A stretch of DNA of 64,000 nt from Lysinibacillus pakistanensis. GTDB lineage: Bacteria > Bacillota > Bacilli > Bacillales_A > Planococcaceae. The notes under the pieces were generated by a model. The model was not told the origin of the DNA and ran no database searches. It worked only from the letters and a program-made list of their open reading frames with translations. Location of the stretch: positions 3,284,501 to 3,348,500 of the forward strand of contig NZ_CP126101.1 in the NCBI RefSeq assembly GCF_030123245.1, read 5' to 3'. Shown piece after piece: positions 1-64,000 of the stretch. The translations under genes and the position numbers were made by a program. Each line of letters opens with the position of its first letter. Within the stretch, counting starts at the first letter, position 1.

Positions 1-996
1 ATCATCCTCAATACGAACACCACCGATACCTGGTAAATAAACTCCTGGTTCAATCGTGACGGCCATCCCTGGCTCTAACACCGTATCTGAACGCATTGAT
101 AAGCCAGGACCTTCATGTACTTCAAGACCAATTCCATGTCCTAATGAATGACCAAATGCCTCACCATAGCCTTTTTCTTTAAGGTAATCACGTGCAATCG
201 CATCTGCTTGGATGCCTGTTAGACCAGGACCTACCTTTTTAAGTGCTAATAGCTGGGAAGCAAGGACTGCATTATACATATCCACTAATTTTTCAGAGGG
301 CTCGCCAACTGCCACAGTACGTGTAATATCCGAAATATAGCCATTGTATAGTGCGCCATAGTCTAATGTGACAAAGTCGCCTTTCTCAATCACTTTATTC
401 GTTGCAACGCCGTGTGGTAGTGCTGAACGAAGACCAGATGCAACAATAGTATCAAATGAGGACTGGGTTGCTCCTTGTTTACGCATGAAAAATTCTAATT
501 CATTCGAAACCTCAAGCTCTGTTTTACCAGGCTTGATAAAGTCTAAAATATGTGTAAATGCGTGATCAGCAATTTCACACGCAACCTTAATAATATTAAT
601 CTCTTGTTCCGTCTTAATCAAGCGAATTTTTTCAATTAGCCCAGAAATCGGCACTAAATCAGCTTGAATCTTACTTTTATACAGTTCATATGTGCCAAAG
701 CTGACAGTATCTTTCTCAAAGCCCAGTAATTTAATACCCATGTTTGTTACTTGCGTTGCAATTTCTTCAATAATCGTTGCCTCGTGCTGTACGATTCGAA
801 AATCCTGTACTTGTGCAGCCGCTTGCTCTGTATAACGGAAATCTGTGATAAATACAGCATCATTTTGAGACACAATCGCTACGCCCGCTGTACCTGTAAA
901 ACCAGTCATATAACGACGGTTGTACCCGTTTGTAATTAAAATGCCATCGATGTTTTGTTCTTGAAGTGCCTTACGTAGCTTTTGCAATTTCAACAT
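1..996 (-). CDS. papA: Xaa-Pro peptidase (M24B), C-terminus beyond the window
   Basis: Predicted cytosolic metallopeptidase that removes N-terminal residues before proline (YqhT/PapA type). The frame is open for 332 codons from an ATG preceded by GAGGGAGAA and runs off the left edge, so the C-terminal part is missing. The N-terminal creatinase-like domain (MTGFTG, TDFRYTEQA) is followed by the pita-bread catalytic domain. Metal ligands are visible in TLDYG, in the DITRT segment and in GHSLGHGIGLEVHE near residues 285-300. The start lies 2 nt after the aroQ stop, so the two are probably co-transcribed. In Bacillus papA follows aroQ and precedes efp, which matches. Identification is confident. 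Confidence 0.93.
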   Translation of the reverse strand, partial: MLKLQKLRKALQEQNIDGILITNGYNRRYMTGFTGTAGVAIVSQNDAVFITDFRYTEQAAAQVQDFRIVQHEATIIEEIATQVTNMGIKLLGFEKDTVSFGTYELYKSKIQADLVPISGLIEKIRLIKTEQEINIIKVACEIADHAFTHILDFIKPGKTELEVSNELEFFMRKQGATQSSFDTIVASGLRSALPHGVATNKVIEKGDFVTLDYGALYNGYISDITRTVAVGEPSEKLVDMYNAVLASQLLALKKVGPGLTGIQADAIARDYLKEKGYGEAFGHSLGHGIGLEVHEGPGLSMRSDTVLEPGMAVTIEPGVYLPGIGGVRIEDD

Positions 997-998
997 AA

Positions 999-1433
999 TC
1001 AATTCTCCCTCTCAATAAATGTGCGTAGTGCCAGTTCATAGCCTTTCGTACCTAGTCCACAGATTTGGCCAAGGCATGCCGGAGCAAGATAGGAATGATG
1101 ACGGAAAGCCTCACGTTTGTGGATATTTGAAATATGTACTTCGATAACTGGCACAGTGATTCCAGCAATGGCGTCATGTAACGCGATGCTTGTATGGGTA
1201 TATGCACCGGGATTAAAGATAATACCATCATATTTTTCGTCCTCTGCTTCATGTACCCAATCGATTAGTACCCCTTCATGATTGGATTGACGAAATTCAA
1301 CTGTAGCACCTAAAGAAGCCGCAAGATTTTGAACATTTTCTCTAACATCTTCTAATGTTTCATGTCCATAAATATGTGGCTCTCGTTTACCCAATCGATT
1401 TAAGTTTGGTCCATTCAAACATAATAACTTCAC
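999..1433 (-). CDS. aroQ: type II 3-dehydroquinate dehydratase
   Basis: Converts 3-dehydroquinate to 3-dehydroshikimate in the shikimate pathway (cytosolic dodecamer in this family). The 144-residue length is typical of type II enzymes. Family signatures are all present: LCLNGPNLNRLGKREP at the N-terminus with the catalytic Tyr a few residues later (HIYG), FNPGAYTHTSIALHDAI in the middle, and EVHISNIHKREAFRHHS with the catalytic His. The start is a GTG behind GAGGCGAAG. It sits between yqhR and papA, the same order as in Bacillus. Nothing unusual in the sequence. Confidence 0.96.
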   Translation of the reverse strand: MKLLCLNGPNLNRLGKREPHIYGHETLEDVRENVQNLAASLGATVEFRQSNHEGVLIDWVHEAEDEKYDGIIFNPGAYTHTSIALHDAIAGITVPVIEVHISNIHKREAFRHHSYLAPACLGQICGLGTKGYELALRTFIEREN

Positions 1434-1499
1434 GCATCTTCGCCTCTTTCTATGTACTTGCCATTTATTTTATCATACACGACGTATACAGCAACTATT

Positions 1500-1919
1500 T
1501 CATTTTTGAGCTGTATGTTCTTTCTGATGAAAATTCGCTGTTTCAAGCAAGAAACGTAGGAGACAAATAACGACCACCATAAAGGGAATCGATAATTTTT
1601 TAAAGGAGGAAAGCTGCAAAGGCAAATCAAGAACAACCCACTCTAATGTAATCGTCACAAATAAACCAAGTAAAAATGAAGATAAAACAGCTGGAATAAT
1701 ATAGACATATCTCAACACAATAAATAATAAAAAGCCTATGATGAATAAACATAAAATAAGAAAACTCCAATGAAAGAGTTTTGAGCTTTCTTGAAAAAGC
1801 CCCAATTTCTTATAAAAACCTACTGGACTCCATTTAATAAGATGAAAGTAATGTAAGCCCTTTAAGCACAATGCTAAAACAAGGGCACTGACAAGGGAAG
1901 TTATACTAGCTATTTTCAA
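1500..1919 (-). CDS. yqhR: YqhR-like membrane protein
   Basis: Small integral membrane protein of about 139 residues with four predicted hydrophobic segments (near residues 5-22, 50-70, 75-98 and 105-122). No catalytic motif is visible and I know no biochemical function for the family. The start is a TTG preceded by AGGAGG at seven bases, much better than any ATG in frame. The name rests on weak sequence recall plus strong context: it lies between divergently oriented yqhQ and aroQ exactly as in Bacillus. Confidence 0.7.
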   Translation of the reverse strand: MKIASITSLVSALVLALCLKGLHYFHLIKWSPVGFYKKLGLFQESSKLFHWSFLILCLFIIGFLLFIVLRYVYIIPAVLSSFLLGLFVTITLEWVVLDLPLQLSSFKKLSIPFMVVVICLLRFLLETANFHQKEHTAQK

Positions 1920-2090
1920 ATAAAATCCTCCTAATTAGTATACTTGATTGATTTTTAAATTGTTCATTATTTCCTTAACTGTACGAATAGTGTAGCCATA
2001 TAGAAATTTTACTATGCGTAACTCTAGAGGTTTTTCATTAAATTTAGTACAATGGTACAGTTGAAATATATATAGAGAGTGGTGTTAGCC

Positions 2091-3023
2091 TTGAGCAATT
2101 CACCTGTATACGGGGGACAAGCACAATTAGAAGGTGTAATGTTCGGAGGAAAGGAACATACGATTACAGCCATTCGCCGTAACGATGATTCCATTGATTA
2201 TTATCATTATAAAAAAGTTCAAAATCCTATTTTACAAAAGTTAAAAAAGGTTCCATTTGTACGCGGTGTTGTGGCGTTGATTGAATCGGCCGGACTAGGC
2301 TCACGTCATATGCAATTTTCGGGGGATCGTTACGATGTTACACCTGGTGAAGAAGAGGAGCATAAAGAGGAAGGCTCTAAGCTGCAAATGATTTTAGGCG
2401 TTGCCGTTGTTGGTATACTTTCCTTTTTGTTTGGAAAATTCGCCTTCACATTAATTCCTGTATTTATAGCGGACTTTTTCTCAAAATGGATTGAGGGGAA
2501 AACTGGACAAATTCTACTTGAAAGTGGCATAAAGCTACTTTTACTATTAACCTATTTATATTTTATATCGTTAACTCCTATTATTAAACGAGTATTCCAA
2601 TACCATGGTGCAGAACATAAGGTGATAAATTGCTATGAAGCTGGTATGGAGATAACAGTGAAAAATGTACAAGCTCAATCACGCTTACATTATCGTTGTG
2701 GTAGTAGTTTTATGCTATTCACTGTCTTTGTCGGCATGTTTTTATATTTCTTCGTGCCCACTGATCCACTATGGTTACGCATCGTGGACCGTATTTTATT
2801 AATTCCTGTTGTACTTGGTGTTTCTTTCGAAGTACTACAAGCTACAAATGCATGCCGTAACCTCCCAGTGTTACGCTTCCTTGGCTATCCTGGCTTATGG
2901 CTTCAATTACTAACAACTCGTGAACCAAAGGACGATCAAGTGGAAGTAGCGATTGCTTCCTTTAATATGCTGCTGCAAGTGGAAAAACAGCCAGAAATTG
3001 CAGCTACACTAAATCACGACTAA
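2091..3023 (+). CDS. yqhQ: DUF1385 membrane protein YqhQ
   Basis: Conserved DUF1385 protein of about 310 residues. The N-terminal PVYGGQAQLEGVMFGGKEH block and the YHGAEHKVINCYEAG motif in the centre are family hallmarks; hydrophobic helices lie near residues 100-165 and 200-250. A TTG at 2091 places the start just before the conserved PVYGGQ; in-frame GTG codons at 2079 and 2082 are alternatives and no start has an ideal ribosome site. It is transcribed alone, divergently from yqhR, and ends at a strong bidirectional terminator. Confidence 0.88.
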   Translation: MSNSPVYGGQAQLEGVMFGGKEHTITAIRRNDDSIDYYHYKKVQNPILQKLKKVPFVRGVVALIESAGLGSRHMQFSGDRYDVTPGEEEEHKEEGSKLQMILGVAVVGILSFLFGKFAFTLIPVFIADFFSKWIEGKTGQILLESGIKLLLLLTYLYFISLTPIIKRVFQYHGAEHKVINCYEAGMEITVKNVQAQSRLHYRCGSSFMLFTVFVGMFLYFFVPTDPLWLRIVDRILLIPVVLGVSFEVLQATNACRNLPVLRFLGYPGLWLQLLTTREPKDDQVEVAIASFNMLLQVEKQPEIAATLNHD

Positions 3024-3027
3024 AAAT

Positions 3028-3074
3028 AAAGGGCAGTTCAAACTAGAAATAGTTCTAGCTTGAATGCCCTTTTT
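3028..3074. terminator. bidirectional Rho-independent terminator
   Basis: AAAGGGCA-TTCAA-CTAGAA stem pairs with TTCTAG-TTGAA-TGCCCTTTTT. It lies between the convergent yqhQ and ABC-2 permease genes and carries A-rich and T-rich flanks, so it can serve both strands. Confidence 0.85.
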
Positions 3075-3079
3075 ATCGA

Positions 3080-3808
3080 TTAGCCACGCATCTTACGTTT
3101 AAATAGGAGGATAGCGATTGCAAATATGACGATTGTGTAACCAATGACAATAACAAGTGGGATGAAAGCATCTGTATAGCTTGTGCTTTGAATTGCACGT
3201 GCTGCACTCACAGTATGAACAAATGGTAAAAATTGTGCAATTGCTTGAAAAGTACCACCAATCATATCAGGCTCGAACCAAGTTCCGCTAAACCATGTAG
3301 ATACATTTACAAATATGGCAAAGATACCGCCAACCTGCTTATCCGTAAAAATTGTCCCAAACAATAAGCCTAAGCCAATATACAGTAAGGAGATAATCAT
3401 AAGTCCCCCTACCATCCATAGAATAGAGCTATCCAGTGACAGCCCTAAAAACATGGCAGCAAGCAAACACAATATAATTTGTAAAAATGCAATGGATAAC
3501 AAAGGCAGAACATAGCCTAGAATATAATCTCCTGCTGACATAGGAGAGGCAAAGATGCGCATTAAAAAGGAGGAGCTTCTATCCTTCCCAAGTAGCATTC
3601 CTGAAAAAAGAGTAAGAAAGGAAAAACTAAAAACAATAACACCTGGAGTTAGATTACTAATTTCATAGAAGGCAAATGGCATATTTTTTTGCATAACTGA
3701 AAATAAGCCCATAAGCAGAATCGGTAAGCCTAAGCCAATTAACAGTGTTACTGGATCACGAACAATTTCCTTATGATTTCTTGCCGCAAACACATTAGCC
3801 CTCAACAT
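3080..3808 (-). CDS. ABC-2 type transporter permease
   Basis: Membrane subunit of an ABC-2 exporter, 242 residues with about six hydrophobic helices (near 20-40, 55-75, 100-128, 135-160, 165-185, 215-235). The segment YIGLGLLFGTIF and the pattern of two long loops are typical of the family. It is the last gene of a four-gene operon (LytTR regulator, DUF3021 protein, ATPase, permease). Its ATG overlaps the stop of the ATPase gene, implying translational coupling. Substrate unknown; drug or antimicrobial-peptide efflux is an inference from similar operons. Confidence 0.85.
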   Translation of the reverse strand: MLRANVFAARNHKEIVRDPVTLLIGLGLPILLMGLFSVMQKNMPFAFYEISNLTPGVIVFSFSFLTLFSGMLLGKDRSSSFLMRIFASPMSAGDYILGYVLPLLSIAFLQIILCLLAAMFLGLSLDSSILWMVGGLMIISLLYIGLGLLFGTIFTDKQVGGIFAIFVNVSTWFSGTWFEPDMIGGTFQAIAQFLPFVHTVSAARAIQSTSYTDAFIPLVIVIGYTIVIFAIAILLFKRKMRG

Positions 3809-4527
3809 AAGCCCTCCTCTGTGTATGCTAAAAATATTTCTTCCAAGGATGATTGTTTTGTTTCATGCATCAATTGTTGAATTGTGCCAAGCGCACATAG
3901 CCTGCCATGATGCATAATCCCTACACGATCTGCAAGCACCTCGACCTCTTCTAAATAATGAGTTGTTAAAACAATCGTTACCTTTCCCTTTAATCCGCTT
4001 AGTATTTTCCATAAATCACGGCGCGCACGTACATCCAGCCCCAATGTAGGTTCATCGAGAAAAAGTATTTTAGGATTTGACATCATAGCCATTGCAATGC
4101 TTAATCGACGCTTAAATCCACCTGATAGGGTTTTGGCCTTGTCGTTCTGACGTTGTGAGAGGGCAAACAACTCCATATTTGCGTTCGCCCGTTCCCTTGC
4201 CTGTGTTTTGGAGCAACCATAAATTCGACCTAAAAATAGTAAATTTTCAATTACTGTTAAATTGGGTGCAACTGCTGATTCCTGTGGAGAAATATTCATA
4301 ATCTTTTTTGCCGCAACCTGATGGTGAACGATGCTTTTTCCATCCAACAGAGCATCACCATCTGTTGGCAACAAAAGTCCGCAAAGCATTTTAATTGTGG
4401 ACGTTTTGCCTGCTGCATTTTGACCAAGAAGTGCAAAAAACTCACCCTGCTTTATGCTGAATGATAGCTGATCCACTACTACTTTTTCGCGGTAACATTT
4501 GGTTAGTTCCTTTATTTCAATTGTCAT
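3802..4527 (-). CDS. ABC transporter ATP-binding protein
   Basis: ATPase that would power the adjacent ABC-2 permease. Walker A reads GQNAAGKTS (Ala where Gly is usual), the signature is LSGGFKRRLS, Walker B is ILFLDEPTLGLD and the switch His is in LTTHYLEEVE. The ATG at 4527 has GGAAGGTGA ahead of it; a GTG three codons upstream is less well placed. The first bases overlap the end of the DUF3021 gene by 11 nt, so the operon is tightly coupled. About 241 residues, normal for the family. Confidence 0.9.
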   Translation of the reverse strand: MTIEIKELTKCYREKVVVDQLSFSIKQGEFFALLGQNAAGKTSTIKMLCGLLLPTDGDALLDGKSIVHHQVAAKKIMNISPQESAVAPNLTVIENLLFLGRIYGCSKTQARERANANMELFALSQRQNDKAKTLSGGFKRRLSIAMAMMSNPKILFLDEPTLGLDVRARRDLWKILSGLKGKVTIVLTTHYLEEVEVLADRVGIMHHGRLCALGTIQQLMHETKQSSLEEIFLAYTEEGLC

Positions 4528-4984
4528 GCAACTCACCTTCCTTTTTTAACATCGCATTGATCTGTCCAATATCACGCTTTGAAAATTTATATTGCAATAG
4601 CCATGTCATAACATATGTTCCTAAAAAACTTGCGAGTAAGGAGAACATATTTGCCATCGTTTTCGGCATCCATAACGTCATGACAATTGGTATCCAAACA
4701 ATTGCCGTTACAGCAAAATGCACGATATATTGCTTTAACATCCCCCATCTGGCTATTTCAAAAAGTAATGCAGCTAAAGCAAATGTTATCCCAATCAAAC
4801 CTGTTAGCAAAATCTGAGCGATAATAGCCATTGCTTCACTTGGGAAAAATGCTTGAAATTCTGGAACAACCCAAGCATAGCCCTCTTGTTCGATCCCCAT
4901 TGCTACAAAAAATTGTACTAATAGTCCAAGGGTAACACCGATTACAAATCCTCCTACAATACGTATCAGTATGTCTTTATGCAC
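4517..4984 (-). CDS. DUF3021-type membrane protein
   Basis: 155-residue integral membrane protein with four hydrophobic helices (near 8-28, 50-75, 82-105, 112-132) and a short charged C-terminal tail (LKKEGELHDN). It resembles DUF3021 proteins, which in Firmicutes are commonly encoded next to a stand-alone LytTR DNA-binding protein and may modulate it. That pairing is exactly what is seen here, with only 9 nt between the two genes. The regulatory role is inferred from that association. Confidence 0.75.
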   Translation of the reverse strand: MHKDILIRIVGGFVIGVTLGLLVQFFVAMGIEQEGYAWVVPEFQAFFPSEAMAIIAQILLTGLIGITFALAALLFEIARWGMLKQYIVHFAVTAIVWIPIVMTLWMPKTMANMFSLLASFLGTYVMTWLLQYKFSKRDIGQINAMLKKEGELHDN

Positions 4985-4993
4985 ATTTTCACC

Positions 4994-5440
4994 TCATAAT
5001 CCTAACTGCTTTTTAATTTTTGTGACGTAGCGCCTTGATGCATATGTGTTGATATTTCCTACTAGTTCAACCCCAATTGTTCCTGTTCTGCTAATATCCA
5101 TGCGTTTAATCATATGGCGATTGACAATTTCAGCATTTGAGATTCGTACAAATATCTGCATATTTAGCCTTTCCTCCAGCTCATACAAACGTAAGCGTAC
5201 TGTATAGATTCCCTTTAATGTTTGAACGAAGACCTTTTTCTGTTCCGTATAAATGCGGACGATATCCTGACAATTGATAACCTCAACCCCTCTATCTGAT
5301 AACACCGATAATGTATGGATTCCAGCTGAAGCAATACAATGCATAAGATGCTCAATTTCATCTGTCATCTCTGCTGTATGAATGGTAACCTTTGGCTCTA
5401 TACATTTAGGGTCAACGGAAACTTCTACCTTCAATATCAT
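4994..5440 (-). CDS. LytTR DNA-binding regulator without receiver domain
   Basis: Stand-alone LytTR-type transcription factor of about 148 residues. The C-terminal LytTR domain is recognisable from EVINCQDIVRIYTEQKKVFVQT, YELEERL and FVRISNAEIVNRHMIKRM through NINTYASRRYVTKIKKQL. No REC domain precedes it, so it is not a classical response regulator. The start is the ATG at 5440 (or the GTG directly before it), preceded by GAAAGGACT; upstream in-frame codons have no ribosome site. It heads the operon with DUF3021, ATPase and permease genes and probably autoregulates it. Confidence 0.85.
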   Translation of the reverse strand: MILKVEVSVDPKCIEPKVTIHTAEMTDEIEHLMHCIASAGIHTLSVLSDRGVEVINCQDIVRIYTEQKKVFVQTLKGIYTVRLRLYELEERLNMQIFVRISNAEIVNRHMIKRMDISRTGTIGVELVGNINTYASRRYVTKIKKQLGL

Positions 5441-5588
5441 CACAGTCCTTTCTACCGCCTTCACTATAAATTTTTCCTTTAACAATGTAAATAAATTTTC
5501 GACGATTGGTCATTTTCCGAGGATAACTGGCTCGAAAACAAAAAAAGTTCCTAATCTTTTTTGATATTTTCTTAAAAAATCTATCTAA

Positions 5589-5624
5589 AAAAGCGTGTTT
5601 TGAATTAATCAAAACACGCTTTTT
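5589..5624. terminator. Rho-independent terminator
   Basis: AAGCGTGTTTTGA pairs with TCAAAACACGCTT around a four-base loop, with T and A runs on both sides. It lies downstream of the esterase gene on the minus strand. Confidence 0.85.
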
Positions 5625-5693
5625 CTATACTCAACTATTATCTAAAGCTCTTTTTAATTGAATAACGAACTTAAAATGATCCTATTTCAACAT

Positions 5694-6620
5694 TTAATTC
5701 CCAATAATATTAATAATTTTCTGTTGAGCATCTACGGCTTCAGGGATAGGCATAGCTACAAACACATGATTCATTTTAGGATAAACAAAGGTAGTGATGT
5801 CAATGCCTTGTTCCGTTAGTTGTTCATCAAATTTTATGGCATCTGGATATAAGCTTTCGTGTGTTCCAATAAAATGAGTAATTTTCCCAAGCCCTTTAAA
5901 GTCACCGTAAATTGGACTAATTAACGGGTCCTTTAAATGTTTATCAGCTGCCCAAATCTTTGTAATAACTTCCATGCCCATACTCGCTAGCATCGGGTCC
6001 TTTTCCTCATATTCAGGTAAAAGAGGATTTTCTAAACCCATATCAACACATGCTGATAGTAAAATAATATCTTTTGGTTGTGGTAGATTATTTCTCTTCA
6101 AAAGTTGGACCAGTCCAAGTGCTATATTTCCGCCTGCCGAATCTCCTATGATGGTCAATTGATGGAAGCCTTCAATAGTTCCAAGAATTTCTTTATATAG
6201 GTTTAGGATCTTTGGGTAGGTATCTTTATAGCTAAAATGTGGTACTTTAGGATAAATGGGCGCAATAATTTTCGCATTTAACGATTGCGCTATTTTATCC
6301 ATAAGCATCCAGTGCAAATTTAAAGGTTGATTCGTCCAAGCACCACCATGTATATAGAGAATAACTTTTTGATTCAAGAACTTTTGGTCGTTTAAAGTAA
6401 AAACCTGCATACCTTCAAATACCTGCTCCTTACTATCACTTAAAAATTTAACATCATCCCCAATCACATAGGGCTGAATATTTTCAATTCCCCTTTGCTT
6501 TATAAATTGCTCGGTATTTTCAATACTAGAAAAACTTATTTTATTACTCTGGGAAAATAACAATTTTTCAAATTGAACACTTTCCTCAGAACGCTCACCA
6601 TTAAAAATTTCTACACTCAT
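5694..6620 (-). CDS. alpha/beta hydrolase (esterase/lipase, HSL-like)
   Basis: Predicted cytosolic carboxylesterase, 308 residues. The oxyanion motif HGGAW (near residue 95) and the nucleophile elbow GDSAGGN (near 165) define the hormone-sensitive-lipase branch. The catalytic His is probably in MNHVF near the C-terminus and the acid in the GTHESLYPDA region. There is no signal peptide. The start at 6620 is chosen for AAAGGAGTGAGGAAC immediately upstream; an earlier in-frame ATG lacks a ribosome site. It is monocistronic. Substrate unknown. Confidence 0.88.
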   Translation of the reverse strand: MSVEIFNGERSEESVQFEKLLFSQSNKISFSSIENTEQFIKQRGIENIQPYVIGDDVKFLSDSKEQVFEGMQVFTLNDQKFLNQKVILYIHGGAWTNQPLNLHWMLMDKIAQSLNAKIIAPIYPKVPHFSYKDTYPKILNLYKEILGTIEGFHQLTIIGDSAGGNIALGLVQLLKRNNLPQPKDIILLSACVDMGLENPLLPEYEEKDPMLASMGMEVITKIWAADKHLKDPLISPIYGDFKGLGKITHFIGTHESLYPDAIKFDEQLTEQGIDITTFVYPKMNHVFVAMPIPEAVDAQQKIINIIGN

Positions 6621-6637
6621 GTTCCTCACTCCTTTAA

Positions 6638-6663
6638 ACATTTTGTTTCATAATACAAAATGT
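6638..6663 (-). promoter_or_regulatory. inverted repeat ahead of the esterase gene (possible operator)
   Basis: ACATTTTGT and ACAAAATGT form a perfect 9-bp inverted repeat with an 8-base spacer just upstream of the esterase ribosome site. Position and symmetry suggest a repressor site. No regulator gene lies adjacent, so the binding protein is unknown. Confidence 0.4.
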
Positions 6664-6952
6664 GTTTTGAAAAGTCTTAACAAGCTGGAGAGCAGATCTT
6701 AAATTTATGGAGAATTTTTAAATTTCCCTTTATTTCTTTATCAAATTTTATAGGATAATCTTCTGTACCATTCATTCAAGTTGCTGGTTCAACAATATGG
6801 CTCAATTGTTGAATAACAAGTCTAAAAAAATAAATTTTTTTAACTGCGATGATTGATAGTAAAGCAAAGTAGGCCATAACAAAAGGACTGTAGTGAATTT
6901 TACGCACAAGTCTTGTGGTTAATGAGTGAAGTATCTATTCTTTTCACGTTAT

Positions 6953-7438
6953 TTAGGGAAGTAACTCTACCTTTACCTTTAGTTTTATATCCATAGGAAA
7001 CCCTTCCTCTTGTACAAGATAAGATATGACATAAGCTCCTTCAGGTAATCTATCAAATACCTGTTCAAAATTTTCATTACTTCTTAAAACGCCATTTATT
7101 ACATTTTTTCCTTTGTCTATATTTCGGATTTTATATAAAAAGCTTTCAGTACCAGTATTTGATAAGGATACTTTAACCGGAACACTCCAATTATTAATAA
7201 AATATGATTTACTTTCACCTATAGGAGACGCTATCTCTTCATCAATTACAAGTGGATGAAAAACTCCTATTGATTTTTCTTCTTTTTCATTTTGAGGGAT
7301 ATCTAATGCAACAGGTTCAGTATTTACAACTTCCGAAATTAATTTTAAAGATGATTCTTCCGTTTTAGATGTAAATGTATTGCACCCTGATAAGAGTATA
7401 ATAAAAGTACTTACACAAGCTAATTTATAAATTTTCAT
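6953..7438 (-). CDS. lipoprotein of unknown function
   Basis: 161-residue predicted lipoprotein. The N-terminus has positive charge, a hydrophobic stretch and the lipobox LLSGC, so Cys19 would be lipid-anchored on the outer face of the membrane. The rest is a soluble domain with alternating polar/hydrophobic strands (KSYFINNWSVPVKVSLSN; EGAYVISYLVQEEG), suggestive of a beta-sandwich. I do not recognise the family. AGGAGAAGTT precedes the ATG. The next gene upstream encodes a membrane protein 53 bp away, and the two may be co-transcribed. Confidence 0.7.
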   Translation of the reverse strand: MKIYKLACVSTFIILLSGCNTFTSKTEESSLKLISEVVNTEPVALDIPQNEKEEKSIGVFHPLVIDEEIASPIGESKSYFINNWSVPVKVSLSNTGTESFLYKIRNIDKGKNVINGVLRSNENFEQVFDRLPEGAYVISYLVQEEGFPMDIKLKVKVELLP

Positions 7439-7491
7439 AACTTCTCCTATCTAAATGGTTAATAGTTATTACTATAGAGAAACTTTCATTT

Positions 7492-8205
7492 CTAGATAAT
7501 ACGATATTTACGTGAAGATTGCATAATAACCAAAATAATAGTTAACCCAACAACGAAATACCACATTATATTAAAAGTAACTATAAACATTAATCCACCA
7601 AAGAATATAGCTGTTATAGTGCTAACTAAAATTGATGTTATACTCGTAAATTTATCTGAAATAAAATAATATAAAGTAAATGGTAATGCTAAAGTAAATA
7701 ACGGGATATAAATTGTTACAATAGATGTTTTAATGAAAGATATTGAAAGTACTGCTATTATGAAACCTACTGACATAATAATCGTTCTTCCTACAAATAC
7801 TTTACTTGAAAAATAACCATATAGCATAATAAACAAAATCACTAAACAAGTACAAAATCCTATTATTAGAACAAATGAATGGCCCATGACGTAAGCTGCA
7901 ATTGAGAAATAAACTAAAGAAACAAATGGCAACAGCAATATTGAAGTATTTTGCGCTTTTTCTATATTCATTACATTTGTAAAACCTACAAGAACTAATA
8001 AAGTAAATGGAATCGTCAAATATCCTAATTCAAAGTGATTTCCTAGATTAATATAACTAACCTCGAGTTTGCCGACCACTATTAATACAAGCGACACATA
8101 AATTTGACCAATCAACCCCCAAATGCTTGATAATTTAAAAGCTTGAGTAAGCTTATCCATCATTACAATTAAAACGATGCAGATTAATAAGGTTAAATAC
8201 AACAA
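7492..8205 (-). CDS. polytopic membrane protein, unknown function
   Basis: 237 residues, almost entirely hydrophobic, with about seven or eight predicted transmembrane helices and only very short loops. No transporter or enzyme motif is visible and I do not recognise it. It begins with TTG behind GGAGGGGATAAT, and a second TTG follows directly. It lies just upstream of the lipoprotein gene in the same direction. Base composition is AT-rich like the neighbouring accessory genes. Confidence 0.65.
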   Translation of the reverse strand: MLYLTLLICIVLIVMMDKLTQAFKLSSIWGLIGQIYVSLVLIVVGKLEVSYINLGNHFELGYLTIPFTLLVLVGFTNVMNIEKAQNTSILLLPFVSLVYFSIAAYVMGHSFVLIIGFCTCLVILFIMLYGYFSSKVFVGRTIIMSVGFIIAVLSISFIKTSIVTIYIPLFTLALPFTLYYFISDKFTSITSILVSTITAIFFGGLMFIVTFNIMWYFVVGLTIILVIMQSSRKYRII

Positions 8206-8468
8206 ATTATCCCCTCCAAAATAATTCTTTAGAAATACTTAAAGCAATAAATATATCCTAAATTATACAGTATAGGTAATGAACAACCAAATACAATTAT
8301 TGAACTAAACAGCACCGTTTGCTCAATAAAAAAGCTACCTTTGATTTCGGTAGCCTAATCTTTAACTCTTGACACTCTTTAATTTCAATTACAGTAACCC
8401 AATTGTTTTTACCTTAAATATTAAAAAGTGCGTTAATCTACATTTCATTAACTTCCTAGGAAAATAAA
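8206..8468. other. gene-free gap with two orphan minus-strand terminators
   Basis: I see no convincing gene here. Reading the minus strand, GCTACC-N9-GGTAGC followed by TTTTTT (8325-8354) and a GTTAAT-N9-ATTAAC hairpin followed by CACTTTTT (8423-8452) are two terminator-like hairpins. Neither has a gene between it and the next terminator. They may be leftovers of deleted genes. Confidence 0.5.
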
Positions 8469-8510
8469 TAACACCCGAAACCTATATATATCAAGGGTTT
8501 CGGGTGTTTT
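8469..8510 (-). terminator. terminator of the immunity-type ABC operon
   Basis: ACACCCGAAACC pairs with GGGTTTCGGGTGT around an AT-rich loop. It follows the Cys-rich KTR gene on the minus strand. Confidence 0.8.
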
Positions 8511-8543
8511 AGTGAAGTCGATTATTTGCGTTAATTTACATTA

Positions 8544-8720
8544 TCAGCTCTGCGTCTTTGCGTCTGGCTCTTTGATAATAGTCATTTTAAATCCTTTTAC
8601 ATCTACTAACGTTTCATTTTTACATTTAGGGCAGAATAGAGGAAAGTTTTTCAATTCAGTCTCTTCACGAACTTTTAATCTTGTTTTATTATCACAAACA
8701 GGACGATATGCCCATTGCAT
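8544..8720 (-). CDS. cysteine-rich KTR-domain protein
   Basis: Small protein of about 58 residues with two Cys clusters: a single Cys in RPVCDNKTRLKVREETELK, and a CPKC pair after it. This is the pattern of the cysteine-rich KTR family, a probable zinc-ribbon, often found beside mobile elements and antibiotic or lantibiotic immunity genes in Firmicutes. The ATG at 8720 fits family members that start about there. A TTG at 8756 immediately after the upstream permease stop would add 12 residues. Function unknown. It is the last gene of the ABC module. Confidence 0.8.
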   Translation of the reverse strand: MQWAYRPVCDNKTRLKVREETELKNFPLFCPKCKNETLVDVKGFKMTIIKEPDAKTQS

Positions 8721-8756
8721 TTTTACTACAATTACATCTCCGAAATTTTCTAACAA

Positions 8757-9494
8757 TTAAACCTTTGAACTATTCTTATTGAATCTCATGATAAATAATA
8801 TTGATACTGTTCCACATAAAATTAAACTTATTAAACTTAGGATAATCTCTGATGAAGTTGCTTCATAATATCCTGATATATTAAACACTGCTGTAATTGG
8901 ATAGATAGCACGTAATGTACTTTGCATACTAGCAAACAATCCTAAAAAGGCAAAAACTTCTGCAAAAATCAGTGCTAACCAATGGCTTCCTTTTAACTTG
9001 TACACCAGTGTTATAATTGGAGAAACTGCCAAGAAAAAACCAATTCCAGTCAAAAGATACATCTTGAAATTATTCAATATTGTGTTGAGGTTCAGTAGAG
9101 AAAAATGGAGAGATAACTCAACAGTTAATGCAATCAGGAAAACAAAACCATATAGGAGCAATGAGTAGAATGCAGTCATAAGCAGTTTTGCAATAAGCAT
9201 TTTCGATATGCTCACTGGAATGAGAACAAGTGATTTCAATGTATCATCTTGAATTTCTCTACAAATGATATATGTTCCCATCAAAGCAATAATTGCAGGA
9301 AATACATAAAAACTTCCCAAAGATTGTATAGCTGTTAAATACCATTCAGGCTCATCAATGTATCTCTCACCATAATATATGAATTGTCCTTGCATAAATA
9401 CAATCACAGCTACGATTATTGTTGAAAATATAGCAATCTTAAAGATATTAGACCTCTTTAATTTTAACCTTTCAGCCCATAAATATAGTGTCAT
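8757..9494 (-). CDS. ABC-2 permease, lantibiotic-immunity type (third permease)
   Basis: 245-residue membrane protein with six hydrophobic helices. It begins MTLYLWAERLKLKRS, the short basic lead-in typical of MutE/EpiE/BcrB-like immunity permeases. The ATG at 9494 has AAAGGTGCTG upstream; the frame extends further 5' only by running through the preceding gene. It lies 2 nt after the upstream permease gene. Together with its two relatives and the single ATPase it should form a membrane complex that removes a peptide antibiotic. The substrate is inferred from family resemblance only. Confidence 0.82.
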   Translation of the reverse strand: MTLYLWAERLKLKRSNIFKIAIFSTIIVAVIVFMQGQFIYYGERYIDEPEWYLTAIQSLGSFYVFPAIIALMGTYIICREIQDDTLKSLVLIPVSISKMLIAKLLMTAFYSLLLYGFVFLIALTVELSLHFSLLNLNTILNNFKMYLLTGIGFFLAVSPIITLVYKLKGSHWLALIFAEVFAFLGLFASMQSTLRAIYPITAVFNISGYYEATSSEIILSLISLILCGTVSILFIMRFNKNSSKV

Positions 9495-9496
9495 TT

Positions 9497-10234
9497 CTAC
9501 AGCACCTTTCCTTTTCTTAAAACATTTATTGCCAATGCGATTGAGGTGCCAGACCAAAGAGCAATAGACAATAGTGCTTTCCAAATCTGTACGGGGTCTT
9601 TCATAACAACGCCTTCAATATTTCTCATAAGAATACCAATAACACTTGATAATGGGTGGAGGTACATGTTTCCCATAAGTAAAATAAATCCAAAAAAGAC
9701 ATAAACTATTGTGGTAGACACAGGAAGAATGTATCCTTTTTGTGTTGTTGCTAGAGCAAGAATAGGAATCATCCCAAAGGGAAGTAAAGCTCCTATTTCT
9801 AAGCATTTCAGTATAAGATTAAGAACACTAGTGTTTGTAATTTCTATTAACCCCGAAACACTTCCTATGACTATAGAGCCACTGGCACATATCAGCATGA
9901 AACAAATGGAGTAAAGCCACATAACACAAAATTTGCTAATAATAAATCTAAGTTTTCCAACTGGAACAATCCACAGTTGTGTTAATAAATTGTTTTCTAC
10001 TTCTTGATAAACTAACATTGTAATCAACATTCCCAATACAAACGGAAGAATAAGCCAAGTTGTATATGAAAATGCCGTCCATCTATAAAACTTAATAGGT
10101 GTCAGATCCACTTGACTGCCTGCCTTAAAATAAAGGACAGCAACGAGTGGCATGAGCAAAGCAGGGATAAACATAAACCAAATAAACTTTTTTCGTTTCA
10201 ATTTTAGAAATTCAGTTTGAATTAAACTAAGCAA
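9497..10234 (-). CDS. ABC-2 permease, lantibiotic-immunity type (second permease)
   Basis: 245-residue permease starting MLSLIQTEFLKLKRKKFIWF, with six membrane helices. The start is a TTG inside the end of the ATPase gene, preceded by AGGAGGAGAGG, so translation is coupled and an equimolar complex is likely. It resembles the second membrane subunit of lantibiotic self-protection transporters. No substrate evidence is visible in the sequence itself. Confidence 0.84.
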   Translation of the reverse strand: MLSLIQTEFLKLKRKKFIWFMFIPALLMPLVAVLYFKAGSQVDLTPIKFYRWTAFSYTTWLILPFVLGMLITMLVYQEVENNLLTQLWIVPVGKLRFIISKFCVMWLYSICFMLICASGSIVIGSVSGLIEITNTSVLNLILKCLEIGALLPFGMIPILALATTQKGYILPVSTTIVYVFFGFILLMGNMYLHPLSSVIGILMRNIEGVVMKDPVQIWKALLSIALWSGTSIALAINVLRKGKVL

Positions 10235-11150
10235 TTCCCTCTCCTCCTGTTATTTTCTTAAAATAATCTTCAAGAGTGTCATTGCATAGTTGCGAACTAA
10301 TAACGGATATATTCTCAAGCATTAAAGTCTTATTTACTAAAGCCATATCAATATGAGCTTTATAGATACGTAATATGTTATCTGCTTGAACAGAGTATTC
10401 TGATATGCCAAGTTTTTGTTCTAAAATAACCGCTGCTCTTGCAGTATCAGATACTTCTAATTGAACATATTTATCATTCATTTTTTGTAGATGAACTAAA
10501 CTATTTTCTTCAAGTAAAACACCATTATGAATAATACCAATGTCATCTGCCAAAAGTGCAATTTCAGATAAGATATGGCTAGAAATAAGAATAGTAATTC
10601 CACGTTCATTACATAGATTACGAATGAACTTTCGAACTTCTGCAATCCCAATAGGATCAAGCCCGTTTGTTGGTTCATCAAGTATCAGTAACTCGGGCTC
10701 ATGAAGTATCGCATTAGCAATACCTAAACGTTGCTTCATACCCAAGGAATACTTACTGAATACTTTTTTATCTTTGTAAGGTAAACCAACAATTTCTAAT
10801 GCGTGCTTGACTGCATCTGGTTTTGCAGTCCCACGAAGCTTAGCAAATATTTCAAGATTTTCAGTCCCTGTTAAGTTTGGATAGAATCCAGGAGTTTCAA
10901 TAATCGCTCCAATGCGTGGATAGATTAGTTTTTCATTTCCTGTAATTGATTTGCCGAAAACTGTAATTTTACCTGAATTGGTTGTCGTAAGACCTAAAAT
11001 CATTTTCATAATTGTGGTTTTTCCTGCACCATTACGTCCAAGCAATCCATAAATACGTCCTTTTTGAACATGGAGATTGACATTATCAACCACTTTTTGC
11101 TCTCCGTATATCTTAGTAAGATTTTTTGTTTCAATAAGATTTTTCGTCAT
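10227..11150 (-). CDS. ABC transporter ATPase, BcrA/lantibiotic-immunity type
   Basis: 307-residue ATPase. Walker A is GRNGAGKTT, the signature is YSLGMKQRLG, Walker B is LLILDEPTNGLD and the switch is in ISSHILSEI. The signature form and the long C-terminal extension (about residues 215-307) are typical of BcrA-like self-protection ATPases. It is the only ATPase in an operon with three permease genes. A two-component pair lies just upstream in the same direction and probably controls expression in response to the peptide. Substrate unproven. Confidence 0.9.
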   Translation of the reverse strand: MTKNLIETKNLTKIYGEQKVVDNVNLHVQKGRIYGLLGRNGAGKTTIMKMILGLTTTNSGKITVFGKSITGNEKLIYPRIGAIIETPGFYPNLTGTENLEIFAKLRGTAKPDAVKHALEIVGLPYKDKKVFSKYSLGMKQRLGIANAILHEPELLILDEPTNGLDPIGIAEVRKFIRNLCNERGITILISSHILSEIALLADDIGIIHNGVLLEENSLVHLQKMNDKYVQLEVSDTARAAVILEQKLGISEYSVQADNILRIYKAHIDMALVNKTLMLENISVISSQLCNDTLEDYFKKITGGEGIA

Positions 11151-11165
11151 AATTAAATCCTTTCA

Positions 11166-11945
11166 TTAAAGAGTTTGTTTTTTCAAGAGATAAAGAGAAA
11201 GTACTATAGACAAACCTGTAATTGCCAAAATACTTATAATGCTTACTGTATAACTTGGTATTGTAATCATTGTTTTACTTATTTGTGTCATTCTAACAAC
11301 CATATCATTTGCTACAGACGAGGAGTAACTATAGATGGATAGTGAACTTGCTAACGGGTGCAATCCCATCAATGGTGCGGGTACAACAATCACAGGTAGG
11401 ATATACATAAGTGTAATTCCTATTGGTAGCAAATAACTTTTCCCTGCTACTGCGAAAACAATAATTGGCAGCATTGATAAAGGAATTAAGATACTACCCT
11501 CTAAAAACAAAATGAACGCTTCTAGTATTGTCTGTGTATTAAAATCTGGAAAACCACCAGCAATATTTGCACCTACTATCGTTATAATGAAGGTATACAT
11601 ACAGATTAGAAATGATAACCCAAATACCAAAGTAATCTTTGAAAAATAAATCTGTGTCTTAGTAATTGGAATAATTAACAATTCTTTAAGTGTGTTACCT
11701 GAATATTCGTCAAAGAATAGCGAAGTACCGAACATTCCAAGAACAACAGGTAGAAATAGAACGCTCATATTCTTAAAAGCTAAAGTATATAGATCTCCAA
11801 AGCTATCCATAATCTCACTAGTTCTAGGTATATGAATAGCCCGCTCTACTACAAAGACAGCAAGTAAAGTCGTAAAAACAAAGATTCCAATTTTTATCTT
11901 TTTTCGCTTTAATTTAGAAATCTCTGCTTGAATGATAGTAAACAT
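11166..11945 (-). CDS. ABC-2 permease, lantibiotic-immunity type (first permease)
   Basis: 259-residue membrane protein beginning MFTIIQAEISKLKRKK and containing six hydrophobic helices. It shares the N-terminal ExxKLKRK lead-in with the two permeases encoded downstream. A strong AGGAGG-type site (GAAAGGAGGAACAAC) precedes the ATG. It lies 15 nt before the ATPase gene and 97 nt after the histidine kinase gene, so transcription may read through or start anew there. Confidence 0.85.
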   Translation of the reverse strand: MFTIIQAEISKLKRKKIKIGIFVFTTLLAVFVVERAIHIPRTSEIMDSFGDLYTLAFKNMSVLFLPVVLGMFGTSLFFDEYSGNTLKELLIIPITKTQIYFSKITLVFGLSFLICMYTFIITIVGANIAGGFPDFNTQTILEAFILFLEGSILIPLSMLPIIVFAVAGKSYLLPIGITLMYILPVIVVPAPLMGLHPLASSLSIYSYSSSVANDMVVRMTQISKTMITIPSYTVSIISILAITGLSIVLSLYLLKKQTL

Positions 11946-12042
11946 GTTGTTCCTCCTTTCAAATCCAGTTTATCAAAGAAATCTTGCCATAACCTTGCAG
12001 AAATCTTGTTTGTTTCTTGCAAATAAAAAAAGCTCTCAAAAA

Positions 12043-12966
12043 TCAAAGAGCTTTTGGGAATATTATGGTAAATGTCATTCCGCCATTTAATGAATTATCA
12101 GCACTGATTGACCCATTATGTAGATGAACAAGTTCTTTAGCAATAGCAAGTCCTAAACCATTTCCGTTTACCGAACGTGATTCATCACTTTGATACAATC
12201 TATCGAAAATATGTGGTAAGTCCTTTGTTGGAATGCCTTTCCCATTATCACTTATTTGAACAATAACATCATGGTCTTTATCACCAATTTGCAGATCAAT
12301 CTGTGTTCCCTCACTATGAATGAGAACATTTTGAAGCAAATTATTGATAATTCTTATAAATGCGTTAGGGTCTAACTGAATAAAACACTCTGTATCAGAA
12401 ATATCAATGTTGTACTCAAAATTGTTCTCTTCAAAGGTTGGTATCCAATCTGTTAATATGTCACGAGTTAATTCGTTTATATCTTGTCGTTCAAGTTGGA
12501 AGCCCTGTTCTTTTGCGTCAAGTTTTACCCAGTCAAACAGAGATTCTACAAATCCTTTAAGATGGTGGGCTTTAGTCAAAGCCACCTCTAAATATTCTTC
12601 TTTTTCTTCTCCTGTTACAATACGCTCTTGAACTGCTTCTAAATATCCAACTAATGAAGTTAAAGGAGTTTTTACATCATGGGAAAGACTGGTCATAAGT
12701 CGTTTATAGGCTTGTTCAGATTGCTTTAACTTAATGAGCTGAACTTGATTATTAGTAACCATATCATTGATGGAATAACAAATTGTTTTCGTCATATCAT
12801 TTTCTCTAACAAGAATACGACGATTTAAGTTTCCTTGCTTAATATCATCTAAAGAATCTTCAATAATAGAAAGCTTTTCAGAAACCTTATAGAGTTTTAA
12901 AATCAAGTAAACAATAACTACAAAGCAAAGAATTAAAATAATAAGTAGAATGTGAATCCAGTTCAT
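12043..12966 (-). CDS. sensor histidine kinase without an extracellular domain
   Basis: 307-residue membrane kinase. A single N-terminal helix (residues 4-24) leads directly into a HAMP-like linker, then the phosphoacceptor SLSHDVKTPLTSL and an ATPase domain (N-box NNLLQNVLIHS, G1 DNGKGI, G2 NGLGLAIAKEL). The near absence of an outside sensor resembles intramembrane-sensing kinases that act with bacitracin or lantibiotic transporters. The gene begins 2 nt after the response regulator stop. It probably senses through the neighbouring ABC transporter; this is an inference. Confidence 0.9.
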   Translation of the reverse strand: MNWIHILLIILILCFVVIVYLILKLYKVSEKLSIIEDSLDDIKQGNLNRRILVRENDMTKTICYSINDMVTNNQVQLIKLKQSEQAYKRLMTSLSHDVKTPLTSLVGYLEAVQERIVTGEEKEEYLEVALTKAHHLKGFVESLFDWVKLDAKEQGFQLERQDINELTRDILTDWIPTFEENNFEYNIDISDTECFIQLDPNAFIRIINNLLQNVLIHSEGTQIDLQIGDKDHDVIVQISDNGKGIPTKDLPHIFDRLYQSDESRSVNGNGLGLAIAKELVHLHNGSISADNSLNGGMTFTIIFPKAL

Positions 12967-12968
12967 GA

Positions 12969-13667
12969 TTATGCCTCCTTATTGAAACGATAACCTACAC
13001 CATGTACCGTCAAAATATAAAATGGCTGGTCTGAATTAGGTTCTATTTTCTTTCTTAGTTTACTTACAAAGGACATAATATTACTGTCATCAAAAGCATA
13101 GTCATCTTCCCAAACTTGTGTGTATATTTGTTTCTTTGTAAAGACACGACCTTTGTTTGTTGCTAAAAACACCAACAAATCAAACTCTTTTCCAGTTAAA
13201 TCAATTGGTTTTTCTTGAACATGAACAGTCCTTGTTTCTTTGTCAATAACCATACCTTTAAAGGTAAGAATACTGACTGAATCTCCATAATTAAAAGTAG
13301 TATATCTTCTAATGAGAGATTGTACCCTAGCGATAAGTTCGTTAATGCTAAATGGCTTTGTCAAGTAATCATCTGCTCCAAGACTAAGACCTGTTACTTT
13401 ATCTGGCTCACTTCCTTTAGCAGTTAGCATAAGGACAGGAACGTTACTATATTTTCGTATTTCAGATAAAACTTGAAATCCATCTTTATTTGGTAACATA
13501 ACATCTAAAATGATAAGTAAGTATGTGTCCTTTTCATTCATCAATTGCAGTAACCCTGTTTGCCCGTTATAAGCAACATCTGCTTCTAGGTTAACCTGTG
13601 ATACACATTTTTTAACTAGAGAGCATAATTCTATATCGTCATCTATTATGAGTATCTTATTTGTCAT
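12969..13667 (-). CDS. OmpR-family response regulator
   Basis: 232 residues: receiver domain (IDDD, phosphoacceptor in IILDVMLP, conserved MLTAKG and YLTKPF) followed by a winged-helix DNA-binding domain (LTGKEFDLLVFLATNKGRVFT through YILTVHGVGYRF). Its ribosome site AGGAGG lies inside the end of the small upstream HTH gene, with which it overlaps, so both are translated from one message. Cognate kinase is the next gene. Likely activates the downstream ABC genes. Confidence 0.93.
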   Translation of the reverse strand: MTNKILIIDDDIELCSLVKKCVSQVNLEADVAYNGQTGLLQLMNEKDTYLLIILDVMLPNKDGFQVLSEIRKYSNVPVLMLTAKGSEPDKVTGLSLGADDYLTKPFSINELIARVQSLIRRYTTFNYGDSVSILTFKGMVIDKETRTVHVQEKPIDLTGKEFDLLVFLATNKGRVFTKKQIYTQVWEDDYAFDDSNIMSFVSKLRKKIEPNSDQPFYILTVHGVGYRFNKEA

Positions 13668-13839
13668 GATTTTTCCTCCTAAATCTTTTATCTTGAGGTT
13701 TTGTTGCTGTCTTTGGTATCAACCACGTATTTCCAATCTTTATCGCACCATCAATGCGTCCAGAATTGCAATGATAAAGAACCATTCTGTCAGAAATACC
13801 CCATATACTCGCTGCTTCTTTCGTTGTTATGTAGTCCAT
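13657..13839 (-). CDS. small HTH protein (excisionase-like)
   Basis: 60-residue DNA-binding protein with a MerR/excisionase-type helix-turn-helix: DYITTKEAASIWGISDRMV followed by GRIDGAIKIGNTWLIP. GGAGGG lies well placed before the ATG at 13839. The gene overlaps the response regulator start, so it is the first gene of the immunity-type operon. Proteins like this often occur in integrative elements, but no integrase is nearby. It may act as a local repressor at the palindrome 24 bp upstream. Confidence 0.8.
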   Translation of the reverse strand: MDYITTKEAASIWGISDRMVLYHCNSGRIDGAIKIGNTWLIPKTATKPQDKRFRRKNHDK

Positions 13840-13862
13840 TGTAATCCCTCCGATAATATACA

Positions 13863-13888
13863 GTATATTTCGTTTATCCGAAATATAC
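13863..13888. promoter_or_regulatory. perfect 10-bp palindrome, probable operator
   Basis: GTATATTTCG and CGAAATATAC flank a six-base spacer without a mismatch. The site lies 24 bp upstream of the HTH gene start, where a repressor would block the operon promoter. A candidate binder is the HTH protein itself or the response regulator. Confidence 0.65.
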
Positions 13889-14065
13889 AAAAAAATCATA
13901 ATAAAACTATTGAGCCCGCATTTTATATCAATGAAGGCTATTTTGTAGGCAGAAAAGTGTTTTAGTTTTATAGTGTAATTCCATGCACTTTTTTACAGTT
14001 AGTTTGACTAATAAAAAAAGATGTATAATGATAATAAAGTTATTGAATATTGATTAATAAAAGCT

Positions 14066-14100
14066 AAGAGCCTTACTACATTCTACGTAGCAAGGCTCTT
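14066..14100. terminator. hairpin terminator
   Basis: AAGAGCCTT and AAGGCTCTT form the outer stem with CTAC/GTAG inside. It lies downstream, on the minus strand, of the FtsX fragment. Confidence 0.6.
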
Positions 14101-14103
14101 TAA

Positions 14104-14306
14104 AATTTGTTTCAAATTACATCCATCTGTTCCTCCTTTTTCAATAGAGAATGAGAATTTCCGTGTCTTTTTAGGTAATCGACCAGAAGTGAGTGTAATT
14201 GGTAAATGGTCATAGGTGTTTTGATTGAAGCCAGCAATAAATAGATACGGCTTGTTGTCGTTTTTACCACCATCAAGTTTAGCATAACCAAATGTTTCAA
14301 AAAAAG
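14104..14306 (-). pseudogene. fragment of an FtsX/MacB-type ABC permease, frameshifted
   Basis: Minus-strand translation gives FFETFGYAKLDGG, then NKPYLFIAGFNQNTYDHLP and ITLTSGRLP. This is the extracellular-domain sequence of peptide-antibiotic ABC permeases with an FtsX-like fold. Right after SGRLP the frame is lost; shifting one base within a run of five A restores DTEILI, as expected in the family, and a stop follows. No start, no membrane helices and no ATPase remain. The upstream edge coincides with the terminator of the anti-sigma gene. It is a decayed remnant. Confidence 0.65.
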
Positions 14307-14330
14307 CGTTAATCTACATTTCATTAACGC
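14299..14330 (-). terminator. terminator of the ECF sigma/anti-sigma operon
   Basis: On the minus strand GCGTTAAT and ATTAACGC form a perfect 8-bp stem around a 9-base loop, followed by CTTTTTTT read from the same strand. Twenty-three bases are repeated exactly at 8430-8452. Confidence 0.85.
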
Positions 14331-14360
14331 ACCATAAGTATTACAAAAAAAATTTCCTAT

Positions 14361-15371
14361 TTAGTTAAATGTGGTTAGTTCTTCTGAAATTGAATTTAAA
14401 AAATCTTTGTCAAACACCATGTAGTATTTACCATCTATCATATCATCTCTAATTCCATCAATTAAAGATAACGGTTTTATAGAATTTATTTCTATTTGAT
14501 TCTCTAACCAATAATCCAGTGATGCATTAGCTTCTATTTGAGTAAGCAGTTCTTTTAATAGTGTTGGTGGAATTTCGTTTTCTGTTTTATTCATAACAGC
14601 ATTCAGTATATTTAATAGGTTTTCTTCATCTAAGCCGCTTCCCTCTCCCACTGTAGCAGCCATCATTAATGCCACAATTTCTTCTCCATTCAAACGATGT
14701 AATCCTTTTTCAAAATCAAATGCTACTCTAGTTATCGCTCTTACTCGAATATCTTCTGGCAAATCGTAATCGATACCATTCACGGAATCAATTACCTTTG
14801 AAATGGTTTCTAAATCAATCACTGCATAATAATCAATTGGTAAATCTAATAGCTTTGAAACGGTTGTTCTTACATTTTCAGCACCTCCAAAACTATAGGC
14901 AAATAACAATTTATCGTATAAAGTAGTACCATCATTGTTATCTGCTAACGGTGCATACGTAGTTTGAGGGATTGATAAAAATTTCATCTTCTTTTTATCT
15001 TTACTATAAGTAAGTAAAAGGTTAAGATATATCCGATTATCCATTTCTTTTGACTTTACCGTAATTAAAGTGGTTATAAAACCTCCTTCCTCAACTACTG
15101 GCTTACTTGGAACACTTGTGTTAGATTTTTCATTAAAGCTTCCAGAAAGAATCGATGGCATAAACAAAAATATACACAAGCCAACCACTAATAAAGAAAC
15201 TGTCAATGGCGCGAATTTTTTTGAAGAAGAAACAAGAGATTTTTTTTGCGTTTTATTTTTCATCTCCAGTTTATGAATTTGTTCAAATACTCCATTACGG
15301 TCTTCTTTCGTAAAATTTAGTTCTTGATCAGCCGTGTTATTAAATTTATCTCTTAATCTTTTATCATCCAT
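14361..15371 (-). CDS. anti-sigma-like membrane protein with degenerate LCP domain
   Basis: 336 residues. The N-terminal 45 residues are a cytosolic anti-sigma-like segment, a membrane helix follows (near 53-72), and an outside domain resembles LytR-CpsA-Psr (LCP) proteins: SIPQTTYAPL, FAYSFGGAENVRTTVSKLL, PIDYYAVIDLETISKVID, GIDYDLP and LNGEEIVALM. The usual catalytic arginine/aspartate of SIPRD is changed to QT. The YVRxR...RQQ stretch has no counterpart (ATVGEGSGLDEENLL stands there). It is therefore probably not an active ligase but a sensor. It overlaps the sigma gene by 8 nt. Confidence 0.8.
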   Translation of the reverse strand: MDDKRLRDKFNNTADQELNFTKEDRNGVFEQIHKLEMKNKTQKKSLVSSSKKFAPLTVSLLVVGLCIFLFMPSILSGSFNEKSNTSVPSKPVVEEGGFITTLITVKSKEMDNRIYLNLLLTYSKDKKKMKFLSIPQTTYAPLADNNDGTTLYDKLLFAYSFGGAENVRTTVSKLLDLPIDYYAVIDLETISKVIDSVNGIDYDLPEDIRVRAITRVAFDFEKGLHRLNGEEIVALMMAATVGEGSGLDEENLLNILNAVMNKTENEIPPTLLKELLTQIEANASLDYWLENQIEINSIKPLSLIDGIRDDMIDGKYYMVFDKDFLNSISEELTTFN

Positions 15372-15888
15372 TAAATTCTTCCTCCTTTATCATCGGCTCT
15401 AATCTTTGCTTTGCCCTTCTTAATCTAGTTTTCACTGTATTAACTGGAATATCCAAAACTATGGCAATTTCCTCTGTATTTAATGAGTCATAGTAATATA
15501 GATAAACTACTTCCCGATACACTTTTGGGAGAGAATAGATAGTATCTTTTATTCTTTCATTATTGTATTTATCGATAACTGTTTTTTCTGTTGATGGTAA
15601 TATTGACTTTGCTGTTTCATTAATAAAACTTTTTACCTGTACCATTTTGTAATTCCAACTTTTTAAATAATCTTTACATTCGTTGATTGTTATACGATAG
15701 AGCCATGTTTTTATTTGTGCATCAAATCGAAACGAATCGAGGTTTTTGTAGCATTTGATAAACGTATTTTGAACCATATCCTTAGCAATCTCTGTATCTT
15801 TTACATAAGAAAATGCCAATCGCACCAACTCATTACCATATTCAATCATTATTTTTTCTAATATATAATCTTTTTCTTCTCTGTCCAA
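15364..15888 (-). CDS. ECF RNA polymerase sigma factor
   Basis: 174-residue extracytoplasmic-function sigma factor. Region 2 is recognisable as LVRLAFSYVKDTEIAKDMVQ and FIKCYKNLDSFRFDAQIKTWLYRI; region 4 as LPKVYREVVYLYYYDSLNTEEIA and NTVKTRLRRAKQRL. The stop overlaps the downstream membrane anti-sigma gene. A good ECF-type promoter sits about 40 bp upstream of the ATG, so it is likely autoregulated. The regulon is probably cell-envelope stress, judged from the LCP-like partner. Confidence 0.92.
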   Translation of the reverse strand: MDREEKDYILEKIMIEYGNELVRLAFSYVKDTEIAKDMVQNTFIKCYKNLDSFRFDAQIKTWLYRITINECKDYLKSWNYKMVQVKSFINETAKSILPSTEKTVIDKYNNERIKDTIYSLPKVYREVVYLYYYDSLNTEEIAIVLDIPVNTVKTRLRRAKQRLEPMIKEEEFNG

Positions 15889-15928
15889 TCCACTACCCTC
15901 CCCTTCAACCTACTTTAAATTCTGCTAT

Positions 15929-15957
15929 TAGACGATTACCAAATCATAATAGGTTCA
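15929..15957 (-). promoter_or_regulatory. ECF-type autoregulatory promoter
   Basis: On the minus strand TGAACC, a 17-base spacer and CGTCTA match the Bacillus ECF pattern (TGAAAC, 16-17, CGTCTA). It lies directly upstream of the sigma gene. Confidence 0.65.
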
Positions 15958-15959
15958 AT

Positions 15960-16410
15960 TTTAAAAAAGTATTTATTTTTACCAAAGTTAGATTATTAAG
16001 TATTCAGCTACAGACTTATTATTTATAAAATTATTCCTAATTCTACCAAACTGCAAAAAGAGCTGTCTAAGCAGCCCAATGAACTTTAAGTAAGCATCAA
16101 ATCCCTATACTTAATATAGGAAAATCGTATTAAATGTAATAATTACCTTAAATACTGATTATAAATAGATGATCTTTATATCTCAAAAAGGAAAAGAGAA
16201 TGGTAACAATCGATTAAAGGGTGAATAAACAAACAATGGTAAATGAGAATGCTTTAAAGGGTGAAATTTTACCTCTCTCCTTGTTGTTATTTGGACAGTC
16301 TTCTCAGATTAATCAAATGGCCAGATTGTTGAACACAAGTTAACACTCTCCAACTATCCTACTCCATTCGTTTAAGATAGATGATGTTAACTTAAATATC
16401 CAACAAAAAA
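15960..16410. other. intergenic stretch without a recognised gene
   Basis: About 450 bp of AT-rich sequence upstream of the ECF operon. I see no gene. It contains CCAGATTGTTGAA (16321-16333), a piece of the hairpin repeat family also seen at 25666-25716. Confidence 0.4.
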
Positions 16411-16412
16411 AT

Positions 16413-16447
16413 CAATTCACCTCTAAAAAATCCATAGAGGTGAATTG
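16413..16447 (-). terminator. terminator of the CPBP protease gene
   Basis: CAATTCACCTCTA pairs perfectly with TAGAGGTGAATTG around a nine-base A-rich loop, just past the stop of the CPBP gene. Confidence 0.8.
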
Positions 16448-16478
16448 AATAATTCCTCTTTATAATAAATCCTTTTGA

Positions 16479-17138
16479 TTAAATGATGCTAAGAACATAA
16501 TTATGAAATCCATGTAGTAAGATAACAGTCCATAATGAACCCGTCTTTTTAAAAACAAATCCAAATAGTAAGCCAATAAGAAAAACGTAAATATGAGAAC
16601 CAAATTGAAAAATGATATCATTGTATATCCAAATTGGATAATGTATGACTAAAAATAATAAAGCCGTCATTATATTTGCTTTCCAAAAAGCTAATTTTTT
16701 ATTGAACTCTTGTAAAATTAATCCTCTAAATACAATCTCTTCGGCAAGCCCCGCCATTAGAACAGTATTCAGATAGTCATCAAAAGATAATGAAAAATGA
16801 AAAGAAACACCATTAAAGATGAATGCTTCTAAAATTAAACCGGCTCCTAACAGTAGCGAAAGAAGAATTCCCCAAAACACACCTTCCTTCACATTAACAT
16901 TCATTTTAAGATAGCTGAGTGGATCTGAATGTAAATGGATTTTTATATAAATCGACACTGGAACAATCCAAATGAGACTCTTAACCAATGCCTCTACTAG
17001 AGGGGATATTATTTCACCGAATGAATATATGTATTCCAATAACCATAATTCTTTAATGGTCCAAGCTAAATAAAAAAAGACTAGAAAGCCTATAATTATA
17101 TTGATATCATTATTTTTTTCTTTGAATGCGGCACTCAA
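16479..17138 (-). CDS. CPBP family intramembrane glutamic protease
   Basis: 219-residue membrane protein with about seven helices and the CPBP/Abi motifs: AGLAEEIVFRG (motif 1, catalytic Glu pair), FLVIHYPIW (motif 2 His) and LLHGFHNYVL (HxxxN). Related proteins process prenylated or peptide substrates, and several sit beside bacteriocin loci as self-immunity factors. The start is TTG behind AGAGGTGGG. It is monocistronic. A link to the adjacent ABC exporter genes is only positional. Confidence 0.88.
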   Translation of the reverse strand: MSAAFKEKNNDINIIIGFLVFFYLAWTIKELWLLEYIYSFGEIISPLVEALVKSLIWIVPVSIYIKIHLHSDPLSYLKMNVNVKEGVFWGILLSLLLGAGLILEAFIFNGVSFHFSLSFDDYLNTVLMAGLAEEIVFRGLILQEFNKKLAFWKANIMTALLFLVIHYPIWIYNDIIFQFGSHIYVFLIGLLFGFVFKKTGSLWTVILLHGFHNYVLSII

Positions 17139-17637
17139 GTATGCCCACCTCTTTCACGTTTTATCTTTAATACAATTGAAGTTAAAGTAGGTTCTGAGGT
17201 TTTTCGTGTAAACTTATCCATGCGATTGAACTAAATATAGTTACAGAAAATTCAGTTTCATTTACTTCGTTAAACTATTCTAATGCACGCTAGTGATTTG
17301 TTTCTAAAATAAATCTATGTTATTTCCTCCTATTAGAAAACGATAAATAAGATTACTTTTAATTATTGGCTTTTCATCATCAATCAGGTATGACTTTTCC
17401 ATTAGAAAACAAATTTGGAGCGGGATTGATTTATGTGAATTTTTTTATACCAAGCCTTATTGGCATAATATTGCAAACCACGATATATTGCATGTACATG
17501 TGTGTTGTTTAAGCTTAAAAAATCCCCTCATCTTTCCATACTCAGGGCTGTGGTCCACTACAATCTCAACTGTTCTATAACCATTTGAAAGCCCTCTAGT
17601 TAATTCATAAGGAATCTTTACATGAAACAAATTACGT
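17139..17637. other. gap with a possible decayed coding fragment
   Basis: Promoter region of the CPBP gene plus about 350 bp without a clear gene. On the minus strand near 17480-17630 a frame reads IPYELTRGLSNGYRTVEIVV then DHSPEYGKMRGFF. Near 17520 coding character seems to move to another frame (THVHAIYRGLQYYANKAWYK) and ends. No start is visible and I do not recognise the family. It may be a frameshifted relic or chance. Confidence 0.3.
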
Positions 17638-17678
17638 AATTATACTGAAGAATTTGCAACAAAATCTTCAGTATAATT
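17638..17678 (-). terminator. terminator of the divergent ABC operon
   Basis: AATTATACTGAAGA and TCTTCAGTATAATT form a long stem; it follows the last permease gene. Confidence 0.8.
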
Positions 17679-17711
17679 GCACTTTATTAATAGAATCAAG
17701 ACTATATTAAA

Positions 17712-18431
17712 TTAACGAACATTACGATATAAAAACAACCAAGCAGAAATGGTTAATAATAATACTACCCAAGAAAATTGAACCGCTAGCCCTGACCATT
17801 TATCCAATAATGTATTTACCTCAGGTATTGAAAAAAGATTCAATGTAGCAAGAGTAGGTAAAAATTTTGCCAACTGAGAAATTGCAAACAACATTTGGCT
17901 AAGTCCCAAAATAAGCGGTAACATGATAGCGATTGGTGCTATAAGTGATTTTGTTATAATTGATAAGGCAGAGGTAATCCAAGCTAATTGAATCCAACTA
18001 AGTATGGGGAGAGAAATACTTCCAAGTAACCGTATGATTAAAGTACCTGTCCATTCCATATCATGTTGAAAAAAAAGAACAAGTAAACTAAGTACACTTG
18101 AAACTATTCCTGTAAACACTACAATTATGGTAATATTCACAAATTTCACGCAAAATAATTTTAATCTAGATGGTTGTGTGAGAAGTGTTGTTCTTAAAGC
18201 AGAGTGCGAATATTCTTGTCCAAAACACCCCGCACTGGCAACAATAATTCCTGGGTGACCTAAATAGAGAGCTTGCAAGCACAGAGAAAGTATCTCCTTC
18301 TCACTCCCTGCCTTCGGGGTATCGGATGTTAATAAGAAAAGTAAGGGAACGATAATAGCTCCGATTACACCTAAAATACACCAACCAAAAGAAAAAAATT
18401 TAGTTTTCTCACTACGTAACGCGGTGTACAT
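17712..18431 (-). CDS. ABC transporter permease (second of pair)
   Basis: 239-residue ABC-2-like membrane protein with six hydrophobic helices (near 18-38, 60-80, 95-120, 135-160, 165-190, 213-232). Its ATG overlaps the TGA of the upstream permease (TGATG) and has GGAGGG eight bases before. A TTG three bases upstream is possible. The segment GQEYSHSALRTTLLTQPSRLKLF closely parallels GASEYKHHTLRTTLLSQSSR in its neighbour, so the two permeases arose by duplication. Substrate unknown. Confidence 0.82.
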   Translation of the reverse strand: MYTALRSEKTKFFSFGWCILGVIGAIIVPLLFLLTSDTPKAGSEKEILSLCLQALYLGHPGIIVASAGCFGQEYSHSALRTTLLTQPSRLKLFCVKFVNITIIVVFTGIVSSVLSLLVLFFQHDMEWTGTLIIRLLGSISLPILSWIQLAWITSALSIITKSLIAPIAIMLPLILGLSQMLFAISQLAKFLPTLATLNLFSIPEVNTLLDKWSGLAVQFSWVVLLLTISAWLFLYRNVR

Positions 18432-19219
18432 CAATATTTCCCTCCTACATCATTACGAATAAAAGCGTAATAAGATGTGATTAAAGTTAATATTAGCCAT
18501 ATGAGCAGTACCATGCCTCCGTTTAATGGATCATGTTTTAAAGGGTATGTTGGTGTTGCAAAGAGAAGATTACCTGCTGCCACAGGGAGATACTGCCCCC
18601 ATTCCCATCTTTGCGCTAAATAATTTCCAAGATTATAAATCTGAGGAACCAAAAAAGCTAAAGGTATTATAGCATTTCTAAAGAGCATCCCGATCCCAAA
18701 AGAAAGTATGGTTAGTAAAATCCAATCCAGCACTGAAAAACCAATAAACTGCCAAGCTATTGTACTTAAATAAAATGGATGTAACCCTTGTTCCCCCAAA
18801 CTAAAATGCGTGAAAAAAATTGTAGTAGTAATCGCTAAAAATGATATAAATGTACTGCATATTAAAAGTGCGAGTACTTTCGCACAAAAAACCTTTATAC
18901 GACTACTTTGACTTAGTAAGGTTGTACGTAGTGTATGATGTTTATATTCACTTGCCCCTATAATTCCTCCAAAAACAACCATCAGTAATAACCCAAATGG
19001 CACTATATCAAATCCAAAATAATCCAAAGGCGGTAACGCTTCCACTAATTGCGGGTGAGTTTCTGGTGTCGCGTCTAAACCAATTTGAACATAGCTTTTT
19101 GCTGTGATAAATGCAAGTAATGGTTGAATAACGACAACTAAAGCACAAATTACCCACCACACTCTACTTGAACAAATCTTTATTAGTTCAAATCGTATGG
19201 TCCTAGAAAAAGTCGTCAT
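18431..19219 (-). CDS. ABC transporter permease (first of pair)
   Basis: 262-residue membrane protein starting MTTFSRTIRFELIKICSSRV, with six hydrophobic helices and a paralogue of the next gene. The ATG at 19219 lies inside the end of the ATPase gene, preceded by AAGGAGGTGAAG, so it is translationally coupled. Forms an exporter with the ATPase and the second permease; the whole unit is divergent from an AgrA/AgrC-like pair that may control it. Confidence 0.85.
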   Translation of the reverse strand: MTTFSRTIRFELIKICSSRVWWVICALVVVIQPLLAFITAKSYVQIGLDATPETHPQLVEALPPLDYFGFDIVPFGLLLMVVFGGIIGASEYKHHTLRTTLLSQSSRIKVFCAKVLALLICSTFISFLAITTTIFFTHFSLGEQGLHPFYLSTIAWQFIGFSVLDWILLTILSFGIGMLFRNAIIPLAFLVPQIYNLGNYLAQRWEWGQYLPVAAGNLLFATPTYPLKHDPLNGGMVLLIWLILTLITSYYAFIRNDVGGKY

Positions 19220-19940
19220 CTTTTGCTTCACCTCCTTCTGTAAGAGAAAAGAACACATCCTCCAATGATTCTAGATTTTTCATAACATGCTGAAGTTCAC
19301 CAGTTGCTATTACTTTTCCGTGATTAATAATAACTACATCGTCTGCCACAGCTTCCACTTCGGAAAGAAGATGTGATGACAACAAAATCGTCTTTCCCAT
19401 GTCTGATTGCTGACGAATAAATTTTCTAAACCAGCGAATTCCTGTTGGATCAAGTCCATTGGTTGGTTCATCAAGAACAATATATTGAGGGTCTCCCAAA
19501 AGAGCTACTGCCAGTCCAAGACGTTGTCCTTCACCCAATGATAAAGTTCCCAGCCTAGCTTTGCTTTTTTCTGATAAACCGACTATTTTCAATACTTCGG
19601 ACACACGACGGAAAGAAATGTTGTTACTTTGTGCTATGATTTTCAGATGGGTTTTTACCCTTCTAGAAGGCGTACCACCTATACCGTCAAATGCTGCTCC
19701 TACCACTTTCAATGGAGTATTAAATGTTACATAGTTACTTCCACCAAAAGTTGCCGTTCCTGTTGAACGATCAAGTCCTAACAAAATACGAAGTGTGGAG
19801 CTTTTTCCTGCACCATTTGGTCCAAGGAAGGCTGTGATTCTCCCTTCTTTCGCTTCAAATGACACATCTTTTAAAATATCTTTTTCTCCATGTCGCTTAC
19901 ATAATTGTGATATAACAATATTTTTTGTAGTATTCGTCAA
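19203..19940 (-). CDS. ABC transporter ATP-binding protein
   Basis: 245-residue ATPase: Walker A GPNGAGKSS, signature LSLGEGQRLG, Walker B YIVLDEPTNGLD, switch LSSHLLSEVE. The signature LSLGEGQ is a variant of LSGGQ. It is the first gene of a three-gene exporter operon. The 362-bp upstream gap is shared with the divergent response-regulator gene, a common arrangement when the regulator controls the transporter. Confidence 0.9.
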   Translation of the reverse strand: MTNTTKNIVISQLCKRHGEKDILKDVSFEAKEGRITAFLGPNGAGKSSTLRILLGLDRSTGTATFGGSNYVTFNTPLKVVGAAFDGIGGTPSRRVKTHLKIIAQSNNISFRRVSEVLKIVGLSEKSKARLGTLSLGEGQRLGLAVALLGDPQYIVLDEPTNGLDPTGIRWFRKFIRQQSDMGKTILLSSHLLSEVEAVADDVVIINHGKVIATGELQHVMKNLESLEDVFFSLTEGGEAKDDDFF

Positions 19941-20113
19941 TATAAATATCTCCTTTGAAATTAGTATTGATTAACAGAATTTCAGTTTCTAAATTAAACA
20001 AATAGGAACTTAACATCGTTAATGGTTTCAGATAACTAAAAATATGTTTTAATAATAATCTATTTTTAAGCTATTTTTCTTATGTGTAACAAACTGCAAG
20101 TTATATGTAATTG

Positions 20114-20142
20114 TTGACATTATTGCTATTCTAGTCTAATGA
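20114..20142 (+). promoter_or_regulatory. candidate sigma-A promoter of the LytTR two-component operon
   Basis: TTGACA, 17-base spacer, TAATGA. It lies about 160 bp upstream of the response regulator gene. TACTGTCTA occurs twice further downstream (20168-20176 and 20261-20269), possible regulator half-sites. Confidence 0.45.
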
Positions 20143-20302
20143 TAGAGAATAGGATCTTTTCTAATAATACTGTCTAATTAAACTGATTATGGAAGATGGT
20201 TGTAAAATGGTAGAAGTGGTAAACTATAAAAATAACAAGCATTTTCAGAATGTCTCAGGTTACTGTCTAGGACAAATATAGTAAGAATTTAGGAGTGAAA
20301 CG

Positions 20303-21016
20303 ATGGTAATAAAAGTTGCTATTTGTGATGATATTCCAGTTATTGCAAAGGCTATCGAAGATTTAATGTTAGAATATGACTCCTCGTTATTTGATATCGA
20401 TATATTCTACAATCCTTTTCGTTTAATTGAATTACTTAAAGAAAATTCATATGATTTGTTTATTTTAGATTTTGAGTTTCCAAATCTATCGGGAATAGAG
20501 ATTGCCGAGACCATTAGAAAAAATAATTATAATTGTCCAATTATCTTTATTACAAATTTCAAAGAATATATGGAAAAGGCTTTTAAGGTTAACACTTTTG
20601 ATTACATTTTAAAACCAGTTACAAAAGACAAACTATATCCTACCTTGAATCGAGCTATTAAATATTTAGATTTAGATGATTCAAAATTTATGTTTACATT
20701 TAACAAAGTTTTTTACAGTCTTTCTTTTAGTGAAATTATTTACTTTGAAAAAAATAAAAGGAAAGTACTTATTCACACACCCTCTGATATATATGAAACG
20801 ATTCTTCAAACAAAAGCCCTTTTATCCAAAATTAATGATAATTTTGTGCAGGTCCACAACTCGTTTATTGTTAATGTTAGATATGTAAAACAAATTAGCA
20901 ATAATACAATTACTGCCAATTTAAATGATAAGCAAACTGTTGAAATACCAATAAGTCGTAAATTTATAGATAGTGCCAGAAAACAAATACTGATGAAGTT
21001 AAGAGACTTAATATAA
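20303..21016 (+). CDS. LytTR-family response regulator (AgrA-like)
   Basis: 237 residues. The receiver domain has acidic CDD, phosphoacceptor Asp in LFILDFEFPN, the FITNF threonine segment and DYILKPV lysine. The C-terminal LytTR domain runs from FTFNKVFYSLSFSEIIYFEKNKRKV through FVQVHNSFIVNVRYVKQI. AGGAGTGAAACG precedes the ATG. It overlaps the kinase gene (TAATG). Probably controls the divergent ABC exporter; no AgrD-like peptide gene was found next to it. Confidence 0.92.
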   Translation: MVIKVAICDDIPVIAKAIEDLMLEYDSSLFDIDIFYNPFRLIELLKENSYDLFILDFEFPNLSGIEIAETIRKNNYNCPIIFITNFKEYMEKAFKVNTFDYILKPVTKDKLYPTLNRAIKYLDLDDSKFMFTFNKVFYSLSFSEIIYFEKNKRKVLIHTPSDIYETILQTKALLSKINDNFVQVHNSFIVNVRYVKQISNNTITANLNDKQTVEIPISRKFIDSARKQILMKLRDLI

Positions 21017-22188
21017 TGAAAGACACGATCGTTACATTTTTCAACTTTAATAATTTTCCTTATATACTTATCAATATGATCTTCACTGCTTTATTGTTTT
21101 TAGTTATCGTAAAGAGGACTCAGATAGATTTGAAAAAAGAGTTCCTTTTGGTAATTTATTTACTATTTATGTTTTTAATCTGTGATTTCGTTTCGTTTTT
21201 TATTACGAGAGTGGTATCCCGATTAGAAAGTTATAATTCAAATTTTCTCTTTATGGCTGTAGGGGGAGGTATGGCTATAATTTTAAAACTAATGGCTGTA
21301 TCTGTTTTTAAAATTATCTTTCCTCGAAAGAGTAAATTAAAGAGACCTTTAAATGTTTTTCTCCTAATGACACTAATTTCTATACCAATCATATCGATTT
21401 GTATGTTAAGCACTGCTGTAATATCTGAAATTCATATTATTAATCAACCTAATTTTATTTTTATATTGATTGCTACTTTTATTATTTATATGAATTTATG
21501 CATACTATATCTTTATATAACCCTCGGAAATTTTTATGAAAAGCTTGAAAAAACTAAAACGCAAAAAAAAGTGTTTGAATCAGAATTGAAATTTTTCAAA
21601 CAACTAAAGGATTCACAATCTAAACTATATTCAATGAAGCATGACTTAAAAAATCAATACGTAGTTCTATTGGGTATGTTAAGTCAGGGAGATACTGCTG
21701 GAGCTGAAAAATATCTTCAAAATTCGATACAGACAATCGAACACATTGATTATTATTTTACAAATAACTATGTGCTAAATTATCTTCTGAATGAAAAAAA
21801 ATCTATTGCTGAAAGAAATGGAATAACTTTAAACGTTAAATCTTTCTTTTCTGAAATGATTAAATTAGATACTGATATTTTTGCAGTTGTGCTTGGAAAT
21901 TTAATAGATAATTCTATAAACGCAGTCTTACGTTTATTTAATTCTAAAGAAAAAGAGATTTCACTTCTTATCAAACAACTTGATAATAACCTACTTATAG
22001 AAATTTCAAATGTATTTGATACTGCGGAGCTTCAAACTCGAAAGAATAGACGATTCGAGGGAATAGGAATTAAAAATGTGAAAAGAATTGTAGAAGAGTA
22101 TGGTGGAATTTATAATCAATGGATTCAAGATAATCAGTATATCGTAAGTATACTTTTACTCAATGTAAATGAAAAAGAAGATGAATGA
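21016..22188 (+). CDS. sensor histidine kinase, AgrC/GHKL type
   Basis: 390-residue membrane kinase. The N-terminal half holds six hydrophobic helices (residues about 12-165). A coiled linker follows, then the phosphoacceptor region SMKHDLKNQYVVLLG and the GHKL ATPase with N-box LGNLIDNSINAV and G-box FEGIGIKNVKRIV. This layout is that of AgrC, CitS/ComD-like kinases, which commonly sense peptides. Start overlaps the regulator stop. Ligand unknown. Confidence 0.9.
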   Translation: MKDTIVTFFNFNNFPYILINMIFTALLFLVIVKRTQIDLKKEFLLVIYLLFMFLICDFVSFFITRVVSRLESYNSNFLFMAVGGGMAIILKLMAVSVFKIIFPRKSKLKRPLNVFLLMTLISIPIISICMLSTAVISEIHIINQPNFIFILIATFIIYMNLCILYLYITLGNFYEKLEKTKTQKKVFESELKFFKQLKDSQSKLYSMKHDLKNQYVVLLGMLSQGDTAGAEKYLQNSIQTIEHIDYYFTNNYVLNYLLNEKKSIAERNGITLNVKSFFSEMIKLDTDIFAVVLGNLIDNSINAVLRLFNSKEKEISLLIKQLDNNLLIEISNVFDTAELQTRKNRRFEGIGIKNVKRIVEEYGGIYNQWIQDNQYIVSILLLNVNEKEDE

Positions 22189-22206
22189 AATAGCTAAAAT
22201 AGAAGA

Positions 22207-22252
22207 AACTCACTCATTTTGAAAAAAAGATTAGTCAAAATGAGTGAGTTTA
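22207..22252 (+). terminator. terminator of the LytTR two-component operon
   Basis: AACTCACTCATTTTGA pairs with TCAAAATGAGTGAGTT, followed by a TTAAT tract. Confidence 0.8.
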
Positions 22253-22302
22253 ATATTGATAAGAATTACCCCGATAATTGAAATAGGTAAATTCCAAATA
22301 TA

Positions 22303-22863
22303 CTACTTTTTTATTAGTTTCTTTCTCCATAAATGTTCCATATTTATTTTATTGTTTACGTAACTTAATACAAATACATCAGGATTACTAAGATTCTTCC
22401 AACAGTCAAAATCAAAGCTGTTATCATAATTCTTTAGCAGTAGAGACATTAAATTCCCGTGTGTAACAATTATTGTGTTTTCAACTTCACGGTTAAAAGC
22501 TTCATCTACAACGTTTACTATTCGATTCATAGCTTCTTTACTCGATTCTCCCCCTTCAAATTTCAACTCAGAATCATCGAATGTTGCTTTAAGTTTTTCA
22601 GGCCAGTCTGGTAAATCCAGTGTACTTAGTATGCGTTCCGACAAACGTTCATCAATCTCTATTCTTATGTTTGTTTCCTTACTTATTGGTTCTACTGACT
22701 GAATTGCTCGTAAAAAGGGACTTGATATGATTCGGTCAATTTTAATATTTGATAAAAAGTCAGATAAATATTTCGCTTGTGTAAATCCCATTTCCGTTAG
22801 TGGTGACTCCGGAGGCTGCCCCTGTGCTTCACAATGTCTCACAATATATATCTTTTTTTTCAT
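22303..22863 (-). CDS. histidine phosphatase family protein
   Basis: 186-residue phosphatase of the phosphoglycerate-mutase-like superfamily. The catalytic RHCEAQG motif is at the N-terminus (IYIVRHCEA), the second Arg region is ISSPFLRAIQSVEPI, and the distal catalytic His is in IIVTHGNLMSLLL. GGAGGATACTTTGT precedes the ATG. It is monocistronic. Substrate cannot be told from the sequence. Confidence 0.9.
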   Translation of the reverse strand: MKKKIYIVRHCEAQGQPPESPLTEMGFTQAKYLSDFLSNIKIDRIISSPFLRAIQSVEPISKETNIRIEIDERLSERILSTLDLPDWPEKLKATFDDSELKFEGGESSKEAMNRIVNVVDEAFNREVENTIIVTHGNLMSLLLKNYDNSFDFDCWKNLSNPDVFVLSYVNNKINMEHLWRKKLIKK

Positions 22864-22982
22864 ACAAAGTATCCTCCAATTATATATAAGACTAATTTCT
22901 ATGATAATTTAAAGCAGTTATGACGAATGAATTCGAATCAATGCCTTCGCATGATTAATGCTTTTCAAAAATTCTACAATAA

Positions 22983-23543
22983 TTAATCTAACCTTTTTCT
23001 TCTATTTAAAATGAAAAACACAACAATGCCAATGGCTACTGCCACTGTAGCCCAAATATATTTTTGATTTCTACTATGTTTACCACTTAAATTAACTTCT
23101 TCAATGGGGGGCTGTCCTTCTCCAAGTATCTCCAAATCCTCCTGTGAATAACTCAAAACACGGGTACGATTACACATGGATGATACAAGAGATTTTGCCT
23201 CGTATATAATTGATTCGTTAGCATAAACCAAATATTCTTCTCCCTTTATAAAATTATATCCACAATCTCCTCCACCTTGACCAGTAGTAATGATAATTTG
23301 TGATTGTTCAACACCCTTCCAAGTGTTGGTTACCTCAAAAAGAACTGATTTAGTTGTATATCCTTTTAAACTTCGTTTCTCTTTTATATCAACAACTTTC
23401 CCACTAAATACGGCTTTTGAAAGTTCAAACTCTTCTTCTACACTTGGTAAATCTGCACACGAACAAGCACTTGTAATCGAAGGAAAAGAGCCTATCATAA
23501 AAATGAAAGCCAGAATTGTCATTGCTTTCCTCAAATAAATCAT
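22983..23543 (-). CDS. TIMP-like secreted/membrane-anchored protein
   Basis: 186 residues. A signal peptide ends at SITSACSCA, leaving a mature N-terminus CSCADLP as in tissue-inhibitor-of-metalloproteinase-like (OB-fold) proteins. The strands VFSGKVVDIKE and SVLFEVTNTWKG and later Cys residues (GGGDCGYNF, SSMCNRTR) fit that family. A C-terminal helix (near 160-180) plus RRKRLD tail anchors it in the membrane. The ATG at 23543 is preceded by GGGTGA; a GTG five codons earlier is less likely. The role in bacteria is unclear. Confidence 0.78.
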   Translation of the reverse strand: MIYLRKAMTILAFIFMIGSFPSITSACSCADLPSVEEEFELSKAVFSGKVVDIKEKRSLKGYTTKSVLFEVTNTWKGVEQSQIIITTGQGGGDCGYNFIKGEEYLVYANESIIYEAKSLVSSMCNRTRVLSYSQEDLEILGEGQPPIEEVNLSGKHSRNQKYIWATVAVAIGIVVFFILNRRKRLD

Positions 23544-23656
23544 CCCAATTTCACCCACTATACCTAGGTTTAGTATTTTTTATAATATACTACTAATGTT
23601 AACATAAAAACCCGGTTTTGCTTGGTAATCTTATTCAATGTCCCTTTTCATAAATA

Positions 23657-23697
23657 AAGACGCTTTCCTTGTTACGGAAAAGCGCCCCAATTGAATA
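23657..23697. repeat. hairpin repeat, copy 1
   Basis: GCTTTCCTTGTTACGGAAAAGC forms a hairpin followed by GCCCCAATTGAATA. A close relative lies at 25666-25716. Confidence 0.6.
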
Positions 23698-23792
23698 CCA
23701 AAAATTAAAAAGCTTCAAATATTGATCTGTAGGTTTGAGTATAAAAATAACTAATTACAAAAACATCAATTAATAAAGTATTTGGTTTATAT

Positions 23793-24842
23793 TTAGTTTG
23801 TTATTTTAATAAACGATTCTTCTTCATTCTTCAATAGGAATTGAACAGTATATTTGTCATCTTGAATTACCTCTTTCGTTTCCGGTAATGCTAAGTAATC
23901 TTGAACAGCCTTTTCAATTTCTTTTATTATTTCTTCAGAAGGTGGTTGATTAAAATCCGTTTTTATTGAAACATAGGAGTGTCCTTTCCTCACTTTATAG
24001 GATAGCCCAGTCAGTTGATAAGTCGATTTCCCAGCCATTGCATCATAAATATCAGATGAAATATATGCCCAACGATTATCTTGTCTTCGATGTTCGAAGT
24101 TAAAAGTCGTCACTTCAATATCTTTTACATTCAATTTTTGGGATTTTATTTCTTTATCGATATCCGCAATAATTTGTTCTGACTGTTGAATATGATCAGG
24201 CATATCAATTAAAACAATATTGGAAAACCATGTTCTTTTAACCCCTGCTAATTCATAATCTGCTTCCTGGGCATATCCATTGGCTGTGAATACTTGCTTC
24301 ACAATTTCGCATACCTTTTCATATGTGTCATCTTCTTGATTATTTGTGTGATACGGTACTTCAATTTCTTCCGAAAACTTTAATTCATATTGGTCATAGC
24401 CGTTTTCATAAAGATAATTTGTTATCTTCGCTTCAAGGTCATTTATTGCCTGCTTTAATGTAGAATCTTTCAAAATGAGTGATATTTCAATTGTATATGG
24501 CGATGGTGTGATTCCCACAAAATTAACAGTGTACCCTTCCTTTTTGGCTAATTCTGCGAGTTGAGATGTTAAATCGGGATTATACTGTCCATCTGAAAAA
24601 CTTGGCGTAATAGAAATTGGTAGTATCCTCTCCGCTATCTTTGCCATTGTCGGCGAATAGATTGGCGAAGTAAGCATAAGAAGCATACAAACTGCTACAG
24701 CAATCCAAACGTACTGTTTTATATTATGTTTTTTACTTTTATGTACATTCTGCATTATCTTACGTTTAAGTTGATCTTTGGATTTGTCCGTTAGCTTTAA
24801 TTCTTCTCCCAGTTTATTAAATTGTTCATCTAAAGATTTCAC
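23793..24842 (-). CDS. membrane anti-sigma-like protein (DUF4030 type)
   Basis: 349 residues: a cytosolic N-terminal 43 residues rich in Lys/Glu, one membrane helix (near 44-62), and a large outside domain built of repeated alpha/beta units (SQLAELAKKEGYTVNFVGIT, EISLILKD..., SIKTDFNQPPSEEIIKEIEK). It resembles DUF4030 proteins paired with ECF sigma factors. The start is GTG behind GGAGGGTTTACCA and overlaps the sigma gene end by 17 nt. Likely holds the sigma factor at the membrane; the signal is unknown. Confidence 0.75.
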   Translation of the reverse strand: MKSLDEQFNKLGEELKLTDKSKDQLKRKIMQNVHKSKKHNIKQYVWIAVAVCMLLMLTSPIYSPTMAKIAERILPISITPSFSDGQYNPDLTSQLAELAKKEGYTVNFVGITPSPYTIEISLILKDSTLKQAINDLEAKITNYLYENGYDQYELKFSEEIEVPYHTNNQEDDTYEKVCEIVKQVFTANGYAQEADYELAGVKRTWFSNIVLIDMPDHIQQSEQIIADIDKEIKSQKLNVKDIEVTTFNFEHRRQDNRWAYISSDIYDAMAGKSTYQLTGLSYKVRKGHSYVSIKTDFNQPPSEEIIKEIEKAVQDYLALPETKEVIQDDKYTVQFLLKNEEESFIKITN

Positions 24843-25344
24843 TGGTAAACCCTCCTTTAATCAACTCATTTTTTAGTTCAATTAACGCTCTTTTTAACGT
24901 CATTTTCACTTTACTTTCTGACCAGTTTAAAATAAGAGCTGTTTCTGCCGTTGAAAATTCTTTTAACTTCCGCAATATGATGACATGCCTGTATGTAGGC
25001 TTTAATTGTTGAATCGTTCTGTATAATTGTTCCGTTTGAAAGTTCATCGCTACGATTTGCTCAGGTGTTGGCTTGTAATCTTTCTCTTCCATCGTTAAAC
25101 CCAAAAAATGCTGCAAAGGATGTTTTTTTCGGAAATAGTCCTTGGTCACATTGTGTGCTATCGTAAATAGCCATGTTTTCTCAGAGGACTTTTGTTCAAA
25201 TTGCTGTTTATGTCTATAAGCTTTTATAAAGGTTTCCTGTGTTAAATCCTCTGCTTGTTGATAGTCTCTCACCATTAATAGTATGTAGGTTAAAACCGAT
25301 TCACCATATTGATCGATCCATTCGGTCAATTCCTCTTGTTCCAA
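24826..25344 (-). CDS. ECF RNA polymerase sigma factor (second)
   Basis: 172 residues with sigma region 2 (YILLMVRDYQQAEDLTQETFIKAYRH and KTWLFTIAHNVTKDYFRKK) and region 4 (LKPTYRHVIILRKLKEFSTAE and SKVKMTLKRALIELKNEL). The start is TTG preceded by GGAGGGAGCAGC; there is no ATG alternative nearby. It overlaps the membrane partner gene. A CGTCTA -10 element lies 27 bp upstream of the start. Confidence 0.92.
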   Translation of the reverse strand: MEQEELTEWIDQYGESVLTYILLMVRDYQQAEDLTQETFIKAYRHKQQFEQKSSEKTWLFTIAHNVTKDYFRKKHPLQHFLGLTMEEKDYKPTPEQIVAMNFQTEQLYRTIQQLKPTYRHVIILRKLKEFSTAETALILNWSESKVKMTLKRALIELKNELIKGGFTSEIFR

Positions 25345-25370
25345 AGCTGCTCCCTCCTTTTCTATATACT

Positions 25371-25398
25371 TAGACGTAAATTAAAATGAGCTCGTCAC
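25371..25398 (-). promoter_or_regulatory. possible ECF promoter
   Basis: Minus strand: GTGACG, 16-base spacer, CGTCTA. The -10 is identical to that of the first ECF operon; the -35 is weaker than consensus. Confidence 0.4.
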
Positions 25399-25665
25399 GT
25401 TTTAAACAATAAAACTAAAATAATTAAAATTAGACACTCCACCAAAATTAAAAAAGCATAATCCAAATTAATGCTTTTTGAAATCTTCTTCGTAACTCCA
25501 TTGGAATAGTGTTTAACGTAATGAACTCATTATCTTTCACTCTCCTACTATTTAAATCTAATACTCTAAAGTCTATTTGTTCACGGAGATTCTTTTTCAG
25601 ACGAGAATATTCAAGAATCTTGACAATAACGTATTGCTGAATCATTAGAGACCTTCAAATACAAG

Positions 25666-25716
25666 AAAAAAGACACTTTCCTTTTTACAGAAAAGCGCCA
25701 GATTGTTGAATAATGT
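25666..25716. repeat. hairpin repeat, copy 2
   Basis: AAAAAGACACTTTCCTTTTT then ACAGAAAAGCGCCAGATTGTTGAA. It shares structure and sequence with 23657-23697, and the 3' part with 16321-16333. Confidence 0.55.
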
Positions 25717-25792
25717 CCAGCTTCTATTAGCTGATTTGTTGAATATTAGAAGAATTTTTATTTGCTTGTTTAATAAAAGACAGTTATAAATA

Positions 25793-26106
25793 CTATTCTT
25801 TATAATTAGGCTGAATATAGCCAAATTTAATTCCTTTAGTTACAGCTTCTAATGAAGAAGATACATTCAACTTGTCAAATATATGCTGAATATGATTAGA
25901 AACTGTACGTTCGCTAGCAAAAACAATGGAAGCAATATCCTTACGCTTATATCCATTGGCTAGTAATTGTAAAATTTGTTTTTCACTATCAGTCAATTCT
26001 TCAACAAATTCCGAGGGCTTTGGAAAATAGTCAGTACCATTATTAATATCAATTAATATTTCCAATAATTTATCTGGCATAATATTTTTATTAGACGGAT
26101 TGTAAT
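25793..26106 (-). pseudogene. LuxR-type HTH regulator, N-terminus lost at the IS30 element
   Basis: Only the C-terminal part of a NarL/FixJ-type response regulator remains. It has the linker and HTH: LTDSEKQILQLLANGYKRKD, then IVFASERTVSNHIQHIFDKL. An ATG at 26080 opens a 95-codon frame. The frame stays open upstream (NPSNKNI before MPDKLLE) until it hits the IS30 boundary, and that is the position where a receiver domain should end. No receiver sequence is found on the far side of the IS. So it is probably a truncated gene; a functional stand-alone HTH protein is less likely. Confidence 0.65.
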
Positions 26107-26975
26107 ATTAAGTGCAACACCCAGAAGTCAATATAAAGGAAGCCCATAACGACCTCGTGTAGAATGTAGTTACCACACAAACATTCAAACGGAGGAATCG
26201 TTATGAGCTATACCCATCTTACCATATCAGAACGTGTAAAAATAGAAACATACCTAGAACTTGATTATCCGATTCGTAAAATAGCGAAACTCTTAAATCG
26301 TCAACCTTCTACGATTTCCAGAGAAATAAAACGCCACGCCGGTAGTACGGCTGACGAAGCGCAGGTACGTTACCACCAAAATAAATCCAACTGTGGTGCC
26401 AAGTCAAAATGTACACCCGAAGTAAAAGAAGCTGTTCAAGAAAAGTTGTGGGATACTTGGTCGCCTGAACAAATTGTCGGCCGCTTGTATCAAGGACAGC
26501 TAAGTTTTAAAACCATCTATCGCTGGATTTACGAGGGTTTTTTAGAAGTGCCTATAACCGTTCTCCGTCAAAAAGGAAAGCGCCAAAAGCCCCGCGAAAC
26601 AAGAGGAAGATTTAACATTGGTACACCAATTTCTAAACTGGAAAGAGCAGTACGTCTACTTCATTCTAAATTACCAAAAGGCGCTATAAAAACAGCCACA
26701 ACAGACCGAGGTAAAGAATTTAGCTGTTATAAAGTGTTAGAAAAAGACTTGAAAATTGATGTTTATTTTGCGGATGCCTATTCTTCTTGGCAACGCGGAA
26801 GTAACGAAAATGGAAATAGATTACATCGCGAGTTCTTCCCTAAGCAAACAAATTTCGAAAAAGTATCACCAGAAGAACTAACAGAATCATTAAACTATAT
26901 CAACAACCGACCAAGAAAATGTCTTGGTTGGAAAACTGCAAACGAGGCTTTTAATGAGCAATTGTTGCACTTAAT
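26107..26975 (+). mobile_element. IS30-family element, internally deleted
   Basis: Terminal inverted repeats ATTAAGTGCAACA (26107-26119) and TGTTGCACTTAAT (26963-26975) flank an IS30 transposase gene whose stop lies within/just past the right repeat. I find no matching target duplication at the flanks. The length of 869 bp is shorter than usual, explained by a deletion within the gene. Confidence 0.8.
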
Positions 26976-26979
26976 TTGA
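26203..26979 (+). pseudogene. IS30 transposase with in-frame deletion of the first catalytic Asp
   Basis: 258 residues against a usual length of roughly 310-330. The N-terminal HTH (MSYTHLTISERVKIETYLEL, RKIAKLLNRQPSTISREIKR) and the second and third catalytic regions (TATTDRGKEFSCY; SSWQRGSNENGNRL, then NNRPRKCLGWKT) are intact. Between GTPISK and LERAVRLLHSK the HWELD segment with the first Asp of the DDE triad is missing, without a frameshift. GGAGGAATCGTT precedes the ATG. The protein is predicted to be inactive in transposition though it may still bind the ends. Confidence 0.8.
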
Positions 26980-27540
26980 CAAATCATCATAAAGATAAAA
27001 TTATGGATTATATTTGTTTTCATGGTAGACTCTCTTCGTTTATAGAGGAACCCCTAATATTTAAGTAAAATCAACTTCCTGTACGATAAGGAAACCCTAT
27101 GTTTTTATTGGCTTCTTTGCTCCATTAACTGTAATTAACCATCATATTTTAGATTAAAAAACAAAAAGGCTATCTGGTGTATTATTTTAATAATTCCCTA
27201 GACTAGCCATATCAATTATTTTATTTCTTTTTATTGGCAAAACAATTTTTTAATTGTTTCAACAGATAATTCCATTCTCAAAGTTTTCTCAAATGTTTTG
27301 ATTTCGATGATTTAGTTGCTTTTGTATATATATCACTAACAAAACCCCATTTTTTTCAAGTGGTTTGTTGTATTGGAATATATCAATTTTATAATGACGT
27401 AATTGCGTTCGTTGCAACAGGCTTGGCGTTCTTAAATTGAGTTCCGCTATTTCAGCAGGTTTTGGACACCCTTTAAAAAGTAGCTTAAATTCGTATTTAT
27501 CTCACTATCTTTAGAGGTGGGAGACTTCTGCTGAAAGAAG
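26980..27540. other. gene-free gap with decayed mobile-element-like sequence
   Basis: I see no intact gene. Near 27410-27515 the plus strand reads a short frame LKLSSAISAGFGHPLKSSLN ending in SYLSHYL and a stop. Right after it come hairpins CTCAC/GTGGGAG (27500-27525) and CTTCT/AGAAG (27528-27541). The pattern resembles a degraded 3' end of an IS200/IS605-type element; this is a weak inference. An imperfect hairpin GGCTA/TAGCC lies at 27168-27209. Confidence 0.35.
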
Positions 27541-27542
27541 TT

Positions 27543-27577
27543 AAAACACCCCTTTAGAAATCACTTCTAAAGGGGTG
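27543..27577 (-). terminator. terminator of nrdJ
   Basis: CACCCCTTTAGAA and TTCTAAAGGGGTG form a 13-bp stem; on the minus strand TTTTAAC follows. About 90 bp past the nrdJ stop. Confidence 0.75.
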
Positions 27578-27582
27578 AAAAT

Positions 27583-27642
27583 CGATACAACTTTATTAAA
27601 AACGGTACAACTTTTTTACAAATAGTATAACTTTATTTCAAA
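27583..27642. repeat. three 20-bp imperfect direct repeats
   Basis: GATACAACTTTATTAAAAAC, GGTACAACTTTTTTACAAAT and AGTATAACTTTATTTCAAAC follow each other head to tail between the nrdJ stop and its terminator. They look like iterated protein-binding sites of the sort found at IS21-type ends, but no transposase is adjacent. Confidence 0.55.
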
Positions 27643-27668
27643 CCATCAAGATTACCATTTTTATTATT

Positions 27669-30600
27669 TTACAGACCGCATTTTAACTGTGCACCACAGT
27701 TTGTACATGTATTACAGCCACCCATTTCTTCGACTGTTCCTTTACGGCATACTGGACATGTATTCCCTACGTCTGAGCCGATAACCGTTGTAGATTCTAA
27801 CGCTTGGATTGTATCTACTAATACGACTGGACGTTTTGTATGTTCTTCTACCAATTCTTCCTCGAATGATAGCTGATCCATATCATTCTCTTCAGCTTTT
27901 AGTGTAAGCACTTGTGAATCACGGCTACCATCCACATAGACCGTACCACCTTTAGCGCCACCTTTATATAGACGCTCATATACTTTTTCTACTTGCTGTA
28001 CTGTATAGCCTTTTGGTGCGTTTACTGTTTTAGAGATGGATGAATCAATCCATTTTTGAATAATACATTGTACATCAGCATGCGCTTCTGGTTTTAGCTC
28101 CATCGCTGTGACAAACCATTCAGGAAGCTCTTGCTCGTTTACTTCTGGGTGACAATCTAAATATTCCTGAACAATTTCAGCTTTTACTTCAATGAATTTA
28201 CCTAGACGACCAGAACGGTAGTAAGTGAATGAGAAGTATGGCTCAAGACCTGTTGCTACCCCTACCATTGTTCCTGTTGAACCAGTTGGCGCAACTGTTA
28301 ATAAATGTGAGTTACGAATACCAGTCGCTAAGATTTGCTCCTTTATATGAGCAGGCATTTTCTGCATAAAGCCTGTCTCTGTGAAGGCTTTACGTAAACG
28401 AGCTGTTTCTTCGTCTGAACCACCTACTAAGAATGGGAAGCTACCACGTTCTTTAGCAAGCTCTGTAGAAGCCTCATATGCCGTTTCAGCAATTGTTTTA
28501 AAGATTTCATCTACTAGCTCATTACCTGCTTCTGAACCGTATTCCTTCTCACAATAAATAAGTAAATCAGCTAAGCCCATAACTCCTAAACCTACACGTC
28601 GCTCACCAAGAGCTTGTACACGGTTTTCCTCTAAGAAGTAAGGTGTGGCATCAATAACATTATCCTGCATACGAACGCCTACACGAACTGTTTCACGTAG
28701 TGCTTCATAATCCACAGTTTGATTTTCTTTATTCGCAAACTGCGCTAAATTCACAGCCGCCAAGTTACACACAGAATATGGTGCAAGTGGTTGTTCCAAT
28801 TATTGTTATCCTAAAGGCTTTTTATCCTCTAGCTCTTACAGTTCACTTCCTGTAAGTTCAGCATACATTTTCATTACACACTTTTTTCATAAACCTAAGT
28901 AGTTCTTTTTTTCCTCTATCTTCCCCAAAGATTGATTTCGAAATTACTCTAAAATCTTTAACTCCAAATTCTTGATAGATGCTTTCGATTAATGGTTGGA
29001 GAGTTGATTTTATTTGATTAAAGGGGGTTGCAGTTTTTTATAGTGTAATGTTGCGGTCTCGTGCCCGGATTATAGTCTACAAAGTAGGATCACCAGGTAT
29101 GCGTTGCCCCTGACTAAAGTTTTACCAATAGCCTTCGGTTCGGATTAGCATCTCAGCCTTCCCGCTTTATCCCGCAATTTTTAACGTGAGGCGAAGTCCA
29201 CCACACGGGTTTGTCGCTACAACACTTTGACCATATGCCTTCGCATTCGTCATATCATTTGCGTTGTCGATGAAGAAAATACCTGGCTCTGCAGAGTATG
29301 TTGCACATACATTAATTAAATTCCACAATTCTTTTGCTTTAATTGTGCGGTATGTGCGTACTTTATAGCCCATTTTCTCCCATTCACGAACATCACCAAC
29401 TTTATGCCATTCCGTGTTATAAACGTTCATATCTTCTTTCGAATATTCTTCAACTGCTGGGAAACGAAGCTCGAAGTCAGCATCTTTTTCAACAGCTTCC
29501 ATAAATTCTTTTGTTAATGTAACAGAAATATTTGCACCTGTTAAGAATTCTGGATTATGAACTGTATACGTACCACCATCACGCAATTTATTTTCCGCTT
29601 CACGGATAATTGCTGTGTCAAAACCGCCTAATCCCTCGATACTTTTATAGTTGACAATACCTTGGTACATAGCTTCTTCTTGGAAAGAAAGAGGCTTAAA
29701 GTTTAATTTTTCTTTTGCTAGTCGAATGATTGTTTCATCCGTTGTATTTTCGATTAGGTATCTCAAGATACGTGGATTTTGCATTTTTGAAATAATAAAT
29801 TCCACGATATCAGGATGCCAATCTGCCAGCATAATCATTTGTGCCCCACGCTTTTTGTTACAAAAAAGTATTTTAAGATACTTTTACGATGTGGTCATTT
29901 CTGCCACATTCTTATGCTTTCACATAAGATCAGACTATATCATCAAAGAAGGATTTGATTTTTTCATATTTTCTATTGAGTTGTATGGAACCATGTTTGT
30001 ATAACTTATGAATAATCTTTAACACGTCATCTTTTCGATTAATAAATAAGTCAACGCATCCTTGTTTTGGGTAAACTTTATGGACCGTTAAAGCCAGTTG
30101 TTGATTATGCAAAAATTGAAGTAATGATAAAAGCATTTCGCGATTACCCGTAAAACCTATTCTCCCACGCTTGGAAAAATGGCCATCTGCATCAAAAAAA
30201 CCTCTTAAATAGGTCCATTGTAAATCCTCATTTTTAAAATCAATCCAACTTTCAAAGCCTGTTTTTCGAGGTTTAATTCCCAACCTCATTAAATCATTGC
30301 ACATTTCTGTTGAATTAATTATTAAAGAGTATTTGTTTTGTTCATTTGGTGCATGTTGTTTACGAAATTTAATCGCTTCTTGCATAGACAATTCTTTTGC
30401 GATATCTTCAAGCAATTGCCGGTCTTGCTCAGCAAGTGATAAAATAAGACGTTTCGATTTACCACGGTCATATATAGTGCCATCACCTGTAATATAACCT
30501 ACTAAATAAGCCTTATTTGCTGTATCAATATTTTTAAAGTAGTTTTCATCGTAATGATACTTCTTATTTTTCAGCTTTCCCGCTTGACCAGGCTTTCTCG

Positions 30601-31782
30601 CTTTAAAAAGCCCTAATTCTTTGTTCCATCTAAGGATTGTTCCTCTTCCTATGTTAAGTGTTTTTGCAATATCCACTTGGCTCATACCATTTTCATGCAA
30701 CTCAATAATTCTTTTAATCAATCGTTCCTTGTCTCGCGCCTCATAAGGACGTCTCCGTACAATACGATTTACTTCTTCCATGCTTCCACCTCCGATGTGG
30801 TCCAAAAGTTTAGGAAGGTTCAATAGTCGTTGAACGTTCATCTACGTTTCCATAGATGCTTCGCTGCTGATTGCCCAATCTTTTCTTTTTTCAAGCATTC
30901 ACGCTTAGCTTCGCAGCTTACGTTGTAGCAAGAAAAGCTCTAAGGGTGTTCCAGCAATTCACGAGATTTTAATCCCGCCGTTATCGGTTAACGGGATCCA
31001 CCTTGTTCGACAAGATGAGTCAGCTTCGCAATATCATCTAACCATGAGACAGAACCAGATGATTTACCATTTACACCACGTGCTAACGTGTTACGTGGAC
31101 GTAATGTCGAACCATTTGTCCCTACACCACCGCCGCGGCTCATAATTTCCATTACTTGCTTACGGTGATCACTTATTCCTTCACGTGAATCAGCTACAAA
31201 TGGCATTACGTAACAGTTGAAGAAGGTTACATCTGTTTCAGACCCTGCTCCGTAAATAACTCGTCCAGCTGGAATGAATTTTAATGATACCAACTGATCA
31301 TAAAACTTCTCAAACCATTCTTGGCGTTTCTCTGGTGTTTTTTCAACAGCAGCAAGCCCTGTGGCATTGCGTTTTGCGATTTGTTCATAAAAAATTTCAA
31401 GAGGCTTTTCTAACACGTCAATTGAACGCGTAATCACACCTGTTTCTTGCTCTTTTGGATTATCTAAAGCGCTACGGTAGTCTTCCTCAATCAAAATATC
31501 TGCTGTTTTTGCAGACATGTCCAACTTCTGAATTGTCCCTAAACCACGGGCAGGGAATTTTGGATCTGCCTTCACTGTTAAAACGACAAAATCTCCAGCT
31601 TTTAGCGTTTTCTTTTCCGTATCCTTAAACGAGTAGCGATCGATCATGACAAGCCTTGATACACCCTTATGCGTAATATGCATATCAGGTGTTACAGGGT
31701 GAACCTGTGGAAATAGCTCAATATCTTTGTTTAACTGTTCAATTTGTTTGTTTACTTCGGGTTGATGATTTGTGAGTACCAT
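27669..31782 (-). CDS. nrdJ: adenosylcobalamin-dependent (class II) ribonucleotide reductase, split by two group I introns
   Basis: Reduces ribonucleotides to deoxyribonucleotides. Exons are 31782-30991, 29850-29200 and 28796-27669; joined in phase they encode about 856 residues. Start is ATG at 31782 behind GGGAGGCAAAACG. Visible features: FFNCY (N-terminal redox Cys), SRGGGVGTNGSTLRPR, the active-site NPCG|EQPLAP loop interrupted by intron 2, CNLAAVNLA, VAPTGSTGTM, and a C-terminal zinc-ribbon tail (CPVCRKG...CNTCTNCGAQLKCGL). Intron 1 falls at GGSR|RGAQM. Spliced sequence is continuous with the family at both joints. No metal-free activating subunit is needed for class II enzymes. Confidence 0.93.
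28797..29199 (-). ncRNA. group I intron 2 in nrdJ (ORF relic only)
   Basis: 403 nt between exon 2 (ending NPCG, U at the splice site) and exon 3 (starting GAA CAA); the last intron base is G. P1 pairs exon CGUGUGGU with intron GCCUCACG and gives a U-G pair at the splice site. UUGCGG and CCGCAA can form P4; CAUUACAC and GUGUAAUG can form P7; hairpins CUUACAG/CUGUAAG and CUAGAGG/CCUUUAG follow as P9-type elements. Between the P7 strands lies a start-less open frame of about 55 codons, a likely relic of a homing endonuclease. Not an intein: stops occur and splice-site pairing is RNA-like. Confidence 0.82.
29851..30990 (-). ncRNA. group I intron 1 in nrdJ, endonuclease-bearing
   Basis: 1140 nt between exon 1 (GGATCCCGT) and exon 2 (CGTGGGGCA). 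P1 pairs exon AUCCCGU with intron GGCGGGAU, with U-G at the splice site; the last base is G. Core elements: AAUUGCUGGAACACCCUUAG with GGCAAUCAGCAGCG (P3/P4 region), GUUCAACGACUA (R, P7 5') and GAUAUAGUCUG (S, P7 3'). Three hairpins near the 3' end are P9-type. The endonuclease gene occupies the P8 region. The exons join in frame without it. Confidence 0.9.
29930..30781 (-). CDS. LAGLIDADG homing endonuclease in intron 1
   Basis: 283-residue DNA endonuclease/maturase type protein that would spread the intron. The N-terminal part has a homeodomain-like HTH (ELHENGMSQVDIAKTLNIGR). The two LAGLIDADG helices are LVGYITGDG and LRGFFDADG, so a single chain forms the two-fold active site. The ATG at 30781 has GGAGGTGGAAGC in front; an ATG 20 codons earlier lies in the intron core and has no ribosome site. 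The stop codon lies inside the P7 3' strand (AUAGUCUGA), so coding and ribozyme sequences overlap. Probably active: motifs are intact. Confidence 0.9.
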   Translation of the reverse strand: MEEVNRIVRRRPYEARDKERLIKRIIELHENGMSQVDIAKTLNIGRGTILRWNKELGLFKARKPGQAGKLKNKKYHYDENYFKNIDTANKAYLVGYITGDGTIYDRGKSKRLILSLAEQDRQLLEDIAKELSMQEAIKFRKQHAPNEQNKYSLIINSTEMCNDLMRLGIKPRKTGFESWIDFKNEDLQWTYLRGFFDADGHFSKRGRIGFTGNREMLLSLLQFLHNQQLALTVHKVYPKQGCVDLFINRKDDVLKIIHKLYKHGSIQLNRKYEKIKSFFDDIV

Positions 31783-31822
31783 CGTTTTGCCTCCCTTATT
31801 TTCTGCCTTACACACAATAAAT

Positions 31823-31893
31823 ACACAATATCATGTGTTGTTAAACACTACATATTGTGTATATGTCTTAAAAAAAGATACTATATATAGTTT
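31823..31893. promoter_or_regulatory. two or three NrdR boxes upstream of nrdJ
   Basis: ACACAATATCATGTGT (31823-31838) and ACACTACATATTGTGT (31845-31860) match the NrdR palindrome ACACTATATATAGTGT. ATACTATATATAGTTT (31878-31893) is a weaker third. Centre spacings are 22 and 33 bp, close to two and three helical turns. NrdR represses ribonucleotide reductase genes. Confidence 0.8.
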
Positions 31894-31985
31894 TTTAATT
31901 CAACTCTTGCAATTTGGAATAGAATCAGAACTGCTTGTCATCACAAGGTTTGAACGATAAAAAAATATTTTTCTTATACCATTTT

Positions 31986-32816
31986 TTACTTTTTGAAGTT
32001 CCAATCGTCACATGCATATTTTTTTTCTTCTAGTGCATGGACATATTCTAATTGCTCCTCAGAAAGTGTAAATGGTTTTAAATCAATTTGCAACGATTTT
32101 GCAAAGCCATCTCGAAAAGCTGTCACACATTGTTCAATTGTAACAGGTTCTTTGACAAGACTATTAATAGCAACGGCCTTCTCTGGTAGCTTTCTACGCA
32201 TACGAGCCTTCGCTTCTTCACTTGAAAAATTAAAAACGGATAATAATTTTTCCTGATCTAAATCTAGTAAAATGGCTCCGTGCTGTAAAATAACACCCTT
32301 TTGACGTGTTTGTGCACTACCAGCAATTTTTTTCCCCTCTACGACAAGTTCATACCAGCTTGGGGCATCAAAACAAACTGCACTTTTCGGCTTTTTTAAA
32401 TCTGCCTTTTTTTCCTCTGTATCCGGCACGCTAAAATATGCATCCATCCCGAGATTATGAAAGCCTTGTAGTATACCTTCACTTAACACTCGATAGGCCT
32501 CTGTCACTGACTCTGGCATATTTGGATAGCTTTCAGTTACAATGACGCTATATGTCAACTCATGCTCATGTAAAACGGCTCTACCCCCTGTTGGACGACG
32601 AACAAAACCAAGTCCTTGCTGCTGCACTGCCTCTATATTAATATCTCGCTTTGCTTGTTGAAAATAACCAATGGAAAGCGTAGCTGGCTCCCACTCATAA
32701 AAACGAATAACGGGTGGAATCAATCCTTCACTATGCCAATCAAGCAATGCCTCATCTAATGCCATATTAAAAGAAGGACTACATTTCCCTGAATTTAGAA
32801 AATACCAAGTTGTCAT
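31986..32816 (-). CDS. lipM: octanoyltransferase LipM
   Basis: Transfers octanoyl from acyl-carrier protein to GcvH, the first step of protein lipoylation in Bacillus. 276 residues. Family features: [11 protein letters not shown] near the N-terminus, [34 protein letters not shown], the catalytic Cys in [14 protein letters not shown] and [22 protein letters not shown]. The ATG at 32816 has GGGAGATGAAAAT before it; a GTG five codons earlier is less likely. It faces yqhL divergently as in B. subtilis. Its product serves the glycine cleavage system encoded at the far end of the window. Confidence 0.94.
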
Positions 32817-33067
32817 ATTTTCATCTCCCACAACTATTTAATTTATCTTGAAAGGGCGTCAATATATGTCATAATATTCAATGTCGAATTATCATAAATA
32901 GTGACACTCATCTACTTCTGTAGCTTTGATGAACTACCATCCACGTAAACCATTGCATATAGTTATCTTAATTCTAGCCACAATCTAGTTAATTTTATCA
33001 AAGTCAATGGACTATCGCTAGCGCATCTTTTATAATAATAAAGAAGATAGAAAGGGGTAAGAAAATC

Positions 33068-33451
33068 TTGGACATACTTATCACAATCGGTGTTGTTTTA
33101 GTAGTCCTAATTGCATATATCGGAATAAATGCAATGCGACTAAAAAAAGCAGTGACAAACCTAACACAAGAACAATTTATTGAAGGCTATCGTAAAGCTC
33201 AGCTTATTGATGTACGAGAGCAGAAAGAATTTGATGCTGGTCATATCCTTGGTGCTCGCAATGTTCCTTCAACTACACTACGTCAACGTTATAAAGAAAT
33301 TCGCCCAGATTTACCAGTGTATTTATACTGTCAAAATACAGGCCGTAGCTCACGTGCTGCATTGTTTCTTAAAAAGCGTGGCTACAACCAAATTTACCAG
33401 CTTCAAGGCGGCTTCCGTACTTGGACAGGTAAAATAAAATCAAAAAAATAA
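33068..33451 (+). CDS. yqhL: membrane-anchored rhodanese-like protein YqhL
   Basis: 127 residues: an N-terminal membrane helix (residues 2-20) and one rhodanese domain with LIDVREQKEFDAGHI and the active-site loop YCQNTGRSSRAA, where Cys is the sulfur or redox carrier. Ends RTWTGKIKSKK. TTG start behind AAAGGGGTAAG. Divergent from lipM as in Bacillus. Sulfur-acceptor unknown. Confidence 0.9.
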   Translation: MDILITIGVVLVVLIAYIGINAMRLKKAVTNLTQEQFIEGYRKAQLIDVREQKEFDAGHILGARNVPSTTLRQRYKEIRPDLPVYLYCQNTGRSSRAALFLKKRGYNQIYQLQGGFRTWTGKIKSKK

Positions 33452-33544
33452 GCATGTAGTAGAATCGTTAAGGCGCGAGGACCGCGTTCTTTCTCAATCG
33501 AGAAGTCGATTTAAATATATTTAACTACGCTGCGTCGTTTCGAC

Positions 33545-33587
33545 AAAAAGAAACCATCCCAAATGACTATGAGATGGTTTCCTTTTT
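33545..33587. terminator. bidirectional terminator
   Basis: GAAACCATC and GATGGTTTC stem with A and T runs on both sides, between convergent yqhL and the TPR gene. Confidence 0.8.
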
Positions 33588-33632
33588 GCAAAAAATTCAG
33601 AGTTTCTACTATATTATATCCATTACATACAA

Positions 33633-34547
33633 TTACTCACCTATTTCTTGCTCACCACAACTTTGATCATGCATGGGGCAGAAAAAGGTAAAGCAACGAG
33701 ATGCAATATACAGCTCATCATCATTCGAGATGCTAACCTGCAAATGAGCATTTCTCACACGCTCCATATCCGCTAGCAATCTCTGCTCCTCTTCCTTCAT
33801 TTCCTCGCTTGTCATTTCATATTCCTCCGCATCCTCTGGTAATTCCATTAATTCTGTTGTTAATGTTTCCAGAAAAATAGCGCGAATATCTTTTACTTGC
33901 TTTTCATGTCCAAGCTGATGGAGGACCCATAAATAATTTGAAATCCAATAAGCTGTATGTGCGTAATGCTGATAACCTTTAGCATACCATTCCGCGGCCT
34001 CTTGATAGTTACCCAAGCTTGTATATAACTCCCCTAGCTCGACTTCTCCAATAAAGCGTTCCTGATCACGCTTAATAACATCAATCCATTTATAAGCACT
34101 ATCAGTATCTCCAGCCAAAACAAAACATTCAACAGCCCTCATTAGCCCGTAATCCTCTGATTTGTAGGATTGGATAAAATATGTAGCCGCTTCGTTAAAC
34201 TTGTGTTGCTGTTTATAAATACATGCTAAATTATGAGCGACAACAGGGGACTCAAATAAAGTGTAGGCCTGCTCTAGCCATGGCTGTGCACTTTCATAGT
34301 TCACAAGTCGCATCAACAATTCGCCAAGTAATGCATACGGATAATAAGTTTTAGGCTCCATAGCAACAGCCTGTTTGGCATAGTATAACGCTTCTTCATA
34401 ATCTTCATTTTCCTTCAATAAATCGGCTAAATTATGGAGGATTATAACATTTTTTTCTTCAGCTAGCACATCTAACAGCATATGTTTAACCTGTTTGTAC
34501 CCTCCTTCCCTCGCCAATATCTCTGCAGCCTTCTTTATTCGTTCCAT
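33633..34547 (-). CDS. TPR-repeat protein
   Basis: 304-residue all-helical protein with about six tetratricopeptide repeats, e.g. ALYYAKQAVAMEPKTYYPYALLGEL, PVVAHNLACIYKQQHKFNEA and YTSLGNYQEAAEWYAKGYQH. No signal peptide or membrane helix. TPR proteins act as scaffolds; no partner is suggested. The C-terminus carries two Cys near CFTFFCPMHDQSC. ATG behind AGGTGAGTAA. Monocistronic. Confidence 0.85.
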   Translation of the reverse strand: MERIKKAAEILAREGGYKQVKHMLLDVLAEEKNVIILHNLADLLKENEDYEEALYYAKQAVAMEPKTYYPYALLGELLMRLVNYESAQPWLEQAYTLFESPVVAHNLACIYKQQHKFNEAATYFIQSYKSEDYGLMRAVECFVLAGDTDSAYKWIDVIKRDQERFIGEVELGELYTSLGNYQEAAEWYAKGYQHYAHTAYWISNYLWVLHQLGHEKQVKDIRAIFLETLTTELMELPEDAEEYEMTSEEMKEEEQRLLADMERVRNAHLQVSISNDDELYIASRCFTFFCPMHDQSCGEQEIGE

Positions 34548-34935
34548 TTACTCACCTCATGAATAGATTATTAATGCACCATATCATTGGACGTTTTTAC
34601 CTTTTTGTTGAACATTTGAATTCTTCATTTGATCACTCTCCTCATTTTTTTGACCGCTCTTCCCCTCCAATCGTTCACTCTCCTCTCTATTTCGAGCATT
34701 CGAATTTCCAATGTACTTACTATTAATACACTCACATAGTATCCTTTCAAAGTTAAGAAAACAATTGTATGACCTAAAAATACTATTTTCTATAATTTAT
34801 TTCTCTATCTAAATCGCATTCTTCTATTTTTCTGAAAATAGCTAAAATTTGTTCTTGAATAATGATGCAACCATTGATAGGATGTATAATATCTTAAAAT
34901 AATGTCATCACGACAATATAAGCTATGAATGCTAT
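34548..34935. other. upstream gap; one doubtful 36-codon frame
   Basis: About 390 bp between the TPR gene and the glycine riboswitch. A minus-strand GTG frame at 34625-34735 (36 codons, GAAAGG in front) exists but has no recognisable product. Otherwise AT-rich sequence with nothing I can support. Confidence 0.3.
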
Positions 34936-34942
34936 GGATTAA

Positions 34943-35030
34943 ACTATAGCAGGAGCAGTTCTGGAGAGAGCGCAGCTTGCGTCGCCGAAGGGTTCACTAT
35001 CTCAGGCAAAAGGACAGAGGAGTAATATCA
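34943..35030 (+). promoter_or_regulatory. glycine riboswitch (single aptamer visible)
   Basis: The conserved aptamer core is clear: GGAGCAGTTCTGGAGAGAGC, then GTCGCCGAAGGGTTCACTAT and CTCAGGCAAAAGGACAGAG. Only one complete aptamer is seen; a short GCTAT/ATAGC hairpin directly upstream may be the ghost partner of a singlet type. A terminator follows 86 bp downstream, then the permease gene. It would sense glycine and adjust uptake or efflux. Confidence 0.9.
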
Positions 35031-35115
35031 ACTTTCATCATGAAAGATATACCAACCGAATGTTTACTTTATCGTCAACATCCATAAATGGTATTTGTTA
35101 TTCTGACGTTTACGA

Positions 35116-35143
35116 GACTAGTGTCATGACTAGTCTTTTTTTA
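35116..35143 (+). terminator. riboswitch-controlled terminator
   Basis: GACTAGT-GTCATG-ACTAGTC followed by TTTTTTT, a classic intrinsic terminator between the glycine aptamer and the permease gene. It is the likely expression platform. Confidence 0.85.
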
Positions 35144-35183
35144 TTTTCCAGTCATATTTTGTACATCATTGAGGGGGATTAAC

Positions 35184-36533
35184 GTGGAACAACAGCAATT
35201 AAAACGAGATTTAAAGAATCGCCATGTGCAGCTTATTGCCATTGGAGGGACAATCGGTACAGGTTTATTTTTAGGATCTGGGAAAGCCATAGCACTCGCT
35301 GGGCCTGCCATTATCTTTGCCTATTTAATTGTCGGCATTGCTCTATTTTTTGTGATGCGCGCATTAGGTGAACTATTATTATCAAAAGCTGGTTATACAT
35401 CATTTACTGACTTTGCAACAGAATATATAGGACCCTGGGCAGGCTTTGTCACAGGCTGGACGTATTGGTTTTGCTGGATTATGACAGCTATGGCAGACAT
35501 TATTGCTGTCGGTGTATATACGAAATATTGGTTTGATATACCTCAATGGATACCAGCGATAGGTTGCTTAGTTCTACTATTAATCTTAAATTTATTAACA
35601 GTAAAATTATTCGGGGAATTAGAGTTTTGGTTTGCCCTCATCAAAGTCATCACGATTGTTGCACTCATAATTATTGGGCTCATCATGCTATTTACAGGCT
35701 TTCAAACAAGCTCAGGAACTGTGTCAGTGGAAAATCTTTGGGCACACGGTGGAATGTTCCCGAATGGTGTTAACGGTTTCTTGATGGCATTCCAAATGGT
35801 GGTTTTCGCTTTTGTTGGTGTTGAATTAGTCGGTGTGTCGGCAGCAGAAACAGCTGATCCTAAAAAAAATATTCCTTCAGCCATTAACAAAATACCATTA
35901 CGTATTTTACTATTTTATGTAGGGGCATTATTTGTCATCCTATGTATTAACCCTTGGTATGAAATGTCTGCTACAAGCAGTCCATTTGTACAAGTATTCA
36001 CTTTAGCAGGAATCCCAATCGCAGCTGGGATTATTAATTTTGTTGTTCTCACATCTGCCGCTTCTGCAGGAAATAGTGGTTTATTCTCTACAAGTCGCAT
36101 GCTTTATAATCTAGGCAGCAATAAACAAGCTTCAGCATCCTTTGCCAAGCTTAATAAAAACAGTGTACCAAGTAACGCGCTTATCGTGTCGGCAATTGTG
36201 GTATCGATTGGCGCCTTATTAAGTAAATTAATGCCAGAAAACGCCTTTAGTGTTGTAACAACCATTAGTGCTATTTGTTTTATCTGGGTATGGAGTATTA
36301 TATTAATCTCCCATATCATCTATAAACGAAAGAAACGGGCACTACATGAAGCATCTAGTTTCAAGGCACCTTTTACGCCATTCGTTAATTACTTAGTGCT
36401 TGCCTTCTTCGCATTTTTATTAGTAGTCATGTTTATCTCTGAGGCCACACGTACAGCCTTACTGCTAACACCTATTTGGTTTATACTACTCACATTTATT
36501 TATAAAATGAAAAGGACTAAACCAATAGGCTAA
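35184..36533 (+). CDS. amino-acid permease, glycine/alanine/serine (CycA/AAT) type
   Basis: 449-residue APC-superfamily transporter with twelve hydrophobic helices. N-terminal LKNRHVQLIAIGGTIGTGLF is the substrate-binding helix-1 motif of the amino acid transporter family. MVVFAFVGVELVGVSAAETADPKKNIPSAI is also characteristic when read in two pieces around residues 205-235. GTG start at 35184 behind GAGGGGGATTAAC; a TTG five codons earlier has no ribosome site. A glycine riboswitch in the leader points to glycine (with alanine or serine) as substrate, which resembles CycA. Monocistronic with its own terminator. Confidence 0.9.
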   Translation: MEQQQLKRDLKNRHVQLIAIGGTIGTGLFLGSGKAIALAGPAIIFAYLIVGIALFFVMRALGELLLSKAGYTSFTDFATEYIGPWAGFVTGWTYWFCWIMTAMADIIAVGVYTKYWFDIPQWIPAIGCLVLLLILNLLTVKLFGELEFWFALIKVITIVALIIIGLIMLFTGFQTSSGTVSVENLWAHGGMFPNGVNGFLMAFQMVVFAFVGVELVGVSAAETADPKKNIPSAINKIPLRILLFYVGALFVILCINPWYEMSATSSPFVQVFTLAGIPIAAGIINFVVLTSAASAGNSGLFSTSRMLYNLGSNKQASASFAKLNKNSVPSNALIVSAIVVSIGALLSKLMPENAFSVVTTISAICFIWVWSIILISHIIYKRKKRALHEASSFKAPFTPFVNYLVLAFFAFLLVVMFISEATRTALLLTPIWFILLTFIYKMKRTKPIG

Positions 36534-36541
36534 GATGAATT

Positions 36542-36583
36542 GCCCTGGATAGTTTACAAAAGTGAACCTATCCAGGGCTTCTT
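36542..36583 (+). terminator. terminator of the permease gene
   Basis: GCCCTGGATAG and CTATCCAGGGC stem, then TTCTTT. Confidence 0.85.
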
Positions 36584-36632
36584 TAAAAAAGTGAAGCTTT
36601 TCACTATACTAAAATCACGTCAATTAATGGCT

Positions 36633-37601
36633 TTAAAATATATTCATATCCCATTCAGTTGCAAGATGCTTTAATAGCTTTACTCCTGCCACACTATTGC
36701 CGATTGAATCAATCGCTGGTCCATAGATTCCAATACCACAGCCATCAGGAAATGGCGAATTTAAGCTTGCGTGACTAGGCACAGCCGCCAGAATTGCACC
36801 AGAAACACCGCTTTTAGCAGGTAGCCCGATAAATGCAGCAAATTTTCCAGACGCATTATACATACCGCAAGTAACCATCAAGGCCTTCGCTAATTTCGCG
36901 ACCTGTTTTGGGAAAAGCTGTGTTTTTAATTGGGGATGATAGCCATCATTGGCAATTACTAATCCAATCATCGCTAAATCAGATACATTGACTTCTATAG
37001 CACATTGTTTTAAATATACCTCCAATGCCTCCTCTACGGGGCAATCTAAAAAACCAGAATCCATTAAATAATACGCTAAAGATCGATTTCGATTAGCTGT
37101 TTGCCATTCAGATTGAAAAACCTCTTCATTCACCTTCAATTTTTTACCAACCATTTGCTCTAAAAAATAGAGAATTTTCTCTATCTTCTCCTGTGGTGAA
37201 ATTCCAGAAAGCATAGAGGATACTGTTATAGCACCCGCATTAATCATGGGATTAAAAGGCTTCCCTGGGCGATGGCTTTCTAGGCGAATAATAGAGTTGA
37301 AGGTATCACCTGTTGGTTCAACATCTACTCGTTCTAAAACATAGGGTAATCCTCGATCCATACACGCTAAAATAAATGTAACTACCTTTGACACACTTTG
37401 GAGGGTAAATAGTTCAGTAGTATCCCCTGCCTTCATTTCATTATTAGATGGTCCAACAATTGAAATAGCTAATTGGAGAGGATTTTTTTCGGCAAGTGCT
37501 GGAATATAGTTTGCGCACTGTCCATTTTTTGAAAAGGGGCGAAACTCCTCGACCCAGCCAGAGACAAGATGTTGTTGTGAATTTGTATGTTCGGTTACCA
37601 T
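36633..37601 (-). CDS. glsA: glutaminase
   Basis: Hydrolyses glutamine to glutamate and ammonia; a serine-dependent beta-lactamase-fold enzyme. 322 residues, close to the family norm of about 310. Motifs: GQCANYIPALA at the N-terminus, nucleophile Ser and Lys in TLQSVSKVV, PFNPMINAGAI, Tyr in the MVTCGMYNASGKFA region and GLPAKSGVSGAILA at the C-terminal end. GAGAGGAGTTAGATT precedes the ATG. Monocistronic. Confidence 0.95.
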   Translation of the reverse strand: MVTEHTNSQQHLVSGWVEEFRPFSKNGQCANYIPALAEKNPLQLAISIVGPSNNEMKAGDTTELFTLQSVSKVVTFILACMDRGLPYVLERVDVEPTGDTFNSIIRLESHRPGKPFNPMINAGAITVSSMLSGISPQEKIEKILYFLEQMVGKKLKVNEEVFQSEWQTANRNRSLAYYLMDSGFLDCPVEEALEVYLKQCAIEVNVSDLAMIGLVIANDGYHPQLKTQLFPKQVAKLAKALMVTCGMYNASGKFAAFIGLPAKSGVSGAILAAVPSHASLNSPFPDGCGIGIYGPAIDSIGNSVAGVKLLKHLATEWDMNIF

Positions 37602-37630
37602 AATCTAACTCCTCTCATATTTGAAAAAAC

Positions 37631-37661
37631 AGAGCCTTCATAGTTCACCTATGAAGGCTCT
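37631..37661 (-). terminator. terminator of the M20/MFS operon
   Basis: AGAGCCTTCATA and TATGAAGGCTCT stem just past the M20 gene stop. Confidence 0.8.
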
Positions 37662-37672
37662 ATCCGATTATT

Positions 37673-39088
37673 CTAACGCTTTGGAGGCTTTGTTCCTTCA
37701 GGAATTAGGGATGCATAAGTCTTTCCATCCAAACGTTCCTCCCATTCCTTTTTAGCCTCCTCAATCAGTGCTGGATTATGAATACACTCTATAGCGGTGC
37801 AAGCCATAATTTTTGCAGCCTGCAACATCCCCTTATGTGCTATCGGCATAACGCCCTGTGATACAACCTGCCACGTATGAAGTGGCGTACCCAATGCCAT
37901 ACATACCGTTGTACATTGAACAGTTGGAACATTCCAGCTAACATCTCCAACATCTGTAGATCCGCCCAAAATAAATTCTGGTAGAATACCTGGAATATGT
38001 TGTGCAATCACTTGATCTTTTAACAACATCGTATCCTCTCTCGATAAGCCAATTAAAGCAGAGGCCTGAATGTCAGGTGAAAATGTCTTAAAAATAGCTT
38101 GTGCATGCTGTTCATCTTCTATTGTATAAGTTGGCATACCGATTTCAAGTAATTGCTTATACATTGCATCATAAAGTGTTTTATTTGGAATAAGATTTGA
38201 CGCAGCGCCTTCAAATTCTATTTCTAATGATGTTCCAGTCATAAATGTGGCACCTTTAGCAATATTTTCAACACGCTGATAAATCTCCTGTACTTGCTGT
38301 TTTTTAGGTGCTCTTACTAAGTAAGTTACCTCGGCATATGGCTGTACAACATTTGGAGATGTTCCTCCAGAATTTGTAATGGCATAATGCACGCGTGCCT
38401 CTGGAATAATATGCTCACGTAAATAGTTTACCCCAACATTCATAAGTTCAACAGCATCCAATGCACTTCTTCCTAAATGTGGTGCCGCTGCTGCGTGTGC
38501 ACTTTTTCCAGTAAACTTAAAAGTAGCTGCATAGTTTGCGAGAGAGCTACAAGTCATGACTGTTGAAAATGTTCCAGGGTGCCACGATATGGCAATATCA
38601 ACATCATCAAAAAGACCTGCCTTCGCCATATATGCCTTACCTGAACCATTTTCCTCAGCGGGACAGCCATAAAAACGAATCGTCGCTGATTGATTATGTT
38701 GTTCTAAGTAATCTTTCACAGCCACAGCTGCAGTAAATGCACCTGTTCCCAATAGATTGTGGCCACATCCATGACCACTACCACCCTCTTCTAGTGGCTC
38801 GTAAGAAGTGACACCACCTTTTTGACTTAGTCCAGGAAGAGCGTCATATTCACCGAGAAAAGCAATAACAGGCTTCCCGGAACCAAATGTGCCCATTAGT
38901 GCTGTTTCAAGACCTGCTACCCCAACCTCAGTTGCAAAGCCCTCTCTCTCTAAGGCTTCTTTCATAAATTGTACCGATTTTTTTTCTTGAAAATGAAGCT
39001 CAGGTACTGCCCATATAGCATTACTTAATTCAATACTAGCCTCTCTTTTTGATTCGACTAGTATTGAAATTTTTTCTTGAAAATTCAT
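37673..39088 (-). CDS. M20-family amidohydrolase, AbgB-like
   Basis: 471-residue zinc amidohydrolase similar to AbgB (p-aminobenzoyl-glutamate hydrolase subunit B) and related aminoacylases. Metal-binding signatures: FLGEYDALPG, SGHGCGHNLLGTG, FYGCPAEENGSGK, SWHPG. The dimerisation domain follows (KFTGKSAHAAAAPHLGRSAL) and GGSTDVGDVSWNVP near residue 400. AGGAGGTAAAAAAAG precedes the ATG. The upstream MFS gene is 28 bp away, so substrate import and hydrolysis are probably linked. Exact substrate unknown. Confidence 0.88.
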   Translation of the reverse strand: MNFQEKISILVESKREASIELSNAIWAVPELHFQEKKSVQFMKEALEREGFATEVGVAGLETALMGTFGSGKPVIAFLGEYDALPGLSQKGGVTSYEPLEEGGSGHGCGHNLLGTGAFTAAVAVKDYLEQHNQSATIRFYGCPAEENGSGKAYMAKAGLFDDVDIAISWHPGTFSTVMTCSSLANYAATFKFTGKSAHAAAAPHLGRSALDAVELMNVGVNYLREHIIPEARVHYAITNSGGTSPNVVQPYAEVTYLVRAPKKQQVQEIYQRVENIAKGATFMTGTSLEIEFEGAASNLIPNKTLYDAMYKQLLEIGMPTYTIEDEQHAQAIFKTFSPDIQASALIGLSREDTMLLKDQVIAQHIPGILPEFILGGSTDVGDVSWNVPTVQCTTVCMALGTPLHTWQVVSQGVMPIAHKGMLQAAKIMACTAIECIHNPALIEEAKKEWEERLDGKTYASLIPEGTKPPKR

Positions 39089-39116
39089 CTTTTTTTACCT
39101 CCTAAATTGGATTCAA

Positions 39117-40340
39117 CTATGAATTCAATAGCTTCCCCTTTTGATCATTTAACGTTAACAGTGAAATAATACAGATTGCCGCAAATCCAATTAACATCCA
39201 AAAGGCTGCATCAAAGGACCCATTAAAGGCATCTACCATAAAGCCAATTGCCATCGGAGTTACAAATCCTGCTAATTGCCCACCTGTATTGGCAACGCCC
39301 ATTGCTGAACCTGTAATGGATGAAGGCAATTTCTTTAGCACAATGGCAGGGAGCAAGGTAATAACAAAGGCAATAAATATAGAAACTACCGTTTGATAGC
39401 TGATAAATAGTGATACAGATTTTGCTGTAAACATTAAATACAATAAAATGCCAATGACTGCACATGAAATGGAGCCTAAAACTTTGTCCATCCCTCGTGG
39501 TAACTTATCAATGATAAAACCGCTACCATAAACGCCTATAATTGTTGTGATGGCAGGGATTGTTTGCGCCCAGCCAATTGACATTAAATCAAGACCTCGA
39601 TTTTTTTGTAAATAGGTAGGAATCCAAGAAACTAATCCCCAGTTCACAGCATAGATACAAAAATAAGCAATAATTAAATTCCACATTAGTGGTGTTTTAA
39701 ATAATTCCTTCAAATTCACTTTCGGGGAAACATTCTCATCCCTCTCTACTTGAACGGCTTGCTCTTGTGGTAGCTTAATATATTTCCAATAGAGCAAGGC
39801 AATAATGGCCCCTATTGCTCCGATAATGATGAACATCATGCGCCAGCCAATTGTTCCTAATAAATAAGCAGCTAGTAATGGTACAATCAGTGATACAATT
39901 CCCCCAGAGGTAAGCATAATGGACATAGCTCTCCCTCTCTCCTCCTTCGGAAAAATTGTTGCAATAATTTTAGAGCTTGCCGGCTGGAAGCCCCCCTCTC
40001 CAATACCAAATAAAAAGCGAATAACAATCATTGCCGTTAATGACCATGCAACAGCGGTCAAACCTGTAAAAATTGACCACATAATAACAGCCATCAATAA
40101 AACTCGCTTAGCGCCAAATTTATCGGCAAGCCATCCACCAGGAATTTGCATAATGGCATAGCCTAAAAAGAAAGCGCTTAAAATGATTCCTGTAGAGGAG
40201 GCATCTAAGCTCAAATCACCTGTAATGGATACAACCGCATAGTTCATAATGTATCGATCTAAATTTCCTAACGACCATCCTAAAAATAAAAGTGCAAGTA
40301 TTAAATTTCTGGATTTTTTTGTTACCGAATTCATTGTCAT
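39117..40340 (-). CDS. MFS transporter (anion:cation symporter type)
   Basis: 407-residue major-facilitator protein with twelve helices. The motif GWLADKFGAKRVL after helix 2, RFLFGIGEGGFQPASSKI in helix 4 and SWIPTYLQKNRGL in the second half are typical of ACS-family carboxylate symporters. ATG at 40340 with GGGAGGGAATGTA ahead. Followed by the M20 amidohydrolase gene; the pair probably imports and cleaves an acylated or aminobenzoyl amino acid. A regulator gene lies upstream in the same direction. Confidence 0.88.
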   Translation of the reverse strand: MTMNSVTKKSRNLILALLFLGWSLGNLDRYIMNYAVVSITGDLSLDASSTGIILSAFFLGYAIMQIPGGWLADKFGAKRVLLMAVIMWSIFTGLTAVAWSLTAMIVIRFLFGIGEGGFQPASSKIIATIFPKEERGRAMSIMLTSGGIVSLIVPLLAAYLLGTIGWRMMFIIIGAIGAIIALLYWKYIKLPQEQAVQVERDENVSPKVNLKELFKTPLMWNLIIAYFCIYAVNWGLVSWIPTYLQKNRGLDLMSIGWAQTIPAITTIIGVYGSGFIIDKLPRGMDKVLGSISCAVIGILLYLMFTAKSVSLFISYQTVVSIFIAFVITLLPAIVLKKLPSSITGSAMGVANTGGQLAGFVTPMAIGFMVDAFNGSFDAAFWMLIGFAAICIISLLTLNDQKGKLLNS

Positions 40341-40648
40341 TACATTCCCTCCCATATCTTGTAGCTCTATTGCTGCAATAGTTGTGCAAAATGATGATCG
40401 TCTAAATTCACATTGTATCCTTTCGCTTTCCTTTGCAACCTACCAACTTTGACTGATCCATCTCTCCCTATCTAATAAAATCAAAACCCCTTAAATAACG
40501 ACAATTTCGTTATATATTCGTATAATAATCAAATTTTTATGAAATGACAATATTTTTTTTGAAAATTCCTACTAGATAAAACATAAAGAAGGATATAAGA
40601 TATCTAAAAAACCACGCTTGAATCCTTAAATATATGTAACAAAAAAAA

Positions 40649-40677
40649 TATCCCAAAACCGTAAATGGTTTGGGATA
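40649..40677 (-). terminator. terminator of the regulator gene
   Basis: TATCCCAAAACC and GGTTTGGGATA stem with a six-base loop; minus-strand T-rich tract follows. Confidence 0.75.
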
Positions 40678-40686
40678 ATTCTTTAT

Positions 40687-42009
40687 TTAATACGTAGGAC
40701 GATGCATAACAAGCTGATACATTTTGATGGGTCTACCTCGAGTATGCTGTAGTTCCTCTCCGGCTATCTTTGCTAAACCTACACTACATAAATCAGCTAC
40801 AATACGCTGAGCATTCCGTTCACTCATTTGAAGCTGTGTCGCTAAATCCTTTGTTGTAAAATGCTTCCAACGCATTTTTTGGACTAAAGCCTGTATCTTC
40901 GTATAGGTTTTGATGCTAATACTACCTCTTTTCAATTTTTCAAGTATATCTGGATCTTCCGCTCGATAGGAATAGGATAACTCTTCTATATTCCCAACGG
41001 ATTCAATAATCGTACCATCGTCCTGTACCATAACAATATCAATAGATTCATTTGCTTTCGTTTGACGTAAACCCCTATGTGCATGTAATTCTGCGTTAAA
41101 TACAGTCTGCGCAAAGCCAATCCCTGCTGTTACCTTCCCCTCCATTTCAATGGACAGCTGATACATTTTCTCTGTGATGAACTGAATTTGACCTTCAATC
41201 GCTCCCCTAGTGCTGAAAATTGTATATCTGCCATTTCCCTCCACTACTAAAGAGCCATCAATTCGTTCGCATAATTGCAATAAATTTTCCTTTATGCGTA
41301 ATTCCAAATATTGAATACGGTAGCCCTGCTTCATTCGCTCCTTCAAAGAGTCGAAATCCTTTATTTCCAGCATAACAGCACCAATCTGTGTTTCTTTATA
41401 ATAGGATGTTTTAATTTTTTCCGTAAACAACTGCACAGTATGGTAAATTTCTGTTTTTGTAGGAGAAACCCAATATGATGGAACCCCCATCCTTCTTAAT
41501 TGCTCATCTACTGACGGATAACAGGTGATGGCAAAATCAATTTTTCCTTCTTGCCAAAGCCCGAAATGGAAATCAAATAATTCCTTCGGATCAATGGCGA
41601 CATCAAATTCCTTAAGATACATGTTCCTCACATTTTGTTCAATGTCAGCTAATCCCTCTGTGGCCATTTGTGCAGGAGATGGAATAATATCAATACTAAC
41701 ATTCTCGATAAATTTTTTTCTTTTATAGGATTCCTCTAAAAAACCTTTATAGATAGCTGCCTCCGAAAAAATAATATGTGCTAGCTTATCCTGTGAAACA
41801 CTTGTCTGACTAGCAATTTTATAAGGTATGTATCCGGAAAAAAGCCAAAAATCCACGTCTTGATTATGGCTCTCTACAATATCCTTCGTTTCAGTGGCGA
41901 TACTATAAATATAGGGAATAAACGTCATATCTTGATCAATTTCATGTGCTAATTCGATAATTTTTTCCACGGATTTAATTGGCCCAACAACACCTATTTT
42001 ATACATCAT
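40687..42009 (-). CDS. multidomain transcriptional regulator (cyclase-like middle domain, wHTH)
   Basis: 440 residues. The N-terminal ~185 residues look like a periplasmic-binding-type effector domain (IGVVGPIKSVEKIIELAHE). The middle part ends in VTAGIGFAQTVFNAELHAHR, which resembles a degenerate GGDEF/cyclase fold but has no GGDEF motif. The C-terminus is a winged HTH (FTTKDLATQLQMSERNAQRI; GLAKIAGEE). AGGAGCTT precedes the ATG pair. It sits upstream of the MFS/M20 operon and probably controls it. I cannot name the family with certainty. Confidence 0.65.
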   Translation of the reverse strand: MMYKIGVVGPIKSVEKIIELAHEIDQDMTFIPYIYSIATETKDIVESHNQDVDFWLFSGYIPYKIASQTSVSQDKLAHIIFSEAAIYKGFLEESYKRKKFIENVSIDIIPSPAQMATEGLADIEQNVRNMYLKEFDVAIDPKELFDFHFGLWQEGKIDFAITCYPSVDEQLRRMGVPSYWVSPTKTEIYHTVQLFTEKIKTSYYKETQIGAVMLEIKDFDSLKERMKQGYRIQYLELRIKENLLQLCERIDGSLVVEGNGRYTIFSTRGAIEGQIQFITEKMYQLSIEMEGKVTAGIGFAQTVFNAELHAHRGLRQTKANESIDIVMVQDDGTIIESVGNIEELSYSYRAEDPDILEKLKRGSISIKTYTKIQALVQKMRWKHFTTKDLATQLQMSERNAQRIVADLCSVGLAKIAGEELQHTRGRPIKMYQLVMHRPTY

Positions 42010-42148
42010 AAGCTCCTACCTTCTCTATCAATTACTCCGTGCATTTAGCACTCCTACTATTTACTGTAAATAGTATAGCGAATATGTTATAGCCTAGACA
42101 ATTGAAAGCTTTAAAATCTACAGAAGATTATGCTTTTCCTCTACAAAA

Positions 42149-42178
42149 AACCCCGAATAATAAGCATATTCGAGGTTT
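42149..42178 (-). terminator. terminator of the first large surface-protein gene
   Basis: AACCCCGAATA and TATTCGAGGTT stem between the regulator and the surface-protein gene. Confidence 0.7.
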
Positions 42179-42206
42179 GTTTAACACAATATTGAATTAA
42201 AGTATC

Positions 42207-45056
42207 TTAAACATCATTGCTATACAAATTCTTATACAGAATTTCTAGTTTCTTCGAGAGCTTCCCATAGGCTGTTTGCCAAGCTTTACGTGCTTCTTCT
42301 TTTCCTTCACCAGCAGGAACATAAAGTGCATGAATCTCTGCTACCTTTTTCAAGTCATTCTCTGCCTGCGTTAGCTTCGAATAATTTTTTACAACTTTTT
42401 TCTCAGAGGCACTAAGGGCATCATATTGAGTACGGATTTCTTTTACTTTCGTCTCCAAATTAGCTATATACTCACCATTTTCAAGCAATCCATTTATCGT
42501 TTCAATTAAATTTAAAGCTGTATCATTCGATTGCTGTTGCCCTTTTTCTTTATCAAGAATAGCTTGTCTTATCGCAGGGCTAACTAAACTCATTTGTTTA
42601 GCAGTAAGTTTCGCATAGGCTTTTATAACGGTTGTCGGGTTGCTATTAAATGATTTTTCATACTGCTTCATGAAGGAATCTATTTTCTTCACATCAGAAA
42701 CTGCAGTGGTTAAAATCGAGGCATTCGTAATACGCTTTTTATCACTAGAACTTAGCTTATTATATTGGGCTGAAAGCTGATTAATTTTATCGATGGAAAC
42801 GATATACATATCATTCGTAACAATTGTTGCAATCTCACTATTTAGCTTGGAGATATCAGGTGCGCTGCCATCTACTAAACGATTATTCAGTAAATCATCA
42901 TATTGTTGCTTTGCTAAATGCTGCTGATTTGCAGGCAGCTTTGCATATGCTGTCTCAACTGTTTGAATTTTTTTAGCCTGCTTTGTAGCATCCGTTTCCT
43001 CTCTAGCCGTTTGTACCTTTTTATGGAAGGATTTCACACCAGACAAATCCTTACTAGCAGCTGTTAATAAATAATAGTTTGTCACAAATTTTCGTGCAGG
43101 AGAAGATAGATTTTTATAGGTTGCTGTTGCTGCATTGACAGCTGTTTCGAATTGTGTAAATGAATATTTTGAAACATCAGCAAGCTTCGCAATATCTCCC
43201 TTTAATGCTTCGGCAGCAGCCTTATCAGTAGGTTCCTTGCCATTTGTGTCAACTGTAACCTTAGGTGTATTCAATAAAAAATCGTCAGCATTATATACAA
43301 GTGATTGTTGTAGACTCGTTAATTTATTATAAGCTTTCAATATACTAGTATAGTTTGAATTTAGTTTACTTTCCGCTACACCAGTTGTTTGACTTAGCTT
43401 TTTATAAGCATCCATGTCCTTTATCACTTTTTCAGCTGCCTTAAAGTCCTTCTGGAGCGTCAGGATATCCTCATACCCAATAATTTTAGCTGCAGAATTT
43501 TTCGTTAAGCTCTTATACTCATTTATAATGCGATTTACATTATTAACATGACTCTGCCAAGAGTAAACGGACGGGTCTATCGGATAGCTATCGATAGCGC
43601 CACCTAGATAACCTGCTATGTCTATATTCAGCTTTTGGATTTGATTATCTTCTGCGTCTTCAGCTTGAAGTAACGCTGTCACATAATTGGATGGCACTAA
43701 TTGTAATTGTTTAAATGTCAGCTTTTCATAGGCGGATCGAATGGATTTGGCTACAGTAACCTGTTTGTTAGGCGTATTATTTGGTGATAATTTCTCAAAT
43801 GATTTGATAAATTGCTCAACCTTTTTTATATCCGCCTTTGCATCATTTAAAATAGCTTGATTTTGCACTGTTGAGCGGTAATTTTGCGCTAGTTTGGCTT
43901 TATCCTTTTCAATTGACTCTACAGCCGTTTGTAAAGCTTCTTTACTTGCAGGAACATACTTAACAAGAGCATTTTCGTATTTTAATAAGCCTACAATAGC
44001 TTGATTTAATCTTCTTACCTCATTAATTTGCTCAATATCGGATGGATCTTTTAGAAGGTTTTTAATGCTAGTATATAAACTATCATTCACATCCAAGCTT
44101 CGCTGTAATAAATCCAGCTTATCGTATGAGCCCTCAATATCTTTCAAATACTTCTGTAAATCCTTCTCACTAACTTCTTTTATCTTATCTACTTTTTCAG
44201 CAAGTTTACTAATTAATTCCACATCAGCAACAGCTCTTTTTAAAATATCATAATTTGTCACATTTGCCTTCGCAGGAGCTGTCAATGCCTGATACTTAGC
44301 ATCCATCGCTGTTACTTCACCCTTAAATGCTTCTAGGCTTGAAACATTGTATTGATGGTCGTTTTTAAGCAATGTTTTAATTTCATTAATCATTGAATTT
44401 GTCGGTTCATTCGATACTGTGATGACATCAGAAAAATCTGATTCTACAATTGCTGAACCAACTTTTGCTTTTACCTTAACCATAATCTCTTGCATGCCTT
44501 TATCTAAAGCATCTTTTGGAATTGTATATGTGCCGCTAGTAGCCCCGTCAATGATCGTGAAGGACTCACCAACTTTATAAAACCATTGATAGCTATATGT
44601 AATTTGACTACTTTGTAATTTGGCTCCTGCAGCATCCGTCACTTCGGCTGTGGCCTTTAACGCTTCCCCAGGAACAACATATTTAGAAGAAACTGCAAAT
44701 GACGGCTTTGCAATTGCCAGTTGAAGTGTATTGATTGTTAGTGGCGCACTTTTATATTTACTATCGTTCGTTGTAATGGCTTCTACAAATATTGTTTTTC
44801 CGGCTGCCTCTACTGGTACTGTAAAGGATGCAGCAGTTGCACCAGAGATTGGTTTATTTGTATTGTCACTTTCAATATAATACCATTGGTAGCCCTTCAC
44901 GATTGAATTAGCTGGTAAATTCTCAATAGAAGCCTTTAACACGCCATTTACCATATTTTGTCCTAACACTGTCACTGTTGCTTCCTCTGCACCTGCCACT
45001 GTTGGTACAATAAGAGCTGCTGGAATAGCGGCTACTGTGAAAAATAATTTTTTATT
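42207..45056 (-). CDS. large secreted Ig-like/helical-repeat surface protein A
   Basis: About 949 residues. Signal peptide: NKKLFF, hydrophobic core, cleavage near VAGAEEA. Residues ~25-220 contain two or three Ig-like domains with the GYQWYY...GATAASFTV and YSYQWFY...GATSGTYTIP pattern. The remaining ~720 residues are lysine-rich helical repeats of about 100-130 residues marked by VTNYDILKRA and KKVEQFI-like segments. There is no LPXTG, SLH or membrane anchor. The start is TTG at 45056 with GGAGG seven bases ahead; the longer ATG frame lacks a signal peptide at its end. Paralogue of the gene at 52.7 kb. Function unknown. Confidence 0.8.
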   Translation of the reverse strand, partial: NKKLFFTVAAIPAALIVPTVAGAEEATVTVLGQNMVNGVLKASIENLPANSIVKGYQWYYIESDNTNKPISGATAASFTVPVEAAGKTIFVEAITTNDSKYKSAPLTINTLQLAIAKPSFAVSSKYVVPGEALKATAEVTDAAGAKLQSSQITYSYQWFYKVGESFTIIDGATSGTYTIPKDALDKGMQEIMVKVKAKVGSAIVESDFSDVITVSNEPTNSMINEIKTLLKNDHQYNVSSLEAFKGEVTAMDAKYQALTAPAKANVTNYDILKRAVADVELISKLAEKVDKIKEVSEKDLQKYLKDIEGSYDKLDLLQRSLDVNDSLYTSIKNLLKDPSDIEQINEVRRLNQAIVGLLKYENALVKYVPASKEALQTAVESIEKDKAKLAQNYRSTVQNQAILNDAKADIKKVEQFIKSFEKLSPNNTPNKQVTVAKSIRSAYEKLTFKQLQLVPSNYVTALLQAEDAEDNQIQKLNIDIAGYLGGAIDSYPIDPSVYSWQSHVNNVNRIINEYKSLTKNSAAKIIGYEDILTLQKDFKAAEKVIKDMDAYKKLSQTTGVAESKLNSNYTSILKAYNKLTSLQQSLVYNADDFLLNTPKVTVDTNGKEPTDKAAAEALKGDIAKLADVSKYSFTQFETAVNAATATYKNLSSPARKFVTNYYLLTAASKDLSGVKSFHKKVQTAREETDATKQAKKIQTVETAYAKLPANQQHLAKQQYDDLLNNRLVDGSAPDISKLNSEIATIVTNDMYIVSIDKINQLSAQYNKLSSSDKKRITNASILTTAVSDVKKIDSFMKQYEKSFNSNPTTVIKAYAKLTAKQMSLVSPAIRQAILDKEKGQQQSNDTALNLIETINGLLENGEYIANLETKVKEIRTQYDALSASEKKVVKNYSKLTQAENDLKKVAEIHALYVPAGEGKEEARKAWQTAYGKLSKKLEILYKNLYSNDV

Positions 45057-45199
45057 CAATTTTTTTACCTCCTCTATCCATCTATTCAATTATATCGGTC
45101 ATAATTTTGGAATTTCCTTCGTTTTATGAGATATTTCTAAAAAGTGTATTTTCTCCTATTTCTAAATAAAAAATAATATTTTTATGATTTTTTCTATAC

Positions 45200-46735
45200 T
45201 TAGACCTTATGAGTGTTTAAATACTGATGCCAAACTTTCTGCTCCTCAGCTGTCATTCCACCAACAATAGTAGAAAAGTCAATCGCCTGATGAAATAGGT
45301 CTTTTAAGTAATTAAATTGTTCAAATGATCCAGTAAATATTTGAAGCGAGGAAGACTTTGCAATCACCTTAAGATTCTCAATTGTTGTCCCATCTAATTT
45401 TAAGCATTTGAGATTTTTTAGTGCACCAATTGCAGTTCCATCCTCAAGTATGGTATTTTTTAAAATAATTTCTCGCAGCTGACGACTGGATGATAAACAA
45501 TCTAGATTTTTCAAATAGCAATTTTCAAATGTTATTACTTGCAAATTTTCAAGGTGACCTAACTGCAATAAATCCACCTCTTCAATATTTTTCAATTGAT
45601 GGATATCTAATTGTTTTAAAGTGCTAATTTGAGTGATTTGTCTTAACTGTTCTTTATTTACGATTGAAATGGATAAGGATTCTAGTGCCTGACATTGTTG
45701 AAGGATTGAAAAATCTTTAACATCTGTTTGATCCATTTCTAGATTTTTTAATTGTGAGATACTAACTAACGGGGTTATATCGAAAACCTGTGTATCATTA
45801 ATATTTAATTCTTGCAAATGCTCAAGGTTCTGTAATGGCGTTAAATCAATTAGCGGATTCTTAACTAAATAAAGTTTTTTTAAAGAAAGCATGTTCTTTA
45901 AAGGGGTTATATCAGTCAATTCATTGCTGGTTAAAATTAATTCTTTTACTTCTGTACAAAATTGTAATGGTTTAATATGCGTGAGTTTTTTCCCAATTAA
46001 GTAAAGCTGCTTTCTTTTGATAAAATTCTCTGGATTAGAATACTCTTCTTGTATTATCTCTTTCCATCCAGAATCTAAATCTTGCATCCATTTGGCAGTT
46101 TCCTCTTTGAAAGTTTGAGATTCAGGGTGCAGAACAGGCAATTCAAGGCTTTTAAGCGCATCTAAGAAATGGGTGCTGTTTTTATAATTCCAGTACAGAT
46201 AGTCTTCTTCTTGTTCAATTTGATAATTTCCCTGAAAAATGGTTTCAGCAATAAATTCTAGAAAATCTGATAATTGAGTAGCTATTACATACTTTACTTC
46301 TTCATCACGACCAAAATTAATGACCTGGCCTATTCGCCCTTGATGATCTGGATCGACATCAATGCCAATATTATTGCCACCAAAATCCTTACTAATAGGT
46401 ATCCAAAAACGATTAATATATCTTTCTTTTATGTATCCAGTTGGGACTGAATAGGAACTCCCTTCCATTGCAAACTCGTCTTCTAACTGCTTCCATACAT
46501 GCCATTCCTGCAAAACATCATTTAATGGTAAAAATGGTAACCCGAAAAACAAACCTGGTCCGTCTTCCCTCTCTCCATTATGTATTAGATAGAGTTCTCT
46601 TACATCGTCAGGAAATTTTATAGCCATCTCATTTTCAACCCTCTGTATCTCTTCCTCTGAGGCTGGAGGATTTAAAAAAGGCGAAAATATTTGGTCTAAC
46701 TGAATCTTTAATTTTTCCATTGTCAACTTAATCAT
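45200..46735 (-). CDS. SUKH (SMI1/KNR4) domain fused to leucine-rich repeats
   Basis: 511 residues. The N-terminal SUKH domain (ASEEEIQRVENEMAIKFP, ELYLIHNGERED, RFWIPISKDFGGNNIGIDVD) spans roughly residues 15-170. It is followed by a linker and about eight leucine-rich repeats (VKELILTSNELTDITPLKNM; LKKLYLVKNPLIDLTPLQNL). SUKH proteins commonly serve as immunity proteins against polymorphic toxins; an LRR fusion may give recognition specificity. ATG at 46735 behind GGGAGGTAAACACT. Lies next to a second SUKH gene. No toxin gene is visible. Confidence 0.82.
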   Translation of the reverse strand: MIKLTMEKLKIQLDQIFSPFLNPPASEEEIQRVENEMAIKFPDDVRELYLIHNGEREDGPGLFFGLPFLPLNDVLQEWHVWKQLEDEFAMEGSSYSVPTGYIKERYINRFWIPISKDFGGNNIGIDVDPDHQGRIGQVINFGRDEEVKYVIATQLSDFLEFIAETIFQGNYQIEQEEDYLYWNYKNSTHFLDALKSLELPVLHPESQTFKEETAKWMQDLDSGWKEIIQEEYSNPENFIKRKQLYLIGKKLTHIKPLQFCTEVKELILTSNELTDITPLKNMLSLKKLYLVKNPLIDLTPLQNLEHLQELNINDTQVFDITPLVSISQLKNLEMDQTDVKDFSILQQCQALESLSISIVNKEQLRQITQISTLKQLDIHQLKNIEEVDLLQLGHLENLQVITFENCYLKNLDCLSSSRQLREIILKNTILEDGTAIGALKNLKCLKLDGTTIENLKVIAKSSSLQIFTGSFEQFNYLKDLFHQAIDFSTIVGGMTAEEQKVWHQYLNTHKV

Positions 46736-46748
46736 AGTGTTTACCTCC

Positions 46749-47279
46749 CTATTCAAAATTCGAATCATTTTCCTCATTTAAACAGTTTTCTATAAATGCA
46801 AAAAGACTCTTTGCATCAATTGTTCGCTTTCCCCAATCATGCCAAAAATACAACACCTGTCCCACCACTCCTTGTTTGGTGGGATCAGTATCAAGACAAA
46901 GATAATCGCCTCCACCATTTTCAGCAATAGGAATCCATTTTTTATGCCAAAGCAATGGTTGGACCTCTACACCATACTCTATATCTGGAAGCTGATCATC
47001 TGGGTCAAATTCCTCCTGTAGGAATAACCAATTATCCATAATTTCCGCAAGAGGAGAAAGTGTTAGATTTCTAACAAAAGGCTCTACCCCTATATCCCAA
47101 GCTTGTCCATTAGAAATGCTATAAAAACTTTTCATCTCCTCTGGAAGAGTCACACCTAAGGTATTTTCAATTAGCTGAAATTCTTCAGCTGTCGCGCCAG
47201 GCTGAAGATTCAATGCATCCCTACCCTTTTTTTCAATGATACATTTCCATAAATTCTTCGCTTGAGTATTCAATTTCAA
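46749..47279 (-). CDS. SUKH (SMI1/KNR4) family protein
   Basis: 176 residues comprising a single SUKH domain: ATAEEFQLIENTLGVTLPEE, FYSISNGQAWDIG, KWIPIAENGGGDYLCLDTDP and KQGVVGQVLYFWHDWG. Probable immunity protein against a toxin, cytosolic. The start is TTG at 47279 or, better spaced from GAGGGGAT, TTG at 47273. The downstream SUKH-LRR gene begins 14 nt after its stop, so both are likely one transcript. Confidence 0.85.
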   Translation of the reverse strand: MKLNTQAKNLWKCIIEKKGRDALNLQPGATAEEFQLIENTLGVTLPEEMKSFYSISNGQAWDIGVEPFVRNLTLSPLAEIMDNWLFLQEEFDPDDQLPDIEYGVEVQPLLWHKKWIPIAENGGGDYLCLDTDPTKQGVVGQVLYFWHDWGKRTIDAKSLFAFIENCLNEENDSNFE

Positions 47280-47323
47280 ATCCCCTCACTCTAAAAAAGA
47301 TTTATACACATATATCGACATGT

Positions 47324-48025
47324 TCACACATCATCTTGATGCAATTTCCTTGCCTGATGAGTAGCTAAATCTGCATATCTAACAGGGATTGGTAGACGGC
47401 TATCTTTGTCAATAAAGTGCATTGTTATATTTGTGGCTGTGTCTAAATCAATCCAGTTTCCACATGATACAAATATTGGCTTCACATTCTTTCTACTTCT
47501 AAGCGTACGCCCAAATACCTCTCCATCAATGACAATATCAGTAAATGCTCCAGCAATATTTTCAGGCATCGTGAAATCAATATTTTCAATTTTGTAGTAA
47601 GTTTTTGCTACTCCTATTGTTGGTTTCTTTAAGTAGAAGGAAGCATGTGTGGCAATTCCCATATGGCGCTTATGTAGATAACCATTCCCATCAAACATAT
47701 ATAGGCTTGGTTGAGTTTTCAGCTTTTTCACAGCTTCTAAAATAAGAGGCAATTCTCGAAAAGCTAAGAACCCAGAAATATAAGGAACAGTAATTTCATT
47801 TATATACGAAACTTGCTCTATCAAATTTTTTGATCTAAAATCAAAAACTTGTATACAGCAGGCTCCATACTCTTTTTTATTTTTATGCCAATAGGCAATA
47901 TCTAAGCCGGCTACAAGGCTAATTTGATTCTCTAAAAAATTATTTTGAAGAGAAATATGCTCCTTTAAATCATTTTGTTGTGCGATAAAGTTTTGTACCA
48001 TTTCATCTTTTTCCAAGACTAACAT
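47324..48025 (-). CDS. nfi: endonuclease V
   Basis: 233-residue nuclease that nicks DNA (or RNA) 3' of deaminated bases such as inosine. Motifs: VAGLDIAYW with catalytic Asp, VPYISGFLAFRELP, MFDGNGYLHKRHMGIATH with a second Asp, GVAKTYYKI, and VSCGNWIDLDTA. The ATG sits directly behind GAGAGGGG; the TTG at codon 4 has better spacing and may be used. Lies between the ComP-like kinase and the SUKH genes in the same direction. Confidence 0.9.
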   Translation of the reverse strand: MLVLEKDEMVQNFIAQQNDLKEHISLQNNFLENQISLVAGLDIAYWHKNKKEYGACCIQVFDFRSKNLIEQVSYINEITVPYISGFLAFRELPLILEAVKKLKTQPSLYMFDGNGYLHKRHMGIATHASFYLKKPTIGVAKTYYKIENIDFTMPENIAGAFTDIVIDGEVFGRTLRSRKNVKPIFVSCGNWIDLDTATNITMHFIDKDSRLPIPVRYADLATHQARKLHQDDV

Positions 48026-48075
48026 CCCCTCTCTTCTACTAACTAAGCATAAAATTTCATAATTTCAAAGCAAAA

Positions 48076-48129
48076 ACCTTCTAATCTTTACTTGTGCTTG
48101 ATTTTGCACATTAGAAAAGATTAGAAGGT
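48076..48129 (-). terminator. terminator downstream of the ComP-like gene
   Basis: ACCTTCTAATCTTT and AAAGATTAGAAGGT stem with a long loop. Confidence 0.65.
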
Positions 48130-48165
48130 ATGAAAATGATTCATGTTTTGCTTACTATTCATAGA

Positions 48166-50523
48166 TTATCCTATGGTACTATGAACATGCCTTTTATTAC
48201 AGATATCGTAGTCATAAGTAGTGGAAGTATTTCCTTCATTCACTATAATTCGAATGGACATTCCTTCCCCTAAATTCGTATTGATTGAGAACTGACCATT
48301 AAAAGCTTGTACCCGTTCTTGCATTCCCCTAATCCCCATGGAATCAGCAAGAATAATATCATCCATCTTACAGCCAACACCATTATCAGAATAATTAATC
48401 TCAAATCCATCTTCTGTTTCAAATAGGTTAATTTCAACCGTATCAGCATATGAATGCTTCAAAGCATTATTCAATAGCTCTTGGAAAAGACGATAAATCA
48501 TTAAGTTTAAACGCTCATCTTCTAAGTAAAGGCGATCAATGGTATAAACTAAAACAAATTCAGCACGTTTATGAATTTTTTGAATAAGCTTCTCAAGGGC
48601 AGCATTTAGGCCCAAAGTATCTAATAAAGGAGGCTTTAAATTTTCACAATAGCCTCTTAAATCATTTAAAGAAGCTAGCATATGTTCATGAATCTTCGAA
48701 AGCTTTGTTTGAAGATCATCCGTATTCTTCGTACGGACAAGCACATCCATTTCTCTAGCGATATGTAGCTGTTCTTGTAGGTTTGTATCGTGTAACTCTT
48801 GTGCCAATTGATATTTTTCTTCTTCAAACCGTAGCCAAAGTAATTTATTGAGCCATGGCAATTGGCTTTTATCCGCTGCTTTCATATGCTTTAGCTGTTC
48901 TAATAGACCCTCAACCATTTTCGTATTTTCAATAAAATTATTTAAATACAGAAGCACTAGCTCTAGCCATAATAATTCCTCTTCTTTTAGATAAATAGAT
49001 TGATTATGATCCACAACTAGAATTCTTTTATAATTCGTATCTTGATGAATAAAGGCAACGTAAAAATGAGCCGTTTTCTTAATATCCCCTAACCGTAGCT
49101 GCTCAATGAATACTTCATCCACTTGATTTTGTGTATATTCTTTTAATTTGCTCGTTGAAGTAACGGCATGTGTGTGAAAATCATAGGTGAGGACATAAAC
49201 ATGATGGATTTCAAGATGCAGGGAGACTTCCTGAACAAATCTTTCTAGTAAATCTTCAATTTTTACCACTCTACCTATACTATCAACAGTTGTATACAAA
49301 CGATGGATATAATCTCCCTTTGTAGAAAACAGGATTTTCCGCTTGCGATAATCAATCTTCTCTTTTATATAAAAAAGGCCGATTAATGACAAAAAAGTAA
49401 AAAAGAAGATTTCTGTCATTCTTGAAATCGATAAATCAGTAATCCAATAAAGACCAATCATTAGCCAAATCGTAAAGGCAAAAGAGAAATTAAAATAATG
49501 ACGTAACCGTGTAATGAAGTATTCCATATCAAATAAACGTTCAGTGAGCTGTGTACAAATAAAACTATAAGGTATCAATACTAAAAAAAGAGAACAAATA
49601 TCTGCCGAAAGAATTTGTTTATGAAAGATAACTTCTGGTAACGCGTATAGAAACAGAAAGGGCATAAAAGGAATAATAATACTGCTCAATAATATTTTTA
49701 ATTGTGGTATTTTATATTTAAAATTCCCTGAAATCATAATCCCAAGAATTATGATAAGTAGTAAGAAAAATATCCCTAAGATTATATTTGAAAGCGCGAC
49801 ATGAGTAGAACTATTTGTAATACCAAAAATGCTTAAAAATACTACCGATAGAGGGAGTACATATAGAATCTTTATATTATTGATAAACAGCCATTTTATA
49901 TTTAAAAAATCAAAGTAAAGCCTTAAAAAATGAATTAAAAGCACAGGACATAGCAACATACTACTACGATTTACAATAATCCCCACATTGTTTAATATTC
50001 CAGACGCACCTATACTTACATATGCTAATGAAACTGTTAGTATAAATAAGATTAATAGATTTAATAATGGTGTATTTTTCTGTTTAAGGTACAAATATAA
50101 GGAAAGTATTAATGATAGGAAGTAATAAATAGTAGGTACAACAAATACATAATAAAATTGTTGAGGAATATCGAATGGTTTTATCTTTACATGTACTATT
50201 TCACCATTAGGTTTCTCTAAAGTTAATTTATTTGCTGTACGTATTACGAATTCATACTTTACATTGGAAATATTTTTTATATCTTTCCCATCTACTTTTA
50301 ATATAATATCTCCAGGCACTATTTCATACTTGTTAGCCCAATCCTTGTAGTATGGATTTGTTACTATCCAATTTTCGCCTTTTTCTTCTATTTCAATATT
50401 TATAAAGGGCTTACTATAAGATGTAAATAATAAATAAATCCCTATTATTACATATATACCTATAGTAAGCCAAAACCATCTAAATTTAGTTGACCTTAGT
50501 TCCACAAACGATTTTCTATACAC
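48166..50523 (-). CDS. ComP-type sensor histidine kinase
   Basis: 785-residue membrane kinase resembling ComP, the ComX receptor of Bacillus. Layout: helix 1 (16-34); an outside PDZ-like segment (YEIVPGDIILKVDGKDIKNI); then eight or more membrane helices to about residue 390; a GAF-like linker; HisKA_3 phosphoacceptor YQLAQELHDTNLQEQLHIAR; ATPase domain with LFQELLNNALKHS, DNGVGCKMDD and GIRGMQERV. GTG start at 50523; a GTG six codons later is possible. The gene overlaps the ComX-like gene by 28 bp. Unlike B. subtilis, no comA-type regulator follows. Confidence 0.82.
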   Translation of the reverse strand: MYRKSFVELRSTKFRWFWLTIGIYVIIGIYLLFTSYSKPFINIEIEEKGENWIVTNPYYKDWANKYEIVPGDIILKVDGKDIKNISNVKYEFVIRTANKLTLEKPNGEIVHVKIKPFDIPQQFYYVFVVPTIYYFLSLILSLYLYLKQKNTPLLNLLILFILTVSLAYVSIGASGILNNVGIIVNRSSMLLCPVLLIHFLRLYFDFLNIKWLFINNIKILYVLPLSVVFLSIFGITNSSTHVALSNIILGIFFLLLIIILGIMISGNFKYKIPQLKILLSSIIIPFMPFLFLYALPEVIFHKQILSADICSLFLVLIPYSFICTQLTERLFDMEYFITRLRHYFNFSFAFTIWLMIGLYWITDLSISRMTEIFFFTFLSLIGLFYIKEKIDYRKRKILFSTKGDYIHRLYTTVDSIGRVVKIEDLLERFVQEVSLHLEIHHVYVLTYDFHTHAVTSTSKLKEYTQNQVDEVFIEQLRLGDIKKTAHFYVAFIHQDTNYKRILVVDHNQSIYLKEEELLWLELVLLYLNNFIENTKMVEGLLEQLKHMKAADKSQLPWLNKLLWLRFEEEKYQLAQELHDTNLQEQLHIAREMDVLVRTKNTDDLQTKLSKIHEHMLASLNDLRGYCENLKPPLLDTLGLNAALEKLIQKIHKRAEFVLVYTIDRLYLEDERLNLMIYRLFQELLNNALKHSYADTVEINLFETEDGFEINYSDNGVGCKMDDIILADSMGIRGMQERVQAFNGQFSINTNLGEGMSIRIIVNEGNTSTTYDYDICNKRHVHSTIG

Positions 50524-50654
50524 AGCTCTTCATCAAACGAATCTAAGATTGCCTTTTGTTCAAGTTCTGTAATGCCAATAAGAGAAGCCTTTTTTTCTTT
50601 TAACAAAGATACTACTGACGGATTTTGCTCCAAAAATTGAATCATGTTAATCAT
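50496..50654 (-). CDS. ComX-like pheromone precursor
   Basis: 52-residue peptide gene immediately upstream of the ComP-like kinase and overlapping it. Features shared with ComX precursors: MIQFLEQNPSVVSLLKEKKA, then ASLIGITELEQKAILDSFDE, and a tail CIENRLWN whose penultimate residue is Trp, the residue modified by isoprenylation in ComX. ATG at 50654 with GAGGAG six bases ahead; a second ATG at codon 4. A sigma-A promoter lies about 100 bp upstream. No comQ-like prenyltransferase is present next to it. Gene identity is inferred from motif, length, position and partner. Confidence 0.78.
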   Translation of the reverse strand: MINMIQFLEQNPSVVSLLKEKKASLIGITELEQKAILDSFDEELCIENRLWN

Positions 50655-50683
50655 AAAATCTCCTCATTTCATATGTTTTTTTA

Positions 50684-50748
50684 TAGTTACACCTATTTAT
50701 ATGTTAATAATATCCTTAATAAGGTATTTTTAACCAACATTGTAACTA
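50684..50748 (-). other. leader inverted repeat of the ComX-like transcript
   Basis: TAGTTACA and TGTAACTA are exact complements at both ends of the untranslated leader, which begins at about the predicted transcription start. A CCTTAATAAGG palindrome (50714-50724) lies inside. The leader could fold into a 5' stem. Confidence 0.4.
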
Positions 50749-50755
50749 CATCTTC

Positions 50756-50783
50756 ATTATACTATCTTTTTACATTTGTACAA
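50756..50783 (-). promoter_or_regulatory. sigma-A promoter of the comX-comP-like operon
   Basis: Minus strand TTGTAC, 16-base spacer, TATAAT. Start of transcription expected near 50749, about 95 nt before the ATG. Confidence 0.65.
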
Positions 50784-50923
50784 CAATATTTTCTAAAAAT
50801 TCCTAAAAAATAATAGATTATGTGCTCATTCTGCTTAATATGCCAATTTGTATGCTAAGACAAAATTGGTACACTCAATACGTATTGAAACTTTTGTTGA
50901 AAAAGATAGACTCTTACTGATAG

Positions 50924-50971
50924 AAAAAGTAACGGTAGATAAGCTTATACATAAATCTGCCGTTACTTTTT
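50924..50971 (-). terminator. terminator of the Lrp-family gene
   Basis: AAAAAGTAACGG and CCGTTACTTTTT form a strong stem. Confidence 0.8.
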
Positions 50972-51009
50972 CAGTAAACTACTTTATTAAAAAGAGGATT
51001 ACTCTGTAG

Positions 51010-51501
51010 CTATTTTCCAAACTCAACGTTAGTTATAGGCAAAACTGTAGAATGTTTGATTTCTCTTAATGATAAATTAGTTTGAATTCTTGATATACCA
51101 AGCTTATTTAACTTTCTTATAAAGCTATCCAGCTCCCTCCTGTCTCTTATTACTACCTTTAGCAGATAGTCGTATTCCCCTGTTAAACAATGACATTCTA
51201 ATATTTCTGGCATTTCCTCTAAAGTATTTTCCAAAATATCTAATTGTTCAGCTTGATGGATATTTGTGCTGATAAAAACATAGCACAGTAAATCAAATCC
51301 AAGCTTTTCTGGATTTAAAATTGCTACCTGTCTATTAATAAACCCTTCACTCTCTAAGCGTTTTATTCTTGTATGTGTTGCTGGTGGGGACAAATTAACA
51401 CGTCTTGCAAGTTCGGCATTACTTATTTGAGATTCCTTTTGTAAAATATCTAAAGTTTGTATATCGATGGCATCTAAAATTTTGCTGACAAATGATTCCA
51501 C
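51010..51501 (-). CDS. Lrp/AsnC-family transcriptional regulator
   Basis: 163 residues: N-terminal winged HTH (IDIQTLDILQKESQISNAEL, LSPPATHTRIKRLESEGFI) and a C-terminal RAM ligand-binding domain (LLCYVFISTNIHQAEQLDIL, HCLTGEYDYLLKVVIRD). Usually binds an amino acid and acts as an octamer. GTG start behind AAAAGGAGAATGTAA. Divergent from the EamA exporter gene, which it probably controls. Confidence 0.93.
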   Translation of the reverse strand: MESFVSKILDAIDIQTLDILQKESQISNAELARRVNLSPPATHTRIKRLESEGFINRQVAILNPEKLGFDLLCYVFISTNIHQAEQLDILENTLEEMPEILECHCLTGEYDYLLKVVIRDRRELDSFIRKLNKLGISRIQTNLSLREIKHSTVLPITNVEFGK

Positions 51502-51743
51502 TTACATTCTCCTTTTATGTTTATTCTAAAAACAAGCTTAATAATAGCTTTCAAATTAATTTTATTTCCCTAAATACATATTTCATTTTCTTTTATTTCG
51601 TTTTTTTCGAATTATACAAAATAGTATTCCTTAAAATCAACAAAAACCATATAATAATTAACAAATTCATATAGGAAATGTCATTGTGCACAATGGCTTC
51701 TATTTTTCAGCTTAAGCATGAAAAATAAAAGGAGCTAAATGAT

Positions 51744-52661
51744 ATGTCAAAGTTTTATGTGTTATTGTTACTCTTAACAAGCTTGCTTTGGGGAGGAAAT
51801 TTTGTAGTTGGCAAATCTCTTGTAGATCATGCTTCACCGCTGACATTAACGAGCTTAAGGTGGATCATTGCTATTGCTGTTCTACTGCCTATGGTTTGGT
51901 GGAAGGACAAAAAAATAATCCCTTCCTCACATGCAGTTTTACCATTAATTTTAATGGGCATCTCAGGTGTTGCGCTATTTAACCTTCTCCAATTTTCAGC
52001 ATTAGAACAAACTACCTCAACCAATGTTGGGTTAATTTCAGCACTAAATACTATTTCTATTGCTATTTTTTCATATTTCTTTTTAAAAGAAAGAATCAAT
52101 ATACGACAAGTTTTATCTATGATGATTTCACTTTTAGGTGTCCTGATTGTTCTGTCCAAAGGAAAGATTAATTTACTATTTTCTACGGATTATAATATGG
52201 GGGATTTACAGATGGTACTAGCTGTAGGTGTTTGGGGGATATACTCCGTATGTAGCTTATGGGCGATGAAAACGACTTCTCCCCTAATGTGTACCTTATA
52301 TTCAGGTTTATTTGGACTTCTTATTCTTCTACCCATGAATATCTTTCATTTTCATATTTATAATATCAATTATTCTTTTATTTTATCGATTTTATATACA
52401 GGTGTTATCTCTACTGTTGTTTGCCTTGTTCTTTGGAATATTGGCATACAAAAATTAGGCGGCACAGCATCTGGCATTTACTTGAATTTCAATCCAATTT
52501 TTACTGCCATCCTTGCGTTTTTGTTTTTAGGCGAACAATTGACATGGCTACAAGGTGTCGGAGGATTAATGGTCATTTTAGGGTGCTATTTATTCACATA
52601 CTTTAAAAAATTAAAAGGAGTTTCTTTTAACATTTTTAGCGTAACGAATCCAAGAAAATAA
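51744..52661 (+). CDS. EamA/DMT-family transporter
   Basis: 305 residues, ten hydrophobic helices in two EamA repeats. First repeat: LLTSLLWGGNFVVGKSLVDH and LQFSALEQTTSTNVGLISAL; second: LWNIGIQKLGGTASGIYLNF and IFTAILAFLFLGEQLT. Exporter of metabolites or amino acids in this superfamily. AAAAGGAGCTAAATGAT precedes the ATG. The divergent Lrp-type gene suggests amino-acid-responsive control. Confidence 0.92.
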   Translation: MSKFYVLLLLLTSLLWGGNFVVGKSLVDHASPLTLTSLRWIIAIAVLLPMVWWKDKKIIPSSHAVLPLILMGISGVALFNLLQFSALEQTTSTNVGLISALNTISIAIFSYFFLKERINIRQVLSMMISLLGVLIVLSKGKINLLFSTDYNMGDLQMVLAVGVWGIYSVCSLWAMKTTSPLMCTLYSGLFGLLILLPMNIFHFHIYNINYSFILSILYTGVISTVVCLVLWNIGIQKLGGTASGIYLNFNPIFTAILAFLFLGEQLTWLQGVGGLMVILGCYLFTYFKKLKGVSFNIFSVTNPRK

Positions 52662-52675
52662 TAGTAAACCGAAAT

Positions 52676-52719
52676 AAAAACCGTTATTTTGATGTTTCTT
52701 TTTCAAAATAACGGTTTTA
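52676..52719. terminator. bidirectional terminator
   Basis: CCGTTATTTTGA and TCAAAATAACGG with A and T tails, between convergent EamA and surface-protein genes. Confidence 0.85.
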
Positions 52720-52728
52720 TAGATATGA

Positions 52729-55700
52729 TTATTCGATTCTTGTAGGATACTCTTCTATATATAATTTCTCTAATTGATTAGAAAGTTTATTAAAGGCATT
52801 TTGCCAAGCCTTTCTTGCAGCCTGTTTGTCATCAGCGTTTAAAATTGCCTCCTCTAATGTACGAACCTCAGCAACCTTTGCTAAATCATTTTCCGCTTTT
52901 GTCAGCTTTGAATAATTTTTTACTAAGCTTTTTTGAACTGTTGAAAGTCCTTCATATTCACTGCGCAAATTACCAACTTCAATCTTTAGATTGGCTATAT
53001 ATATGCCAGAGCTCACTATTTTGTCAATTTTACTTACTAACCCCAATGCTACATCATTTGATTCACGCTGTTGTTTTTCTTGTTGAATAATTGTATCTCG
53101 CATTTGACTTGGAACAAGATTTGCTTGCTGTGCTGTTAGTGCATTAAAGGCTTTTATTACATTTGGACTATTTTTTGCAGGGTTTTCTTGCATTCTATTA
53201 TATTGAGTAATGAAAGCCTCCACCTTTTTTACATCAGCCATTGCTTGTTTTAAGATTGAATAATTGATAACTTTCTTTTGCTCCGCTGCTGAAAGATTTT
53301 TATACTTACCTTCTAGTTGTTTAATATCCTCTATACTTGCATTACCGTCAGAAAGCTTAGCAATCGCTTGATCTAATTCGGTCAAATCTGTATATATGTC
53401 ATTATTTGTTAAAGAAGCAATTAAATTTTTATAGGTTTCATCTGCACCAGCAAGCTTTTGCTGATTAGCAGATAAGCTTAAATAAGCCTTTTGGACACCT
53501 TGAATTTTTGCATAACGCTTTTTTAAATCAGCCTCCATTGCTGCCGTTTCAGCTTTCTTTATAAATGACTGCACCGCTTTCACATCTTTTTCCGCCGCTT
53601 TTAATTCATTATAATTTGTCACATATTTACGCGCAGCTGATGTAAGTCCGCTTTTATACTCATTCACTAATTTTTCTATATCTTGGGCATAGCTTGCAAA
53701 ATTACTGTTTGGTACCGCAATAACAAGATTGATTTTAGCCACAAAGGCAGTTCCCAATTCCTTTGCCTTTACCTCAGCCTCAGGCAATGGTTTATCACCT
53801 GGTGGCTGCTCAGATGTTGAAGGTGAGAGAAATGTATTACTATTTTTCACTAAGGATTTTTGCAGCGTCGTTAATTTATTGAGTGCACTCAATGTACTGT
53901 TATACGTTGAATTTAGTTTGGAATAACTGATACCTTCTGTATTCAGCAGTTGCTTATATTTTTCAATTTGTGCCGTCACCTTGTCTGCAGCTTTTATATC
54001 CTTCTGCAATTGTAAAAGCTCTGTATAGCCTGTTATCTTTTTGGCATTTTCCTTCGTCAGCGTTTTATACATTGTAAGAGCTTTATTGATTTCCTTGGTG
54101 TCCTCTATCGTATTGATTCCTTTATACTCAGTAGTTGGCCCTAATGTAATATATTTATCTATCACACTTTGAACATTGGTAACATCTTGTTCCTCAGCCG
54201 TCTCTGCTTTGGCAAGATTACTACCCACATCGAAAAGGGTACTAGGAACTAGGCTTTGCTGTTTCACATTAAGCTTTTCGTAGGCTGTGTGGATGTTTTT
54301 TGCTGCAGCGACCTGTTTTTTGGCAGTAGTATTGACATCTATTTTATTAGCTTTATCTAAAAAGGCCTGCACTTTTTTAATATCGGCCTTTGCTGTATTT
54401 AAAATATCCAGATTTTGAACAGTCGATTTATATTCACTGGAAAGCTTGGCAATACGATCCTCTATCGCCTTAATGTTTTTCTGTAAATCAGAAAGTGAAT
54501 TTTTATATTTTACTAATTCATAGGATGATCCATTTGCCAGTGAATCTAAAAGCCCTAAAATTAATTTATTAATCTCTATTACCTCTGCAATATCTGTATT
54601 CTGTGATGCATTTCCTAAGCCACTCTGAATGTCAGTATACATGCTCATATCAATACTTCTTTGCAATAAATCTAACTTTTCATATTCTGAATCTAACGCT
54701 TTGAACTTTTGGATTTTAGTCGTACCATCCACTAATTTTTGTGCCTCGAGTATTTGATTTTTTAAAGACTTCACTACTTTATAATCCTCTATAGCACGCT
54801 TTAAAATATCATAGTTGGTCACATTTGTCTTAGCTGCTGCTGTTAATGCTGTATATTTACTTGTTAGGCTTGTTAGCTCATTACCAAATTGCGTAAAGCC
54901 TAAAGATTTATAGACAATAGCCTTATTTGAATTCCCTTCTAATAACTCATCGATAGATTTCACTAATCCTTCAGCTGGATTATTTGCTACTTCTACCACC
55001 TCGGAGTAACTAGGACCTGCTTCCGTTGTGCCAACAGTTACTATCACACGGACTACAATTTTATTAATTTGATTTTCTAATGCGTCTGTAGGAATCTTAT
55101 AGGTAGCACCTGTTGCTCCAGAAATAAAGGAATAGGAATCACCCATTTTATACATCCATTGGTAAGCATACGAAACCTGCTCTGCTTTTAAATCTCTCGT
55201 ATCATCTTTAACAGTCGGCGTCACAACGGATAATGTATCTCCAGGCAATACAAATTTTTCTGGTGAATACCCATTAATTTGTAATGGCGTAATAGAGGGA
55301 TCAGGATCTAACTTCAACTGTAGCGCATCGATTGAGATTGGTGTACTTGTAAAGTTTTTTCCATCCTCTGATTTTGCCTCTACAACTAACTGTTTCCCCG
55401 CCGCTTCAACTGGAACGGTAAGCTCTATATTTGTTGCACCTTTAATTAGTGTTTTCTTACCATTGTCAAAGAAATACCACTGGTAGCTCTTCATTACAGG
55501 TTTAGGATTGAGATTATTAATTTCCGGATAGATTTTACCGTTTACATAGGTATTTCCAGCTACTTGCAAGGTAGTATGGACAATCATTTTGTCACTTAAA
55601 TACTCAGTTCCATCTTTAGTTGTCACTTTCACAATAATGGCTTTATCAGCAGCACCTGCTGGTATCGATATCTTATGACCCACACCTATTTGAGTTTGAT

Positions 55701-55899
55701 TTTCTCCCTCAACTGAAAACCATTGATAGGAATCAATTTCTTTATCTTTTGGAACCAAAGAAGTATCGGCTGTTATTTCAGCCCCTTCAATATTATTTCC
55801 AGTAATTTTAACAATACTTGCTTCAGCCGCTTGTACTTCCATTGGCACAATTAGAGCCACTGGAGCTGCTGCCATTAAAAATAGTTTAGCTTTATCCAT
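52729..55899 (-). CDS. large secreted Ig-like/helical-repeat surface protein B
   Basis: 1056 residues, paralogue of protein A at 42.2 kb. Signal peptide MDKAKLFLMAAAPVALIVPM ending near VQAAEA. Residues ~25-300 hold three Ig-like domains (EIDSYQWFSVEG; MKSYQWYFFDNG; SYAYQWMYKMGDSYS, each with a following VPVEAAGK or IPTDAL strand). The rest is a chain of lysine-rich helical repeats (TNVTNYDILKRAIEDYKVV, KVINYSILKQAMADVKKVEA). No anchor motif is visible. ATG behind GAGAGGCGAGAAG. It is probably an extracellular structural or binding protein; function unknown. Confidence 0.82.
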   Translation of the reverse strand: MDKAKLFLMAAAPVALIVPMEVQAAEASIVKITGNNIEGAEITADTSLVPKDKEIDSYQWFSVEGENQTQIGVGHKISIPAGAADKAIIVKVTTKDGTEYLSDKMIVHTTLQVAGNTYVNGKIYPEINNLNPKPVMKSYQWYFFDNGKKTLIKGATNIELTVPVEAAGKQLVVEAKSEDGKNFTSTPISIDALQLKLDPDPSITPLQINGYSPEKFVLPGDTLSVVTPTVKDDTRDLKAEQVSYAYQWMYKMGDSYSFISGATGATYKIPTDALENQINKIVVRVIVTVGTTEAGPSYSEVVEVANNPAEGLVKSIDELLEGNSNKAIVYKSLGFTQFGNELTSLTSKYTALTAAAKTNVTNYDILKRAIEDYKVVKSLKNQILEAQKLVDGTTKIQKFKALDSEYEKLDLLQRSIDMSMYTDIQSGLGNASQNTDIAEVIEINKLILGLLDSLANGSSYELVKYKNSLSDLQKNIKAIEDRIAKLSSEYKSTVQNLDILNTAKADIKKVQAFLDKANKIDVNTTAKKQVAAAKNIHTAYEKLNVKQQSLVPSTLFDVGSNLAKAETAEEQDVTNVQSVIDKYITLGPTTEYKGINTIEDTKEINKALTMYKTLTKENAKKITGYTELLQLQKDIKAADKVTAQIEKYKQLLNTEGISYSKLNSTYNSTLSALNKLTTLQKSLVKNSNTFLSPSTSEQPPGDKPLPEAEVKAKELGTAFVAKINLVIAVPNSNFASYAQDIEKLVNEYKSGLTSAARKYVTNYNELKAAEKDVKAVQSFIKKAETAAMEADLKKRYAKIQGVQKAYLSLSANQQKLAGADETYKNLIASLTNNDIYTDLTELDQAIAKLSDGNASIEDIKQLEGKYKNLSAAEQKKVINYSILKQAMADVKKVEAFITQYNRMQENPAKNSPNVIKAFNALTAQQANLVPSQMRDTIIQQEKQQRESNDVALGLVSKIDKIVSSGIYIANLKIEVGNLRSEYEGLSTVQKSLVKNYSKLTKAENDLAKVAEVRTLEEAILNADDKQAARKAWQNAFNKLSNQLEKLYIEEYPTRIE

Positions 55900-56064
55900 C
55901 TTCTCGCCTCTCTTACTACTATGTATGTATCAATCAATACCCATTATAGCAATATTTTTTGCATATTAGCAATAATTACCTAAGTCATCTAGTCATAGAT
56001 GAATAGGTATTTTTATTGATATTGATAGTAAAAAGGTAGGTTTTTATAAGCTAATTTATTCTCA

Positions 56065-57384
56065 TTAAAATTTGGAATTTAACAATTTATCAACTTTATT
56101 AATTCTAGAAACTGTAGGATTTTTTATCAAATGCCCTTTTATCAAGACCATCTTTACCTCTGATAAGGTTTGTATCGCTTCTAATGGATTTCGCTCTAGA
56201 ACAATTAAGTCAGCCTGTTTCCCAATATCTACAGTTCCAGTAATATGATCAATTCCTAAAATTTCTGCATTGGATTTTGTTACACATTCAATAACTTGAT
56301 TTGGACTAAGGCTTGTATACTTTAAGAAATGATTGAGCTCTCTCCATAAATCATAATGAGTAACATAGGGCATAGCAGCGTCAGTTCCGACACCTATTTT
56401 GATATGATTTGTGATGGCTTGTTTTAAACTAATGATCATTCCCTCATAAACTAGTTTGGAATTCTCTTTGACAACATGTTTGACCTTCGTGATTGCTGAA
56501 TCAAGAGTTGCAACAGGATATCCAGCCTGACAAGTTGGAATTAAAGCAGAATAACCTCTTAAAGCTTTTGGATTATGTTGATATAAGGCAATAATCTCTT
56601 CATCCATTTCAGCTCCATGTTCAATTGTATCCACCCCACCTTTTAAGGCGATTCTTACACCTTCTGTACTTTCTGCATGGGCCGCTACGAGTAAACCCAT
56701 TTTATGTGCCTCATCACAAATAGCAGTTACCTCTTCTTCCGTCATTTGTAACCTACCAGCCTCACCTATCGCTTTTGCATCGGTCACACCACCTGTCACA
56801 CAAATTTTTATTAGATCTACACCATGTTTACTATTTATTCTTACATTTTTTCTTCCTTCCCATGGTGAATCACTTACTAGTGCTAAGTATGGTGCACCAT
56901 GCCCACCAGTAACACTAAGAAAATAACCGGATACAAGCAAATTTGGACCAATAAATTTATTTGCCTTGATTTCATCCCGTAAATGAACATCCGTGTAAAA
57001 GAATTCACCCACACTACGCATCGTTGTTATCCCAGCATGTAAGGCGTTTAGGGCATTTCTCTTCATTCGTTTCTTTAATAATGCTCTACCCATTTTTGTA
57101 TCTAACAGCTTATGCCCCGTTTTCAACATGCTTTCATTTGATGACATTGTAAATGGTTTTCCATCTGAGAAAAGATGTACATGTGCATTTATTAATCCTG
57201 GCATCACATATTTACCAGCTAAATTGATGGTTTTATAGTTTTTAGAAATCTTCAATTCCTTCGTTTTTCCGATATGTTCAATGATGCCATTTTCATTTAT
57301 TAAAATGGTCATATTATCTGCAATAGACTTATTACTATCTCCATGAATGATATGACAATTTTTCAATGCTAATCTTTTGTTCAT
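56065..57384 (-). CDS. amidohydrolase-family protein (prolidase/imidazolonepropionase-like)
   Basis: 439-residue metal-dependent hydrolase. Metal ligands in GLINAHVHLF, KICVTGG (possible carbamylated Lys position), AAHAESTEGVRIA, DTIEHGAEMD and the terminal Asp in GVGTDAAMP. Shallow beta-sandwich segments flank the barrel (GKYVMPG; DIGKQADLIVLERNP). ATG behind GGGGGATTAAT. The TetR gene lies upstream in the same direction with a similar operator before each gene. Substrate unknown. Confidence 0.86.
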   Translation of the reverse strand: MNKRLALKNCHIIHGDSNKSIADNMTILINENGIIEHIGKTKELKISKNYKTINLAGKYVMPGLINAHVHLFSDGKPFTMSSNESMLKTGHKLLDTKMGRALLKKRMKRNALNALHAGITTMRSVGEFFYTDVHLRDEIKANKFIGPNLLVSGYFLSVTGGHGAPYLALVSDSPWEGRKNVRINSKHGVDLIKICVTGGVTDAKAIGEAGRLQMTEEEVTAICDEAHKMGLLVAAHAESTEGVRIALKGGVDTIEHGAEMDEEIIALYQHNPKALRGYSALIPTCQAGYPVATLDSAITKVKHVVKENSKLVYEGMIISLKQAITNHIKIGVGTDAAMPYVTHYDLWRELNHFLKYTSLSPNQVIECVTKSNAEILGIDHITGTVDIGKQADLIVLERNPLEAIQTLSEVKMVLIKGHLIKNPTVSRINKVDKLLNSKF

Positions 57385-57414
57385 ATTAATCCCCCGTTAA
57401 ATCGTATTCAAAAG

Positions 57415-57429
57415 TGAATATATAATTCA
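57415..57429. promoter_or_regulatory. putative TetR operator before the amidohydrolase gene
   Basis: TGAAT-ATATA-ATTCA, half-sites like those of the larger palindrome upstream of the TetR gene. Lies 31 bp upstream of the amidohydrolase start. Confidence 0.4.
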
Positions 57430-57446
57430 TTTTTGAGCAAAAATAG

Positions 57447-57479
57447 AATGTAGGTGGACGTTTTTCACCTACATTTTTT
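57447..57479 (-). terminator. terminator of the TetR gene
   Basis: AATGTAGGTG and CACCTACATT stem, adjacent to the TetR stop. Confidence 0.7.
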
Positions 57480-57482
57480 AAA

Positions 57483-58088
57483 CTATTCATTTAAATTTTT
57501 CATGCCATATAATCGATAGATAGTCAATGCCTCAAAAATTCGTTTACGACTATCTTCACTTAGTTCCCGTTTTAATAAATCTAACAGCATATCTATTACA
57601 TTATTCGAGATAATATCTAACAAAATTATATTTTCCTCACTACTGATTTCATAGCTCTTATAGCTATTTTTTAAATAGGGTCTTTTCGTTTCAAGCATTA
57701 AATCAATTAGCTCATTTTTAGAATTTTGATAGATTGTTCCTTTGTTTCGCTCAAAAATAATAACAATCTGCATACGATATTTGGTTAAGGCATTCATTTG
57801 TTCTTCTAACAATGCAGCGTTTTCAGCAATTTTAGTACCATCAAAATAAGCCTGATTATAGAGATGTATGCTTTCCACTAAAACATTCTTTAAATAATCC
57901 ACTAGTGTTGGTGAGACAACAGCATAAAACAGTTCCTTTTTATTTTTAAAATAGGTATAAATATTCCCGACTGAGATATTAATCTCCTTTGCTATATCGC
58001 TCATTTTAGCATCTATATAGCCCTTTTTAAAAAACAGCTTGAGTGCAGCAGACTCAATTTCATTCTTCACTTCATCCTTTTTTGCTTG
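57483..58088 (-). CDS. TetR-family transcriptional regulator
   Basis: About 201 residues. N-terminal TetR HTH: IESAALKLFFKKGYIDAKMS, DIAKEINISVGNIYTYFKNK. The C-terminal ligand domain is all helical and not identifiable. Start is TTG at 58088 with GAGAGGG eight bases before it; upstream in-frame ATGs lie in the operator palindrome. Probably represses itself and the amidohydrolase gene, perhaps also DUF418 across the divergent gap. Confidence 0.86.
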   Translation of the reverse strand, partial: QAKKDEVKNEIESAALKLFFKKGYIDAKMSDIAKEINISVGNIYTYFKNKKELFYAVVSPTLVDYLKNVLVESIHLYNQAYFDGTKIAENAALLEEQMNALTKYRMQIVIIFERNKGTIYQNSKNELIDLMLETKRPYLKNSYKSYEISSEENIILLDIISNNVIDMLLDLLKRELSEDSRKRIFEALTIYRLYGMKNLNE

Positions 58089-58106
58089 CAATATAAACGC
58101 CCTCTC

Positions 58107-58131
58107 AATAATGAATAACATATTCATTATT
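58107..58131. promoter_or_regulatory. perfect 11-bp palindrome, TetR operator
   Basis: AATAATGAATA-ACA-TATTCATTATT without mismatch, 19 bp upstream of the TTG start of the TetR gene. Confidence 0.7.
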
Positions 58132-58282
58132 AGATTAATTATTTGTCATCTATTTGTCAATAAATCTGTTGACTTAAAAAAATTTTGAACCAAATCATGT
58201 CTTCCTTATAAAATCCTGATAAATAGGATTTAAAGTCACTAAATAGATAAAAAATCAAATTACAACAAAAGGATGGATGGAA

Positions 58283-59512
58283 ATGAAACAAAAGCTTTCT
58301 CCTATATCTGCCAAAGAGCGGATAGAAGCACTTGATATTTTAAGAGGGTTCGCCTTACTAGGAATCATACTTGCGAATATTGTTTGGTTTCTTTACCCAG
58401 TTTACATGCAGGAAGATCCAAGCTTTAACAATGAATGGACCTCTTTTTGGAACCAGGCAGATTATTTAGTGAAGGATTTACTTGCTATGTTTATCGATGG
58501 TAAGTTTGTAATGCTTTTTTCCATGCTATTCGGCTTTGGAATGGTAATTATGCACGAAAGAACCGTTGCAAAACAATTAAATTTCTGGAGCATTTATAGT
58601 CGACGCCTTATTGCCTTATTTATCTTCGGCTGTATCCACGCCTATTTCATTTGGTTTGGGGACATTTTAACAGACTATGCGATTTTAGGATTGTTACTAC
58701 TTCTAATGCATAAGTTAAAGCCAAATACTATGCTATTCATCAGTGTTGCTTTATATAGCTTGCTTTTTGGGCTTTTAACACTGGGTTCTCTTTCCACTGA
58801 TCCAACGATGACCATGACGATGTCAGAGGAAAATCGTCAGCTTATGCAAGCTACGATAGATGCCCATCAAAACGGGACTATTCAAGAATTACTCGATGCA
58901 AATTTAATGGAAAGATTATTTTATACAATGCGTAATGGGCTCTACGTCCTTTATTTAGGTAACCCTCTATTGTATATATTCACCAATCTACCCTTCTTAC
59001 TAATGTTCTTATTTGGGGCAGCAGTTGCAAAGAAAAAATGGATTCATCGTTTTCAAGAGTTACGAAAAGGCTTTTTCATTACGTGGCTCATCACTCTAAT
59101 TTTGGGTGGAACACTGAGTTGGATACTTCCCTTCGTTTTAGATAATCCATCAGCCACACCATTGATTCAATATATGAGTTCACCACTTCTTACTATCTTT
59201 TATGCCATTAGCCTCCTTTTCATTTATCAAACGTTACAGGGAAAGAAAGTATTGCAATGGCTCGCATACCCAGGAAGAATGGCCTTTACAAACTATATCA
59301 GTCAATCCATTATTTGTACGTTTTTATTTGGACCATTTGCGTTTGGTGTTTACGGAAAGCTACACTTAACGACAGCTATCTTAATTGCCATTGTTATTTT
59401 TGTATTACAAATAATACTTAGTAAGCTATGGTTATCCAAATTCCGCTTCGGACCATTAGAGTATATTTGGAGGTCATTTACTTATTTAGGTATAAAAGAC
59501 AAGAGCAAGTAA
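58283..59512 (+). CDS. DUF418 (YeiB-like) membrane protein
   Basis: 409 residues, about nine or ten membrane helices. Family features: ERIEALDILRGFALLGIILA at the N-terminus and FGPLEYIWRSFTYL at the C-terminus, the latter typical of the DUF418 tail; the middle holds YPGRMAFTNYISQSIICTFL. Function not established for the family. ATG at 58283 is better spaced from AAAGGATGG than the ATG at 58277. Divergent from the TetR gene. Confidence 0.9.
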   Translation: MKQKLSPISAKERIEALDILRGFALLGIILANIVWFLYPVYMQEDPSFNNEWTSFWNQADYLVKDLLAMFIDGKFVMLFSMLFGFGMVIMHERTVAKQLNFWSIYSRRLIALFIFGCIHAYFIWFGDILTDYAILGLLLLLMHKLKPNTMLFISVALYSLLFGLLTLGSLSTDPTMTMTMSEENRQLMQATIDAHQNGTIQELLDANLMERLFYTMRNGLYVLYLGNPLLYIFTNLPFLLMFLFGAAVAKKKWIHRFQELRKGFFITWLITLILGGTLSWILPFVLDNPSATPLIQYMSSPLLTIFYAISLLFIYQTLQGKKVLQWLAYPGRMAFTNYISQSIICTFLFGPFAFGVYGKLHLTTAILIAIVIFVLQIILSKLWLSKFRFGPLEYIWRSFTYLGIKDKSK

Positions 59513-59522
59513 TTCTTGCTCT
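59502..59522. repeat. 21-bp hairpin, first copy
   Basis: AGAGCAAGTAATTCTTGCTCT overlaps the DUF418 stop codon and recurs exactly at 60084-60104, where a T run makes it a terminator. Confidence 0.7.
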
Positions 59523-59596
59523 CATAGTGTTGAAAAACTAAATGGTCAAGGGACTCTTTATGAATATTTAGCCAAAATGAAGGTGATTTCCGTTCC

Positions 59597-59737
59597 AGGC
59601 TACTCGCTTTGTTGCTGACGCTTCGCTTTCGCACAGAGCAAAGCTTCCTGTGGGCGAGCGACGAGCCGCTTCCTGCGCTGACGCTCCGTGCAGGGTCTCG
59701 TCTGTCTCGCTATCCCACGGGAGTCGAGTAGCCTTGC
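59597..59737. repeat. GC-rich palindromic intergenic element
   Basis: A 140-bp GC-rich block in an AT-rich gap. Its ends pair as AGGCTACTCG with CGAGTAGCCT, and inner stretches can also fold. The composition is unlike the surrounding sequence. Similar dispersed, structured GC-rich repeats occur in bacilli; a short open frame through it is an artefact. Confidence 0.65.
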
Positions 59738-60083
59738 ACTCCAATCAACAATAGTGTAGAACTTTAAATATTCTCTTCCTTCAAAAATCATTAAATTGAT
59801 AGAATAGTGATAAATTCTATAGCTGTCAACCTACATTTTGTGCATAAAACTACTTTGTAATGATACATAAAGCCACTTATTGCTAACACTGCTTTTGTAT
59901 AGGGAAATGTTACCTAAACTCCATTTTTAGCAATATAGTGATGGCTAAGATTTCAATTTATCACTTTACATTTGTGTAAAATACCAGAAGAAAATACGAT
60001 CAACCCCCTCGTTTTGAAAAAGGGCTATTACTTTTTAATTTGTCACCTTGATTTCATTGACATAATAGTATTTCAACAACATG
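59738..60083. other. gene-free AT-rich stretch
   Basis: About 345 bp with no coding frame, RNA motif or promoter that I can support. Confidence 0.4.
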
Positions 60084-60111
60084 AGAGCAAGTAATTCTTG
60101 CTCTTTTTTCT
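60084..60111 (+). terminator. 21-bp hairpin, second copy, with T run
   Basis: AGAGCAAG/CTTGCTCT stem followed by TTTTTT. Exact duplicate of the hairpin at the DUF418 stop. Confidence 0.65.
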
Positions 60112-60197
60112 GCTTCATTATCGGAATGTTCCCCAAATGTTGTGAGAAACCTTGCTCCATATATTGAGAAAACTTATCCAGTAAGATCTGCCACTTC

Positions 60198-60291
60198 TAT
60201 CCGTCACTCTATTCATTTTATCCGCCACTTTCTCTCTCCTATCCAACACTTTGCTCATTCTATCCACCACTCTAACTGTTCTATCCGCTAG
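60198..60291. repeat. 21-bp tandem repeat, four and a half units
   Basis: Units start TATCCGTCACT, TATCCGCCACT, TATCCAACACT, TATCCACCACT and a partial TATCCGCTAG, each 21 bp. Since 21 is a multiple of three, the minus strand reads a heptad-like VxDRxxK pattern, but there is no ribosome site. Confidence 0.75.
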
Positions 60292-60303
60292 AAGCCAAAA
60301 AAA

Positions 60304-60339
60304 AAGCGTCCAATAAGTATGAACACTCATTGGACGCTT
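60304..60339 (-). terminator. terminator of the glycine cleavage operon
   Basis: AAGCGTCCAAT and ATTGGACGCTT stem followed on the minus strand by eight T, directly after gcvPB. Confidence 0.9.
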
Positions 60340-60345
60340 GTAGTT

Positions 60346-61809
60346 CTATGCTTTTTGATAACGAAGCACTGGTGTACGAGCAGCGCGTGTTTCGTCAAGA
60401 CGAGATACGACTGTTGTATGTGGTGCTTCTTGAACGATGGATGGATTTTCTTCTGCTTCTTTTGCAATTTGAATCATCACATCGCAGAATGCATCTAACG
60501 TTTCTTTTGATTCTGTTTCTGTTGGTTCAATCATTAACGCCTCTTCCACATTTAATGGGAAGTATGTTGTTGGTGGATGGTAGCCAAAGTCTAACAGACG
60601 TTTTGCGATATCTAATGTACGTACGCCAAGTTTCTTTTGACGACGACCAGATAAAACAAATTCATGTTTACAATGGCGGTTATATGGTAGATCGTAGAAT
60701 GGTTCTAATCGACGCATCATATAGTTTGCGTTTAGCACAGCGTATTCTGTTACAGCTTTTAAGCCATCTGGACCCATTGTACGGATATAAGTATATGCAC
60801 GTACGTTAATACCAAAGTTACCATAGTAAGGTTTCACACGTCCGATTGATTGTGGACGCTCGTAATCAAAGTGGAATGTTCCATCTTCTGTTCTCACTAG
60901 TACCGGTTTTGGTAGGAATGGAATTAAATCTGCTTTTACACCTACTGGACCTGAACCTGGACCACCGCCACCATGTGGACCTGTGAATGTTTTGTGCAGA
61001 TTTAAATGCACACAGTCGAAGCCCATATCACCTGGGCGTGCTTTACTCATAACGGCATTTAAGTTAGCACCATCATAGTACACTTTACCGCCTACAGAGT
61101 GGATAAGCTCTGCCATTTCGATAATATTCTCTTCAAATAGACCTAGTGTATTAGGGTTTGTTAGCATTAATGCAGCTGTGTCAGGACCTACTACTTTGCG
61201 AAGATCTTCAATATCTACTAGACCATTCTCATCAGATTTAACAGTGATTGTTTCAAAGCCTGCAACTGTTGCTGATGCTGGATTTGTACCATGAGCTGAG
61301 TCAGGAACAATCACTTTATTACGATGCTCCTCACCATTTGCTTCATGGAACGCACGAATCATCATTAATGCTGTCCATTCACCGTGAGCACCTGCTGCAG
61401 GTTGTAATGTTACTTCATCCATTCCTGTAATTTCTACTAAAGAAGTTTGTAAATCATAGAGCAGCTCCATTGCACCTTGTGCTGTTGACTCATCCTGTAA
61501 TGGGTGAACATTGGCAAAGCCTGAAAGACGTGCAACTGCTTCGTTAATTTTCGGATTATATTTCATCGTACAAGAGCCAAGTGGGTAGAAGCCAGAATCT
61601 ACCCCGTGGTTACGACGAGAAAGTGCTGTATAGTGACGCATAATATCAAGCTCAGATACTTCAGGTAATTCCGCAGCCTCAGCACGTACTAGGTTTGCTG
61701 GTAATAAATCGGCTAGGTCAACCTCAGGTACATCCAGTGCTTCTAAGCTATAGCCAACGCGACCTTCTTTTGAAATTTCAAAAATGAGTGATTGATTTTC
61801 GTTATGCAT
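60346..61809 (-). CDS. gcvPB: glycine dehydrogenase (decarboxylating) subunit 2
   Basis: PLP-bearing subunit of the P-protein that decarboxylates glycine and passes aminomethyl to lipoyl-GcvH. 487 residues, as in Bacillus. Key segments: [39 protein letters not shown], and the PLP Lys in [19 protein letters not shown]. The ATG at 61809 overlaps the gcvPA stop by 8 nt, so the two subunits are co-translated. Ends at a strong terminator; in B. subtilis yqhL would follow, but here an accessory stretch intervenes. Confidence 0.97.
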
Positions 61810-63148
61810 GAAGAGCCCCCATTTCTGCAACAAGTGCATCAATTTCTTCTTTTGTGCGTAATTCCGTAACGGCAATCAGCACATGATGTTTAAGAGAGTC
61901 ATAATTTTGACCTAAAGGATATCCACCGATAATACCCTTTTCGATTAAGCCTTTGTTGATTTCTTTCACACACTTATTCGTTTTCACAACGATTTCGTTA
62001 AAGTGTGCACCTTGGAATGCTACTGTAAAGCCTGCTGCTTCAAAGGCATTTTTCGCATAACGTGTTTTCGCGATATTTTGCATAGCCATTTCACGAATAC
62101 CTTGTTTACCTAGAGCTGTCATAGCTACAGAAGCTGCAAGTGCAAGAAGTGCTTGGTTTGAGCAAATATTAGATGTTGCTTTATCACGACGGATATGTTG
62201 TTCACGCGCTTGTAATGTTAATACATAGCCACGACGACCTTCGCCATCCACTGTTTCACCAATCAGACGACCTGGAACCTTACGCATTAATTTATTCGTT
62301 ACCGCAAAGAAACCACAGTGTGGACCACCGAATGCTTCAGAAATTCCGAAAACTTGTGCATCACCTACACAAATATCAGCTCCAAGCTTACCAGGAGGTG
62401 TTAAAATACCTAATGCAAGTGGGTTAGAAGACACGACAAATAAGCTTTTTGCTTCATGTGCAATATCTCCAATTACTTGAATGTCCTCCACTTGACCAAA
62501 GAAGTTTGGATATTGTGCAATAACAGCTGCTGTGTTGTCATCAATTAACTCTTTTAATGCGTCAATATCTGTTACACCATTTTTGTGTGGAACAGTCACG
62601 ATATCAATCGATTGACCGTAGGCATATGTAGCCACAACATCGCGGTATTCTGGATGCACTGTTTCAGACACTAAAATTTTCTTACGACGTGTATGACCAG
62701 CTGCCAGCATACCCGCCTCTGCTAATGCTGTACCACCGTCATACATAGAAGAGTTAGCGAGATCCATACCAGTTAGCTCAGCAATCATCGTTTGGAATTC
62801 AAAAATTGCTTGTAGTTCCCCTTGTGAAATCTCTGGTTGATATGGTGTATAAGCTGTATAGAACTCTGAACGAGAAATGACATGATCCACGATTACTGGT
62901 TTATAGTGATTGTAAACACCTGCACCTAAAAATGATACATTGGCATTTGTATCCTTATTTTTGGCAGCTAGAGCTGTTAATTCTTTTAATAAAGCCGATT
63001 CTGATTTTGCTTCCTTGATGTCATAAAGGCCTTTAAAACGGACTTTCTCAGGGATATCCTCAAATAACTCATCAACTGAGGATACACCGATTACGTCTAA
63101 CATTTCTTTTTGATCTTGTTCCGTCATTGGTAAATAACGATGTTTCAT
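61802..63148 (-). CDS. gcvPA: glycine dehydrogenase (decarboxylating) subunit 1
   Basis: Partner subunit of the split P-protein, 448 residues. Recognisable from [63 protein letters not shown] and [28 protein letters not shown] lies upstream of the ATG. Middle gene of gcvT-gcvPA-gcvPB. Confidence 0.97.
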
Positions 63149-63173
63149 AAATGTAGGTCCCTCTTTTCAACTA

Positions 63174-64000
63174 TTATTTTGAACGTTTGTAAAACGGTGT
63201 TTCAACTGTTATTACTTTTAAGTGCTTTCCACGGATTTCAATTTCTAGCTCAGTTCCGATTGTTGCGAATTGACTGTCAATTAATGCGTGACCAACATTA
63301 CGTTTAGAAGAAGGAAGCTGTGTACCAGTTGTCACTTCACCGATTTCCTGACCATCCTTAAATACCTTGTAACCATGACGCGGAATTCCTTTATCAATCA
63401 TTTCAATTCCTACCAGTTTGCGTGGAAGACCATTTTCCTTCTGAGCTACTAATGCATCATGACCGATAAAGTCCTCTTTATTCAATTTCACAGCAAAGCC
63501 AATACCAGCCTCTAGTGGCGAAATCGTTGCTGATAGCTCTTGTCCGTATAGTGGGAGACCCGCTTCGAAACGAAGTGTATCACGACAGCCTAGACCTGCA
63601 GGAACAACACCTTTGTCTTGACCAGCCTCTAAAATTTTACCCCATAAAGCTTTAATATCTTCTGGAGCACCATACAATTCAAAGCCATCTTCTCCCGTAT
63701 AACCGCTACGAGAAACTAATACTTTATGTCCTGCAACCTCTACATCCTCTTGGAAGCGGAAATATTTAATGGCACTAATATCAGTCGTTGTTAAAGATTG
63801 AAGAACCTCTTCTGCTAATGGCCCTTGTAAAGCAATTTGTGCATAGGCATCTGATTGATTGTCAATCGTCACATCATATTGATGTTGATTCTCCATCATC
63901 CAATCATAATCTTTTTCAATATTTGCGGCATTGACGCATAATAAATAGTGATTGTCTGCTAATTTATACGTTAATAAATCATCGACAACACCACCATCTT
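63174..64000 (-). CDS. gcvT: aminomethyltransferase (T-protein), N-terminus beyond the window
   Basis: T-protein of the glycine cleavage system; releases ammonia and moves the one-carbon unit to tetrahydrofolate. The frame stays open to the right edge (GGVVDDLLTYKL and HYLLCVNAAN upstream of the first internal ATG), so the first ~90 residues are missing. Visible: QGPLAEEVLQ, SRSGYTGEDGFELY, GLGCRDTLRFEAGLPLYGQEL and VGHALID. Only 25 bp separate it from gcvPA. A riboswitch upstream, common for this operon, would lie outside the window. Confidence 0.96.
   Translation of the reverse strand, partial: DGGVVDDLLTYKLADNHYLLCVNAANIEKDYDWMMENQHQYDVTIDNQSDAYAQIALQGPLAEEVLQSLTTTDISAIKYFRFQEDVEVAGHKVLVSRSGYTGEDGFELYGAPEDIKALWGKILEAGQDKGVVPAGLGCRDTLRFEAGLPLYGQELSATISPLEAGIGFAVKLNKEDFIGHDALVAQKENGLPRKLVGIEMIDKGIPRHGYKVFKDGQEIGEVTTGTQLPSSKRNVGHALIDSQFATIGTELEIEIRGKHLKVITVETPFYKRSK

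Follow-up and report, generated by a model that had tools for sequence, protein, structure and literature searches.

The quorum-sensing systems closest to the locus described here are those of the ComQXPA type known from Bacillus subtilis and its relatives. In the available account of these systems, ComX carries a Trp within its C-terminal 5 to 10 residues and ComP is defined by its HisKA_3 and HATPase_c domains (PMC4008528). In B. subtilis, comQ, comX and the 5′ part of comP are described as poorly conserved between isolates (PMC6334282). Lysinibacillus is reported as the only genus whose two species carry two comQXPA loci each, in one of which the hypothetical comX is encoded on the other strand (Dogsa et al. 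2014, PMC4008528). In the available part of that text, the two-locus species are presented as having comQXPA loci, with no mention of comX-comP pairs free of both partner genes. A second ComX-ComP system has also been engineered into B. subtilis (ExtraCom), where, added as comQXP, it was reported to be out-competed (Even-Tov et al. 2016, PMC4771773). Here we analyse a natural comX-comP pair, comX2-comP2, found in a window of 64,000 nucleotides of the Lysinibacillus pakistanensis chromosome (genome G000; Table 1). It resembles the B. subtilis type, as far as that is described, in its PF05952 ComX, its HisKA_3 ComP, its comX-comP gene order, its near-C-terminal Trp and its variable core and sensor followed by a conserved kinase end, but unlike it this satellite is made of two genes, without comQ or comA, beside a complete locus (PMC4008528).

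Table 1. Features of the comX2-comP2 locus (positions in the 64,000-nucleotide window).
Feature	Position	Strand	Description and basis
comX2	50496..50654	(-)	52-aa ComX precursor, ATG start; open reading frame and PF05952 match
comX2 precursor sequence			leader MINMIQFLEQNPSVVSLLKEKKASLIGITELEQKAILDSF...; core ...ELCIENRLWN with penultimate Trp
Predicted pheromone core	50499..50531	(-)	comX2 codons 42-52; varies from copy to copy
comP2	48166..50523	(-)	785-aa ComP-type HisKA_3 sensor kinase, GTG start
Allele block (approximate)	49563..50531	(-)	comX2 core and first ~320 comP2 codons
Shine-Dalgarno GAGGAG of comX2	50660..50665	(-)	read in the sequence; conserved in the satellite alignment
Leader stem, 3′ arm TGTAACTATA	50682..50691	(-)	pairs with the 5′ arm across a 49-nt loop
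Leader stem, 5′ arm TGTAGTTACA	50741..50750	(-)	near the expected transcript 5′ end; conserved
-10 element TATAAT	50756..50761	(-)	read in the sequence; conserved in the satellite alignment
-35-like TTGTAC	50778..50783	(-)	weak match; GTTG conserved in relatives

The original prediction, made from the letters alone, had proposed an unannotated ComX-like gene of 52 codons joined to a ComP-like kinase gene. The frame is indeed present, and its product matches the Pfam ComX profile PF05952 (E 1.3e-11) with 44.6 bits where the curated cut-off is 25, a score that rules out a chance open reading frame; the NCBIfam search gave no ComX match for it. All 97 homologues (weakest E 2.5e-14) have a precomputed PF05952 assignment and many bear the NCBI name 'competence pheromone ComX', so that the family can hardly be called unannotated. 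The junction with a ComP-type kinase holds: the start of comP2 overlaps the end of comX2 by 28 bp, and both HisKA_3 and HATPase_c are above their Pfam cut-offs in its product, for which no kinase model exceeded its cut-off in the NCBIfam search. The N-terminal half of this product is visibly hydrophobic in the sequence. The neighbours are those already noticed, an upstream gene that we take to be of Lrp type (51010-51501) and, downstream of comP2, one presumably of endonuclease V type (47324-48025), both named by recognition.

The Shine-Dalgarno sequence ascribed to comX2 stands. The sigma-A-like promoter (TTGTAC, a 16-nt spacer and TATAAT), read by eye, has in its favour the conservation of TATAAT and GTTG across the aligned satellite upstream regions; against it, a generic promoter scan did not list this site, and the region held 18 promoter-like sites compared to 21.2 in shuffles, i.e. 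no excess. All ten pairs of the leader stem can form here, one being a G-U, and at least nine of the ten do so in 31 of the 32 satellites tested (out of 33); the leader alignment holds 31 of 32 sequences, L096 having been left out because its leader is that of L094. Three Rfam matches were obtained, all under the gathering score and outside the comX2 leader.

The absence of comQ and comA claimed for this region is correct, but only locally: the four-gene arrangement is reduced there to comX and comP, whereas a complete comQXPA locus (hereafter the hub) lies on the same chromosome at C1:4784737-4788705(-), 1.45 Mb away. The ComQ sought by the original prediction is encoded there, which bears out its suggestion that the partners are encoded elsewhere. 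The chromosome also holds a third comX-comP pair. A search for ComA gave 79 first-look candidates in this genome; only two ComA-like regulators reach E<=1e-35, namely that of the hub and another that is paired with ComP4. A ComP gene at 2497512 was considered as a pseudogene and rejected as such, an open 730-aa frame and then its own regulator having been found. A comparison of ComQ to solved structures yielded ten matches, all weak and all with general prenyl or terpene synthases.

Across 32 Lysinibacillus genomes we found 73 comX genes. The comQXPA loci account for 31 of them and satellites (comX-comP without comQ or comA) for 33, and nine occur with another, divergent comQ. The 33 satellite stretches (8.8-14 kb each) contain nothing that matches ComQ or ComA at E<=1e-5. 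Copy number ranges from zero to five; the satellites are distributed over 26 genomes, and one satellite group is retained in these 26, one per species; one of the six genomes without a satellite is 86% complete. The frame and Trp conservation on which the original prediction had been staked is complete, since comX is open in 33/33 satellites and a Trp is found in the last 10 residues at all 73 comX places, satellites included. The comX-comP overlap is kept in 29 satellites, the other four having a broken comP, three of them through inserted transposase-like genes. These four were excluded from the ComP trees, distances and dN/dS, where the G031 satellite is thus missing. The 29 intact satellite ComPs all have the H-box and form one side of a branch in two trees, with SH-aLRT 99 when the otherQ rows G020 and G026, which have no ComP relative beside them, were excluded, and 81 when two otherQ rows only were retained.

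One genome, G016, has a split arrangement. Its intact comQ and comA are adjacent, 106 bp apart with nothing in between, and its sole PF05952 gene lies with its comP on another contig. This ComP, a long branch in the tree, groups with the satellites; a relocated canonical pair was rejected (AU p 0.00031 for canonical placement), and even for a relocated pair comQ and comA would be in trans. In another genus of the family (g10; the order-level search returned the same 261 genomes as the family-level one), comX-comP-comA is found without comQ, which is elsewhere in the genome. As in the satellites, comX is there apart from comQ, but g10 keeps comA downstream. Rap-Phr systems differ from the satellites in relying on intracellular, unmodified peptides, and we know of no modifying enzyme in common. 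The likeness is that their signal-receptor pairs also multiply and diverge (Even-Tov et al. 2016, PMC5199041), with receptors described, unlike those of the satellites, as of repressor type (PMC4771773). As for ExtraCom, it likewise places a second ComX-ComP in a cell already having one, but brings its own comQ, while the natural satellites are comQ-free (PMC4771773).

From these sequence data we consider it likely that comX2-comP2 is a satellite of a hub-and-spoke ComQXPA system and uses the hub ComQ and ComA in trans. Besides its one hub, comQ-comX1-comP1-comA, the cell would contain at least one satellite comX-comP pair. The hub ComQ would prenylate the Trp of ComX2; once exported, ComX2 would be recognised by the variable sensor of ComP2, and this kinase would in turn phosphorylate or dephosphorylate the hub ComA, so that several pheromone dialects would converge on one ComA output. 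This reading builds on features visible in the sequences: the layout, the common origin of the satellite ComPs, their mostly genus-wide retention, purifying selection on the kinase half, the conserved leader and Trp, block swaps of core and sensor without comQ, and the split G016. The gene content is compatible with parallel activation-type quorum sensing, in which at least two receptor pairs would share a regulator.

The comparison with the hub of the same genome gives indirect support to the prediction that ComP2 acts on ComA. Indeed, satellite and hub ComPs share 0.77 identity in the DHp domain (n = 28), while, measured against all canonical and satellite ComPs, ComP4 reaches 0.56 and two own-comQ ComPs 0.44. 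The most serious competitor, which we nevertheless find unlikely, is that the pair uses the hub ComQ but another response regulator and controls a separate gene set. It draws on the divergence of the kinase halves, with a catalytic-region identity of 0.72 within a genome, and on residue H+3, which is Asn in 31/31 canonical ComPs and Ile or Val in 23/29 satellites, a difference that could reflect a different output; further related regulators may also exist among the first-look ComA candidates. However, none of the 33 satellites has a ComA-like gene next to it, the second ComA-like regulator of G000 at E<=1e-35 is paired with ComP4, and G016 keeps an intact comA beside comQ while its sole comX-comP pair is elsewhere.

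It is more doubtful still that the satellites serve for listening or as decoys, in which case ComP2 would mainly be an unliganded ComA phosphatase or hear other strains, ComX2 being minor. In favour of this, all 29 intact satellite ComPs keep the DxxxQ motif, which NarX, a HisKA_3 kinase, is reported to require for its phosphatase activity (PMC3510030). Against a minor role of ComX2, every satellite comX is open with its Trp, purifying selection acts on its leader (pN/pS 0.196), and core and sensor change jointly.

The alternative in the original prediction, a variant pheromone processed independently of ComQ, has for it the absence of comQ from the satellite locus, and seems to us very improbable. 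Satellite and canonical ComX of one genome have a core identity of 0.33 and a leader identity of 0.68 (n = 32), compared to 0.44 for the leaders of comX with their own comQ (n = 9). This retention of the canonical leader and of the Trp led us to reject a comQ-independent family, and argues for ordinary ComQ processing of ComX2; moreover, a hub ComQ with its DDxxD and no internal stop is found in 32/32 genomes, including the one with only a satellite comX. Against the hub-and-spoke reading, hubs are closer to each other than satellites are to their own hub (leader 0.75 vs 0.68, DHp 0.88 vs 0.77). Satellite leaders do not track their own hub leader either (0.676 vs 0.685 for other genomes, permutation p 0.98, 25 genomes), so that we detected no coevolution of ComQ and leader. 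That the satellites are decaying duplicates or functionless selfish passengers, to which the broken comPs, the transposase-like insertions and the variable copy number could point, is scarcely credible given a median kinase-half omega of 0.099 (0.086 in canonical ComPs), the satellite group kept in most genomes and the conserved -10 element and leader stem. The four broken satellites and the six genomes without any do indicate that the module is dispensable.

The satellites would also change their specificity without comQ. Among close relatives, satellite pheromone core and ComP sensor change together, while flanks and kinase are near-identical. Compared with the syntenic satellite of G021, a close relative, the comX2/comP2 block has been swapped whole (G000 3335023 vs G021 2823980: sensor dS 1.78, kinase dS 0.24); its limits in Table 1 are estimates taken from five other pairs, analysed in 200-nt windows. 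In G007 and G008 the canonical ComPs are identical, and the satellite ComPs have 63% identity in the sensor and 100% in the kinase. The swapped block is thus the comX core and 5′ comP, comQ excluded, unlike the variable region described in B. subtilis (PMC6334282). The first five close pairs had been picked by low canonical ComP distance, a bias against canonical swaps; pairs were therefore re-ranked by comA DNA identity, and for genomes with several satellites the pair whose kinases are most alike was taken. Against the hub-and-spoke reading, canonical sensors are swapped too: with pairs selected by kinase dS, 11 of 43 canonical pairs have a sensor dS >0.9, all between G001/G022 and six relatives, and in the comA ranking 3 of the 40 pairs listed have the reverse pattern (G015/G018, G004/G011, G023/G030). 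We infer that dialect turnover is highest at the satellite locus, since a core/sensor swap there needs no matching comQ change.

As for novelty, the original prediction of an undescribed branch survives for the satellite module only, the family itself being the known ComQXPA. In the open-access literature searched, we found no account of comX-comP pairs lacking comQ and comA, which does not prove their absence in print. The satellite pair is a second version of a known pheromone joined to its own receptor gene, with ComQ and ComA probably shared, and a single cell seems both to send and to receive several dialects that lead to the same output. More tentatively, two to six ComX-ComP dialects might pass through the single ComQ and ComA of a Lysinibacillus cell, unliganded satellite ComPs acting as ComA phosphatases in an AND-type gate, and a lineage that acquires a new core/sensor cassette might exploit its ancestors and still cooperate with its own kind.

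The satellites are the natural equivalent of ExtraCom, the engineered B. subtilis system that was out-competed, and published theory, in the part available, predicted selection against such a multi-dialect, single-output arrangement (Even-Tov et al. 2016, PMC4771773). An extra pair in 26/32 genomes, with its kinase under purifying selection, is either a natural counterexample or a sign of different wiring (phosphatase-type, AND gate). Since pherotype change is uncoupled from comQ in the satellites, their many natural cores behind nearly one leader make ComQ recognition (leader versus core) testable. On the more tentative AND-gate reading, the satellite locus would serve specifically as a pherotype cassette free of comQ, and Lysinibacillus would put to the test in nature the rule against accumulating activation-type quorum-sensing systems.

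At the window, the original prediction of a ComX-like gene joined to a ComP-like kinase gene held. The comX2 product belongs to the ComX family PF05952 in Pfam (E 1.3e-11, 44.6 bits against a cut-off of 25), HisKA_3 and HATPase_c are both found in the comP2 product, and the comX2 ORF overlaps the start of the comP2 ORF by 28 bp. A protein search returned 97 relatives of ComX2, all with a precomputed PF05952 assignment; where an organism is given it is Lysinibacillus, except in two entries, one from Bacillus sp. B14905 and one from a compost metagenome, and the usual protein name is 'competence pheromone ComX' or 'competence protein ComX'. When named genomes were scanned with the comP2 kinase, 35 loci were obtained, every record being titled Lysinibacillus.

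Com genes and related features of the window and its genome (G000). Coordinates without a contig or stretch name are those of the window.
Feature	Position	Strand	Description
comX2	50496-50654	minus	52 codons; PF05952 profile match
comP2	48166-50523	minus	785 codons; HisKA_3 + HATPase_c
Predicted stem near 5' end of satellite transcript	50682-50750		10 bp, conserved
Gene for large secreted-looking protein	52729-55899		1056 aa
Hub comQ-comX-comP-comA	G000:C1:4784737-4788705	minus	ORFs of 300, 52, 768 and 210 aa
Third comX-comP pair	G000:C1 ~2299800-2302300	plus	without comQ or comA
comP4-comA4	L026 4903-7714 = G000:C1:2496902-2499713		no comX or comQ seen
comP5-comA5, then comQ	L027 4219-7781 = G000:C1:1024218-1027780		comQ in at least 2 pieces, apparently broken
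X-Q-P-A-like set	L028 5036-8777 = G000:C1:4136035-4139776		54-aa ORF ending GSPGWK

The partners, whose location elsewhere was one of the two original alternatives, are present in G000 (5.25 Mb, single contig, window at C1:3284501-3348500). This genome has three PF05952 genes and one complete locus, the hub, in which comX/comP and comP/comA overlap. A ComQ search matched the hub copy at 100%, the broken comQ after comA5 at 34% and the ComQ of the X-Q-P-A-like set at 28%, and only two ComA-like regulators were found at E<=1e-35, hub ComA and ComA4. ComP4-like kinases beside a ComA-like regulator recur across the genus. In the X-Q-P-A-like set the 54-aa ORF, which we take to be comX-like, overlaps the gene of a ComQ-like prenyltransferase, with ComP-like and then ComA-like genes after it; the adjacent cluster is presumably lasso-peptide-like.

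PF05952, hub-type comQ (59-100% identity) and hub-type comA (71-100%) occur in all 32 genomes of our genus survey. Among 73 comX places, 31 have a hub-type comQ upstream, 9 have another, divergent comQ, and 33 are satellites, that is, comX-comP pairs like that of the window. No ComQ or ComA match was found in any of the 33 satellite stretches (8.8-14 kb). Satellites are found in 26 of the 32 genomes (two in G000, three in G021, five in G012) and are absent from G005 (86% complete), G013, G020, G026, G027 and G029. The comX-comP overlap is retained in 29 of 33; in the other four comP is broken, three times through insertion of a transposase-like gene and once (G031) through a disrupted frame. 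The three inserts (L105, L107, L130), transposase-like as we presume, differ from one another and all lie in the sensor half. Relatives of the 1056-aa protein, 35-40% identical, adjoin many satellites. Since a tree of 68 ComPs has a branch that sets the 29 intact satellite ComPs apart from all the others (SH-aLRT 99, and 81 in a re-run with other outgroups), a single early origin of the satellite in the genus, followed by retention, is most likely.

ComX is present in 60 of 261 family genomes. Outside the genus, the 32 comX places (28 genomes) all adjoin a ComP match, 28 of them a ComQ match, and none is a comX-comP pair lacking both partners. The four places without comQ belong to another genus, g10 (L205, L206, L208, L202), and read comX-comP-comA with comQ elsewhere in the genome; in one g10 genome, G067, this set adjoins a short remnant of a comQ-like gene, containing a stop. 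In L211 (G059), comQ and comP are separated by two comX genes in tandem, both with the C-terminus QKQPIWG.

Compared with the hub of the same genome, satellite ComX is 0.68 identical in its leader (n=32, range 0.51-0.80) and 0.33 in its core, the predicted pheromone part, against 0.44 and 0.21 for comX with its own comQ (n=9). Satellite ComP is 0.54, 0.77 and 0.72 identical in sensor, DHp and catalytic region (n=28), against 0.36, 0.56 and 0.48 for ComP4 of G000, which has its own regulator, compared with all canonical and satellite ComPs. Identity among hubs is higher than that of satellites to their hub (leader 0.75, DHp 0.88). From residue 501 on, kinase dN/dS has a median of 0.099 for satellites (27 pairs) and 0.086 for canonical ComPs (43 pairs); every pair with a kinase dS below 0.6 was included, the pairs are not independent, and one satellite pair is intragenomic. 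The H-box ELHDT and the N-box are retained in 29/29 intact satellite ComPs, DDxxD without internal stops in 32/32 hub ComQs, and the Asp of D-x-N-M-P in 32/32 ComAs (31 by pattern, G024 as DVNMP). In the G002 hub comA (L084), stops interrupt the frame from about residue 132 onwards, possibly a sequencing error; satellite comX and comP of this genome are open.

G016 offers the strongest single hint of trans use of ComQ and ComA by a satellite. At its hub locus comQ and comA stand without comX or comP, each an open frame, with 106 bp between them, and its sole PF05952 gene lies with its comP on another contig. At E<=1e-60 there is one further ComP relative, a ComP4-type kinase accompanied by a regulator of its own. 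The G016 ComP groups with the satellites; its placement as canonical was rejected (p 0.00031), though it sits on a long branch. Had comQ and comA no task in this genome, it would be difficult to see why both are conserved where comX-comP is missing.

Pherotype turnover appears to take place mainly at the satellite locus. We ranked pairs by comA DNA identity among 24 genomes with canonical and intact satellite ComPs. In the six closest (comA 0.954-1.000), three of which form one trio (G002, G003, G010), canonical sensors are 0.94-1.00 identical and satellite sensors 0.54-0.65, with satellite kinases at 0.90-1.00. In 200-nt windows over five close pairs, the replaced block starts at the comX core and reaches as far as ~1.1 kb downstream of the comX start, its middle 58-71% and both flanks 77-100% identical. 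Among 27 satellite pairs, 26 have a sensor dS of 0.93-1.92, against kinase dS of 0.02-0.59 (for the window's satellite against G021, 1.78 and 0.24); because synonymous divergence of the sensor is raised, recombination, rather than selection on the protein alone, seems to lie behind the replacement. Satellite ComP distance exceeds the canonical one in 182 of 210 non-independent pairs from 21 genomes with one satellite each (means 0.264 and 0.213), and grouping at 78% sensor identity gives 22 groups from 29 satellites against 8 from 31 canonical ComPs. Canonical sensors are swapped too, with dS above 0.9 in 11 of 43 pairs, all of G001 or G022 with G017, G019, G023, G024, G030 or G031, and the reverse pattern, a satellite sensor more alike than the canonical one, occurs in 3 of 40 listed pairs (G015/G018, G004/G011, G023/G030). 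In B. subtilis, as described in parts of PMC6334282 and PMC4408185, the polymorphic block takes in comQ, whereas for Lysinibacillus satellites comQ lies elsewhere.

Satellite upstream regions share a TATAAT, and the initial 10 nt of the 5' leader after it could base-pair with a stretch close to the Shine-Dalgarno site; hub comQ upstream regions, compared by eye, differ. Of 32 satellites, 31 can form at least 9 of the 10 pairs; the 33rd, G012:C8, lacks the search pattern and was left out. Loops measure 32-100 nt, and 8% of mononucleotide shuffles attain 9 pairs. Pairs are often preserved through G-U, and one satellite has both arms altered together (TATAGTTTCA/TGAAACTATA), its same-genome sister copy having the 5' change only. 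As loop length varies, an RNA stem would suit these data better than a DNA operator. No Rfam family matched the leader stem.

We propose that hub ComQ would prenylate ComX2 at Trp51 with the conserved leader as guide, that the peptide would exit by the route that ComX takes, and that the variable ComP2 sensor would bind it, ComP2 then acting on ComA. DxxxQ, required for phosphatase activity of the HisKA_3 kinase NarX according to PMC3510030, is retained in 29/29 satellite and 31/31 canonical ComPs. At H+3 all canonical ComPs have Asn, as does the window's ComP2, but 23 of the 29 satellites have Ile or Val. Satellites may either add to ComA phosphorylation (an OR gate) or restrain ComA until their own ligand arrives (an AND gate). 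The AND gate would fit the condition given in part of PMC4771773 for extra systems to accumulate, dominant repression with facultative operation. There, Even-Tov et al. describe the out-competition seen with an engineered second ComX-ComP, and at one point write that no bacterium with parallel activation-based systems was known to them. As far as our literature searches show, the two-gene satellite is new, as are its persistence across most of the genus, its likely role as the more often swapped dialect locus and the split seen in G016.
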